Source of the DNA: Bacteroidota bacterium
GTDB taxonomy: Bacteria; Bacteroidota; Bacteroidia; Bacteroidales; Tenuifilaceae
Assembly (NCBI GenBank): GCA_029560875.1
Contig: JAKQKB010000029.1
Coordinates: forward strand, 1 to 47,302
Reading direction: 5' to 3'
DNA: 47,302 nt
Under the pieces are notes generated by a model. It was not told where the DNA came from and ran no database searches. It was given only the letters and a program-made list of their open reading frames with translations. The position numbers were made by a program, and so were the translations under genes. This document shows, in pieces, positions 1 through 47,302 of this stretch (positions within the stretch are counted from its first letter, which is position 1; each line of letters opens with the position of its first letter).

Positions 1-29
1 AATCGGCTGACCGACTAAATTTTTATTTG

Positions 30-37
30 TACTTTCG
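30..37 (+). promoter_or_regulatory. Bacteroidota -7-like element at window start
   Basis: TACTTTCG matches the Bacteroidota -7 consensus TAnnTTTG at all but one fixed position. It sits three bases before a 24-codon reading frame. The -33 element would fall near the window edge and cannot be judged. Confidence 0.3.
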
Positions 38-40
38 CCC

Positions 41-115
41 ATGCTGAATAAATTGGTAGTTTATGCAGCTAAGATACAGGATTGGTTAACTTCGGTTGAC
101 CATCCTGTTGATTAA
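41..115 (+). CDS. possible 24-residue small ORF
   Basis: An ATG at 41 opens a 24-codon frame ending in TAA, starting MLNKLVVYAAKIQDW. The frame is closed by a TGA at 8-10, so it is not the tail of a longer gene that starts inside the window. A -7-like element lies immediately upstream, implying a nearly leaderless transcript. I do not recognise the peptide, and chance is a real alternative. The rest of 1-293 holds no other convincing gene; it is AT-rich and carries the promoter of the following outer-membrane protein. Confidence 0.2.
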   Translation: MLNKLVVYAAKIQDWLTSVDHPVD

Positions 116-261
116 AATGTTTTGTCGGTTACTAATGATAACTTTTCATTAGTTTTGAAACTCTAATCCTTAAAAAAAGACATATTTGAAACATTTGATT
201 TATATCTCTCCGCTTTTTCCTACTTATTCAGATACTATCATAATAAATCAAAAAAATCTGT

Positions 262-269
262 TAGTTTTG
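262..269 (+). promoter_or_regulatory. -7 element of the BamA-like gene
   Basis: TAGTTTTG is an exact match to TAnnTTTG, 24 bases before the ATG at 294, giving a leader of roughly 18 bases. No clear TTTG is seen at -33. Confidence 0.45.
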
Positions 270-293
270 TTGTGAACCTTAAACTAACTAACA

Positions 294-1637
294 ATGAAAA
301 AATTTTTCATTTTGGTTTCATTATCAATCCTAACCTTTGGATTGCTTGCTCAGGAAGCAGATAACAAAAAAGCCGATAAAGCTAAAACAGGATGGAACGT
401 TGGCGGATTACCTGTGGTTGCTTACGATACCGACTTAGGTTTTGAGTATGGTGCACTAGTAAATTTCTTCAACTACGGCGATGGCTCTATATACCCAAAA
501 TATCGACATAATATTTATGCTGAAGTTTCGCGCTATACTAAAGGGAGCGGAATTAACAGATTATTCTACGATTCAAAATATCTTATTCCTGGCTTACGCA
601 TCACGTCTGACTTGGCCTATCTAACTGACAAAACCTACGATTTCTATGGCTTTAATGGCTATGAATCGGTTTACAATATGGATTGGGCTGATGATGAAAC
701 TGACGATTACCGTAGCCGAGCATTCTACAAATATGACCGAAAGCTAACTCGTTTCACCACCGACCTACAGGGCAAATTGAAAGATGAGAGATTTGGCTGG
801 GTTGCAGGAATTGGTCTTTACAACTTTCAAGTCGATACTGTTGACATTGATAAATTGAACAAGGGAAAATCGTCCGACGAGGAACTCCCCTATGTTCAAG
901 GAGGTCTATATCAACGATATATTGATTGGGGAATAATTGACCCCGATGAAAAAGATGGTGGATTTGCTACCTACCTTAAAGTTGGTGCCGTTTTCGATAC
1001 CCGCGACAATGAACCAAACCCAATGAAAGGAATTTGGACTGAAGCAGTATTGACTTACGCACCATCATTCCTTGGTGTTGGAAAGGAATTTGAGCACGCA
1101 AAACTTTCAATTACGCATCGCCAGTACTTTACTATTGTGCCCGAACGGTTATCGTTTGTGTATCGCTTAGGATATCAAGGAACTCTTTTCGGTACCTGCC
1201 CATTCTACCTTCAACCAAACATGACCACGCTATTTTTGCGTGGAGCAACTAGCGAAGGACTTGGTGGTGCTAAGAATTTGCGTGGAATAATTCGTAACCG
1301 AGTAGTGGGCGATGGCATAGCATACGGTAATATTGAACTCCGCTGGAAATTTGTAAAGTTCTATTTCATCAAGCAAAATTTTTACCTATCGCTAAACACC
1401 TTTGTTGACGGAGGCCAAGTAGTTCAACCAATAAAATTCAATAAAACTTTTGCAGAGGTTGGTTACAATGAGGGCGATTACTTTAGCGACAACAAAGAAA
1501 CCCTTCACGCCAGTTGGGGCGCAGGCTTAAGAATTGTGATGAACCAAAACTTTATAATTGCAGTTGACCACGGTAGAGCATTCAAAAAAGACGATGGAGT
1601 TGCTGGAACCTACATTGGATTAAACTTCTTGTTCTAA
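294..1637 (+). CDS. BamA/TamA-family outer membrane protein (surface antigen barrel)
   Basis: This 447-residue protein has a signal peptide (MKKFFILVSLSILTFGLLAQ, cleavage around residue 19-20). It then reads as alternating beta-strands up to a terminal strand ending in Leu-Asn-Phe-Leu-Phe, the C-terminal aromatic typical of outer-membrane barrels. The region around residues 220-440 (VFDTRDNEPNPMKGIW, LRGIIRNRVVGDG, AYGNIELRWKF) matches the Omp85 C-terminal barrel family, including the arginine-containing loop of BamA-type barrels. It is too short to carry POTRA domains, so it is a barrel-only member and not BamA itself. Substrate is unknown. It has its own promoter and is followed by a strong terminator. 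Confidence 0.8.
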   Translation: MKKFFILVSLSILTFGLLAQEADNKKADKAKTGWNVGGLPVVAYDTDLGFEYGALVNFFNYGDGSIYPKYRHNIYAEVSRYTKGSGINRLFYDSKYLIPGLRITSDLAYLTDKTYDFYGFNGYESVYNMDWADDETDDYRSRAFYKYDRKLTRFTTDLQGKLKDERFGWVAGIGLYNFQVDTVDIDKLNKGKSSDEELPYVQGGLYQRYIDWGIIDPDEKDGGFATYLKVGAVFDTRDNEPNPMKGIWTEAVLTYAPSFLGVGKEFEHAKLSITHRQYFTIVPERLSFVYRLGYQGTLFGTCPFYLQPNMTTLFLRGATSEGLGGAKNLRGIIRNRVVGDGIAYGNIELRWKFVKFYFIKQNFYLSLNTFVDGGQVVQPIKFNKTFAEVGYNEGDYFSDNKETLHASWGAGLRIVMNQNFIIAVDHGRAFKKDDGVAGTYIGLNFLF

Positions 1638-1656
1638 TATTTGTTTACAATACTAT

Positions 1657-1686
1657 AAAAGCAACAACTAACCGTTGTTGCTTTTT
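1657..1686 (+). terminator. Rho-independent terminator after the BamA-like gene
   Basis: GCAACAAC (1661-1668) pairs with GTTGTTGC (1674-1681) around a 5-base loop, extended by AAAA/TTTT and followed by a run of T. A classic intrinsic terminator 20 bases after the stop codon. Confidence 0.85.
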
Positions 1687-1708
1687 ATCTTATTAAAACC
1701 ATTCTGCC

Positions 1709-2170
1709 ATGAAAATAACCGCCGAAACACCCGAAGAATATCTTTCAAAAATCAGTGATGAACAAAGAGAGACTGTTCAGAAACTCCGAGAGGTGGTGAA
1801 AGATAACCTACCCAAAGGTTTTGAAGAAACAATAAACTATGGAATGATTGGATTTATTGTTCCTTATTCTTTATATCCAAAAGGCTACGACTGCAAACCT
1901 AAGCAACCCCTTCCATTTATTAACATTGCCGCACAAAAGAACCATATTGCACTATACCATATAGGCTTATACGCAAGCCCTGATTTACTCAACTGGTTTA
2001 CCACAGAATTCCCAAAACACTCACAAAACAAACTGGATATGGGAAAAGGTTGTGTTCGTTTTAAAAACAACCAAGAAATACCCTACGAATTGATAGGCCA
2101 ATTGACCCAAAAAGTATCAGTGAACGATTGGATTAAAACATACGAAAACTTACGAAACAAGTCGAAATGA
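1709..2170 (+). CDS. DUF1801 family protein
   Basis: A 153-residue cytoplasmic protein without a signal peptide. The start TPEEYLSKISDEQRETVQKLREVV, the central ETINYGMIGF, and the PFINIAAQKNHIALYH segment are hallmarks of the DUF1801 (YdhG-like) fold. Some family members have been proposed as frataxin-like iron-handling proteins, but the biochemical role is not established. Its stop codon overlaps the ATG of the next gene (ATGA at 2167-2170), so the two are translationally coupled. Function here is unknown. Confidence 0.8.
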   Translation: MKITAETPEEYLSKISDEQRETVQKLREVVKDNLPKGFEETINYGMIGFIVPYSLYPKGYDCKPKQPLPFINIAAQKNHIALYHIGLYASPDLLNWFTTEFPKHSQNKLDMGKGCVRFKNNQEIPYELIGQLTQKVSVNDWIKTYENLRNKSK

Positions 2171-2628
2171 TGAAGAAACTAATTTTCGCCACGGCATTGC
2201 TATTACTTTCTACATTGGCTTTCAGCCAAAATAGCAATCCCAAATACGATAAAGCATTAGCTGACTCACTTGGTGCCGACCAGTACGGTATGCGTTCTTA
2301 CATTTTAGTTATCCTTAAAACAGGTCCAACTAAAATTGATAATAAGGATACCCTTAATTTGCTTTTCAAGGGACATATGGACAATATATCTCATCTAGCA
2401 AATGAAGGAAAACTTGTAATTGCTGGTCCCTTTGGCAAAAACGACAGTCAATTCCGAGGAATATTCATACTAAAAGCCAAAAACATTGAGGAAGCCAAAG
2501 AAATGGTAAACACTGACCCAACCGTTAAACGGGGAATTTTTGATGTAGATTTTTATAACTGGTATGGCTCAGCAGCACTCCCAGCCTACCTTAAAACACA
2601 CGAGAAAATAGAGGTGAGAAAGCCATAA
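2167..2628 (+). CDS. secreted YciI-like domain protein
   Basis: A 153-residue protein with a clear signal peptide (MMKKLIFATALLLLSTLAFSQ). The mature part resembles the YciI/YCII ferredoxin-like fold: LFKGHMDNISHLANEGKLVIAGPF followed by GIFILKAKNIEEAKEMVNTDP. Cytoplasmic YciI proteins are small putative enzymes with a conserved His-Asp pair. This one keeps His in the GHMDNI segment but is exported, which is common for the family in Bacteroidota. The start overlaps the preceding stop by four bases; a second ATG lies at 2170. Substrate unknown. Confidence 0.75.
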   Translation: MMKKLIFATALLLLSTLAFSQNSNPKYDKALADSLGADQYGMRSYILVILKTGPTKIDNKDTLNLLFKGHMDNISHLANEGKLVIAGPFGKNDSQFRGIFILKAKNIEEAKEMVNTDPTVKRGIFDVDFYNWYGSAALPAYLKTHEKIEVRKP

Positions 2629-2646
2629 GGGATTTCTCCCTTATGG
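2623..2646. terminator. bidirectional hairpin between convergent genes
   Basis: CCATAAGGGA (2623-2632) and TCCCTTATGG (2637-2646) form a perfect 10-bp stem with a TTTC loop. The hairpin contains the stop codons of both convergent genes, so it can act for both strands. There is no T-run on either side. Confidence 0.55.
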
Positions 2647-5574
2647 TATTAAGAACACAACTGAATCACCAATACTCCTAACATTACAATCATCTAAAAC
2701 TGCTGGCGAAAGAACATCGGTTTCCGACTCATCGGCTATTGCTTTCCCTTTAACAAGTATACATACTGAACCTTCGAGCCTTTGCTTATCGTCTTCGGAA
2801 ATTTTCACAACCTTTCCGTTTTTAATTGTTGCCCGTAACTTTTTGGCAGAGTAATCGGAGTAAGGTTTTATATCGCTAAGCAATTCCGATGAAATATGGG
2901 CTGCAGCAAGAAAATCAAATAGATTTACGAACGATTTGTTTACCGAAATTAGACTATCAATCACATTATGGTTAATCTTCAATACACTTAATGGTGTTTC
3001 AGCGATAACTGTATGCCGCCTTAATCCACCCGTCAAAAACTCATATGCACCAATGCTATCGGTTGTTTCTCGAACACCAATTAATCTATCACCCTTTAAT
3101 GCTCTAGCACTTCCGTTTAATACTATATAAATACCATCGAAGGTCGCACCCTCTTTATAGACTCGGCTTTCAGCAGGATAGACTTTGCCCTGCGACATAC
3201 GAATTATAACGTGCAGGTCAGTTTTTGACAATTTGTCAAAGCCTGGAGTGTGAACCAATACTGACATTGCCTCAAATTCAAGGTCGATACTTGGCGATGC
3301 ATCTAACAACCGTTTCATATCAGATTGAATTGATGCCTCAATTCTTTCAACCTCGTCAGGCTCTAATCGACCCTGCTTACGTAGCCTCTCAACCATTTCC
3401 TGTTGCTGATTTAATAAGGAACGCGATGCTAATTGGGTTTCAATGGCCTTACAAACATCGGGGTAGGTATCTTTTAAATTTCGGATAAATGTTAATCCAG
3501 TAATTCTATTTTCGTTTAATTCGTCCTCAAGTGCGGTTAAGAGTTCTGTTTGTTTGTTGGTTTCGTCGGTCATTGAAAATCCAATAATCAAACTTGAAAG
3601 CGATTTAATATTCTCCTCCTGAGCGGTAACAAAGGCTCTTGCACAATCGTAGCTAATTGCCAACCGATTGAAGAAACGTCGTTTCCAAAAAATACCAATC
3701 AGAGGCAAACCCTGTAGCTTTGCCGTTGTTTTTGGGGTATGCCAAAGCATTTCAATATCCTGCCGGGCCGATAAAGAGACTCTACCACCAGAATCCATCA
3801 AATAATCAATCTGATCCGAAAGGATGTTTACTCCATTCGAACTTAAAACTCCTTCACTAAACTGACGCCAGTAACTCTCCCTCTCCTTTTGCAACAAACG
3901 CTTACGAGTTTCAGCTATGGCATCCTCCATTTTAAATGATTTTACCTCCTCTGATATCTCGTAAGTATCAATTAAAAACTCTCTAACCTTTTCCCAGTTA
4001 GCATCGGCCATAAACCGACTTTCCTTCATCTTTTCAATTTCTTTTTCTCCACTAAGTTTAATTTGATTTAGGGATTGCTGCATCAATTCAGCCTTTATCT
4101 CTCCAACTTTTGATAATCCTAACTTATCAATCAACCATTTTACAGTTGTGGCATTTATCAAAGAAGTTAAAACAACCAAGCCCGCGGTAAGAGTTAAAAC
4201 CTGCGACCTTACCTCCAACGGTATTTTCTCCTCAATAGCAACAATGAGCGCAAGAGCTAAACCAACCGCACCTCGCAATCCACCCCACCAAAGCACAATA
4301 GAATCCTTGAAACTTAAGCCATAACCAATTCGTTTCATTATTGGATAAAAAACATAGATAGTTCCTAATCGAGCAACGTGAACCCCGACATAGACAATCA
4401 TTAGTACAATTAAATCGTTTAATGTGAAAGTAACCTGTTGCGCAATAACTACACCAACAATAATAAAAATCAAAGTATTGGCGATAAAAGCGGCCAACTC
4501 CCAGAATTCATGCAGGAAGTGAGTAACACCCGGGCTAACTCTTGTTTTACCAGGTCCTGCCATTGCAATACCCAATGTAACAACAGCAATAACTCCCGAT
4601 ACGTGAAAAACATTCTCAGCTAAAAAGAAAGTCAAGTATGCTGCGCCAATAATTACAGTGATTTCAATTAATGCATCGTTAAAAACCCGTTTAATCCAAC
4701 CAATAACAAGCCAACCTACAGCACCCCCCACAACAACACCGCCAAGTGAAACTTTAAAAAATTGCACAAATGCATTACCACCAGAGTTATCGCCTACAAC
4801 CAAAGCAAATATTGCCAAAAAGAACACGATGGCAGTTCCATCATTAAGCATCGACTCACTTTCAGTTATTGTGGATAACTTTTTGCTTGCTCCCACCTCT
4901 TTGAGTATGGCAACCACCGCAACAGGGTCTGTTGCACTAACAATTGCACCAAACAGGAATGCAATAATCCAAGTCCAATGACCCAAGCCAAGACCAAGGC
5001 TATTAATCATCATCACAAACAACGCGGTAATAATCATAGCAACTACAATTCCAGGAATTGCAAGTATCAATGAGTTTACCAACGATTTCTTAAAGGTATG
5101 TAGATGCAATGCGTACGCTGCCTCAAAAATCAATGTTGGCAAGAAAAGGTATAGTATTAAATGCGGGTCGATACTTCCAGCCCACTTTACAGAATCGGCA
5201 ATTGCCACCATTCCGAATCGCTGAAGAATCTCGGAACGTGTTAAAACGCCCAAAAGCAATCCAATTATTAATAACGATATTGTATATGGCAGCGGACCCT
5301 TTTTAAGCAAATGGCGAGTTGCAGTTCCTACAAACAACGATATAATAATGAATAATAGCGGAGCCAGATTTGTTCCGTGCCCCGATTGCCCTTCCTGATC
5401 AACGGCCTGATGCTGTTCTTGAACCTGATGCGACTGCACCAAAACTGTATCGGCTGTTTGTAAAACTACTGAATCGTTTGCAAACGAGTCTGTAACTAGA
5501 AGTAACCCTACCAGTGGAATTGCAAACAGAATAGTGATTCTGAAGAATCTCGATAAATTTGTTTTTGCAGCCAT
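2641..5574 (-). CDS. NhaP/SOS1-like Na+/H+ antiporter with C-terminal cyclic-nucleotide-binding-like domain
   Basis: A 977-residue membrane protein, counting from the ATG at 5574 (an upstream TTG would add three residues). A signal-anchor-like N-terminus is followed by a short His/Gln-rich periplasmic stretch. About 12 membrane helices of the CPA1 antiporter fold follow (roughly residues 70-480), with SATDPVAVVA and ESMLNDG, the expected ion-site motifs. After the pore comes a cytoplasmic region of about 280 residues rich in charged helices, then a cNMP-binding-like cupin near residues 780-880 (VYKEGATFDGIYIVLNG ... GLRRHTVIAET). The phosphate-binding cassette keeps its Arg but lacks the canonical Gly-Glu, so cNMP binding is uncertain. 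A further degenerate cupin-like stretch ends the protein. Likely role: Na+ or H+ homeostasis. The layout resembles plant SOS1 and animal SLC9C. Confidence 0.88.
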   Translation of the reverse strand: MAAKTNLSRFFRITILFAIPLVGLLLVTDSFANDSVVLQTADTVLVQSHQVQEQHQAVDQEGQSGHGTNLAPLLFIIISLFVGTATRHLLKKGPLPYTISLLIIGLLLGVLTRSEILQRFGMVAIADSVKWAGSIDPHLILYLFLPTLIFEAAYALHLHTFKKSLVNSLILAIPGIVVAMIITALFVMMINSLGLGLGHWTWIIAFLFGAIVSATDPVAVVAILKEVGASKKLSTITESESMLNDGTAIVFFLAIFALVVGDNSGGNAFVQFFKVSLGGVVVGGAVGWLVIGWIKRVFNDALIEITVIIGAAYLTFFLAENVFHVSGVIAVVTLGIAMAGPGKTRVSPGVTHFLHEFWELAAFIANTLIFIIVGVVIAQQVTFTLNDLIVLMIVYVGVHVARLGTIYVFYPIMKRIGYGLSFKDSIVLWWGGLRGAVGLALALIVAIEEKIPLEVRSQVLTLTAGLVVLTSLINATTVKWLIDKLGLSKVGEIKAELMQQSLNQIKLSGEKEIEKMKESRFMADANWEKVREFLIDTYEISEEVKSFKMEDAIAETRKRLLQKERESYWRQFSEGVLSSNGVNILSDQIDYLMDSGGRVSLSARQDIEMLWHTPKTTAKLQGLPLIGIFWKRRFFNRLAISYDCARAFVTAQEENIKSLSSLIIGFSMTDETNKQTELLTALEDELNENRITGLTFIRNLKDTYPDVCKAIETQLASRSLLNQQQEMVERLRKQGRLEPDEVERIEASIQSDMKRLLDASPSIDLEFEAMSVLVHTPGFDKLSKTDLHVIIRMSQGKVYPAESRVYKEGATFDGIYIVLNGSARALKGDRLIGVRETTDSIGAYEFLTGGLRRHTVIAETPLSVLKINHNVIDSLISVNKSFVNLFDFLAAAHISSELLSDIKPYSDYSAKKLRATIKNGKVVKISEDDKQRLEGSVCILVKGKAIADESETDVLSPAVLDDCNVRSIGDSVVFLIP

Positions 5575-5662
5575 AACAACCAATTTTATAGCAATTTATG
5601 AAATTGGCTGATCAATAGCAATGTTGAACCAAATATTTTAGAAATTGTGTATGGAAAGCAAA

Positions 5663-7675
5663 TTATTTTCCTTCAAGCATTTTTTGCAAAGCATACATTT
5701 CATCTCTGTATCGGGCAGCTTCAATGAAGTTCAACTCCTTAGCCTCCTTCTCCATCGATTTCTTAGCCTTTTCAATAGCCTTCACTAATTGTTCCTTACT
5801 CATATATTGAACCACAGGATCAGCGGCATAATCAACCTTTTCCGGCTCAATGTAAACATTTACAGTTTGACCAGTTGAAAGTTTACCCCCAAGTATTGAT
5901 GTTTTGGCCTTAACAATTTGTGTTGGTGTAATGCCATTCTGCTCGTTATACTTAAGCTGCTTTTCACGTCGACGATTGGTTTCCTCAATGGTTATCCGCA
6001 TCGATTCGGTAATCTTATCGGCATACATAATTACCTTACCATTGATATTACGTGCTGCACGGCCTGATGTTTGCGTTAATGAGCGCGCGGAGCGCAGGAA
6101 TCCTTCCTTATCGGCATCCAATATGGCAACCAATGACACTTCGGGCAAATCTAATCCCTCACGCAGAAGGTTTACACCCACCAATACATCGAACAATCCC
6201 TTGCGTAAATCTTCCATAATTTGCACCCGCTCCAAAGTATCAACATCGGAGTGAATGTAACGGCAACGAATGTTAATTTTAGCCAAATATTTCACTAACT
6301 CCTCGGCCATTCGCTTGGTAAGTGTAGTAACCAAAACACGCTCATCCAACTCCACGCATCGGTTAATCTCGCCAATCAAATCATCAACCTGATTCAAACT
6401 TGGCTTAACATAAATAATTGGGTCCAACAACCCAGTGGGGCGTACTACCTGGTCTACCACAACTCCCTGACACTTCTGCAACTCGTAATCGGCCGGAGTT
6501 GCACTAACATATATGGTTTGACCTATTAACCCTTCAAACTCATCGAATTTCAAAGGTCTATTGTCTATTGCTGCAGGCAACCGGAAACCGTACTCAACCA
6601 GCGTTTGTTTACGAGAGTTATCGCCTCCATACATCGCACGTATTTGCGGAATGGTAACATGGCTCTCGTCAATAACCATTATAAAATCCTTTGGGAAATA
6701 ATCGAGCAAGCAGAACGGACGCATACCGGGCGGGCGGCCATCGAAGTAACGCGAGTAGTTCTCAATTCCAGGACAATAGCCCAACTCACGTATCATCTCC
6801 AAATCGTACTCTACGCGCTGATGAAGCCTTTTGGCCTCCGCATGCCTATCTATACTTTTGAAGTACTCAACCTGTTTCATCATATCATCCTGAATCTGAT
6901 AAATGGCCTGCGTCATCCGTTCCTTCCCTGCAATAAATATGTTGGCAGGGTAAATAACTGTTTCGTCAAAAGTATCTATAAGCCGCCCACTAATCGGGTC
7001 GAAAACCTCCAATGCCTCAATATCATCACCCCAGAATATTACCCGCACACCTCTATCTCCATACGCAAGATAAACATCAACGCTATCGCCCTTTACACGA
7101 AACGTTCCACGCTTAAACTCAACCTCATTGCGCGAGTACAAACTATCCACCAATTGACGCAAAAATTGATTTCGGCCAATCCTCTGCTCTACTCTTAAAT
7201 GAATTGTACTGTTATAGAAATCCTGAGGATTACCAATTCCGTAAAGGCACGAAACCGAAGAAACCACAATAACATCCTTGCGCCCTGAAAGCAATGATGA
7301 TGTTGCGCTAAGCCTTAACTTCTCAATCTCATCATTAATGGATAAATCCTTCTCTATGTAAGTATCAGTAACAGGCAAATAGGCCTCGGGTTGATAGTAA
7401 TCGTAATATGAAACGAAGTACTCAACAGCATTATCGGGGAAAAAACTCTTAAACTCGCCGTAAAGTTGAGCCGCTAACGTTTTGTTGTGGCTGAGCACAA
7501 GCACTGGCCTGTTAGCCTTAGCAACCACATTGGCAATTGTAAAAGTTTTACCCGAACCAGTAACACCAAGCAAGGTTTGATACCTATCGCCACGCTCAAG
7601 TCCTTCGGTAAGTTGCCTAATGGCCTCAGGCTGGTCGCCCGAGGGATTAAACTCTGATGTAAGTTTGTACTCCAT
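5663..7675 (-). CDS. uvrB: UvrABC excinuclease subunit B
   Basis: Damage-verification helicase of nucleotide excision repair, which is loaded by UvrA and recruits UvrC. Visible features: Walker A GVTGSGKT at residues 37-44; the beta-hairpin YYDYYQPEAYLP that clamps DNA; the DEAD-box-like VIDESH; helicase motifs near LVTTLTKRMAEEL and QTSGRAARN; and a C-terminal UVR domain (KEAKELNFIEAARYRDEMYAL) that contacts UvrC. I chose the ATG at 7675, giving 670 residues, the normal length. The frame is open upstream to 7834, but that extension has no family resemblance and would overlap the upstream response regulator. It is transcribed in the same direction as that regulator after a 115-base gap. Confidence 0.97.
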   Translation of the reverse strand: MEYKLTSEFNPSGDQPEAIRQLTEGLERGDRYQTLLGVTGSGKTFTIANVVAKANRPVLVLSHNKTLAAQLYGEFKSFFPDNAVEYFVSYYDYYQPEAYLPVTDTYIEKDLSINDEIEKLRLSATSSLLSGRKDVIVVSSVSCLYGIGNPQDFYNSTIHLRVEQRIGRNQFLRQLVDSLYSRNEVEFKRGTFRVKGDSVDVYLAYGDRGVRVIFWGDDIEALEVFDPISGRLIDTFDETVIYPANIFIAGKERMTQAIYQIQDDMMKQVEYFKSIDRHAEAKRLHQRVEYDLEMIRELGYCPGIENYSRYFDGRPPGMRPFCLLDYFPKDFIMVIDESHVTIPQIRAMYGGDNSRKQTLVEYGFRLPAAIDNRPLKFDEFEGLIGQTIYVSATPADYELQKCQGVVVDQVVRPTGLLDPIIYVKPSLNQVDDLIGEINRCVELDERVLVTTLTKRMAEELVKYLAKINIRCRYIHSDVDTLERVQIMEDLRKGLFDVLVGVNLLREGLDLPEVSLVAILDADKEGFLRSARSLTQTSGRAARNINGKVIMYADKITESMRITIEETNRRREKQLKYNEQNGITPTQIVKAKTSILGGKLSTGQTVNVYIEPEKVDYAADPVVQYMSKEQLVKAIEKAKKSMEKEAKELNFIEAARYRDEMYALQKMLEGK

Positions 7676-7790
7676 CGAATATTTTTTGTAAAAATAGATG
7701 ATTTTAGATATTGTGAGTTGATAATTTTTGCTAAAAAAAGTATCACCACAAGTTATACTTGTAGTTAAAATATTAAAAGACTGATAAAGA

Positions 7791-8225
7791 TTAATTTTCC
7801 GAGAATGTTTTCTTAATAGATTTAGTATTGGCATAGGTGCCTATATAATTGTCGATAATTTGCAGTAACTCCTCGGCAACTATTGGCTTTGAGATATAAT
7901 CACTACAGCCAGCACGTAAACAATTCTCTCTATCGCCAGAAATAACACATGCTGTTTGGGCAATAATTGGAATATTTATATCGATTTTGCGGATTAAACG
8001 GGTAACCTCTAATCCATTCATCCCATCCATTTTGATATCCATCAGAATTAGGTCGATACCTTTTGTGCTTAAGAATATTTCTAGACCTTTTCTGCCGCTG
8101 TCGGCAACAATCATCTTAGCCCCCGTTTTAGCAATTATAACTTCTAGTAAAAGAAGACTCGCGTGGTCGTCGTCCACGATTAGTACGAGTTTATCTTTCC
8201 AGCTATAATTTTGAAATATCGACAT
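7791..8225 (-). CDS. single-domain response regulator (CheY-like receiver)
   Basis: A 144-residue stand-alone receiver domain. The acidic pocket is IVDDD (residues 17-20). The phosphoacceptor is D63 in LILMDIKM, with T91 in IIAQTA and K113 in ISKPI, so all catalytic positions are intact. No output domain follows, so it should act by protein-protein interaction or as a phosphorelay intermediate. Such receivers in Bacteroidota often serve hybrid or soluble kinases. The ATG at 8225 is preferred over an in-frame GTG at 8249. It is in the same direction as the LytTR regulator upstream, separated by about 150 bases; the cognate kinase is unknown. Confidence 0.85.
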   Translation of the reverse strand: MSIFQNYSWKDKLVLIVDDDHASLLLLEVIIAKTGAKMIVADSGRKGLEIFLSTKGIDLILMDIKMDGMNGLEVTRLIRKIDINIPIIAQTACVISGDRENCLRAGCSDYISKPIVAEELLQIIDNYIGTYANTKSIKKTFSEN

Positions 8226-8378
8226 TAAGTAAATCTGTAATTGGCTCACAAGTTATAACAAAAAAAATTCAGAGGTTCATACTGAAAAGCCAGAATAAAT
8301 CAAATAAGGGAACTATCTTACGAATTGTAAGTTTTAACATACGAAACACAACCTTCAGCTTGTAAACCGAATTGAATT

Positions 8379-9122
8379 TTAACGGCTCTCGAGTATTCGT
8401 AGCTGGGCAGGAGTACCCTGAACCTCGAATATCTTATCGGATTTCTGAACAATACACATCTTGTTGCGCCTATCAATCCGCGACAGATATTTTAGATTTA
8501 TTATTGCTGAGCGACTAACCCTAAAAAATGGTAAGCCTTCAAGCTGCATTTCAACCTCTTTAAGCGAAACCGATACAACTTCATCTTTCCTAGCCTGAAA
8601 GTGTAGAATAGTATAGCTACCACTTGCTTCGCACCAAACAATATCATCGGGGTCAATAAAAACAACCCCATTCCGCATATTAAACTTCAACTTATGAAAA
8701 TCGGCAATTTGCCCAAGCAGGCTCTCGGCCTTAGGTTTCACTCGATTACTTTCAAAATCTTCCCTGAAGCGCTGAATGGTCTGGTTAAGGTCATCTAAAT
8801 CAACAGGCTTTAAAAGATAATCAAAAGCCGCATACTTTATAGCTTTTATAGCATATTGGTTATAAGCAGTAACAAAAACAACCGCAGGGTTAAGTTCTGT
8901 TTTGCTTAATTTTTCAATTAGTTCAAAGCCAGAACCGCCTGGCATTTCAATATCAAGAAAAACCAAATCAGGTTTATGTTCTACAATCGCATCCATTGCC
9001 TCATTGATGTTCTGACACTTGGCTAAAACAGCAACATCGCCATCCAACCTCAGCAAATGAGCCAGAATATCCCTTGAGTTAGGTTCATCATCTACAACAA
9101 CGGCTCTAATTAGCTTTTTCAT
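8379..9122 (-). CDS. LytTR-family response regulator
   Basis: A 247-residue DNA-binding response regulator. The N-terminal receiver has VVVDDE, phosphoacceptor D57 in LVFLDIEMPG, T85 and K105. A C-terminal LytTR domain (about residues 140-245) is recognisable by IVWCEASGSYTILHF, the VSLKEVEMQLEGLPFFRVSRSAIINLKY core and RIDRRNK. LytTR proteins bind direct-repeat DNA sites as dimers. The gene is divergent from the large PAS histidine kinase at 9299 across a 176-base region carrying an 18-bp direct repeat, so the pair may form one system. LytTR regulators are more usually partnered with His_kinase-type (LytS/YehU-like) sensors, so this pairing is inference. Confidence 0.9.
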   Translation of the reverse strand: MKKLIRAVVVDDEPNSRDILAHLLRLDGDVAVLAKCQNINEAMDAIVEHKPDLVFLDIEMPGGSGFELIEKLSKTELNPAVVFVTAYNQYAIKAIKYAAFDYLLKPVDLDDLNQTIQRFREDFESNRVKPKAESLLGQIADFHKLKFNMRNGVVFIDPDDIVWCEASGSYTILHFQARKDEVVSVSLKEVEMQLEGLPFFRVSRSAIINLKYLSRIDRRNKMCIVQKSDKIFEVQGTPAQLRILESR

Positions 9123-9160
9123 TCATCTGTATTTAAAAAAAGGCTTTGAAATAAATGTGC

Positions 9161-9178
9161 TTAATCAAAAGTAATAAA
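9161..9178. repeat. 18-bp direct repeat, copy 1
   Basis: TTAATCAAAAGTAATAAA occurs here and again at 9231-9248, with a 70-base period, in the spacer between the LytTR regulator and the PAS kinase. On the minus strand each copy contains TACTTTTG, an exact TAnnTTTG -7 element. This copy lies 44 bases before the regulator's ATG. Confidence 0.6.
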
Positions 9179-9230
9179 TCATTTTAAAACAATAGCTTTA
9201 CACAAAAAATATTATAACTTAGGTGCTGGT

Positions 9231-9248
9231 TTAATCAAAAGTAATAAA
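9231..9248. repeat. 18-bp direct repeat, copy 2
   Basis: Second identical copy of TTAATCAAAAGTAATAAA, 51 bases before the ATG of the divergent histidine kinase. It could be a duplicated promoter for the minus-strand regulator or a paired operator for a dimeric LytTR protein. Confidence 0.6.
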
Positions 9249-9298
9249 ACTTTTATGATTATTGTAAAACCATATCCTTTTTTTTGGGTTTAATAGCT

Positions 9299-12200
9299 AT
9301 GAACAACAAATTAAATATAAGGGCATTATCACTTACCTCTTTTACGTATTTTGCTTCTGCAGTAATCTGCATGGCAACTGCAAATTGGTTAAATCTTCCC
9401 TTGCTCTTTTGGATTCCACTCGCTATTAGTATATCTGCAACGCTGATATACGGTAAACGGGTTTTGTTTGGAGTAGGAGTATCGGGTATAGTATTACTTA
9501 TTCTATCCTTTCTGGATATTAACATACTACCAATAAATCCGATTAAGTTAATTGCGTTAACTACGTCGGATATTATAGTCTCAATAGTTTTTGCCAATTT
9601 CTTTAAGCATAGAATTCCCTTTTTGGATTACACTGACGATTTAAAAAGTTTTTTTAAAATATCGATTTTAAGTTCAATAGCACAAAGTTTAGTGCTTTTC
9701 GCAACGCTCAGCCTCACATCTCAACTAACCGAAATTGACACATTAAAGGGTATCCAACTAATATTTACCTCAATTTTATCGCCGTTAATAGTAGTGGTTC
9801 CGTTTATTTTAACTTTCTACACAAAACCCGACCCCATTAACTTCAAGAATAATATATTCGGCATTATAGTGCTTATTGCTTTTTCCACTATTCCAAGTAT
9901 TATTGATATAACTTTTATTTTGAACAATTTAAATTTGCTTCCAATTCAACTATTAGCAATAATAGCTGCATCGTCATACGCAATAATTGCTAAATTTAAA
10001 AGAACAGTTTTCTTCACCTTAACGTTCTCTATACTTCTAATTTTATCGAGTTTACTCAACCGAAACTTCTTTAATATATTCGATGAGCCATACCATTTAA
10101 TCAACGCACAATATTTCGTACTTATTATTTCGTTGATAGTAATTACAGTAAGTGCAATTCTTAAAGAACGCAACAATGCTTTGCAATCGTTAAAGGATTC
10201 CTACACTAGTTTTCAATCCGAAATAAACCAACAAACAAATATCTTCAGGGACCTTAACAACAAATTAATTTCCGAGGTAGAGCAACGTGGTCTTATTGAG
10301 AAAGAACTCTACATAAGTAAAAAATTGCTTACTGAATCGCAGGAAATTGCCAACATAACAAGCTGGGAGTACGACTTAAAGTTGAAAACAATACGATGGT
10401 CCGAATCGGCATCGAGAATACTCGGTATAAACTCATCGCAGGTTAGCGAGTTTTCCATGGAGAAATACATAGAGAAAATCCACCCAGATGATAGAAGACG
10501 ATTCCTTAATGCCATTTCGAATGCATCGGAAAATACCATTGATATTAACCTCGAAATTCGTTACGATTTAAACAACTATTACAGACATTTCCTTATTAAA
10601 GGACGCTCCTTTGACGACAATACCGAAGTGGAACGGATTGTTGGTGTTTTATCCGATATAACCGATTGGAAAGAAGCACAGGTGGCTCTTTCGGAGAAAG
10701 AAATCCGTTATCGAGCATTGTTCGAGAACAATATAGACCCAGTTATTCTTATTGATGGAAACACCTTAACAATCCTTGACGTAAATGTTGCATTCGAAAA
10801 ACTATACGAATATTCCAAAAATGAAGTAATTGGAACTCCGTACATAAATATATCCGCACAGGAATATGAAACACATCAAGCATTAGATATTACGCTTCAG
10901 AAAGGTTTCTATAGGGTACCTTCGAGGTTGCACAGAAAAAAGAATGGTGATGAATTCTACGTTGAAGGTCATTTTGTTAAATTCATTTCGGGACAAAACC
11001 CTCAAATTTTTGCTGTACTCCGCGACAATACTGCTCGCAAAAACTTTGAATTCAAGTTATCCGAACGCGAACTAAAATTCCGACTTTTCTTCGAATCGAA
11101 TCTAATAGGAATGGCCGAAACAACCATATACAAATCGTGGATAACATTCAACACTAAACTATGTCAGATTCTTGGATACAAACCAGACGAACTTGAGAAA
11201 CTAACTTGGGATAAAATCACGCATCCCGATGATGTTGAATTTGAAGTAAAACAATTTAACAACATTTTGCAGCGAAAGAACGATAGCTACACTCTCGAAA
11301 AGCGTTTTATAAAAAAAGACGGAAGTATTGTTTACTGCAACGTAGCAGTTAAAGCTATTAAGGATAATACAGGCGCAATAACACATCTTGTTAAACTGAT
11401 TGAGGATATAACCTTAAGGAAAAAAGCTGAAACAGCCCTCCTTGAAAGCCAAAATAGATTGAAAAAAGCACAGGAAATTGCTCACCTTGGCGTTTGTAGG
11501 CTCAATGCACTTACAGGTTACCTCGATGTATCTGAACAAGCACTAGAGATACTTGAATGGAACAAAGAGAACGCACCTTTCAAACTAGAAAGATTTATCC
11601 AAACCATACATCCTACCGATAGGGATATTGTTAACGCATCAATAGATAGGCTAAGAAGTCTTGCAAGCGAGGAGGAAAACTTAGAAACTCGAATAATTAG
11701 GTCATCTGGGGAAATAGCTTATCTATCACTAGACCTAGGAGTTGCAATAGACACAAACAGAAAAATAACCGATTTAATCATAACATTTGCTGATATTACA
11801 TCATCCAAACTTGCCGAAGAAGCATTGAAGGATCCTAACGCAATGAAAGACCAACTCTTCTCGGTAATATCGCACGACCTTCGTGGACCTATTGGCAGCG
11901 TGGAGCAAATGCTTTCGCTTTATTTGTCTAGTTGGGAAAGCATGGACAACGAATCGAGAACTGAAATTATCACTCTGGTTCACAATACCACAAAAGAGAG
12001 TTACAACTTATTGGAGAACCTTCTTGAGTGGGGACGAAGTCAACGACAGGCAACCATCAAACCCATACAAATAGAAATTCAGGGTGTTGTTTCCGAAACT
12101 GTGCAATTGCTATCCAGCATGGCATCGGCCAAAAACATAAACATCGGGACTAACATAAGCAATGAATGCAAAGCCTTTGTTGACCCAATGATGTTTAAAA

Positions 12201-12526
12201 CTATAATACGAAACCTAATCTCAAACGCAATAAAATTCACTCCGAATGGAGGAAGAATTGACTTAAATTGTTCTTGCAACCACCAACTCTGCACAATTCA
12301 GGTTTCCGACACTGGAGTTGGAATTCCAGTTGATAGAATTGAGTTGATATTTGATGACTCCAAAGTATTCAGCACCTCAGGCACAAATAGCGAGAAAGGC
12401 ACTGGACTCGGACTTAAACTAGTTAAGCGGTTTGTAGACAAAAATGGGGGAACAATAAAGGTTAGTAACAACCAAGACCAAGGAACCACATTCACCATAT
12501 CACTTCCTGCGCAAGAGTCCAATTGA
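9299..12526 (+). CDS. membrane sensor histidine kinase with four PAS domains
   Basis: A 1075-residue kinase from the ATG at 9299 (a TTG 15 bases upstream is less likely). The first 290 or so residues contain about eight hydrophobic helices arranged like a MASE1-type integral sensor. A short coiled coil follows, then four PAS/PAC units at roughly 340-455, 460-585, 590-710 and 715-830 (e.g. ITSWEYDL, PVILIDGN, YCNVAVKAIKDNTGAI). The HisKA domain has H859 in VISHDLRGP. The HATPase_c domain has the N-box NLISNAIKF, the G1 box DTGVGIP and the G2 box GTGLGL near residue 1034. There is no receiver domain, so phosphate must pass to a separate regulator; candidates are the divergent LytTR protein and the receiver at 7791-8225. 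Signal unknown. Confidence 0.9.
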   Translation: MNNKLNIRALSLTSFTYFASAVICMATANWLNLPLLFWIPLAISISATLIYGKRVLFGVGVSGIVLLILSFLDINILPINPIKLIALTTSDIIVSIVFANFFKHRIPFLDYTDDLKSFFKISILSSIAQSLVLFATLSLTSQLTEIDTLKGIQLIFTSILSPLIVVVPFILTFYTKPDPINFKNNIFGIIVLIAFSTIPSIIDITFILNNLNLLPIQLLAIIAASSYAIIAKFKRTVFFTLTFSILLILSSLLNRNFFNIFDEPYHLINAQYFVLIISLIVITVSAILKERNNALQSLKDSYTSFQSEINQQTNIFRDLNNKLISEVEQRGLIEKELYISKKLLTESQEIANITSWEYDLKLKTIRWSESASRILGINSSQVSEFSMEKYIEKIHPDDRRRFLNAISNASENTIDINLEIRYDLNNYYRHFLIKGRSFDDNTEVERIVGVLSDITDWKEAQVALSEKEIRYRALFENNIDPVILIDGNTLTILDVNVAFEKLYEYSKNEVIGTPYINISAQEYETHQALDITLQKGFYRVPSRLHRKKNGDEFYVEGHFVKFISGQNPQIFAVLRDNTARKNFEFKLSERELKFRLFFESNLIGMAETTIYKSWITFNTKLCQILGYKPDELEKLTWDKITHPDDVEFEVKQFNNILQRKNDSYTLEKRFIKKDGSIVYCNVAVKAIKDNTGAITHLVKLIEDITLRKKAETALLESQNRLKKAQEIAHLGVCRLNALTGYLDVSEQALEILEWNKENAPFKLERFIQTIHPTDRDIVNASIDRLRSLASEEENLETRIIRSSGEIAYLSLDLGVAIDTNRKITDLIITFADITSSKLAEEALKDPNAMKDQLFSVISHDLRGPIGSVEQMLSLYLSSWESMDNESRTEIITLVHNTTKESYNLLENLLEWGRSQRQATIKPIQIEIQGVVSETVQLLSSMASAKNINIGTNISNECKAFVDPMMFKTIIRNLISNAIKFTPNGGRIDLNCSCNHQLCTIQVSDTGVGIPVDRIELIFDDSKVFSTSGTNSEKGTGLGLKLVKRFVDKNGGTIKVSNNQDQGTTFTISLPAQESN

Positions 12527-12546
12527 GGAAATTGAATTTAAGTTTT

Positions 12547-12554
12547 TATATTTG
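12547..12554 (+). promoter_or_regulatory. -7 element of mntP
   Basis: TATATTTG exactly fits TAnnTTTG and ends 15 bases before the mntP ATG, implying a leader under 10 bases. A TTG at 12523-12525 lies 21 bases upstream, within the usual -33 spacing. Such a short leader leaves no room for a yybP-ykoY manganese riboswitch. Confidence 0.45.
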
Positions 12555-12569
12555 TGCCAAATTTCAAGC

Positions 12570-13127
12570 ATGACAATTATTACTCTTTTCATTCTGGCGA
12601 TAGGATTATCCTTTGACACTTTTGCTGTTTCAATATCTAGCGGAATAGCTCGCAAACATATAGTATTCAAAGAAGCGTTCATAGTTGCATCGGTATTTGG
12701 TTTCTTTCAAGCATCAATGCCAGTATTGGGCTGGCTAGGCGGAGTATCCATTAAAACGTATATTGAGTCCTTTGACCATTGGATTGCATTTGGTTTACTC
12801 GGCATTATTGGGGTAAAAATGATTATTGAGAGTTTCAAAAACGAAGAGGAAAAGCAGTTCAACCCGCTCAATCCAAAAGTAATGATAACCATGGCCATTG
12901 CAACAAGCATTGATGCTCTTGCAGTTGGTATAAGTTTAGCCATTGTTGAGGTAAATATGCTTTTCGCATTTCTGATTATTGGATTTGTTACATTCCTAGT
13001 TGCTATGCTTGGAATGCTTTTCGGGAAAAAAATCGGAGGAAAACTAGGCCGCAGAATGGAAATTCTGGGCGGTGTTATACTAATTGCAATTGGAATAAGG
13101 ATAATTGCAGAGCATTTTCTGGCATAA
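12570..13127 (+). CDS. mntP: MntP-family putative manganese efflux pump
   Basis: A 185-residue inner-membrane protein from the ATG at 12570, the usual family length, with six predicted helices formed by two DUF204 repeats. Each repeat carries a conserved Asp in the membrane: LSFDTFAVSISSG near the N-terminus and ATSIDALAVGIS in the middle. In E. coli, MntP exports Mn2+ under Mn excess. No manganese regulator or riboswitch is visible nearby. It starts 43 bases after the kinase stop and converges on the cytidylate-kinase-like gene, with only 5 bases between stops. Confidence 0.88.
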   Translation: MTIITLFILAIGLSFDTFAVSISSGIARKHIVFKEAFIVASVFGFFQASMPVLGWLGGVSIKTYIESFDHWIAFGLLGIIGVKMIIESFKNEEEKQFNPLNPKVMITMAIATSIDALAVGISLAIVEVNMLFAFLIIGFVTFLVAMLGMLFGKKIGGKLGRRMEILGGVILIAIGIRIIAEHFLA

Positions 13128-13132
13128 TAATT

Positions 13133-13828
13133 CTATACAATTAAGTTACGCACTTCCATTGAATGAATTATTATATCAACAATTTCTGGAATCGACAATG
13201 TCATTGAGTTAAATGTAATATCAAACTTAGTATAGTCGGTGTCCTTTCCACCAAAGTAAACACGAATCTCCTCACGCTTCTTATCAATTTCCTTAACGTA
13301 TTGCTCTGCCGATTTTGTATCGAACTTATACATCTCCTCAACTCTAAGAACACGCCACTCAAAAGGCGCCTCCAAATGAATATGCAGCGAGCGTGGAATG
13401 TCTCGGGTTATTGCAACGCCACCTCTACCCAATATCACAACACGCCCTTTTGACGCCTCGGAACGGATTACACCCTTAACTGTATTTTGAATTCGCCTAT
13501 CGCTCTTATAATACTTTGTTGACATTGACTGAAGAACTTCCTCCATTATTCCTTTACGTTTTGCTTCAAAAACGTAATCGATATCCTCCTCGGGTAAGTT
13601 TAATTTCTCAGCAGCAATCCTTTGAACCTTATCCTTTGCAAGCCAATGCCATAGGTTATCATCCTTAAGCCTATAGCGCTTATTAAGTTCCTGAACAAGA
13701 GCACTAGTTAATTGAGTTCCGGGGCATCCCATTTCCCTCGATATTGTAATAACAGGGCCTGACTCCTTTATAAAATCATTGGTCCGCTTGTTTCTTTCAG
13801 TTAAATATTTTATTAAATCGAGGCTCAT
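13133..13828 (-). CDS. cytidylate kinase-like family protein
   Basis: A 231-residue P-loop-like protein. VITISREMGCPGTQL near residues 26-40 corresponds to the nucleotide-binding start of the cytidylate kinase-like family. VVILGRGGVAITRDIPRSLHIHLEAPFEWRVLRV is its second conserved block. The family is related to Cmk (CMP to CDP), but these proteins are distinct from the housekeeping Cmk, and their substrate is unproven. It has its own -7 element (13854-13861) and is convergent with mntP. Confidence 0.8.
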   Translation of the reverse strand: MSLDLIKYLTERNKRTNDFIKESGPVITISREMGCPGTQLTSALVQELNKRYRLKDDNLWHWLAKDKVQRIAAEKLNLPEEDIDYVFEAKRKGIMEEVLQSMSTKYYKSDRRIQNTVKGVIRSEASKGRVVILGRGGVAITRDIPRSLHIHLEAPFEWRVLRVEEMYKFDTKSAEQYVKEIDKKREEIRVYFGGKDTDYTKFDITFNSMTLSIPEIVDIIIHSMEVRNLIV

Positions 13829-13853
13829 TGAGGTAGAATTATGGATTATTTGC

Positions 13854-13861
13854 CAAATCTA
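13854..13861 (-). promoter_or_regulatory. -7 element of the cytidylate kinase-like gene
   Basis: On the minus strand this reads TAGATTTG, followed by GC, an exact fit to the Bacteroidota -7 element, 25 bases before the ATG at 13828. No clear -33 TTG at the standard spacing. Confidence 0.45.
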
Positions 13862-13966
13862 TTTACCCTTAAATATAGATGGAATAATCATAATTGTCAA
13901 TAGCGCTCACCATAAATCGGTGTAAATGCAAGAGAAAAAGAGAGTTGAAATGCTATTAAATTTGGC

Positions 13967-15694
13967 TTAACTCAATTTTGCGCCTGGAAGTGTAAAGAAG
14001 AATTTACTACCCTTGTTCACCTGACTTTCGGCCCATATTTCACCACCGTTCATTGTAACAAACTCCTTGCAGAGGATTAAGCCTAGCCCTGTACCTTTCT
14101 CATTTCGGGTTCCAGGGGTTGAACTGATTTGGGTACCAAAAAGTTTCTGCATAACATCGGGCTGAATGCCAACCCCAGTATCTTCCACACAAATGGTCAC
14201 ACCTCCATCCTTAGATGTACTCCAAATCCTAACCTTATCGCCCGCGTTACAGAATTTTATTGAATTGGAAACAATATTGCGAACAACTATCTCGGTCATA
14301 TCCCTATCAGCATGAACAAATATATTATCGGAGAGTTGGTTTACAATGGATATTTCCTTTTGCTGGGCTCGCTCCTCAAGTATGCCAATCCTTGAGTTGA
14401 GCAATTCTTTCAAATCGAAGTTTACGGGGTTTACTTTAGTGCCATGCATCTGGTTCTTAGCCCAAGTCAGTAAATTCTCCAACAACGATGTGGTATGGTT
14501 TACGTTCACCGATAGTTCTGCAATAATTGTCTTAAAACTCTCCTCTGTAAAGTGACCCTCTTTAGCAATATTGAGCATTGTTATTAAAGAGAATAATGGA
14601 CTCCTTAAATCGTGAGCAATTATGGAAAAAAGCTTATCCTTTAGCGAGTTTAAGTCTCTGAGTTGGTCGGCCTGTTCACTTATCTCCTCCTTCTGGGTTA
14701 ATATTTCGGAGTTCATCATTTGTAGAAGTTTGTTAGCCTTCTTTTTCTCAGTATAGGCGTAGAATATAAGCGCTGTAAACAAAAGTGATACTATTATCAA
14801 CCCAATATAAACTTTCTGAAGCAGCTTTTGGTGCTTTAGCTGAGCATCTCTGAGCTGCATTTCGGTATTAAGCAGTTCTATTTGCATTTGTTGCTCCTTT
14901 GTAAGTCGCTCAACCTCCATTAGTGTTGACTCTTTCTCCTGCAACTCCAGGCTTGTTTCAGCAAGTTTCTTGCTTGTAATATCTTTTTCTGCTGATATTT
15001 TTTGCACGATTTTACCTGCACTATCAACCATCTGCTTTGCCTTCAGTTCCTTCTCCTTGAACTCCTCTGATTGGATTTTCTTAGTGAGCATAGCAAAAAG
15101 GTTGAAGTATTCTGCGGCTTTTGTTTGATTGCCCTGCTTCTCGTATAGTTTATTAAAGTTGAAGTAGCAATTCTTGAGGAGTTTTTGGTCGTTTAGTTCC
15201 TGAGCAATCTTCTGCACCTCATTCAAACCTTTTTCAGCACCAGAATATTCTGCAGTCTCAATTTGTGTGCTCGATAAATTTAAAAGCGATGCCGCAACAT
15301 CAGGCTTTCGGTTTAACTTTCGCGATGCAGCCAAAGCCTCCGAAAAATTTTCAGCGGCTAACTTGTAGTTACTTTTATCGGAATAAATTAATCCGAGGTT
15401 GGTATGTATAACCTTAATGCCATTTGTATTACCAATTTTTTTAGAGTGGCTAAGTGCCTTGCCAAAATAAAGGATAGCGTTATCGGTATCATTCAACTGC
15501 CAGTAGAGGTTTGCAACCTTATCAAAGTAGAACGCTGCCTGGTTATTATCGCCATTAACTTCATTTTCTGAGGCTAACTTTAAATACTCATCTATTCTAG
15601 GATTGTTTACTTGTGAGAATGATTTATGAGGAAATGATAGTGATATCATCGAAAAAGACAGGAGCATAAAGAGCCAACGCATAATCATAATCAT
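13967..15694 (-). CDS. TPR-containing sensor histidine kinase
   Basis: About 575 residues. In-frame ATGs lie at 15694, 15688 and 15682; the last gives the neatest signal peptide (MRWLFMLLSFSMISLSF...FSQ). Periplasmic TPR repeats cover roughly residues 30-215, followed by a coiled coil, one membrane helix near 285-305 (VYIGLIIVSLLFTALIFYAY), and a second coiled coil. HisKA has H361 in IIAHDLRSP. HATPase_c has NIVSNSIKF, DTGVGIQPD and GTGLGLILC. No receiver is fused. The TPR part aligns closely with that of the PP2C phosphatase at 28861. Bacteroidota TPR-kinases of this layout are common; the signal and partner are unknown. Confidence 0.88.
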   Translation of the reverse strand: MIMIMRWLFMLLSFSMISLSFPHKSFSQVNNPRIDEYLKLASENEVNGDNNQAAFYFDKVANLYWQLNDTDNAILYFGKALSHSKKIGNTNGIKVIHTNLGLIYSDKSNYKLAAENFSEALAASRKLNRKPDVAASLLNLSSTQIETAEYSGAEKGLNEVQKIAQELNDQKLLKNCYFNFNKLYEKQGNQTKAAEYFNLFAMLTKKIQSEEFKEKELKAKQMVDSAGKIVQKISAEKDITSKKLAETSLELQEKESTLMEVERLTKEQQMQIELLNTEMQLRDAQLKHQKLLQKVYIGLIIVSLLFTALIFYAYTEKKKANKLLQMMNSEILTQKEEISEQADQLRDLNSLKDKLFSIIAHDLRSPLFSLITMLNIAKEGHFTEESFKTIIAELSVNVNHTTSLLENLLTWAKNQMHGTKVNPVNFDLKELLNSRIGILEERAQQKEISIVNQLSDNIFVHADRDMTEIVVRNIVSNSIKFCNAGDKVRIWSTSKDGGVTICVEDTGVGIQPDVMQKLFGTQISSTPGTRNEKGTGLGLILCKEFVTMNGGEIWAESQVNKGSKFFFTLPGAKLS

Positions 15695-15834
15695 CAAATA
15701 GTAAATATTTTACGAAGTTAAAAAACTTTTATAAATCTTACGTTTTTTATACAAAAACTGGTTCATGAATAGTGTATTTTTCCTTGAACTCATTATTTGT
15801 ATTGACAAACTCCAAATTTTATAAACCAAACAGG

Positions 15835-15842
15835 TACTTTTG
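15835..15842 (+). promoter_or_regulatory. -7 element of copA
   Basis: TACTTTTG followed by C is an exact match to TAnnTTTG, 41 bases before the ATG at 15883. No copper-operator palindrome was recognised in the 185-base upstream gap. Confidence 0.45.
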
Positions 15843-15882
15843 CTGTTTATAATAATTAACTCTTTAGAAAATCAGAAATAGG

Positions 15883-18090
15883 ATGCAAACCTCTAGAAAA
15901 ATTTACCCAGTTACTGGAATGTCTTGTGCAGGATGCGCTATTAGCGTTGAAAGTATGCTTAAATCCATAGGAGGAGTAACAGATGCAGGCGTAAACTTTG
16001 CCAACAGTACCGTTTGGGTAAACTTTGATAAAGATATTGTTACAGAGTCCCAACTTCGCGATTCTATAAGGGCAATAGGATACGACCTAATAATTGATGC
16101 TGAAAACCCACAGAGCGTCGCTGAACAAAGAAAAAATGAGCATCAAAAAGAACTATTGCTCCGAATGGTTTTATCTGCAATACTTTCTTTACCTATCGTA
16201 ATACTCGGAATGTTTTTTATGAACTGGGTGTACACACCTTGGATTTCGATGACTATTGCCACACCCGTAATTTTCTGGTTTGGTCGTAGTTTTTTCATCA
16301 ATGCATACAAGCAAACCATCCACCTCAATGCAAATATGGATACTCTCGTGGCATTAAGTACATCAATTGCATATATATTTAGTGTTTTCAACACCTTATA
16401 CCCTGAATTTTGGCACAGCAAAGGCCTGCATGCCCACGTTTACTTTGAATCAGCATCGGTAATTATAACATTCATACTTCTTGGCAAATGGTTGGAGGAA
16501 CGGGCTAAAGGAAAAACATCATCTTCAATAAAAAAACTTATGGGCTTGCAGCCCGATACGGTTTGGCTTGTTCAGGACAACGAAATAGTTGAAACTCCAA
16601 CCAGTCAAATTGTTAAAGGCGATATAATTCTCATAAAACCTGGCGCGAGAATTCCTGTTGACGGCGCTGTTATTGAAGGGAACACTTGGATTGACGAAAG
16701 CACCATTACAGGGGAACCTTTGCCTGTTGAAAAGAATGCTGGACAAAAAGTTTGGGCTGGAACATTAAACCAAAAAGGAAGCATAAAGATTTTGGCCGAG
16801 CAAATTGGCTCCGAAACAATTCTGGGTCGGATAATAAAAACTGTCGACGAAGCCCAGAACAGCAAAGCGCCAGTCCAGAAACTAGCCGATAAGGTTGCAG
16901 GAATTTTTGTGCCGTCGGTACTTATAATTGCAGCAATCACTTTTCTTGCTTGGATTATTTTTGATAAAGATGAAGGCTTTATTCGCGGTTTACTTTCAAT
17001 GGTTACAGTTTTGGCAATAGCATGCCCTTGCGCACTAGGCTTAGCAACTCCAACTGCCATTATTGTAGGTGTTGGCAAGGCTGCCGAGCACAACATCCTT
17101 ATACGCGATGCCGAAAGCCTTGAGTTAGCCCATAAAATAAACCATATTGTATTGGATAAAACTGGCACATTAACAGAAGGATTCCCTACAGTTAAAGAAA
17201 TTATTTGGTTTTCAGATGAACTCAAGCATAAACAGATACTAAAGCAAATTGAACTAAAATCGGAACATCCTTTAGCCGATGCAATTGTTCGGTTTTTAGG
17301 TGATGTTGATTCAACTGAAATAAACCTAGATAATTTTCAGGCAATCACGGGACTGGGTGCCAAAGCAAGTGTTGGAAACACCAATTTTTATGTTGGAAAT
17401 GCTCGTTTTATGCAAGAAAACACGATAGTTACAAGCAATGAGCAAAATAAAAAAGCCGAAGACCTTGAAGCGGAAGCCTGTACCGTTGTATACTTTGCCG
17501 AGAACTCTAAAATAATTGGGATTATAGCATTAACTGATAAAATAAAACCAACAACCAAAGAAGCCATAACCACATTAAAATCAAAAAACATCAATGTTGA
17601 AATGCTAACAGGCGACTCCAACTCCACCGCCAAGGTAATCGCACAGGAGGTTGGCATATTTAACTATAAAGCACAAGTTTTACCATCGGAAAAAGCAAAT
17701 ATGGTGCGAGAAATAAAACACTCGGGCAAAACAGTTGCAATGGTTGGCGATGGAATTAATGACACCGAGGCACTTGCCATTGCCGATGTTAGCATTGCTA
17801 TGGGCAAAGGCTCCGATATTGCCATGGATGTCGCAAAAATCACTATTATCAATTCTGACCTCACAATGATACCAAAAGCCATTGAAATTTCAAGAAAAAC
17901 AATGGCTACTATAAAACAAAATCTATTCTGGGCATTTATCTACAATATTATTGGAATCCCAATAGCAGCAGGTATTCTATACCCATTATTCGGCTTTACA
18001 TTCGACCCAATGATAGCAGGAGTAGCAATGGCAATGAGTTCTGTTTCGGTAGTATCGAACAGTTTAAGATTGAAAAGAGTAAAATTATAG
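15883..18090 (+). CDS. copA: copper-translocating P1B-type ATPase
   Basis: A 735-residue heavy-metal ATPase that exports Cu+ from the cytoplasm. One N-terminal HMA domain carries the metal-binding GMSCAGC (C15, C18). The transmembrane metal site is CPC at 381-383 in the sequence ACPCALGLATPTA. The phosphorylated Asp is D425 in DKTGTLTEG, the nucleotide-domain SEHPLADA follows, and the hinge GDGIND is at 622-627. TGEP of the actuator domain is also present. CPC plus a CxxC HMA supports Cu+ (or Ag+) over Zn/Cd. No CsoR, CueR or CopZ gene adjoins it. It ends 5 bases from the convergent idi gene, with no terminator seen between them. Confidence 0.93.
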   Translation: MQTSRKIYPVTGMSCAGCAISVESMLKSIGGVTDAGVNFANSTVWVNFDKDIVTESQLRDSIRAIGYDLIIDAENPQSVAEQRKNEHQKELLLRMVLSAILSLPIVILGMFFMNWVYTPWISMTIATPVIFWFGRSFFINAYKQTIHLNANMDTLVALSTSIAYIFSVFNTLYPEFWHSKGLHAHVYFESASVIITFILLGKWLEERAKGKTSSSIKKLMGLQPDTVWLVQDNEIVETPTSQIVKGDIILIKPGARIPVDGAVIEGNTWIDESTITGEPLPVEKNAGQKVWAGTLNQKGSIKILAEQIGSETILGRIIKTVDEAQNSKAPVQKLADKVAGIFVPSVLIIAAITFLAWIIFDKDEGFIRGLLSMVTVLAIACPCALGLATPTAIIVGVGKAAEHNILIRDAESLELAHKINHIVLDKTGTLTEGFPTVKEIIWFSDELKHKQILKQIELKSEHPLADAIVRFLGDVDSTEINLDNFQAITGLGAKASVGNTNFYVGNARFMQENTIVTSNEQNKKAEDLEAEACTVVYFAENSKIIGIIALTDKIKPTTKEAITTLKSKNINVEMLTGDSNSTAKVIAQEVGIFNYKAQVLPSEKANMVREIKHSGKTVAMVGDGINDTEALAIADVSIAMGKGSDIAMDVAKITIINSDLTMIPKAIEISRKTMATIKQNLFWAFIYNIIGIPIAAGILYPLFGFTFDPMIAGVAMAMSSVSVVSNSLRLKRVKL

Positions 18091-18095
18091 CGATT

Positions 18096-18620
18096 TTATT
18101 TACAGCAAAAACTGAAGATTTCGTGTCTGTAATTTTTCACAATATGCTTAAACCAATAGGTGTAATGCTGAGGATTCTTATCAATATCGACATATAACTC
18201 CTCAATATTCACCCATTTCCATTCGGAAACTTCATCTTTATTAGGGTTGGGAGTACCTTCGAAAAATCCAAAGTAAACATGGTCAATCTCGTTCTCAATT
18301 AACCCATGGTCGAACTCAACGGTGTAATGAAATGTAAATGAGTGCTCCAACGGGCAGTTTATTCCCATTTCGTGGATCAAACGCTCATAGATTGAAGTTC
18401 CCATAACTGCACCCTCGGGCAAATGGCTACAGCAAGCATTTGTCCACAAACCTGGTGAATGGTACTTTTCATCGGCACGCCGATGAATAAGCATTTGATT
18501 TTTTGAGTTAAAAATTATTATTGAAAAAGCACGATGCAACAAACCTTTTACGTGAACATCCATTTTACTGGCATAACCAGTAACCTCGTCGTTCTGGTTA
18601 ACTAAAGCAATCAAATCCAT
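18096..18620 (-). CDS. idi: isopentenyl-diphosphate delta-isomerase, type I
   Basis: A 174-residue Nudix-fold enzyme interconverting IPP and DMAPP for isoprenoid (quinone, undecaprenyl) synthesis. It shows the catalytic Cys in TNACCSHL, the catalytic Glu in LIENEIDHVY, metal-binding histidines in KMDVHVKGLLHRAFS and a degenerate Nudix box (GTSIYERLIHEMGI). The length matches bacterial type I enzymes, which need Mg and no flavin. It follows pirin by 7 bases in the same direction, so the two are probably co-transcribed. Confidence 0.93.
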   Translation of the reverse strand: MDLIALVNQNDEVTGYASKMDVHVKGLLHRAFSIIIFNSKNQMLIHRRADEKYHSPGLWTNACCSHLPEGAVMGTSIYERLIHEMGINCPLEHSFTFHYTVEFDHGLIENEIDHVYFGFFEGTPNPNKDEVSEWKWVNIEELYVDIDKNPQHYTYWFKHIVKNYRHEIFSFCCK

Positions 18621-18627
18621 AAAAAAA

Positions 18628-19464
18628 TTACTTTATAAAATTTCCGTTGTAGAACTCTTCAAATGCTTGCTTTACTTCATCCTCAGTATTCATAACAATT
18701 GGCCCGCGCCAGGCAATTGGCTCATTCAACGGTTGTCCTCCAAAAATAATAAAATTTGCCCCATTATCGCCTGCTTTAATCTGGAGCATCCTACCCTTAT
18801 CAAGCATAATTGCTTCCATGCTTCTAACAGGGTGTTCAAAATCGGGCAACGAAATTACACCATCGTAAACATATACAAAGTAGTTGTAATCGGGATTAAT
18901 GGTCTCATCAAAAGTAGAATCTGGCCAAAGTTTTACATCAAAGAAATCGATTCCCACGTAAAGTTCTGTCACTCCACCTATTTTCTTCCTGAACCTACCA
19001 GCAATAACCTTCACTCTAGACTTTGTAGTTTCAACAATTGGGATACTCGAAGACTTTAACTCTCTATATCGTGGAGGAAACATTTTATACTCATGAGGTA
19101 AGTTTACCCACAACTGAAAACCAAACATTAACCCATTTAAAGGACGGGGCATTTCCTGATGAATAATGCCACTCCCAGCTGTCATCCATTGAACATCACC
19201 GGGGCCAATAACACCAACATTTCCAAGGCTATCGAAGTGTTCCACTTCGCCCTGAAGCATATATGTAACCGTCTCAATCCCACGATGTGGGTGCCAAGGA
19301 AATCCAGCCTCATAATCTTTAGGGTTCTCTGAACCGAAATGGTCGAGTAGTAGGAATGGGTCGGTTTGATATCGAGTTTGAAAATCGAAAACCCTATTCA
19401 ATCTAACACCTGCACCCTCAATGGCTGGCTTTGCACTTATTATGCTTTTAACTTTTGCAAGCAT
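18628..19464 (-). CDS. pirin family protein
   Basis: A 278-residue bicupin. The N-terminal cupin carries the metal-binding set FPWHPHRGIETVTY, EVEHFDS and GIIHQEMP (His, His, His, Glu), as in YhhW-type pirins with quercetin 2,3-dioxygenase activity. The C-terminal domain is the usual metal-free cupin. The physiological substrate in bacteria is unclear; redox-sensing and enzymatic roles have both been proposed for relatives. It is first of a two-gene unit with idi. The 240-base gap upstream is very AT-rich; no exact TAnnTTTG was found there for this strand. Confidence 0.88.
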   Translation of the reverse strand: MLAKVKSIISAKPAIEGAGVRLNRVFDFQTRYQTDPFLLLDHFGSENPKDYEAGFPWHPHRGIETVTYMLQGEVEHFDSLGNVGVIGPGDVQWMTAGSGIIHQEMPRPLNGLMFGFQLWVNLPHEYKMFPPRYRELKSSSIPIVETTKSRVKVIAGRFRKKIGGVTELYVGIDFFDVKLWPDSTFDETINPDYNYFVYVYDGVISLPDFEHPVRSMEAIMLDKGRMLQIKAGDNGANFIIFGGQPLNEPIAWRGPIVMNTEDEVKQAFEEFYNGNFIK

Positions 19465-19704
19465 ATTTTTTTTTCTAAGTTAACTTAAAAAAATCAACTA
19501 AGCAATAAACAATCACAATTCATTATAATACAACACATTAAAACAACTTCTAGAATTACAGAAAATATGGTCACAAGAACCTATACAATTACGTTTTAAA
19601 AATAATTAACAACCTAAACAGCATATTGTTGATTAAATTATCGTTTTCAAAATTAACGTTTGCTCAATTCTTACTACTTTTATCCGAATTTAAGAAATTT
19701 AAGT

Positions 19705-22700
19705 ATGATTAGACTAAAAGCAGCAATACTGGTAACACTAAATTTTCTTTTCGTTGTCAACATTGCAATAAGTCAGAACACAAAAAACTACACCGAATCC
19801 GATGCCACATACCGCAAGGCATTAGAACTTTACCAAAAAGGCATTTACCCTAGCGCTCAAAAACAATTTGAGAAGTTTATCAAATCGACCGACAATTACG
19901 TTAGCCACCTAAAAACCGATGCAGAATTCTACATTGCAATGTGTGCCATTGAACTCACCAATAACGATGCAGAATACCTAATTGGAAACTTCATTCATAA
20001 TCATCCCGAAAGTCAAAAAATTGACTTGGCCTACTTTGCTATGGGTAAAATGCAGTATCAGCACAAAAAATACTCAAAATCAATATCATGGCTTACAAAA
20101 ATCGACAAGAATGGCCTAGATAAAGAGAAGCAATTTGAAATGCAGTTCATCCTAGGTTACTGCTATTTTATAACTAACGACCTTGAAACCGCCAGCAAAT
20201 GGCTGTATCAGGTTAAGGATGTGGATAACAAATTCGCAGGCCCTGCAACCTACTACTACTCGCACATTGCTTATCTTCAAAAGAAATACGCCACAGCCCT
20301 TAAAGGCTTTGAAAAACTGAAGGAGAACGAAACTTTTGCACCTGTTGTTCCTTTCTATATCTCTCAGATATACTACCTACAGGGCGATTACAAAAAGGTT
20401 GTAGAATATTCTCCTGCACTGATTAAGGACAACATAACCAAGCGCACCCCAGAAATTGCTAGAATTGTTGGTGAATCGTACTTCAAACTTAAGCAGTACG
20501 ACAGTTCTGTGGTTTACCTTGAAAAGTATGCCGAAAAAACACAGCAATTAACCCGCGATGACCACTACCTAATTGGTTTTGCATACTACAAAAATCAAAA
20601 GTATGCCGATGCAGCAAAGTACCTAGAAAGGGTATCCACCACCGATGACTCGTTAAGCCAAAATGCCCATTACCATCTAGCGGATTGCTACATCAAAGAA
20701 AACGATAAAACCAAAGCCCGTCAGGCTTTCGGGATGGCATCGAAACTGGATTTCGACAATATCATAAAGGAAGATGCTCTTTTCAACTACGCCAAGTTAA
20801 CCTACGAGCAACTATACGCACCGTTTAACGAAGCTATTGAAGCATTCCGCACATACATCCAACTATACCCAAACACTCCCAGAACCGACGAAGCATATAA
20901 CTACCTCACCTTGGCCTACCTAAGCACTCGTAACTATAAAGAGGCCGTTGAATCGTTAGAAAAAATAAAAAATAAGGATGCCACAATCAAAGCTGCTTAT
21001 CAGAAAACTGCATACTACCGAGCCTTAGAGTTATTTCAAAACCTAAATTTTGGAGAAGCCATTGAGATGTTCGACATCTCATTACAAAATGCCAACTATA
21101 ACCAAAACCTTGCAGCTCAAGCAACTTACTGGCAAGCCGAGGCATACTATAGAACCGAGGAGTACGCTAAAGCAAGCGAGGGTTACAACAAATTCATTTT
21201 AACTCCAGGGTCATTCAACCTGCCTGAGTACCTAATGGCTCATTACAACTTGGGCTACGCCTACTTTAAAATAAAAAACTACGACGAAGCCATAGTTTGG
21301 TTCCGAAAATTCAATTCTTTAAGCAACGATGAAAAGAATGTTTATGTTGGTGACGCTTACAATCGTATTGGGGACTCATTCTTCATTCAACGTAAATACT
21401 GGGCGGCTATTGACTACTACGACAAAGCCATTGCTATTGATAAAACCGATGCCGATTACGCAGCGTTCCAGCGAGGGTTCTCGCTAGGGCTAGTTGAACG
21501 TCCACAAAAAAAAGCAGAATCGTTGCTTAGCCTAACAACCAAGTACCCCAACTCAAACTATATGGACGATGCAATATTTGAGTTGGCCGAGAGTTACATG
21601 GTGCTTAATCAGCCCATTGATGCTAAAAAATACTACCAACAAATTGAACGTTACTACACAGGAAGCAGCTACTACGTAAAAGCATTAGTACAGTTAGGAT
21701 TGATTAATTACAATACCGAAATTCCCGACAGTGCTATGCAATATTACAAACGAGTTGTTGAAGGATTTCCAAGAACTTCCGAGGCAAAAAATGCACTAAT
21801 TGGCATAAGAAATATTTATGTTGACAAGGGCGATGCAACCGCTTACTTTGATTACGCCTCTAAACTTGGAAGTGTTGCCAATATGAGTTTAGCTGAGAAA
21901 GATTCACTATCGTACATTGCTGCTGAAAAACTATACGTGAATGGCGATTGCGAAAAATCCAACCAAGCATTCAACAAGTATCTTTCCGACTTTCCTCAGG
22001 GGAACTTCATCATAAACTCAAACTATTACCTTGCCGATTGTTACTTCCGCAATGGCAATACCGATGCTGCAATTGAAGCATTTGCAAAAGTTGCTGCAAT
22101 GCCAAAGAACAGTTTTACCGAGCAAAGTTTGCTCCAACTAGGAAAAATCTATTTCGGTAAGCAGCAATACGATAAATGTTTCGAAACATACAGCAAACTA
22201 GAGAATGTAGCAGAACTAAAATCATCGCTGCTTGAGGCTCGGTTAGGTAAATTACGTAGTGCTTACCAACTCGACAAACTCGAAGAAATTCCAGTTATTG
22301 CAAACAGTGTGCTGGCAACCGAAAAACTACCAGCGGAAACTGAAATGGAGACTCGTTTCAAACTTGCCCAAACCCACCTTAAGCTCAACAGGGTTGACGA
22401 TGCGTTGATAGAATTCTCTAAAGTGGCTACAAATCTTAAAACTAAGGAAGGAGCTGAATCTAAATATAACATCGCTAAAATATACCTAAACAAGGGAGAA
22501 TATAATAAGGCGGAAACAGAGGTATTTGCATTTGCCGAGAAAAACACTCCACATCAGTACTGGCTTGCAAAAAGTTTCATTCTCTTGGCTGATGTGTATA
22601 TGAAGCAGGACGATTTCTTCCAAGCCAAAGCAACGCTTCAAAGTGTTATCGACGGTTACTCCAACACAACCGACGGTATAATTGATGAAGCAGCCAACAA

Positions 22701-22779
22701 GCTAAACGAACTTGTAAAGGTTGAAAAAAATAAACAAACCAAAACAACTGACGACAACCTAAGTATTGGTGTTAAGTAA
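19705..22779 (+). CDS. large periplasmic TPR protein
   Basis: A 1024-residue protein from the ATG at 19705 (a TTG at 19660 would only add residues ahead of a good signal peptide). The signal peptide is MIRLKAAILVTLNFLFVVNIAISQ. The rest is almost entirely tetratricopeptide repeats, with recurring patterns such as AYFKIKNYDEAIVWFRKF and ADCYIKENDKTKARQAF. The tail (after about residue 1005) is polar. Such proteins are scaffolds in the periplasm. It ends 2 bases before the next gene, an outer-membrane barrel, so the two are co-transcribed and may form a complex. I do not recognise a named family. Confidence 0.85.
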   Translation: MIRLKAAILVTLNFLFVVNIAISQNTKNYTESDATYRKALELYQKGIYPSAQKQFEKFIKSTDNYVSHLKTDAEFYIAMCAIELTNNDAEYLIGNFIHNHPESQKIDLAYFAMGKMQYQHKKYSKSISWLTKIDKNGLDKEKQFEMQFILGYCYFITNDLETASKWLYQVKDVDNKFAGPATYYYSHIAYLQKKYATALKGFEKLKENETFAPVVPFYISQIYYLQGDYKKVVEYSPALIKDNITKRTPEIARIVGESYFKLKQYDSSVVYLEKYAEKTQQLTRDDHYLIGFAYYKNQKYADAAKYLERVSTTDDSLSQNAHYHLADCYIKENDKTKARQAFGMASKLDFDNIIKEDALFNYAKLTYEQLYAPFNEAIEAFRTYIQLYPNTPRTDEAYNYLTLAYLSTRNYKEAVESLEKIKNKDATIKAAYQKTAYYRALELFQNLNFGEAIEMFDISLQNANYNQNLAAQATYWQAEAYYRTEEYAKASEGYNKFILTPGSFNLPEYLMAHYNLGYAYFKIKNYDEAIVWFRKFNSLSNDEKNVYVGDAYNRIGDSFFIQRKYWAAIDYYDKAIAIDKTDADYAAFQRGFSLGLVERPQKKAESLLSLTTKYPNSNYMDDAIFELAESYMVLNQPIDAKKYYQQIERYYTGSSYYVKALVQLGLINYNTEIPDSAMQYYKRVVEGFPRTSEAKNALIGIRNIYVDKGDATAYFDYASKLGSVANMSLAEKDSLSYIAAEKLYVNGDCEKSNQAFNKYLSDFPQGNFIINSNYYLADCYFRNGNTDAAIEAFAKVAAMPKNSFTEQSLLQLGKIYFGKQQYDKCFETYSKLENVAELKSSLLEARLGKLRSAYQLDKLEEIPVIANSVLATEKLPAETEMETRFKLAQTHLKLNRVDDALIEFSKVATNLKTKEGAESKYNIAKIYLNKGEYNKAETEVFAFAEKNTPHQYWLAKSFILLADVYMKQDDFFQAKATLQSVIDGYSNTTDGIIDEAANKLNELVKVEKNKQTKTTDDNLSIGVK

Positions 22780-22781
22780 TA

Positions 22782-24449
22782 ATGCAAAAGACTATGCTAA
22801 ACAACAAAATAATATCCCTAGGACTTATATTAATTTCATTAGCCCTTGTTCAACAACTCAAGGCTCAGGATAACCTAAAAAAGGAGGTTCAAGTAGTTCG
22901 TCCTTACGAACCATCCATTTCCGATGCTTTTAAAATTAACCTTCAACCCAAAATTGAGGACACAATTAAGGTAGCGCCAAATTTTACCTACTCAATACTT
23001 CAACGCCCCATTAACACCTACTTTACCCCCACTCCAATATCAGCAGCACGTATGGTGTCGGAGCCATTAAGCGAACTTTACTCTACCTTTGTAAAAGTTG
23101 GATTCGGAACAAACTCTCTACCCTTAGTTGAAGCATACTACAACAGCAAAAGAAACAACAATTTCACTTACGGAGCATGGTTTCACCACAATACAGGTAT
23201 AGGAAAAGTAAAACTTGACAACGATAAAAAAGTTGATGCAAAGAATGGCAATACCGAGATTCTCTTGTTTGGGAAAAGGATGTTTACCGATAAAATTTTT
23301 CAGGGCGATTTAAGTTACAACAATACCCTAAAATCTTTTTATGGATACGATACCGACAATGCTTTGGTCAATCCAACATCGGATAAACAAAAAGTAAACA
23401 GACTAAATGCCAACCTAGAATTTACAACCACCTATAAAGATTCATCGCACCTAAACTACAAAATAAACACAGAGTTTGGGCATTTAGGCGATAAATACGA
23501 TATGCAAGAAAACAAAGTAAAGGCATCGCTTGCAATGAATAAGTATACTAAACAAGAGCAATTTGGGGGCGAAGTATCGTTGGTACATTACATGCAAAAT
23601 CAAAAGTTAGACTCTGGCAATAACACTGTATTTAGATTAACCCCCTGGATACACCTTTTTGGCCCACAGTGGCGTGTTTTGGCTGGTGTTGGAATAACAT
23701 TCGATAAAAATTCAGGAATCAGCAATACCTACTTTTACCCAAAAGGTTATGCATCGTACGATGTTGTTAGCCATTACTTCATTCCTTACGTTGAGATTGG
23801 TGGTTTTATTGAGGAAAATTCCTACTCGAAAATTTTAAACGAAAATCCTCGGGTAATGCCCGGAATTGATGTTTGGAATACATCACATAAATTAATCCTA
23901 ACGGGCGGTATAAAAGGGAAGTTCAGTGCAGCTGTTTCTTACAATATTTACGCCTCATATTCAGTTATCGACAGTATGTACTTTTATATTAACTCAAGTG
24001 CCGATATAGCCAACCCATTAATGAACCAATTTAATGTTGATTTCGACAATGTTGAGCAAACAAAAATCCTTGGAGAGTTAACCATTGAGCCAACGGAAAA
24101 ATTTAGTGTTTTGCTACATGCCGAGTACTTCAACTATAAAATGCAAAATTTGCAACACCCATGGCATAAACCAGATTACTCTGCATTCATCAATTTACGT
24201 TACAGTATCAAAGATAAGATAATAACCAACCTACAACTCTACTCTGTAGGCAAACGCTGGGTTAATGTCGATACTCCTAAACAGTTAGATGGTTTTGTTG
24301 ATGTGAATTTAGGTTTTGAATACAACTACAATAAAAGGCTTTCGGCATTCCTTAACCTAAACAATGTTTTAAACTCCAAGTATCAAAGTTGGTATCTATA
24401 CCCAACCTATAGGTTCAATGCACAAATTGGAGCAACTTACAAGTTTTAA
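22782..24449 (+). CDS. plug-less TonB-receptor-like outer membrane beta-barrel protein
   Basis: A 555-residue protein with a signal peptide ending near QLKAQ. A short linker EVQVVRPYEPSISDAFKI is followed by continuous amphipathic beta-strands to a C-terminal strand ending ...GATYKF, with terminal Phe. The last third (LGFEYNYNKRLSAFLNLNNVLNSKYQSWYLYP) resembles the C-terminal strands of TonB-dependent receptors, but there is no plug domain and no TonB box. This suggests a static barrel. It starts 2 bases after the TPR gene, and this TPR-barrel pair precedes gyrB. Function unknown. Confidence 0.75.
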   Translation: MQKTMLNNKIISLGLILISLALVQQLKAQDNLKKEVQVVRPYEPSISDAFKINLQPKIEDTIKVAPNFTYSILQRPINTYFTPTPISAARMVSEPLSELYSTFVKVGFGTNSLPLVEAYYNSKRNNNFTYGAWFHHNTGIGKVKLDNDKKVDAKNGNTEILLFGKRMFTDKIFQGDLSYNNTLKSFYGYDTDNALVNPTSDKQKVNRLNANLEFTTTYKDSSHLNYKINTEFGHLGDKYDMQENKVKASLAMNKYTKQEQFGGEVSLVHYMQNQKLDSGNNTVFRLTPWIHLFGPQWRVLAGVGITFDKNSGISNTYFYPKGYASYDVVSHYFIPYVEIGGFIEENSYSKILNENPRVMPGIDVWNTSHKLILTGGIKGKFSAAVSYNIYASYSVIDSMYFYINSSADIANPLMNQFNVDFDNVEQTKILGELTIEPTEKFSVLLHAEYFNYKMQNLQHPWHKPDYSAFINLRYSIKDKIITNLQLYSVGKRWVNVDTPKQLDGFVDVNLGFEYNYNKRLSAFLNLNNVLNSKYQSWYLYPTYRFNAQIGATYKF

Positions 24450-24556
24450 AACTAGTGTAAAACCGTTCATCAAAAAACATTTCAACTCGCTGATTAATTG
24501 ACGATTACTGATTCAAAAAAGTAATTAACAATTAAAAATAAAACCAATATTTTTTC

Positions 24557-24564
24557 TACCTTTG
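24557..24564 (+). promoter_or_regulatory. -7 element of gyrB
   Basis: TACCTTTG followed by GGGG matches TAnnTTTG exactly and lies 73 bases before the gyrB ATG, predicting a leader of about 65 bases. No clear -33 TTTG at the expected spacing. Confidence 0.5.
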
Positions 24565-24610
24565 GGGGATTTATTTTTATCAACCAAAATCAACATTTAC
24601 ATTGAATTAG

Positions 24611-26617
<2,007 letters not shown>

Positions 26618-26637
26618 CTGCATTTATCAATACAAAG

Positions 26638-26659
26638 AAGGCTGCAAATTTGCAGCCTT
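26638..26659. terminator. bidirectional terminator gyrB / MORN-repeat gene
   Basis: AAGGCTGCAAA directly followed by its reverse complement forms a 22-base perfect palindrome with T-rich sequence downstream on the plus strand, placed between two convergent stop codons. It should terminate both genes. Confidence 0.75.
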
Positions 26660-27816
26660 TATTTTTGTCCTATTACTAGGTCCATTTGCTTGACTAAAGT
26701 TCCTGTTGATTCATATAACCACTTTACGGCAATGGGTGCTCCATTTATATAAAATATTCTGCCAGCAACATCTCCATTGGGATAAAATGTAGTCCAAATC
26801 CCATTATGTTTATCGTTAATGTAAGAACCTATCAACAATAAACTGCCATTTTTATCATAGTAAAACCATCGACCATTGGCTTTCCCTGAAGAATAGTTCC
26901 CTATTTGCTTAAACAGACCATTATCATGATATACAATCCATCTTCCGTCAAAGAGGCCATCCTTAAATCCTCCATTGGAGTAAATTTGACCATTTGGATA
27001 GTAGCTCACCCAATCGCCATTTTTCTTATCCTTTAAGTAACGCCCTCTCTCCATTATCAATCCATTCTCAAAAAAAGAAAAAAATTCGCCCTCCTGAATT
27101 CCATGATTAAAGTTTAAGGTTTCACTTACAGAGCCATTCTCAAAATAGCCAACTAATATTCCATTAATTTCTCCATCAACATAAAAAGCCTTACGTTGAA
27201 GTCTTCCGCTTTTATAATAGGTGTAAAGTGTGTCAATATACTTTCCATTCTTTTTTGTACCAAGATAGTTAAGTTCTCCTGTATCATAATAAGTCTTCCA
27301 AATTCCATTCAGGGTATCATTTCTATACTCAGAAACCAACCTTAAATCACCCGAAGTAGAGTAAACCACAGAAATTCCATTTAACAAACCATTTAAATAA
27401 GAAGATTTAGAATCTATTTGACCATTTGAATGATAAGTAATAAGGGTATCCGTAAGTTTATTATTCTCATACTCCCCAGTTTGATACAACGTGCCATCTG
27501 AGTTCCAAAAGGTAAAACTCCCTTTTTTTTCACCTGACTTGTAGTTAAAAAGACTCTTTCTTGCACTAGAGGAGTAGTATGTAATCCAAACACTATCAGG
27601 CTTACCATTTTTATAAAATCCTTCCTGAAAAACTCTGCCATTGTCAAAATAGAGGATATACCTTCCTTCTCGAATAGAATCAGTTCCAACAATAAAACCT
27701 TGGTATTTCTCTTTTGTTAATCCATTAACGCCAACGCTTTCAACTGAAAAAAAACTCTTCTGCCCCATCAAAATGACGGAGTGCAAAAAAAAGAATATTA
27801 ATACAAAATATTTCAG
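26659..27816 (-). CDS. secreted MORN/YwqK-like repeat protein
   Basis: About 385 residues made of some 14 repeats of roughly 23 residues with the pattern G-x-W-x-x-Y-x-x-N-G (e.g. NGDWVSYYPNGQIYSNG, NGIWTTFYPNGDVAGR). This is the MORN/YwqK-like fold often annotated as a toxin-antitoxin component, although that is unlikely for a secreted protein. The first in-frame ATG (27768) would cut a signal peptide in half. Starting at CTG 27816 gives MKYFVLIFFLHSVILMGQ, a complete signal peptide with cleavage before Gln. So either CTG is used, or an ATG at 27821 has been put out of frame by a small deletion. It lies 11 bases after the chaperone stop and is probably in its operon. Confidence 0.75.
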   Translation of the reverse strand: MKYFVLIFFFLHSVILMGQKSFFSVESVGVNGLTKEKYQGFIVGTDSIREGRYILYFDNGRVFQEGFYKNGKPDSVWITYYSSSARKSLFNYKSGEKKGSFTFWNSDGTLYQTGEYENNKLTDTLITYHSNGQIDSKSSYLNGLLNGISVVYSTSGDLRLVSEYRNDTLNGIWKTYYDTGELNYLGTKKNGKYIDTLYTYYKSGRLQRKAFYVDGEINGILVGYFENGSVSETLNFNHGIQEGEFFSFFENGLIMERGRYLKDKKNGDWVSYYPNGQIYSNGGFKDGLFDGRWIVYHDNGLFKQIGNYSSGKANGRWFYYDKNGSLLLIGSYINDKHNGIWTTFYPNGDVAGRIFYINGAPIAVKWLYESTGTLVKQMDLVIGQK

Positions 27817-27827
27817 CGCATTAAAGA

Positions 27828-28688
27828 TTAATTATGTCTGGTTGTATCGGGAACTGACAATGTACGAGAATCTTTATTAACTACATCAATAACTATTTGA
27901 GCACCTTCCAATGGATATTTCGGGCCATAATCAACAATTGCTGCTAGTGCATACTGTCCAGTTGGTAATTCATTAGGCAAAACCAATTCAATTGCTCTTG
28001 TCATTTTGGGATAAATCTCCAATTCTTGGGGTTTAAATTGTTTTTCTTCCGCTGTAGCAATATTCGAAGCCAAAAGAAAAACTTTAAACTTGGTCACCTT
28101 ATCACCAATATTCTCAATTGTAGCAGAAAACTTTCGGTTGATATCACCAAGTTGAGTTACTTCAGAAAAATTGCTTATTTTCAAACTATGATTAGTATTT
28201 GACTTTGGTGACTGAGATAGAAGCACTCCTATTCGACCAGTAACGGTAACTCCTGCTCCCAAAGTTTTATCGACACTCCATGATGTTTGCTCTGTTGCTG
28301 GCTGAATATATAGCATACACCATGCAGATCCGTAATCCTCGCCAGGAACCAACATTGTTATTTGAATCTGAATATCATCACCTGGATTTACATCAAAAAA
28401 AGAAGGATTAATGTTGACCCAATTTGCGCAGGATCTCTTTGATGAATTTGGAGGCAAAACAACTAACTCACCCTTGCTATTTGGCAAAAAATCAGAAATC
28501 GAAATTACAAAAGATGTTTTTTTATTACTATGGTTTTTAACTGATATGGTTTTTGTTTGATTCATCGATGGCTCCGCATCAAATTCAAGTTTAACAGGTG
28601 CAACTTCAAAATCTTGTCCCTTTAAATCCTGGAAACCAAGAATTAGAGGTATAGTCAAGAGAATTAGTTTAAAGTTATTTATTGTCAT
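27828..28688 (-). CDS. PapD-like periplasmic pilus-assembly chaperone homologue
   Basis: A 286-residue protein from the ATG at 28688 with a signal peptide ending near QDLKGQ. Two Ig-like domains follow. The first begins FEVAPVKLEFDAEPSMN, has the strand pair TISVKNHSNKKTSFVISI, then INPSFFDVNPGDDIQIQI and GSAWCMLYIQP, and a GVTVTGRIGVLL strand. This order (N-terminal edge strand, proline-glycine turn, F1-G1 region, then RIGV) matches fimbrial chaperones of the alternate or archaic chaperone-usher type. The second domain spans about 170-285. It is divergent from a cluster encoding subunit-like and usher-like proteins and upstream of the MORN gene. Assignment rests on sequence pattern and context; DUF916-like cell-surface proteins are the main alternative. 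Confidence 0.65.
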   Translation of the reverse strand: MTINNFKLILLTIPLILGFQDLKGQDFEVAPVKLEFDAEPSMNQTKTISVKNHSNKKTSFVISISDFLPNSKGELVVLPPNSSKRSCANWVNINPSFFDVNPGDDIQIQITMLVPGEDYGSAWCMLYIQPATEQTSWSVDKTLGAGVTVTGRIGVLLSQSPKSNTNHSLKISNFSEVTQLGDINRKFSATIENIGDKVTKFKVFLLASNIATAEEKQFKPQELEIYPKMTRAIELVLPNELPTGQYALAAIVDYGPKYPLEGAQIVIDVVNKDSRTLSVPDTTRHN

Positions 28689-28860
28689 ATTCTTTAAAAT
28701 TGATATGAAGATTCCGTTACGAAAATAAAACAAAAAAAAGTAATACAAAACTTATTCCATAAAATAATTAGTCCAAATTCTTTTTAATATATTTTAAGTT
28801 ATTTTTTTCAATATTAAAAACTTTAACTAAGTTTGAACTAAATAATTAAAAAATTAATAA

Positions 28861-30726
28861 TTGAAAACACAAGTCCAATTATTTATATTTTTTTTGACAT
28901 TAACATTTGCTATAAACAAAAGTTATGCCCAAGAAATATCTGTGCTTCCTTCACAAAAACAGAACGAAGTCGACCGATATAAAGAATTAGTATCCAGATA
29001 TAAACAAGCAGACAATGCACAACAAGCAGCATTTTACCTTAATAAGATTGCTTTTATATATTGGGAAAACGGAAATATTAAGGAAGCAATAAACTACTTT
29101 CAGGAAACCGTACCTTTAAACGAAAAAGTCAGAAATTATAACGATATTAAAGCAGTTTACAGTAATATCGCATTAATTTATGCTGATATTGATAGGCTTG
29201 ATCTTACCCTCGATTACTTTTACAAAGCCTTGGATGTTAGAAAAAAAATGAATAGTAAGTTTGAAGTTGCTGCAGGATTAATTGATGTTGCTTACATCCA
29301 TACAGCTTTAAACCAAACAGAAAAAGCAATTCAACTCCTTAACGAAGCCCACTCATTGTCGCAGGAAATTAACAATCCAAGGTTAATACTAAACTGCCTT
29401 AAACTACTTGCTCAGAATTACGACAAAATGGGTAACACTGCGAAAGCCAACGAATTCACAAGCAAATTCGCCACGTACGAAAAAATGCTTGAAACTCAAA
29501 GTATAAAAACAGAGGCAGAGGTTAAAATTAGCCAATCACAAGCGGAAGCCGAAAGGGAAAAAATGCAACGTGCACAGCAGGAATTGCTGATGAGTCTAAG
29601 AGAATTACAATCCAAAGCAAAGCAAGATTCTCTAACATTTGTTGTAATGACCAAGCAGGATAGTTTAAAAAAAGCAGAAGAGGATGCATTGAACAAGCAA
29701 CGAGAAATTGTAATATTAACCCAGAAAAGAGAGCTTCAAGAAACAAAACTAAGGGAGCAAGAAGCCCAATCGAGAGTACAACAATTAATTATATATTCAG
29801 CCTTTATTTTTCTTGCTGTAGTTTTTGTAGCAACAATTGCAATTTATAAAAACTATAGAGACAAGAAAAAAGCCAATCAACTTTTGAATCTTCAAAATAT
29901 AGAAATTCAAAACCAACGCGACCACATACAAAAGCAAAATGAGAATATAAATAAGAGTATCAACTACGCTCAAGGTATCCAAAAAGCCTTATTGCCACCT
30001 CAAACTAGTTTACAAGAAATATTTGCAGAATCCTTTATATTTTTTAGACCTAGAGATATAGTAAGCGGTGACTACTATTGGTTTAAAGAATTAACAATAG
30101 GCTACGGGCAAGACGAAAAGAATGGAAAGGTTGCTGTTGCAGCAATTGACTGTACAGGACACGGTGTGCCAGGTGCATTCCTTTCGATGATTGGGTATAA
30201 CCTACTCGACGATATAGTTTATAGAGGAATAAACAAACCTGGCGAAATATTAAAAGAATTAAATAATGGTATAAGAAGAACTTTAAGACAGGATGAAACA
30301 GATAACCGCGATGGTATGGATATGGCTCTTTGTGTTGTTGATACCAAAAGTAAAGTGGTTGAGTTTTCTGGTGCAAAAAATCCGCTTGTATATGTTGCGA
30401 ACAACGAGGTTTTCAGAATTAGAGGCGATAAAGAATCAATAGGTGGAGGTATGGGTTATATGGAAAACGATTTCACAACTCACTCCATACAAATTGAGCA
30501 TCCAACATGGTTTTATATGTTCTCCGATGGCTTTATTGATCAGTTTGGAGGTGCAGATGGTAGAAAATATATGATTAAAAATTTTATTGACTTCTTGGCA
30601 AGCATATCAATACTTCCTCCAGATCAACAACGAGAAATGCTTAAAAACACCCTAAAAGATTGGCTAGGAACTAAATACACACAGGTTGATGATATTTTAG
30701 TTCTTGGATTTAAAGTAATGCCTTAA
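28861..30726 (+). CDS. TPR-coiled-coil membrane PP2C-type (SpoIIE) phosphatase
   Basis: A 621-residue protein starting at TTG 28861. No ATG is available before residue 120, and the TTG start gives a complete signal peptide (MKTQVQLFIFFLTLTFAINKSYAQ). Periplasmic TPRs span about 35-200, followed by a coiled coil at 205-305, one membrane helix near 309-330, a short coiled coil and a cytoplasmic SpoIIE/PP2C domain (about 385-620). The metal-binding residues are intact: SGDYYW, AIDCTGHGVPGAF, DGMDMALCVV, MFSDGFIDQFGG and TQVDDILVLGF. Such phosphatases dephosphorylate anti-sigma-antagonist-like or SiaC-like proteins. A SiaC-like gene lies 5.8 kb downstream on the same strand. Its TPR module matches that of the histidine kinase at 13967-15694. 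Confidence 0.88.
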   Translation: MKTQVQLFIFFLTLTFAINKSYAQEISVLPSQKQNEVDRYKELVSRYKQADNAQQAAFYLNKIAFIYWENGNIKEAINYFQETVPLNEKVRNYNDIKAVYSNIALIYADIDRLDLTLDYFYKALDVRKKMNSKFEVAAGLIDVAYIHTALNQTEKAIQLLNEAHSLSQEINNPRLILNCLKLLAQNYDKMGNTAKANEFTSKFATYEKMLETQSIKTEAEVKISQSQAEAEREKMQRAQQELLMSLRELQSKAKQDSLTFVVMTKQDSLKKAEEDALNKQREIVILTQKRELQETKLREQEAQSRVQQLIIYSAFIFLAVVFVATIAIYKNYRDKKKANQLLNLQNIEIQNQRDHIQKQNENINKSINYAQGIQKALLPPQTSLQEIFAESFIFFRPRDIVSGDYYWFKELTIGYGQDEKNGKVAVAAIDCTGHGVPGAFLSMIGYNLLDDIVYRGINKPGEILKELNNGIRRTLRQDETDNRDGMDMALCVVDTKSKVVEFSGAKNPLVYVANNEVFRIRGDKESIGGGMGYMENDFTTHSIQIEHPTWFYMFSDGFIDQFGGADGRKYMIKNFIDFLASISILPPDQQREMLKNTLKDWLGTKYTQVDDILVLGFKVMP

Positions 30727-30823
30727 AACAACTTAATACAACATTAAAACTTATATTTTCGTGTATCCTTAGGAAACTTTCATCAAACAACTATTAATAA
30801 ATTACAAATTCAGCACCAAATAG

Positions 30824-30855
30824 TTGCATTTTCAAATAAAAAAATTTTATATTTA
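30824..30855 (+). promoter_or_regulatory. putative promoter of the first subunit-like gene
   Basis: TTG at 30824-30826 and TATATTTA at 30848-30855 are separated by 21 bases. The -7 differs from TAnnTTTG only in its last base. The predicted start leaves a leader of about 50 bases before the ATG at 30911. Confidence 0.3.
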
Positions 30856-30910
30856 CATTAATTTTCAAAATATAACAGAAAATAATATTAATCAACTAAT
30901 ACACAGAAAA

Positions 30911-31459
30911 ATGAAAAAGGTACTAGCTGGAGCATTATTATTGCTTCTTTCACATTTTGGATATTCACAAACAGTATCGGATCAGGCTGTTGTTCCTGTT
31001 TCAGTTACGTTGAATGCCATTTTGCGTTTAACTGTTACTTCAGGTGGCAATATTGTGTTTGTTGTTAACACTGTAGATCAGTACACAAATGGTATTGCTA
31101 CATCACCTAGGACTACAACAACTTTCAGGGTTTCTTCAACAAGAAACTTCACTGTAACCATGGTTCCTGAAAACAACACTCATTTTGTTGGAATTCAAAC
31201 TAATAACACAACAAACTTTCCTATAACTAATGTTGGAATTGTTTGTGCAGGAACTAGTGGAGTAGTTATACCCGCTGCAGTAGCACCGCTTCTTGCAACT
31301 CAAACAATTGTAACTAGCCCTGCAGCCGCAAATGCATCGTATACCATTGGTTGGGAGTTAGCAACAAATGCTGTTGTAGGTGCAAGCACGTTGCTTTCTC
31401 AAAGCATTCCAGCAGACGTTTATGTTAACAACATGTTCTTAACATTAGCTCCTCAATAG
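30911..31459 (+). CDS. small secreted beta-rich protein, candidate fibre/pilus subunit 1
   Basis: A 182-residue protein from the ATG at 30911, chosen because it gives a clean signal peptide (MKKVLAGALLLLLSHFGYSQ); the upstream in-frame TTG adds no sensible sequence. The mature part, about 162 residues, is rich in Thr, Val and Asn, has a single Cys and is predicted nearly all beta. It starts with alternating hydrophobic residues (VVPVSVTLNAILRLTV) and ends DVYVNNMFLTLAPQ. This resembles DUF4402-like or spore-coat-U-like subunits, but I cannot prove membership. It shares a QYxxG motif block with the next gene. It is followed by a strong hairpin, as expected for a highly expressed subunit upstream of an assembly gene. 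Confidence 0.6.
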   Translation: MKKVLAGALLLLLSHFGYSQTVSDQAVVPVSVTLNAILRLTVTSGGNIVFVVNTVDQYTNGIATSPRTTTTFRVSSTRNFTVTMVPENNTHFVGIQTNNTTNFPITNVGIVCAGTSGVVIPAAVAPLLATQTIVTSPAAANASYTIGWELATNAVVGASTLLSQSIPADVYVNNMFLTLAPQ

Positions 31460-31480
31460 GGATAAAGCATGATTAATAAG

Positions 31481-31512
31481 TAGAGCCAAACGATTTAATC
31501 CGTTTGGCTCTA
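31481..31512 (+). terminator. 12-bp hairpin between the two subunit-like genes
   Basis: TAGAGCCAAACG (31481-31492) and CGTTTGGCTCTA (31501-31512) form a perfect 12-bp stem with an 8-base loop. No strong T-run follows, so it may be a partial terminator or an mRNA-stabilising 3' end for the first subunit transcript. Confidence 0.7.
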
Positions 31513-31536
31513 TTAATTAGATTTACAAATAAAAGA

Positions 31537-32073
31537 ATGAAACACGTTACAAAATTCTTCTTTCTATTTTTATTATCATTATACATTTTTACCACATCGA
31601 CAGCTCACGCTCAAACAGGAACAGTGAGAGTAAATGGTGGTGGAGTTCAGTTTTTTTTTACAGCATACAATCAATATTCTTCGGGGGTAACCCTCACTAA
31701 CAGAAACATAGTTAAAATTAATTATACCTTTGCGACGCCACCGTTAAATTGGCAACTTAGAGTAAAGTCGGATTACCCCTCAATTATGTCGGCCAATGGA
31801 AGCACTCCAGATATTGCAAACCTAACATATTTAAAAGTAAATGTGGAGGGCACTCCTACGATTACGCCTGCGGGCAACACAACAGTAATTATAAACGGTG
31901 CTTTTTACGTTGACCACCTAACACCTCAAGTCCTTGTTTCAGGAACAGGTAATGGTAATTTCGAAGTTAATATGAGCATATCTTACTCCTTTGGCTTTCC
32001 TCCTCCTTCGCTTATAAACATCCCCTGGGGTTTGTATTATACAAACTTGACTTTTATCTTAGAGTATTTTTAA
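31537..32073 (+). CDS. small secreted beta-rich protein, candidate fibre/pilus subunit 2
   Basis: A 178-residue protein from the ATG at 31537, giving the signal peptide MKHVTKFFFLFLLSLYIFT...AHAQ. The mature part, about 153 residues, is Asn/Thr/Tyr-rich, lacks Cys and is predicted all beta. Near its start, FFFTAYNQYSSGVTLTNR parallels FVVNTVDQYTNGIATSPR of the previous protein. Both proteins have an Asn-Phe/Trp strand (NFTVTM, NWQLRV) at matching distance and similar C-termini (IPADVYVNNMFLTL, IPWGLYYTNLTFIL). The two are diverged paralogues. A minor, adaptor or tip subunit is one possible role. It lies 44 bases upstream of the usher-like gene. Confidence 0.6.
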   Translation: MKHVTKFFFLFLLSLYIFTTSTAHAQTGTVRVNGGGVQFFFTAYNQYSSGVTLTNRNIVKINYTFATPPLNWQLRVKSDYPSIMSANGSTPDIANLTYLKVNVEGTPTITPAGNTTVIINGAFYVDHLTPQVLVSGTGNGNFEVNMSISYSFGFPPPSLINIPWGLYYTNLTFILEYF

Positions 32074-32117
32074 ACTGAAAAGATTATTATCTTTACTGAA
32101 ACATGAGAATTAAATAA

Positions 32118-35100
32118 ATGACAACCGTAGTAAAATATTTTCTCTCCTTTTTATTTCTTTTGTGGAGTTGCCATTTATCCTTTGCTCAGTATTATATTCA
32201 ACAAACTCAACCCAACATTGAGGCAAAATTTACACGTCACTCGCTTGAAGCTAAAGCAAAGCAAACTTTTTTTAATGTTTTAAAAATTAAAAACAACTCT
32301 AACCGACCTGAGAATTTTATTTTAAATATTACCGTACCTCAGGGTTGGAATGTAATTGGAAAAGACAAATTTGAAATTAACATAAATCCACTCGATTCAA
32401 TTATTGTACCATTAAGAATAGCAATAGCTGGGAATGTTAGAGGAGATATTGGCTATAGCGTTATTGCATCTATTTCCGATACTAGAGGTAATACCATCAA
32501 GAATGAGTATTGCTTTGTAAAAATACCAAGAGAAACTGACCTAGTAGTAAAATTCTCTAATAGAATTTTTTATCTCGACCCAATTTCAAATACAACTGAA
32601 TTTAGTGTGCAAGTAAGCAATAAGGGAAACAGAGAAGAATTAGTGAATTTTATTTTTGATGGGAATCGTTTACTCAGCGTGAATTCGGAAAAAACAAATT
32701 TATTTGCTAAAGATATAATAGTCCCACCGTTTACAGATACATCGCTTACATTTGATGCCAGATTACTTTTTGTTGAACACCAAGGTAAAGAGATGTTCAG
32801 TCTTGCCACAAAAATTACAACAATAGATACTGTTTACAATAATACATTGTGGTTCAAATTATTGAAATCAGAATTTAAGAATAACGTCCCCTCTTCCGAA
32901 AAACCTTTAAGAATGGAATTTTATGCACAAGGACTATTGGATGCATATATATCCCCTACTTACTCTTTACTACTAGAGGGTAAAACTCTTTTCAAAGGAA
33001 ACTCTGATATTTACTATTATTACAGAAATTTTGCTTCGCAAAAAAATGAAGACTTATACAAGTATAATAGAATGTATATCGGAAGCCATATCGGTTCATG
33101 GACACTCGAAGTTGGTGATAGTTATCGCTCTATTGAAAGTCAAATGTCGGGTAGAGGTGGATATATAGCCTACGAAAATAATAGAGTAAAAGCAGAAGCC
33201 ATAGTAAACTCAAATGAATTAACTGATTTTGAGAATATTGGAGGAACCCTTAAGGTTAACCTAAATAAAAAAACCTTTCTCTATACAGGAACAGCCCTCA
33301 GCGAAAATAAAAGCAGCAACTTTTCTTCCAAACTTGGTTTACTAGGTGCGGGGTTTTCTTTAAATCGACGACACAACTTCTACCTTCAAGGTTCTTTAAA
33401 TCAGATAACAAGGGGGGAAACACCAGCAATAAACAATGAATATGGATGGGAATTTAACTACAATTCAAACTACAAAAAAATTTCTTCAATAGTTAGGGCA
33501 AAATATGGTAGCGAACAATACTATAGTCCATACGGAGGCAGATTAGAATTGTTTAGTATTATTACATGGCAAAAAAATCCTACAAATCAATTTCAATTAT
33601 ACTTTTCAGAAAACCATAATAATGTTTCAAGAATTGATATTGATGAATACTTAAAACTAGGCTATTTAAAATCAAGAGAGGGAAAACTACTTTTCAGACA
33701 CTTAGTTAACAGTGATGTAGAAGTATTTGCAGGGCCTGTTCTTTTAAACTATAAATCATCAGATATATATAATTTCCCTGTAGATCAATATTTCTCAAGC
33801 CTGAATTCTAAAGCAACTTTAGGTGCTAGGATTAAAAATTCCTCGGGTACCGCCGTATTAATGCCATCAATCGAGGTTGCTTGGGCAAATGTTACAAACA
33901 ACCCATTCATAAACACTGACAGTTTAAGTAAAAACCGAAAATCGTTTGGATACTACAATCTTGCAGTAACATTTAGGAGCAGGTCATTTCTTATTCTCGC
34001 CTTTTTTAATTCAGGACCCAGATCGTTATATGACCAAGTTAACTACCTCCAAAACAGTAAGCAGAGTAGGAAGTTACAATTTATTCCAACCTTTGATAGA
34101 TTTGTATACAAGGATATAGTTAAGGTTCAAGTAGGATTAAACTACACCAATGATATGATGATCAAATCTAGGTATACAAATATTATTGGACAAGTAAACT
34201 GGTATTTGCCGAGAGACTGGGAATTTCAAGCCCTAGGGGTCTATTCCTTACAACACAGAATGAACTATCAGGATCTTCTTGAAACCTACCAAAACTTATA
34301 TCTAGAGTTAGGGATAAAAAAAGACTTTAACATTAATCAACCAAGAGTCAGATACCACGATATTGAGTTAAGTTTTTTCAAAGATTTCAATGGCAATTAC
34401 TTGAAAGACGAAAATGAGCCTGGAGTGAAAAACGTACTTGTAAGTATGGAGAAGACTAGCAGTGAGGCTGTTGGGAGAATTCCTGGGGACTTCTATGGTG
34501 GTGAGTTAATCTCCGATAATACTGGAAATGTTTCTTTCGAAGATATACCTGAAGGAATCTATAAAATTAGCTATAACCCCGTTGGAAGTGACTTAGGCAG
34601 TTATAGTAAAGCCAAAGATGACATTGAACTTAGAGTGAATCGATCGGGGAAATATTTTTTCCCATTTGTTGAGAAAAATAAAGTTTTTGGGAAAATTGTA
34701 CTTAATCGTAGCCGACTATCCGGTTTAGGTAAAGTCGATATCTCTAACATTAGAATTACGGCAACTGATAGTAGAGGTAATACATTCTCCACATTAACCG
34801 ACAAAGAGGGAGGATTTATAATTTACGCACCTGTAACCGACGAATACATTGTCAACATCAACAATATCTTTTACGAAGACTTTGACTTAAGACAAAACAA
34901 TTTCAGGGTTCAGTTTAATGGATACAAGCAGTTTGAAGTTAATTTTGTTTTCGATGAAAAAATTAGAAGGATTAACTTTAGCCCATCAACTCAGGATAAT
35001 CTGGCCGAAGGGGTACTACAAATTCGTAGAACCAATTTACGCGGTACTATTAAAGATGCAACAACACTTAACCCGTTAAGAGCAAGAATTAACTTGGTTA

Positions 35101-35639
35101 ATACAAAAAACAACTCTATTGTTTCTTCAGTTTATTCTAACCCTCAAACTGGCGACTATAGCCTTTCATTCTTAGCTGACGATATATATCTATTGGAAAT
35201 TGTTGCAGATGATTATTGGTACTTCTCCGAGAACTTAAACTTAAACCAAGTAACAACTTTCATGAATGTTACAAGGGATATTTTGTTGAAGCAAATATCT
35301 ATTGGATCAAAAATGGAACTAAACATAAAATTTGTTGAGATCAACCAATCAACATTGGGCCCTGAAACAGTTGCGGAACTTAATAGATTGCTTCACATTT
35401 TAAAGGATAATAGCAATATTAAGGTTGAGATACAAGGTCACTGTGATGACTTAGAAGCTATCAACAATCCACAAATTGGTGAAGAGCGAGCAAAATCAGT
35501 TGCTAAATACCTTGTTGAAAATGGCTTCAGCAATTTACAGGTAAGAGGCTTTGGGAATACCTCTCCTATCGCTCCTAGCGATTCAGAAGAAAATAGAACA
35601 TTGAATAGAAGGGTTGAGATTGAAGTTATAAGTAAATAA
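32118..35639 (+). CDS. usher-like outer membrane protein with SdrD-B-like, carboxypeptidase-regulatory-like and OmpA domains
   Basis: A 1173-residue protein with a signal peptide ending SFAQ. Order of parts: two Ig-like segments, about 25-240 (NRPENFILNITVPQGWNVIG); a long region of amphipathic strands, about 260-750, that reads as a large outer-membrane barrel (WTLEVGDSYRSIESQMSGRGG, NLYLELGIKKDF); an SdrD-B-like domain near 760-850 (DFNGNYLKDENEPGVKNVLV); carboxypeptidase-regulatory-like Ig domains, about 860-1055; and an OmpA C-terminal domain, about 1070-1173, with IEVQGH-like IEIQGHCDD spacing and NRRVEIEV. The barrel-plus-Ig layout and the neighbouring chaperone and subunit genes suggest an usher or secretion pore that the OmpA domain tethers to peptidoglycan. 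No match to classical FimD/PapC signatures was recognised, so the role is inferred. Confidence 0.6.
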   Translation: MTTVVKYFLSFLFLLWSCHLSFAQYYIQQTQPNIEAKFTRHSLEAKAKQTFFNVLKIKNNSNRPENFILNITVPQGWNVIGKDKFEININPLDSIIVPLRIAIAGNVRGDIGYSVIASISDTRGNTIKNEYCFVKIPRETDLVVKFSNRIFYLDPISNTTEFSVQVSNKGNREELVNFIFDGNRLLSVNSEKTNLFAKDIIVPPFTDTSLTFDARLLFVEHQGKEMFSLATKITTIDTVYNNTLWFKLLKSEFKNNVPSSEKPLRMEFYAQGLLDAYISPTYSLLLEGKTLFKGNSDIYYYYRNFASQKNEDLYKYNRMYIGSHIGSWTLEVGDSYRSIESQMSGRGGYIAYENNRVKAEAIVNSNELTDFENIGGTLKVNLNKKTFLYTGTALSENKSSNFSSKLGLLGAGFSLNRRHNFYLQGSLNQITRGETPAINNEYGWEFNYNSNYKKISSIVRAKYGSEQYYSPYGGRLELFSIITWQKNPTNQFQLYFSENHNNVSRIDIDEYLKLGYLKSREGKLLFRHLVNSDVEVFAGPVLLNYKSSDIYNFPVDQYFSSLNSKATLGARIKNSSGTAVLMPSIEVAWANVTNNPFINTDSLSKNRKSFGYYNLAVTFRSRSFLILAFFNSGPRSLYDQVNYLQNSKQSRKLQFIPTFDRFVYKDIVKVQVGLNYTNDMMIKSRYTNIIGQVNWYLPRDWEFQALGVYSLQHRMNYQDLLETYQNLYLELGIKKDFNINQPRVRYHDIELSFFKDFNGNYLKDENEPGVKNVLVSMEKTSSEAVGRIPGDFYGGELISDNTGNVSFEDIPEGIYKISYNPVGSDLGSYSKAKDDIELRVNRSGKYFFPFVEKNKVFGKIVLNRSRLSGLGKVDISNIRITATDSRGNTFSTLTDKEGGFIIYAPVTDEYIVNINNIFYEDFDLRQNNFRVQFNGYKQFEVNFVFDEKIRRINFSPSTQDNLAEGVLQIRRTNLRGTIKDATTLNPLRARINLVNTKNNSIVSSVYSNPQTGDYSLSFLADDIYLLEIVADDYWYFSENLNLNQVTTFMNVTRDILLKQISIGSKMELNIKFVEINQSTLGPETVAELNRLLHILKDNSNIKVEIQGHCDDLEAINNPQIGEERAKSVAKYLVENGFSNLQVRGFGNTSPIAPSDSEENRTLNRRVEIEVISK

Positions 35640-35676
35640 CGGCACTTCTCTTGTCATTGCAATTAATTGGTTAATT

Positions 35677-36468
35677 ATGAAAATTAATTTCTCAAAATAT
35701 CAAGGAGCCGGAAATGACTTTATAATCATTGATGATAGAGAAAAACTATTTCCTGTTTCAACCGAATTAATTAACAAACTTTGTAACAGACATTTTGGGA
35801 TAGGTGCCGATGGACTTATGCTTTTGAGCAACACATCCGATGGAGATTTCCTTATGCGCTACTTTAATTCCGATGGGAATGAATCGACAATGTGCGGAAA
35901 TGGCGGACGTTGCATTACTCATTTTGCCAACAAACTTGGTATAATTGAATCTTCGACTGTTTTCTGGGGTATCGACGGAGTTCATAATGCAGAATTAACT
36001 GATAAAGATTATGTTCGATTAAAAATGAAGGACGTCGAAGAAATCCAAATAATTGACGATAACTACTTCATCGATACTGGCTCTCCACATTACGTAAGTT
36101 TTGTACGCGATGTTGATGCTATTGACGTTAACCGAGAGGGTAAGTTAATTCGTCAATCTATTAATTTGAACAATGGTGGCACAAACGTGAACTTTATTCA
36201 GGTGATTGAAAATGACACTATTAAAATAAGAACTTTCGAAAGAGGTGTAGAAGCAGAAACTCTAGCGTGCGGAACAGGTGCAGTAGCATCAAGCATTGCG
36301 TATGTTCTATATTTTGAAGTGGATAAAAACAGAATTAAACTTATTGCCCCCGGCGGTGAACTACTTGTAACTTTTGACAGAAAAGACTCCACTAATTTCA
36401 ACAATATTTGGCTCGAAGGACCTGCAAAGCATGTTTTCGATGGCACAATTGATCCATCACAGATATGA
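35677..36468 (+). CDS. dapF: diaminopimelate epimerase
   Basis: A 263-residue cofactor-independent epimerase converting LL- to meso-diaminopimelate for peptidoglycan and lysine synthesis. The two catalytic cysteines are present: C73 in MCGNGGRC and C198 in ACGTGAVAS. The substrate-binding start YQGAGNDFIIID and the GGTNVNFIQ segment are typical. It follows the usher-like gene by 37 bases; the spacer has no terminator, so read-through from the surface locus is possible although the functions differ. Confidence 0.96.
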   Translation: MKINFSKYQGAGNDFIIIDDREKLFPVSTELINKLCNRHFGIGADGLMLLSNTSDGDFLMRYFNSDGNESTMCGNGGRCITHFANKLGIIESSTVFWGIDGVHNAELTDKDYVRLKMKDVEEIQIIDDNYFIDTGSPHYVSFVRDVDAIDVNREGKLIRQSINLNNGGTNVNFIQVIENDTIKIRTFERGVEAETLACGTGAVASSIAYVLYFEVDKNRIKLIAPGGELLVTFDRKDSTNFNNIWLEGPAKHVFDGTIDPSQI

Positions 36469-36480
36469 CATCGACACATA

Positions 36481-36510
36481 TTTGAGGCTTAACAGAATTC
36501 ATTATCTTTG
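36481..36510 (+). promoter_or_regulatory. full Bacteroidota promoter for the siaC-like gene
   Basis: TTTG at 36481-36484, an 18-base spacer and TATCTTTG at 36503-36510. Both elements match the phylum consensus (TTTG, about 19 bases, TAnnTTTG). The start site would lie about 12 bases before the ATG at 36530. Confidence 0.6.
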
Positions 36511-36529
36511 TCTTCCAAAATAAGAAGAT

Positions 36530-36904
36530 ATGAAGCCGTTGAGATTTGATGAAACATCTGATACTCCAGAGGTTAATTTGGATAAAGATAGAGGGAGGTT
36601 TGAGTTTTATGGGAAATCGATGCCCGAGGATCCAAATGAGTTTTTCATGCCAATAATCGAATGGTTTAAAACTTACGTAGGTAATCCTAACAAAGAGACA
36701 GTGCTCATCTTTAAAATGGATTATTTTAACACTGCTTCATCTAAGAAAATTCTCGAAATACTATCGCTTCTTCTGGAAATTCACAAGAAAAAAATGTCAG
36801 TAATTGTGAATTGGCATTACCGAAGCAACGACGATGATATGAAGGAAACCGGAGAAACCTTTTCAGAAATCGTACATATTCCTTTCAGGATTACTCCATA
36901 CTAA
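36530..36904 (+). CDS. SiaC-like (DUF1987) regulatory phosphoprotein
   Basis: A 124-residue cytoplasmic protein of the SiaC/DUF1987 family: TSDTPEVNLDKDRGRFEFYGKS at the start, PNEFFMPIIEWFKTYV in the middle, and the conserved MDYFNTASSKKILEIL. Thr68 in YFNTASSK coincides in motif and number with the Thr phosphorylated in Pseudomonas SiaC, which is dephosphorylated by the PP2C protein SiaA and controls the diguanylate cyclase SiaD. No SiaB-type kinase or GGDEF gene is in the window, but a SpoIIE-type phosphatase is encoded at 28861-30726. It has its own promoter and terminator. Confidence 0.85.
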   Translation: MKPLRFDETSDTPEVNLDKDRGRFEFYGKSMPEDPNEFFMPIIEWFKTYVGNPNKETVLIFKMDYFNTASSKKILEILSLLLEIHKKKMSVIVNWHYRSNDDDMKETGETFSEIVHIPFRITPY

Positions 36905-36911
36905 AATACAG

Positions 36912-36938
36912 CCCCTCAACAAAGGGGTTTTGTTTTTT
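36912..36938 (+). terminator. intrinsic terminator after the siaC-like gene
   Basis: CCCCT (36912-36916) pairs with AGGGG (36923-36927) around CAACAA, followed by TTTTGTTTTTTT. A short stem with a strong T-run. Confidence 0.75.
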
Positions 36939-37114
36939 TAGTTAAAAATGACATTTTTTCATTGATTGTGTCAACTCAAAATGTTATTGACTTTTAAATA
37001 ACTGAAAAACTGGCATAAAGGTGGTTAATGAATGTTAATTCAAAGCCTTTTACTATACCAGGAATAAGTTTTGTTTGTTATTTAGTAAAACAAAAACTTT
37101 AAAATTTGTAGTAT

Positions 37115-38560
37115 ATGAAAGGTCAAAAATTTATCATCCCAATCATATCCGCTATTCTTGGTGGAGTTATTGCTGTAGCAATTAGCAATTACATTTTTAA
37201 AGGTAATGCAGAGCCTATTGCCGCAGCCGATAAAGTTGAAAAGGTTTACCTTACAAAAACCTTTACTGGCGATTCTAACTCAACGGATTTTACCGTTGCT
37301 GCAGAAAGAACTGTTGATGCGGTAGTTCACGTAAAAACAGCTTATACTGTAAATAATACTTACACTTTTGGTGACCCTTTCTTCGATTTATTCTTTGGCC
37401 CACAAAGAAATATCAAACCACAACCAGTTCAGGCTTCAGGTTCAGGAGTAATACTTACCCATGATGGTTTTATTGTTACCAACAACCACGTTATTGATAA
37501 TGCTGATGAAATTGAGGTTGTACTAAACGATAAACGTACATTTAAGGCAAAACTCGTTGGGCGAGACCCAAGCACGGATATTGCCTTGCTTAAAATTGAT
37601 GCAAACGACTTACCGTATATACCTTTTGGCAATTCCGATGAGGTTAAGGTAGGCGAATGGGTGCTTGCTATTGGCAATCCGTTTAACCTGAATTCCACCG
37701 TAACTGCTGGAATTATTAGCGCAAAAGCCCGTAACATTCAAATTCTGAACGAACAGTATGCCATTGAATCGTTTATTCAAACCGATGCTGCGGTAAACCC
37801 TGGGAATAGCGGTGGGGCTTTAGTAAATCTAAAGGGTGAACTTATAGGAATTAATACTGCAATTGCATCCAAAACAGGCTCCTATGCTGGATATTCATTT
37901 GCAGTACCTGTGTCGATTGCGAAAAAAATTGTAACCGATTTAATTGAGTTTGGCGAGGTTCAACGAGCAATTCTTGGAGTTGGTATAAACGAACTTACCG
38001 AAGAACTTGCAACAGAAAAAGGTATCAAAGAAATTAAAGGTGTATACATTGGGCAAGTATACGAGAAAGGTGCTGCAGAAAAGGCTGGAATTCAGGCTGG
38101 AGATGTTATACTATCTATAAATGGAGTAGATGTAAATAGTTTATCTCAACTTCAAGAACAGATAAGTAAATACCGCCCAAATCAGCAGGTAGATGTTGTT
38201 GTAAACCGTAATAACAGCAAAAAACACTTTACAGTAACGCTTACAAATCTCAAAGGAGGCTTCGATGTTATAACAACAGATTCAATCCTTGAAAAACTTG
38301 GCGCAAAATTCTCCGAAGTAACCGATAAACAAAAAATGGAACTTAGAATAAGCGGAGGTATGCAGGTTACAGAGATAGTGGATGGTGCAATTAAGGAAAG
38401 CGGTATCAAAAAAGGATACATAATAACAAGAATTAACCGCGCTCAAATAAACAGTACCGAGGATTTAAAGAGAATTATTGAGATATCGTCGGGAGCAGTC
38501 TTGGTTGAAGGAGTTTATCCAAATGGCACTAGAGTAGCATACGCTTTAAATCTCGAATAA
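37115..38560 (+). CDS. HtrA/DegP-type periplasmic serine protease
   Basis: A 481-residue protease-chaperone for misfolded envelope proteins. An N-terminal hydrophobic segment (FIIPIISAILGGVIAVAI) serves as signal or membrane anchor. The trypsin-like domain has the catalytic triad H125 (TNNHVID), D155 (STDIALL) and S232 (GNSGGAL). Two PDZ domains follow (about 285-375 with GVYIGQVYEKGAAEKAGIQAGD, and about 400-480). The PDZ1 carboxylate loop and DegP-like order are normal. A hairpin lies after the stop. Stress regulation is likely by analogy; no specific operator was recognised in the 200-base upstream gap. Confidence 0.94.
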   Translation: MKGQKFIIPIISAILGGVIAVAISNYIFKGNAEPIAAADKVEKVYLTKTFTGDSNSTDFTVAAERTVDAVVHVKTAYTVNNTYTFGDPFFDLFFGPQRNIKPQPVQASGSGVILTHDGFIVTNNHVIDNADEIEVVLNDKRTFKAKLVGRDPSTDIALLKIDANDLPYIPFGNSDEVKVGEWVLAIGNPFNLNSTVTAGIISAKARNIQILNEQYAIESFIQTDAAVNPGNSGGALVNLKGELIGINTAIASKTGSYAGYSFAVPVSIAKKIVTDLIEFGEVQRAILGVGINELTEELATEKGIKEIKGVYIGQVYEKGAAEKAGIQAGDVILSINGVDVNSLSQLQEQISKYRPNQQVDVVVNRNNSKKHFTVTLTNLKGGFDVITTDSILEKLGAKFSEVTDKQKMELRISGGMQVTEIVDGAIKESGIKKGYIITRINRAQINSTEDLKRIIEISSGAVLVEGVYPNGTRVAYALNLE

Positions 38561-38590
38561 AATATTTATCAACATAAACGAAACAAAACT

Positions 38591-38637
38591 AACCCGGTTT
38601 CCGTTCTACGATAACATCGTTGAATGGATTCCGGGTT
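38591..38637. terminator. 47-base hairpin downstream of htrA
   Basis: AACCCGG (38591-38597) pairs with CCGGGTT (38631-38637). Inside, CCGTTC pairs with GAATGG (one G-T) and ACGAT with ATCGT around an AAC loop, making a long interrupted stem. No T-run follows, so it may terminate, stabilise the 3' end or act as a structured RNA. Confidence 0.5.
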
Positions 38638-38675
38638 AAATATCTTTAAAATAGTTATGTTGTAAAATATTTAAC

Positions 38676-38706
38676 TTGAAATTGATTTGAATTTGCCATA
38701 ACTTCG
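38676..38706 (+). promoter_or_regulatory. putative rpoD promoter with 12-bp tandem repeat
   Basis: TTG at 38676-38678 and TAACTTCG at 38699-38706 are 20 bases apart; the -7 has one mismatch. TTCGCATAAA occurs twice (38703-38712, 38715-38724) across the -7 and start region, a 12-base-period tandem repeat that could bind a regulator. Confidence 0.4.
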
Positions 38707-38728
38707 CATAAAATTTCGCATAAAGTAG

Positions 38729-39589
38729 ATGAGACAGCTAAAAATCACAAAATCAATCACTAACAGAGAGAGCGCTTCGCTTGATAAGTACTTACAGGAA
38801 ATTGGAAAGGAAGACCTTATCACAGTTGAAGAAGAAGTAGAATTAGCGCAGCGCATTAGGAAGGGTGACCAAGCAGCATTAGAAAAACTTACCAGAGCAA
38901 ACCTTCGTTTCGTTGTATCGGTGGCTAAACAGTACCAAAATCAGGGCTTAAGCCTACCCGACCTTATCAACGAAGGAAACCTTGGATTAATTAAAGCTGC
39001 GGAGAAGTTTGATGAGACCCGTGGTTTTAAATTTATCTCATACGCAGTATGGTGGATTCGTCAGTCAATTCTTCAGGCTTTAGCTGAACAATCCAGAATT
39101 GTACGTTTACCATTGAACCAAGTTGGTTCTTTAAATAAAATCAACAAGGCTTTCTCGAAATTTGAGCAAGAGTTTGAGCGTACCCCATCGCCAGAGGAAT
39201 TAGCAACTTTACTAGAACTTCCAAAGGAAAAGGTTAACGATACATTACGTGTTAGCGGACGTCACGTTTCGGTTGACGCTCCTTTTGTTGACGGTGAAGA
39301 CAACAGCCTATTGGACGTTCTTATCAACAACGATTCTCCAAATGCTGACCGTGGCTTAATTAACGAATCGTTAAGTCGTGAAATTGACCGCTCTCTAGCA
39401 ACTCTTACCGAAAGAGAGCGTGATATTGTTAAACTTTTCTTCGGAATTGGTTGCCAAGAAATGACACTTGAGGAAATTGGCGAGAAGTTTGGTTTAACCC
39501 GCGAAAGGGTTCGCCAGATTAAGGAAAAGGCAATTAGAAGATTGCGTCACACTTCAAGAAGTAAATTGCTTAAATCATACCTAGGATAA
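38729..39589 (+). CDS. rpoD: primary sigma factor RpoD/SigA
   Basis: A 286-residue sigma-70 factor. It begins directly at region 1.2 ([17 protein letters not shown]), with no region 1.1, as is usual for Bacteroidota primary sigmas. Region 2 contains [23 protein letters not shown], then the -10-melting stretch [16 protein letters not shown]. Region 3 is [12 protein letters not shown]. Region 4 ends with the helix-turn-helix [28 protein letters not shown]. This is the factor expected to read the TAnnTTTG promoters seen throughout the window. Confidence 0.96.
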
Positions 39590-39594
39590 ACTAA

Positions 39595-39617
39595 AAAACC
39601 CGCTTAAAGCGGGTTTT
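39595..39617. terminator. bidirectional terminator between rpoD and fabI
   Basis: AAAACCCGCT (39595-39604) and AGCGGGTTTT (39608-39617) form a 10-bp stem with a TAA loop between convergent genes, with T-rich flanks on both strands. Confidence 0.9.
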
Positions 39618-39635
39618 CTTTTCATATTTACTCTT

Positions 39636-40475
39636 TTACTTACAGTCCTTACATTCTTCAAGATTTCTGTTGTAGATAGCCATCGCCTTATTGCTCATAC
39701 CCATACTGGAAAATCCACCATCGTTGAAGATATTCTGCATAGTAATTTTACGCGACAAATCGCTGAACATCATTATACAAGAATCGGCACAGTCCATTGC
39801 ATCGGCATTGCCAAGTGGCGACATACGGTTAGAGAAATCGAGCAAAGCATCGAATCCCATAACTCCTCCCCCTGCAGTTGTTTCGGTTGGCGACTGAGAG
39901 ATTGTGTTGATACGAACGCCTCGCTCCCTACCGTAAATGTATCCAAAACTACGCGCAATAGATTCTAGCAATGCCTTAGCATCGGCCATATCGTTATAAC
40001 CGTAAAGTGTACGCTGTGCAGCAATATACGATAATGCAACCACAGAGCCACCACGCTTAATAGCGTCCATTTTCCAGCTGGTTTGCAAAACCTTATGGAA
40101 CGATAGAGCTGAAATATCAAGTGTTTTCTGCAAATAATCGTAATCTAGGTCATCGTAAGTTCTACCCTTGCGAACGTTTGGCGACATACCGATTGAATGC
40201 AGAATAAAATCGAGTTGACCACCAAATCGCATCATTGTTTGGGAAATTAGGTGTTCTAACTCTGCAACATTAGTTGCATCGGCTGGAATTACAACAGAAT
40301 TACACTTCTCGGCAAGTTCCGAAACAGTACCCATTCTAATTGCCACAGCAGTATTAGATAGTACAATTTCGGCACCCTCTTCGTGGGCTCTTTCAGCCAC
40401 CTTCCAGGCAATAGACTTGTCGTTTAGGGCTCCAAAAATCAACCCCTTCTTACCTTTCAATAAATTGTAAGCCAT
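39636..40475 (-). CDS. fabI: enoyl-[acyl-carrier-protein] reductase (NADH), FabI type
   Basis: A 279-residue short-chain dehydrogenase-like enzyme that reduces trans-2-enoyl-ACP in the last step of each fatty-acid elongation cycle. The N-terminal GLIFGALNDKSIAWKVA is the FabI cofactor signature. The catalytic Tyr-x6-Lys is YNDMADAK, with the second conserved Tyr just upstream (TLYGYN), and INTISQSPTET forms the substrate-loop region. It is the classical triclosan target family. It is monocistronic, with its own -7 element at 40495-40502. Confidence 0.96.
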   Translation of the reverse strand: MAYNLLKGKKGLIFGALNDKSIAWKVAERAHEEGAEIVLSNTAVAIRMGTVSELAEKCNSVVIPADATNVAELEHLISQTMMRFGGQLDFILHSIGMSPNVRKGRTYDDLDYDYLQKTLDISALSFHKVLQTSWKMDAIKRGGSVVALSYIAAQRTLYGYNDMADAKALLESIARSFGYIYGRERGVRINTISQSPTETTAGGGVMGFDALLDFSNRMSPLGNADAMDCADSCIMMFSDLSRKITMQNIFNDGGFSSMGMSNKAMAIYNRNLEECKDCK

Positions 40476-40494
40476 ATTTTAAATTTAGGTTATA

Positions 40495-40502
40495 CAAACG
40501 TA
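40495..40502 (-). promoter_or_regulatory. -7 element of fabI
   Basis: On the minus strand TACGTTTG, an exact TAnnTTTG, 19 bases before the ATG at 40475. No FadR-like or FabT-like operator was recognised. Confidence 0.45.
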
Positions 40503-40549
40503 CTAAACAACCACAAAAATAGTTTGTTCAATCCGCCTAAACAATTGTT

Positions 40550-42202
40550 TTATGACAATAGTTCCTTTGCATTCGACAAAGCGGCATCTGTAAGTTTCTC
40601 ACCACTAAGCATTTTAGCAATTTCAATCACCCTTTCGTCGGGGCTTAAAAGTTTTATGCGTGTTGCACTTTGTGCAGATAGATTATCCTTGTAAACAAGG
40701 AAATGAGTTTTGCCTTTAGCTGCAATTTGAGGTAGATGGGTTATGTTGATAACCTGCATACCATTGGCCATTTCGTGTATTATTGTTCCCATTTTATCAG
40801 CTATCTCGCCGGAAACTCCCGTATCTATCTCATCAAAAATAATTGTGGGTAAACCAGATGATTTAACCAAAAGTGATTTTAAACTCAACATCAACCTCGA
40901 CAACTCACCGCCCGAAGCAACCCTTGAAAGTTCCATTGGAGCCACCTGCTTATTGGCTGTGAAAAAGAATGTAATTTTATCGATACCCCAAGATTGAAAA
41001 TCTTGCAACTGTTGAATATCAATTTTAAAAGCCGCATGCAGAATACCCAATTGCACCAATAAATCGGTAACGCTCTTTTCTACTTGGGGTATTGAACTCT
41101 TTCGTTTTTTTGAAATGTCAGTTGCAACCTTCATAAGGTCCGATTCTGCTAACTTCAACTCTTTGCGTAGGTTCTCCAAGTTAAAATCGAGACCAGAAAT
41201 ATAGTTTACCTTCTCCTCAATTGAATTCCGTAACAATATCAACTCATCAATACTAGTAACTCTATGTTTCTGAAATAAGGTGTAGATTAAGTCGATTCGT
41301 TTGGATACCTTATCGAGCAACTCATCATCAACATCAACCTTTGAATTCAGAGCATCAATCTCTGTAACAATATCCTTAATCTCAATGCGGCAACTCTCAA
41401 TACGCTGTTCAATATTAATGGCTGGTTGATAGAACTGAGATATTCGCTTCAGGCTATGAATTGAGTCTTTTAGCATGGCCAAAACTGAAGCAGTATCGTT
41501 ATTCAACGAATCGTAAGTAAACTGCAAGGATTCCTTAATCTCACTGGCATGAGTTAACTGCTTTTGTAACGCCTCTAACTCAACCAATTCATCTGCTTTT
41601 AAATTAGCCGATGTCAACTCAGTTAATTGATGCTTTAGGTAATCGAAATCGCGAGTTGCACTTTGTGCATCCTCCTCAAATTTTATCAACCTTTGCTTTA
41701 ACTCCCTATAGGAATTAAACTTATTTCGGTATGCTAAAACATCATTTTTAAGTGATGCGAATGAATCAATTACCTTTAACTGGAATAGAGAATTACTCAA
41801 CAGCAGATTCTCGTGCTGGGAGTGAATATCTATAAGCAAATCGCCAAGTTCCTTGAGTTGATTCAGGTTGACAGGTGTTTCGTTAATAAACGCTCTGGAC
41901 TTACCAGAATCGTTAATTTGACGGCGAATAATAGTGGTTTTATCAAACTCAATATCATTGCTTGCAAAGAAATCCTCCAAGTCGTAATCCGACACATCAA
42001 ACTCACCTTCAATAATGCAGTTTTTGGTTTTATCTTTAAGTACCGAGGTATCGGCACGTTGACCCAGAATAAGAGTAAGAGCACCTAAAAGTATCGATTT
42101 ACCGGCTCCAGTTTCACCGGTAATGATATTTAAACCCTTTTGGAAATCAATCTCCAAATGGTCTATTAAAGCATAATTCTGTATATGAATTTTTCGAAGC
42201 AT
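40550..42202 (-). CDS. recN: DNA repair protein RecN
   Basis: A 550-residue SMC-like ATPase in double-strand-break repair. Walker A is GETGAGKSILLGAL near residue 36. Two long coiled-coil arms follow, then the ABC signature VASGGELSRLMLSLKS and Walker B TIIFDEIDTGVSGEIA. The NITHLPQIAAKG switch lies near the C-terminus. The length is normal. It is last in the five-gene bamD-rpoZ-coaBC-porD-recN run, 15 bases after porD. No SOS-type operator can be tied to it, because transcription seems to come from upstream. Confidence 0.95.
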   Translation of the reverse strand: MLRKIHIQNYALIDHLEIDFQKGLNIITGETGAGKSILLGALTLILGQRADTSVLKDKTKNCIIEGEFDVSDYDLEDFFASNDIEFDKTTIIRRQINDSGKSRAFINETPVNLNQLKELGDLLIDIHSQHENLLLSNSLFQLKVIDSFASLKNDVLAYRNKFNSYRELKQRLIKFEEDAQSATRDFDYLKHQLTELTSANLKADELVELEALQKQLTHASEIKESLQFTYDSLNNDTASVLAMLKDSIHSLKRISQFYQPAINIEQRIESCRIEIKDIVTEIDALNSKVDVDDELLDKVSKRIDLIYTLFQKHRVTSIDELILLRNSIEEKVNYISGLDFNLENLRKELKLAESDLMKVATDISKKRKSSIPQVEKSVTDLLVQLGILHAAFKIDIQQLQDFQSWGIDKITFFFTANKQVAPMELSRVASGGELSRLMLSLKSLLVKSSGLPTIIFDEIDTGVSGEIADKMGTIIHEMANGMQVINITHLPQIAAKGKTHFLVYKDNLSAQSATRIKLLSPDERVIEIAKMLSGEKLTDAALSNAKELLS

Positions 42203-42217
42203 TGTTATGCAAGATAA

Positions 42218-43135
42218 CTATTCGTTCTTTTGCTCCAAAATTGTTTTGTATTTTGATGCGTTAGGATTATCTACCTCAATTAAGATATTTACAACCCGTG
42301 CTTGCTCTGTTGGAAACGATTCTGAAAAAACATTAACCAACTCATCGTTTTTTGCATCAAAAAAAAGTTGAAGCCCAAAAAGGTAAGGGTCGGGCTTTTC
42401 TCTGTAAACTTTCTGTAAAAGAGCTAAACTTTCTGCAATCTCAGCTCTGCCTTCGGTTGGCTTCTCACTCATTCTATCGAGCCCTTGCCTATGATAACGA
42501 TAGTAAACCTCGCGTAAAGGTCGATATTTGCTGTTGAGCAGATTTTCAACCATCCAGTACCTATTCTTTCTGTTTCCTTCGTAAGCCTTCCAACCTCTTT
42601 CAGGAGCGTTTTGAGCATTTGTGACAATTTTCTCAGCCTTTAGAAAATACTCTGAGCCTCCTAGATTTGAGTAAGAATCGTAATCGATACCAAGTATTAT
42701 ATAAGCATAAAAAGCAAGCGTTGACGACAGGTTACTTAAGTGAGATGTTTCAGTAAACTCTATTTTATCAAACTCCCTATACCTAAAATGCAAGTTATTG
42801 TCAAGAAAATTGAGCATTGTGGTGTTGTACGATGAGTTAAACACAGGCCTACGAGCCTGTATCTGTAAAGTACCCTTATACTCATCGGAGCCTAACTGCT
42901 CAGTAATATTAAGCATTATGTTGCACTCAATGCGCTCATCGAAGCCGTACACATGGTTTGTCCATGCGGTATTGTTCATAAACTCGTAAAGCGAAGTTTG
43001 AAGAGTTTGAAAAACGGTACGATTTGTTCCCTGTATTTTTTGGGTATTAACCTGAATATTGCATCGTAACTCCTGCGCCCAAAGAAACCCAGGACTTACA
43101 ATTAATACTATAAAGATTATTCGCTTAAATACCAT
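42218..43135 (-). CDS. porD: PorD-like (DUF4835) protein
   Basis: A 305-residue periplasmic protein with a signal peptide (IIFIVLIVSPGFLWAQ) and the DUF4835 start ELRCNIQVNTQKIQGTNRTVFQTLQTSLYEFMNNTAWT. This family is annotated as PorD, associated with the type IX secretion system, though its molecular role is poorly defined. Its placement between coaBC and recN is the arrangement I recall in other Bacteroidota. It lies 5 bases after coaBC. No other T9SS genes are visible in this window, and no protein here has an evident T9SS C-terminal sorting domain. Confidence 0.8.
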   Translation of the reverse strand: MVFKRIIFIVLIVSPGFLWAQELRCNIQVNTQKIQGTNRTVFQTLQTSLYEFMNNTAWTNHVYGFDERIECNIMLNITEQLGSDEYKGTLQIQARRPVFNSSYNTTMLNFLDNNLHFRYREFDKIEFTETSHLSNLSSTLAFYAYIILGIDYDSYSNLGGSEYFLKAEKIVTNAQNAPERGWKAYEGNRKNRYWMVENLLNSKYRPLREVYYRYHRQGLDRMSEKPTEGRAEIAESLALLQKVYREKPDPYLFGLQLFFDAKNDELVNVFSESFPTEQARVVNILIEVDNPNASKYKTILEQKNE

Positions 43136-43140
43136 TGGGA

Positions 43141-44355
43141 CTAATCTGCTTTGAAAAATTTATCGAAAATAACATTAACAATATCCGTTGCCACTTCCGA
43201 TTTATTCTTTAAATCAAACGTAAGCTGTTCGCCATTAGTATCAATTATGGATATTTTATTGGTATCGTGGCCAAAGCCTGCACCTGAATCCTTTAATGAG
43301 TTAAGAACAATTAGGTCGAGATTCTTCTTCTTTAACTTAGCCTGAGCATTTGCCAATTCATTATTAGTTTCCAAGGCAAATCCAACAAGACGCTGAGTTT
43401 TACGTTTCGTTGCTCCAAGCGTTGCAGCAATATCTGATGTTGGCTTAAGTCGTAGCATCAAGTCATCCTTCTCTCGCTTAATTTTTACATCAGATGAAGC
43501 ATCGGGTGTAAAATCGGCAACAGCTGCGGCCATTATGGCAATATCAACACCACCGAAATGCTGTGTTGCAGCCTCAAGCATTTGCTGAGCCGATACAACA
43601 TTTATTACCTTAATTAAAGGGTTATTATGTGGGATTACCACTGCGGGACCTGTAATAAATACTACTTCTGCCCCTTGACTGGCAAAAGCCTCGGCAATTG
43701 AAGTTCCCATCTTTCCTGATGAGTAATTACCTATAAAACGAACAGGGTCGATATGCTCATATGTTGGGCCCGAAGTTACAAGAACTCGCTTCCCACTAAA
43801 CTTTTTTTTTGAGCTTAAAAAATCAACAACAACCTCGAGAATTCTCTCGGGCTCCTCCATCCTGCCCTTTCCTGTTAAACCACTCGCAAGTTCGCCTGTT
43901 GCCGCTTCAATAACAATATTACCAAAACGTTTCAGCGTTGCAATATTCTCCTGCGTGGTTGGATGATTGTACATATCCAAATCCATTGCTGGAGCAACCA
44001 TAACAGGACACTTAGCCGACAGATAGGTAGTTAGCAAAAGATTATCGGCAATGCCGTGTGCCATTTTGCCCATCGTATTGGCACTTGCAGGGGCGATTAA
44101 GTACAAATCGGCCCATAATCCTAAATCTACGTGACTATTCCAATCACCATTCTCAGGGTTGAAAAAATCGACAAGAATTGGATTCTTTGAAAGAGTAGCC
44201 AATGTTAAAGGAGTGATGAATTCCTTGGCAAGTGGTGTCATGACCACCTTAACCTCAGCACCCTCCTTAACAAGCAATCGGGTAAGCGTTGCAGCCTTGT
44301 AGGCTGCAATACTACCTGTTATTCCTAAAATAATATGTTTGCCAGCTAATCTCAT
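43141..44355 (-). CDS. coaBC: bifunctional phosphopantothenoylcysteine decarboxylase / phosphopantothenate-cysteine ligase
   Basis: A 404-residue fusion catalysing two steps of coenzyme A synthesis. The CoaC flavoprotein part (about 1-185) has GITGSIAAYKAA, the catalytic-His segment SHVDLGLWADLYLIAPASANT, and PAMDLDMYNHP. The CoaB part starts RVLVTSGPTYEHIDPVRFIGNYSSGKMG and ends near KKKNLDLIVLNSL. Two positions differ from E. coli: PAMN reads PAMD, and the substrate-clamp Cys (E. coli ACGD segment) is replaced in LASGLTGKGRM. I recall both variants from other Bacteroidota, so they look lineage-specific, not damaging. It is 15 bases after rpoZ. Confidence 0.95.
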   Translation of the reverse strand: MRLAGKHIILGITGSIAAYKAATLTRLLVKEGAEVKVVMTPLAKEFITPLTLATLSKNPILVDFFNPENGDWNSHVDLGLWADLYLIAPASANTMGKMAHGIADNLLLTTYLSAKCPVMVAPAMDLDMYNHPTTQENIATLKRFGNIVIEAATGELASGLTGKGRMEEPERILEVVVDFLSSKKKFSGKRVLVTSGPTYEHIDPVRFIGNYSSGKMGTSIAEAFASQGAEVVFITGPAVVIPHNNPLIKVINVVSAQQMLEAATQHFGGVDIAIMAAAVADFTPDASSDVKIKREKDDLMLRLKPTSDIAATLGATKRKTQRLVGFALETNNELANAQAKLKKKNLDLIVLNSLKDSGAGFGHDTNKISIIDTNGEQLTFDLKNKSEVATDIVNVIFDKFFKAD

Positions 44356-44370
44356 TCAAGCATTTACTGA

Positions 44371-44694
44371 TTACTCAGTTTTATCTGCTTTAGAATAATG
44401 CAATTTACCTTCCTGATACTCCTGTACAGCAATCAGAGTTGGCTTAGGAAGTTTTTCGTAGAATTTCGAAATCTCAATCTGCTCTCTATTCTCAAACACC
44501 TCCTCAAGGTTATCGGTATAGTAGGCAAACTCCTCTAACTTACGATTAAGTTCCTGTTTTAAATCAACGCTAATCTTATTAGACCTTTTTGCGATAATAC
44601 GAACCGACTCATAAATATTACCTGTTTCTTTGTCGAGTTTATCTAAATCGCGAGTTACAGTTGAAGCTGGTGCATTGATTTTTTTAACGTCCAT
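44371..44694 (-). CDS. rpoZ: RNA polymerase omega subunit (Bacteroidota type)
   Basis: A 107-residue small protein. ETGNIYESVRIIAKRSNKIS followed by DLKQELNRKLEEFAYY is the RpoZ/Rpb6 core in the divergent form found in this phylum. YEKLPKPTLIAVQEYQEGKL forms a lineage-specific tail. Its position between bamD and coaBC fits the widespread linkage of rpoZ to coaBC. Omega helps assemble and stabilise RNA polymerase around the beta-prime subunit. Confidence 0.85.
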   Translation of the reverse strand: MDVKKINAPASTVTRDLDKLDKETGNIYESVRIIAKRSNKISVDLKQELNRKLEEFAYYTDNLEEVFENREQIEISKFYEKLPKPTLIAVQEYQEGKLHYSKADKTE

Positions 44695-44709
44695 ATGTGT
44701 TTATTTTGA

Positions 44710-45534
44710 TTAATTTGACTCCTGTAAAACTTTCATTGAAGCATCGTACATTTTCTTTGCCTCATCAACATACTTTGAGTTAGGATACTCGCTAATAAAA
44801 GTATAGTACTCATCAACCGTAGATTGAAAACGCTCTTTACGTTTCTCAGGCACACTATTATCGGCAAGTAAATACGATGATTTTAAAATTAAGAAAAATT
44901 GTTCTTCGCGATACTTGGTATTCGGAAATTCTTTAACGCTATTTCGAATAGCAACAATTGCTGCTTTGTAATCGCCAATCTTATAGTAAAGTTTTGAACT
45001 CAAGTAAGATTTCTCAATAAGTTTATCGCGAAGCTCATGTATAATCTTATTTACCTCACCCATTCTTTGAGAATTAGGATAACGTGCTATAAACTCAGCA
45101 AAAGCAGAGATTGCTGCCTGAGTGTTATCTTGGTCTAATTCCGCTCTTGGCGACGACATATAAAAACAGTAAGCATACATAAATTCAGCATCCTCTGTAA
45201 ATGCACTTCTTGGAAAAGTTTTTCTAAACTTATCGAAATAATGTCCTGCTAAAAGATAGTCGCCCTGATGATAATTTCCTTGAGCTAAATAGTACTCAAT
45301 GGTATCAGAACGCATTGTTCCCTTGTAAATTGGAGAGAGCTGCTCAAACAAAGTAAGATACCGGTAATGGTCTTTCTTTGCATAGTATTCAAGAGCTTTC
45401 TTATACTTAAACTCGTAATCCTTACTCTTTAATACCTTCTCAAAACCACTACATCCAAAGGAAACGGCCAATGCAACCAAAAGAATATATATAATTGATT
45501 TCGAAATAAACACTTTAACTGGGCTACTATTCAT
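44710..45534 (-). CDS. bamD: outer membrane assembly lipoprotein BamD
   Basis: A 274-residue lipoprotein of the BAM complex that folds outer-membrane barrels. The signal peptide ends in a lipobox-like ALAVSFGC, with Cys acylated. The mature part is TPR-rich: YYAKKDHYRYLTLFEQLSPIYKG, YYLAQGNYHQGDYLLAGHYFDKFRKTFPRSAFTEDAEFMYAYCFY, the typical BamD/YfiO pattern. It is first gene of the bamD-rpoZ-coaBC-porD-recN unit and is preceded by an exact -7 element at 45603-45610. Confidence 0.92.
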   Translation of the reverse strand: MNSSPVKVFISKSIIYILLVALAVSFGCSGFEKVLKSKDYEFKYKKALEYYAKKDHYRYLTLFEQLSPIYKGTMRSDTIEYYLAQGNYHQGDYLLAGHYFDKFRKTFPRSAFTEDAEFMYAYCFYMSSPRAELDQDNTQAAISAFAEFIARYPNSQRMGEVNKIIHELRDKLIEKSYLSSKLYYKIGDYKAAIVAIRNSVKEFPNTKYREEQFFLILKSSYLLADNSVPEKRKERFQSTVDEYYTFISEYPNSKYVDEAKKMYDASMKVLQESN

Positions 45535-45602
45535 AAGGCAAAACTCCTTGGTTAATTATCAATACAAGTAAACAATTAATATCCTACTTATTTTTAAGCA
45601 GG

Positions 45603-45610
45603 CAAAGTTA
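45603..45610 (-). promoter_or_regulatory. -7 element of the bamD operon
   Basis: On the minus strand TAACTTTG followed by CC, an exact TAnnTTTG, 69 bases before the bamD ATG. The -33 region is A-rich without a clear TTTG. Confidence 0.5.
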
Positions 45611-45793
45611 GAAAGATTAGTGATAAAGGAAAAATAAATCTACCAGTTTATAATAAAAAAGGTTAATTATCCCATTATTTTCGACTAAAATCTGGTTTCG
45701 AAATCGATTTGTTGAAAATATCAAAACAATCATCAAAGCCTATGCTGCTTATTTTCAAAATATTAACAGACTTGTGGATATTTTTTGATTAAT

Positions 45794-45827
45794 TTTGGAT
45801 AGCGTTACTGAATTTCTAGTAGATTTG
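45794..45827 (+). promoter_or_regulatory. promoter of the serine-palmitoyltransferase-like gene
   Basis: TTTG at 45794-45797 and TAGATTTG (followed by CG) at 45820-45827 are 22 bases apart. The -7 is an exact match; the spacing is slightly long. The leader would be about 40 bases. Confidence 0.5.
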
Positions 45828-45875
45828 CGACAAATTTCAATTGATGTTTAATGTTTTACCTAAAAGCATTTAGAA

Positions 45876-47123
45876 GTGGACATTTTTGATAAAATAACTA
45901 ACATGGGCCCAATTGGGCAGTGGCAAAACCAAAGCCATGGCTATTTCTCTTTTCCAAAATTAGAGGGTGAAATTAAGCCTAGAATGATGTTTAGGGGGAA
46001 AGAAGTTTTAACTTGGAGTTTGAACAACTACCTCGGATTAGCAAACCATCCAGAAGTACGTAAGGCTGATGCGGATGCTGCTGCTGAGTTTGGTATGGCA
46101 TACCCAATGGGCGCAAGAATGATGAGCGGGCAAACTCGCAAACATGAGGAACTTGAGGAAAAACTTGCAAAGTTTGTTGGAAAGCAATCGGCCTACCTTT
46201 TAAACTTTGGCTACCAAGGAATGGTTTCAATTATCGACACCATGGTATCGCGTAATGACACCATCGTTTACGATTCTGAATCGCATGCCTGCATTATGGA
46301 CGGAGTTTTCCTACATAAAGCTAAAGGTGGAAAGAGCTTTGTTTTCCCACATAACAATATTGAGAAATGTGAGAAAATGCTTGGCTTTGCAAAGAAAAAC
46401 GCTGAGCAAAATGGTGGTGGAATTCTTGTTATTACCGAAGGCGTTTTTGGTATGGCTGGTGACCTTGGAAAACTTGATGAAATAGCTGCCCTTAAAAAGA
46501 AATACGAGTTCCGTCTATTAGTTGACGATGCTCATGGTTTTGGAACTATGGGAAAAACTGGTGCTGGAACTGGTGAACATTTTGGTGTTCAGGATCAAAT
46601 TGATCTTTACTTCTCCACCTTTGCAAAAAGTATGGCTGGAATAGGTGGATTTGTTGCTGCTGATGAGCAAGTAATCAAGTTTTTAGCGTACAACCTACGC
46701 TCACAGATTTTTGCAAAATCGCTGCCAATGCCTATGGTTTATGGTGCTTTAAAACGTCTTGAGTTACTTCAAACTCAGCCTCAACTAAAGGATAACCTTT
46801 GGACAATTGTTAGAGCATTACAAAAAGGCCTAAAGGAAATGGGATTAGATATTGGCAAAACAGAGTCGCCTGTTACACCCGTATATATGACAGGAGGTAT
46901 TCCTGAGGCAGCCAATATGGTGTTTGATTTACGCGAAAACTATGGTGTTTTCTGCTCCATAGTTGTTTATCCTGTTATCCCTAAAGGACAAATCTTACTT
47001 CGTATAATCCCCACAGCGGTGCATACCTTGGATGATGTAAAATACACCATTGAATGTTTTGCAACTGTTCAGGAGAAATTAAAGGCAGGCAAGTACAACA
47101 AGGAGAAGATTGCTCAAATCTAA
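45876..47123 (+). CDS. spt: alpha-oxoamine synthase, probable serine palmitoyltransferase
   Basis: A 415-residue PLP enzyme of the alpha-oxoamine synthase family. The GTG start at 45876 gives MDIFDKITNMGPIGQW, the usual family start; the next ATG (45903) would cut it. Conserved elements: NNYLGLANHPEV, DSESHACIMDG, VDDAHGFGTMGKTG (PLP-binding Asp and His) and the Schiff-base Lys K251 in TFAKSMAG. In Bacteroidota close relatives condense serine with palmitoyl-CoA to begin sphingolipid synthesis. A cysteate acyltransferase for sulfonolipids, or glycine C-acetyltransferase, cannot be excluded by eye. It has its own promoter. Its terminator is broken by the IS that follows. Confidence 0.8.
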   Translation: MDIFDKITNMGPIGQWQNQSHGYFSFPKLEGEIKPRMMFRGKEVLTWSLNNYLGLANHPEVRKADADAAAEFGMAYPMGARMMSGQTRKHEELEEKLAKFVGKQSAYLLNFGYQGMVSIIDTMVSRNDTIVYDSESHACIMDGVFLHKAKGGKSFVFPHNNIEKCEKMLGFAKKNAEQNGGGILVITEGVFGMAGDLGKLDEIAALKKKYEFRLLVDDAHGFGTMGKTGAGTGEHFGVQDQIDLYFSTFAKSMAGIGGFVAADEQVIKFLAYNLRSQIFAKSLPMPMVYGALKRLELLQTQPQLKDNLWTIVRALQKGLKEMGLDIGKTESPVTPVYMTGGIPEAANMVFDLRENYGVFCSIVVYPVIPKGQILLRIIPTAVHTLDDVKYTIECFATVQEKLKAGKYNKEKIAQI

Positions 47124-47148
47124 TTTGAAACGTTAAAGCTCTACATAT

Positions 47149-47160
47149 AAAAAACCCCGC
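47149..47160 (+). terminator. left half of an interrupted terminator
   Basis: AAAAAACCCCGC, 25 bases after the stop, is the usual first arm of an intrinsic terminator, but no GCGGGG arm follows. Insertion-sequence DNA begins 4 bases later, so the second arm is probably on the far side of the element, beyond the window. Confidence 0.55.
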
Positions 47161-47164
47161 AAAA

Positions 47165-47302
47165 TGAAGTGACCCCAAAAAGTTGGACGGATTAATATTA
47201 ATTTATAATGGAATGGGTTCTGTATTTTACAGGGCTCATTCCTTTTAAGTTAGCCTTTATTCTATCGTTGTTATAATAATCAATATACTCTTTTACCTCC
47301 TG
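47165..47302 (-). mobile_element. IS3-family (IS150-type) insertion sequence, end only
   Basis: TGAAGTGACCCCAAAAAGTT starting at 47165 is the terminal inverted repeat style of IS150-group elements. Just inside it on the minus strand lies the 3' end of a transposase gene. The element runs off the window, so its other end, target duplication and intactness cannot be judged. Confidence 0.8.
47198..47302 (-). CDS. transposase OrfB C-terminus (integrase core), partial
   Basis: Thirty-four codons plus TAA, open at the window edge. Translation gives [20 protein letters not shown] then VKYRTHSI, the typical C-terminal signature of IS3-family rve-type DDE transposases (YYN-x-x-RI-x-x-x-LKG-x-SP-x-x-YR). 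The stop lies 33 bases inside the element's end. Too short for the usual ORF cut-off. Confidence 0.85.

What the first reader, a model, noticed from the sequence alone, without database searches (positions are those of the whole stretch)
27828..35639. Candidate chaperone/usher-like surface assembly system in a Bacteroidota genome
Seen: a two-Ig-domain secreted protein with PapD-like strand order, two small secreted beta-rich proteins, and a 1173-residue secreted protein with Ig-like, barrel-like and OmpA parts, in one compact divergent cluster. Known: chaperone-usher pili need exactly a periplasmic chaperone, Ig-like subunits completed by donor strands, and an outer-membrane usher, and are best known from Proteobacteria; Bacteroidota usually use type V (FimA/Mfa) pili. 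Inference: this locus is an independent or very divergent chaperone-usher-like pathway.
Basis: partly seen in the sequence, partly recalled or inferred. Interest (0 to 1): 0.78.

Follow-up and report, generated by a model that had tools for sequence, protein, structure and literature searches.

The report
New pilus assembly system in Bacteroidota
A gene cluster found in many Bacteroidota encodes a predicted chaperone-usher-type pilus assembly system, and its small subunit SM1 belongs to the same family as TLP-1, a protein whose many-subunit assembly was solved by cryo-EM and likely is built by clusters like this one.

Summary
The chaperone gene, two small secreted proteins (SM1, SM2) and the 1173-residue barrel protein (BIG) form a module conserved across class Bacteroidia. 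In 295 sampled genomes chaperone and SM1 are both present in 42, both absent in 246; SM1-SM2-BIG are collinear in 39 of 47 loci read. The chaperone matches chaperones of DUF4402 pilus loci over both domains (hhalign 98-99%); one of five of those passes Pfam PapD_N. BIG's model is two Ig-like domains, a 26-strand barrel region and C-terminal sandwiches; FimD is its best barrel match in Foldseek, but the barrel has no sequence homology to ushers. SM1 models as an Ig-like fold ending on its last strand, behind a loose, conserved N-terminal segment that SM2 lacks: the layout of a donor-strand pilin and a tip subunit. SM1 homologues beside chaperone and BIG elsewhere are homologues of TLP-1 (PDB 9ikj/9ikk; E 1e-40; up to 50% identity). 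Best reading: a divergent chaperone-usher branch that makes TLP-1-type fibres. Donor-strand exchange, pore function and piliation are inferred.

The parts
27828..28688 (-). CHAP: secreted two-Ig-domain chaperone-like protein, 286 aa
   Evidence: hhalign 97.8-99.5% to DUF4402-locus chaperones; invariant in 20 class-wide sequences: P37, N58, D72, P121, N199, G201, P233, P244, D259 (numbering of window:27831-28706)
26659..27786 (-). MORN-repeat (MORN_2) protein downstream of CHAP, next to it in many loci
28861..30726 (+). TPR + SpoIIE/PP2C phosphatase (SiaA-like, below that family's cut-off), possible regulator; absent from several divergent loci
30911..31459 (+). SM1: predicted polymerising pilin-like subunit, 182 aa
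30971..31015 (+). SM1 residues 21-35: predicted N-terminal donor segment (no secondary structure in the model, conserved V/I-P-V-S-V-T-L-N)
31537..32073 (+). SM2: SM1-related subunit without the N-terminal extension, predicted tip subunit, 178 aa
   Evidence: hhalign SM1-SM2 98.7-99.6% without signal peptides; N-terminal length
32118..35639 (+). BIG: usher-like outer-membrane protein, 1173 aa
32205..32882 (+). BIG residues 30-255: two Ig-like domains in the place of the usher N-terminal domain
   Evidence: model
32892..34352 (+). BIG residues 259-745: predicted beta-barrel (26 DSSP strand segments from 264 to 737)
34353..34952 (+). BIG residues 746-945: C-terminal beta-sandwich domains aligned with usher CTDs
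   Evidence: VIA 261..945 vs PapC 145..805; hhalign 97.5% to the CTD region of DUF4402-locus ushers
35343..35609 (+). BIG residues 1076-1164: OmpA-family peptidoglycan-binding domain (absent in some divergent relatives)

Best explanation
The cluster likely encodes a divergent chaperone-usher pathway that would build a thin surface fibre out of SM1. Predicted steps: CHAP holds secreted SM1 and SM2 in the periplasm by lending a strand to their open Ig-like fold; BIG, a large outer-membrane barrel tied to peptidoglycan by its OmpA tail, acts as the assembly and exit pore; SM2, which has no N-terminal donor segment, would go first and sit at the tip; SM1 molecules then polymerise, each inserting its N-terminal segment (residues about 21-35) into the groove of the one before. 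Shown here: the gene module, its conservation and co-occurrence, chaperone homology, the predicted SM1 and BIG folds, the N-terminal difference between SM1 and SM2, and membership of SM1 in the TLP-1 family. Inferred: donor-strand complementation and exchange, the pore role, tip position, and control by the phosphatase.
Confidence: 0.8

Rival explanations
1. A diderm counterpart of the WxL/WxLIP surface complex: CHAP stays bound to SM1 and SM2 as a permanent partner on the cell surface or peptidoglycan, and no fibre is made.
For: CHAP profile matches EfmWxLIP1 over both domains at E 1.2e-5, better than any pilus chaperone in the PDB; WxL clusters also pair one two-Ig protein with two small proteins, with a predicted strand insertion (PMC10599100: abstract and first part of Results read).
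Against: SM1 and SM2 have no WxL match in Pfam; SM1's family includes TLP-1, solved as a 16-chain assembly; the clusters carry the BIG family, which is not among the WxL cluster members named in that paper's abstract.
Confidence: 0.08
2. SM1 forms fibres by donor strands, but BIG is not an usher: it is another kind of outer-membrane barrel, or export goes through a different route with TasA-like self-assembly outside.
Against: SM1-SM2-BIG are collinear in 39 of 47 loci; barrel plus C-terminal sandwiches align with PapC/FimD to their C-terminal domains; CTD homology to DUF4402-locus ushers; CHAP is found in 25 of 28 BIG-bearing relatives and 36 of 40 BIG-bearing class genomes.
Confidence: 0.1
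3. An ordinary member of the known archaic (DUF4402/spore-coat-U) chaperone-usher group.
For: Chaperone homology; such clusters exist in other GTDB Bacteroidota.
Against: No DUF4402 match in the window genome; SM1/SM2 have no Pfam match and no profile similarity to DUF4402 without signal peptides; no PF00577 match in BIG.
Confidence: 0.05
4. A type V (FimA/Mfa) pilus locus.
For: Bacteroidota host.
Against: No FimA/Mfa-family match to CHAP, SM1, SM2 or BIG in the listed Pfam and NCBIfam results (for BIG the best 25 of 33 NCBIfam rows were shown); no lipobox in SM1 by eye; a chaperone and a barrel protein are not part of type V loci (recalled).
Confidence: 0.01

Closest known systems
DUF4402 (PF14352) pilus loci of GTDB Bacteroidota (L088-L103)
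   Same: Homologous chaperone over both domains; usher-like protein with a C-terminal region homologous to BIG's, at the same place after the barrel
   Different: Subunits unrelated by sequence; barrel not detectably homologous; of five large proteins scanned none has OmpA, three have SPOR matches (two over the cut-off)
Archaic/alternative chaperone-usher pili (CsuC-CsuA/B, CfaE, Ecp)
   Different: No sequence homology; the F1 arginine described as the hallmark of those chaperones (PMC4654587, passages read) is not seen at the aligned place by eye
Type 1 / P pilus ushers FimD and PapC
   Same: Large barrel followed by C-terminal beta-sandwich domains in the model
   Different: Two Ig-like domains instead of the usher NTD, no recognised plug, 26 strand segments, added OmpA domain
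TLP-1a/TLP-1b cryo-EM assemblies (PDB 9ikj, 9ikk)
   Same: SM1 homologues in CHAP-SM1-SM2-BIG clusters match them at E 1e-40 to 1e-60
   Different: Window SM1 is a shorter, distant member; origin and assembly route of TLP-1 are not stated in anything I could read
WxLIP-WxL clusters of Gram-positive bacteria
   Same: CHAP profile matches WxLIP over both domains (E 1.2e-5)
   Different: No WxL match; diderm host; BIG and a TLP-1-family subunit instead

Membership tests
Chaperone-usher pathway | Periplasmic two-Ig-domain chaperone of the PapD superfamily | tested here: met
   hhalign 97.8-99.5% to DUF4402-locus chaperones, one of which (of five scanned) passes the PF00345 cut-off; met through this bridge, no direct PF00345 match of CHAP
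Chaperone-usher pathway | Outer-membrane usher: 24-strand barrel with plug, NTD, CTD1, CTD2 (PF00577) | tested here: inconclusive
   Predicted barrel plus CTDs align with FimD/PapC; PF00577 not matched; barrel sequence homology absent; plug and NTD not recognised
Chaperone-usher pathway | Pilin subunits: Ig fold lacking strand G, with an N-terminal donor extension | tested here: met
Chaperone-usher pathway | Chaperone, subunit and usher genes in one cluster | tested here: met
   CHAP in one stretch with SM genes and BIG in 33 of 47 loci; co-occurrence in 295 genomes
Chaperone-usher pathway | Donor-strand complementation and exchange, fibre on the surface | not testable with these tools
   No complex prediction or experiment available
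DUF4402 / spore-coat-U archaic pili | DUF4402 or SCPU subunits | tested here: not met
   No Pfam match of SM1/SM2; no profile similarity to DUF4402 without signal peptides
Type V (FimA/Mfa) pili | FimA/Mfa-family subunits | tested here: not met
   No such match of SM1 or SM2 in Pfam or NCBIfam
WxL/WxLIP system | WxL domain in the small proteins | tested here: not met
   No Pfam match in SM1/SM2; CHAP itself does resemble WxLIP
TLP-1 family | Sequence homology to 9ikj/9ikk over most of the chain | tested here: met
   For SM1 homologues in the same gene position; for the window SM1 through the family profile (A7 E 1.2e-27; own-lineage profile A4 alone E 0.57)

The most novel reading that the evidence does not exclude
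A separate Bacteroidota branch of the chaperone-usher superfamily, with peptidoglycan-anchored ushers that lack the usual N-terminal domain and plug, makes TLP-1-type fibres; it supplies the missing gene cluster and assembly machine for cryo-EM fibres of unknown source.
Probability: 0.6. Interest if true: 0.87.

Novelty: new variant of a known kind. Interest (0 to 1): 0.8.

Why it matters
This would be a widespread second kind of pilus with its own chaperone, subunit and exit-protein families; the members I scanned pass no Pfam or NCBIfam pilus-family cut-off. It also turns a solved assembly whose source is, as far as I could read, unknown into a genetic system: TLP-1 homologues sit in clusters with what is needed to test how the fibre is made. 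The chaperone family lies between pilus chaperones and Gram-positive WxLIP proteins, which bears on how strand-lending chaperones arose.

Tried and rejected
SM1 against DUF4402 first scored 89%; removing signal peptides took it to 0.6%, so I dropped it as a signal-peptide artefact. A CHAP-to-BIG N-terminus similarity of 73% in global mode (signal peptides included) fell to 26% in local mode with BIG's signal peptide trimmed and is not used. The BIG-to-usher profile score (98-99%) was split by domain: it comes from the C-terminal sandwiches, not the barrel; SdrD_B/CarboxypepD_reg-like domains are widespread, so this supports rather than proves usher ancestry. Direct searches of CHAP against the PDB gave nothing until the class-wide profile. 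A proline of CHAP that I lined up by eye with the superfamily's invariant proline is invariant in 30 close homologues but missing in L158-L160, so it is not used as evidence.

Limits of the counts. The DUF4402-locus chaperones (17) and ushers (15) for hhalign were picked by eye from gene position and sequence starts. In the class searches only the best 2 (BIG), 8 (CHAP) or 10 (SM1) candidates per genome were scored, so misses occur: five genomes with CHAP and SM1 but no BIG match (G261, G292, G338, G352, G486) do carry BIG beside the SM genes; G127, G341, G386, G445 and G453 were not re-read. Three BIG-only genomes (G123, G143, G295) have only short weak matches, the fourth (G429) is 60% complete. 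Fisher values are not corrected for relatedness. Loci were fetched because they hold BIG, and its HMMs were built partly from the same loci. BIG pieces under 900 aa and CHAP pieces under 230 aa were dropped from the family alignments. The SM1/SM2 length test left out 3 of 26 and 11 of 27 proteins in which my patterns found no motif or cleavage site. The match list was cut after the listed rows.

Literature: ten searches listed no paper on a chaperone-usher system of this kind in Bacteroidota; most subscription papers are not held, so absence from print is not shown. Read in passages: PMC4654587, PMC4793230 (leaves chaperone-usher systems out of its survey), PMC12967142, PMC12689565; PMC10599100 abstract and part of Results. 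The CryoSeek paper is not held; that 9ikj/9ikk are its pond-water fibrils is recalled.

Full report
What is there. In order: a MORN-repeat gene and a two-Ig secreted protein (CHAP) on the minus strand, then, divergently, a TPR-SpoIIE phosphatase, two small secreted proteins (SM1, SM2), a 1173-residue protein (BIG) and dapF. SM1 and SM2 match no Pfam or NCBIfam family; BIG matches OmpA and CarboxypepD_reg over the cut-off and SdrD_B just under it; CHAP matches only sub-threshold Ig families.

Conservation. In 60 genomes (the window's and its relatives), BIG is found beyond its OmpA part in 28 and CHAP in 28, both in 25, neither in 29. The three BIG-only genomes are 63-78% complete; the three CHAP-only ones are 93, 92 and 77%. 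In three genomes of genus g6 (G007, G013, G017) CHAP lies about 14.5-17.4 kb from BIG. In 295 sampled genomes of the class, BIG has a match in 40, CHAP in 48, SM1 in 43; CHAP and SM1 are both present in 42 and both absent in 246; BIG and CHAP 36 both, 4 and 12 alone, 243 neither; all three are present in 34. Five apparent BIG absences were re-read and all five have BIG beside the SM genes. In 47 loci read (L004 and L054 are the same genome), SM1-SM2-BIG are collinear in 39 and CHAP lies in the same stretch in 33; several of the rest end at a contig edge. In distant families the order becomes CHAP-SM1-SM2-BIG on one strand (L151, L153, L154, L156, L157; L155 has a larger two-domain protein in the SM2 place) without the phosphatase and MORN genes between, so CHAP, SM1, SM2 and BIG look like the core. 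The OmpA domain is absent in some: in G051 and G033 the match ends near residue 958 and the frames are 981 and 996 aa.

Chaperone. With signal peptides removed, the class-wide CHAP family matches chaperones of DUF4402 pilus loci at 99.0% (E 4.9e-18) over both domains; reversed alignments give 0.2%. Of five of those chaperones scanned, one passes Pfam PapD_N, and as a family they match seven E. coli K-12 pilus chaperones at 68-92%. Directly, CHAP does not reach the E. coli set (1.3-4.4% local, up to 25.7% global). The CHAP of L154 has a weak, far sub-threshold NCBIfam match to a fimbrial chaperone model (E 0.0015). The best solved relative by profile is WxLIP of Enterococcus (E 1.2e-5). The F1-strand arginine that PMC4654587 (passages read) calls characteristic of archaic and alternative chaperones has no counterpart by eye; D259 is invariant and Y252 nearly so in the second domain and could form a different anchor, which is inference.

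Subunits. SM1's AlphaFold2 model (49 sequences, pLDDT 89.7) is an Ig-like sandwich whose last strand (175-181 of 182) closes the chain, preceded by residues 18-37 without secondary structure. That N-terminal segment is among the most conserved parts of the protein (P29, N35, R39 invariant; V30, S31, V32, T33, L34 nearly so). From the predicted cleavage site to the shared GG motif it is 23-29 residues in SM1 (23 of 26 scored) but 8-13 in SM2 (16 of 27 scored). SM1 and SM2 are homologous (98.7-99.6%). A subunit with a donor segment and one without is what a fibre body and a tip need. In L158, L159 and L155 larger proteins carry the best SM match at their C-terminus behind another domain, like FimH or CfaE.

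Mechanism and confidence. I commit to a divergent chaperone-usher pathway (0.8). Shown: module, conservation, chaperone homology, subunit and BIG models, TLP-1 membership. Inferred: strand lending by CHAP, strand exchange, pore role of BIG, SM2 at the tip, control by the phosphatase. A phosphatase resembling SiaA (NCBIfam E 5.9e-51, under its cut-off) and a SiaC-family protein at 36530-36904 (PF09345, 133.6 bits) flank the module; in Pseudomonas this pair acts in biofilm control (recalled), which fits a regulated adhesive fibre but is not evidence for it.

Noticed in passing
window 36530-36904 and 28861-30726: A SiaC-family phosphoprotein gene (PF09345, 133.6 bits) lies just downstream of dapF, and a TPR-SpoIIE phosphatase resembling SiaA lies inside the pilus cluster: a possible partner-switch controlling the fibre.
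   Followed up: partly
window 26659-27786: A MORN_2-repeat protein gene follows the chaperone gene and lies next to it in many loci; role unknown.
   Followed up: partly
L088-L103 (L092, L093 in class Bacteroidia): DUF4402 has a match in 30 of 198 sampled genomes of GTDB phylum Bacteroidota; the 16 loci read show DUF4402-type subunits with PapD-like chaperones and, in most, a 750-1533 aa usher-like protein. Of five loci scanned, no large protein matched Pfam Usher and one chaperone passed PapD_N.
   Followed up: partly
A6 profile against PDB 9i25/9i1y: The Bacteroidota chaperone family matches Gram-positive WxLIP over both domains (E 1.2e-5), suggesting common ancestry of WxLIP and pilus chaperones.
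   Followed up: partly
L047 6056-10581; L057 15340-18899; L156 4820-5739: BIG is interrupted by another ORF in G002 and split into two frames in G018, and CHAP is split into two frames in G423; left unmended.
   Followed up: no
L158, L159 (G071, G154): A distant version with small subunit, chaperone, 343-345 aa two-domain protein and 932-aa BIG relative in one run, like a classical pilin-chaperone-adhesin-usher set.
   Followed up: partly
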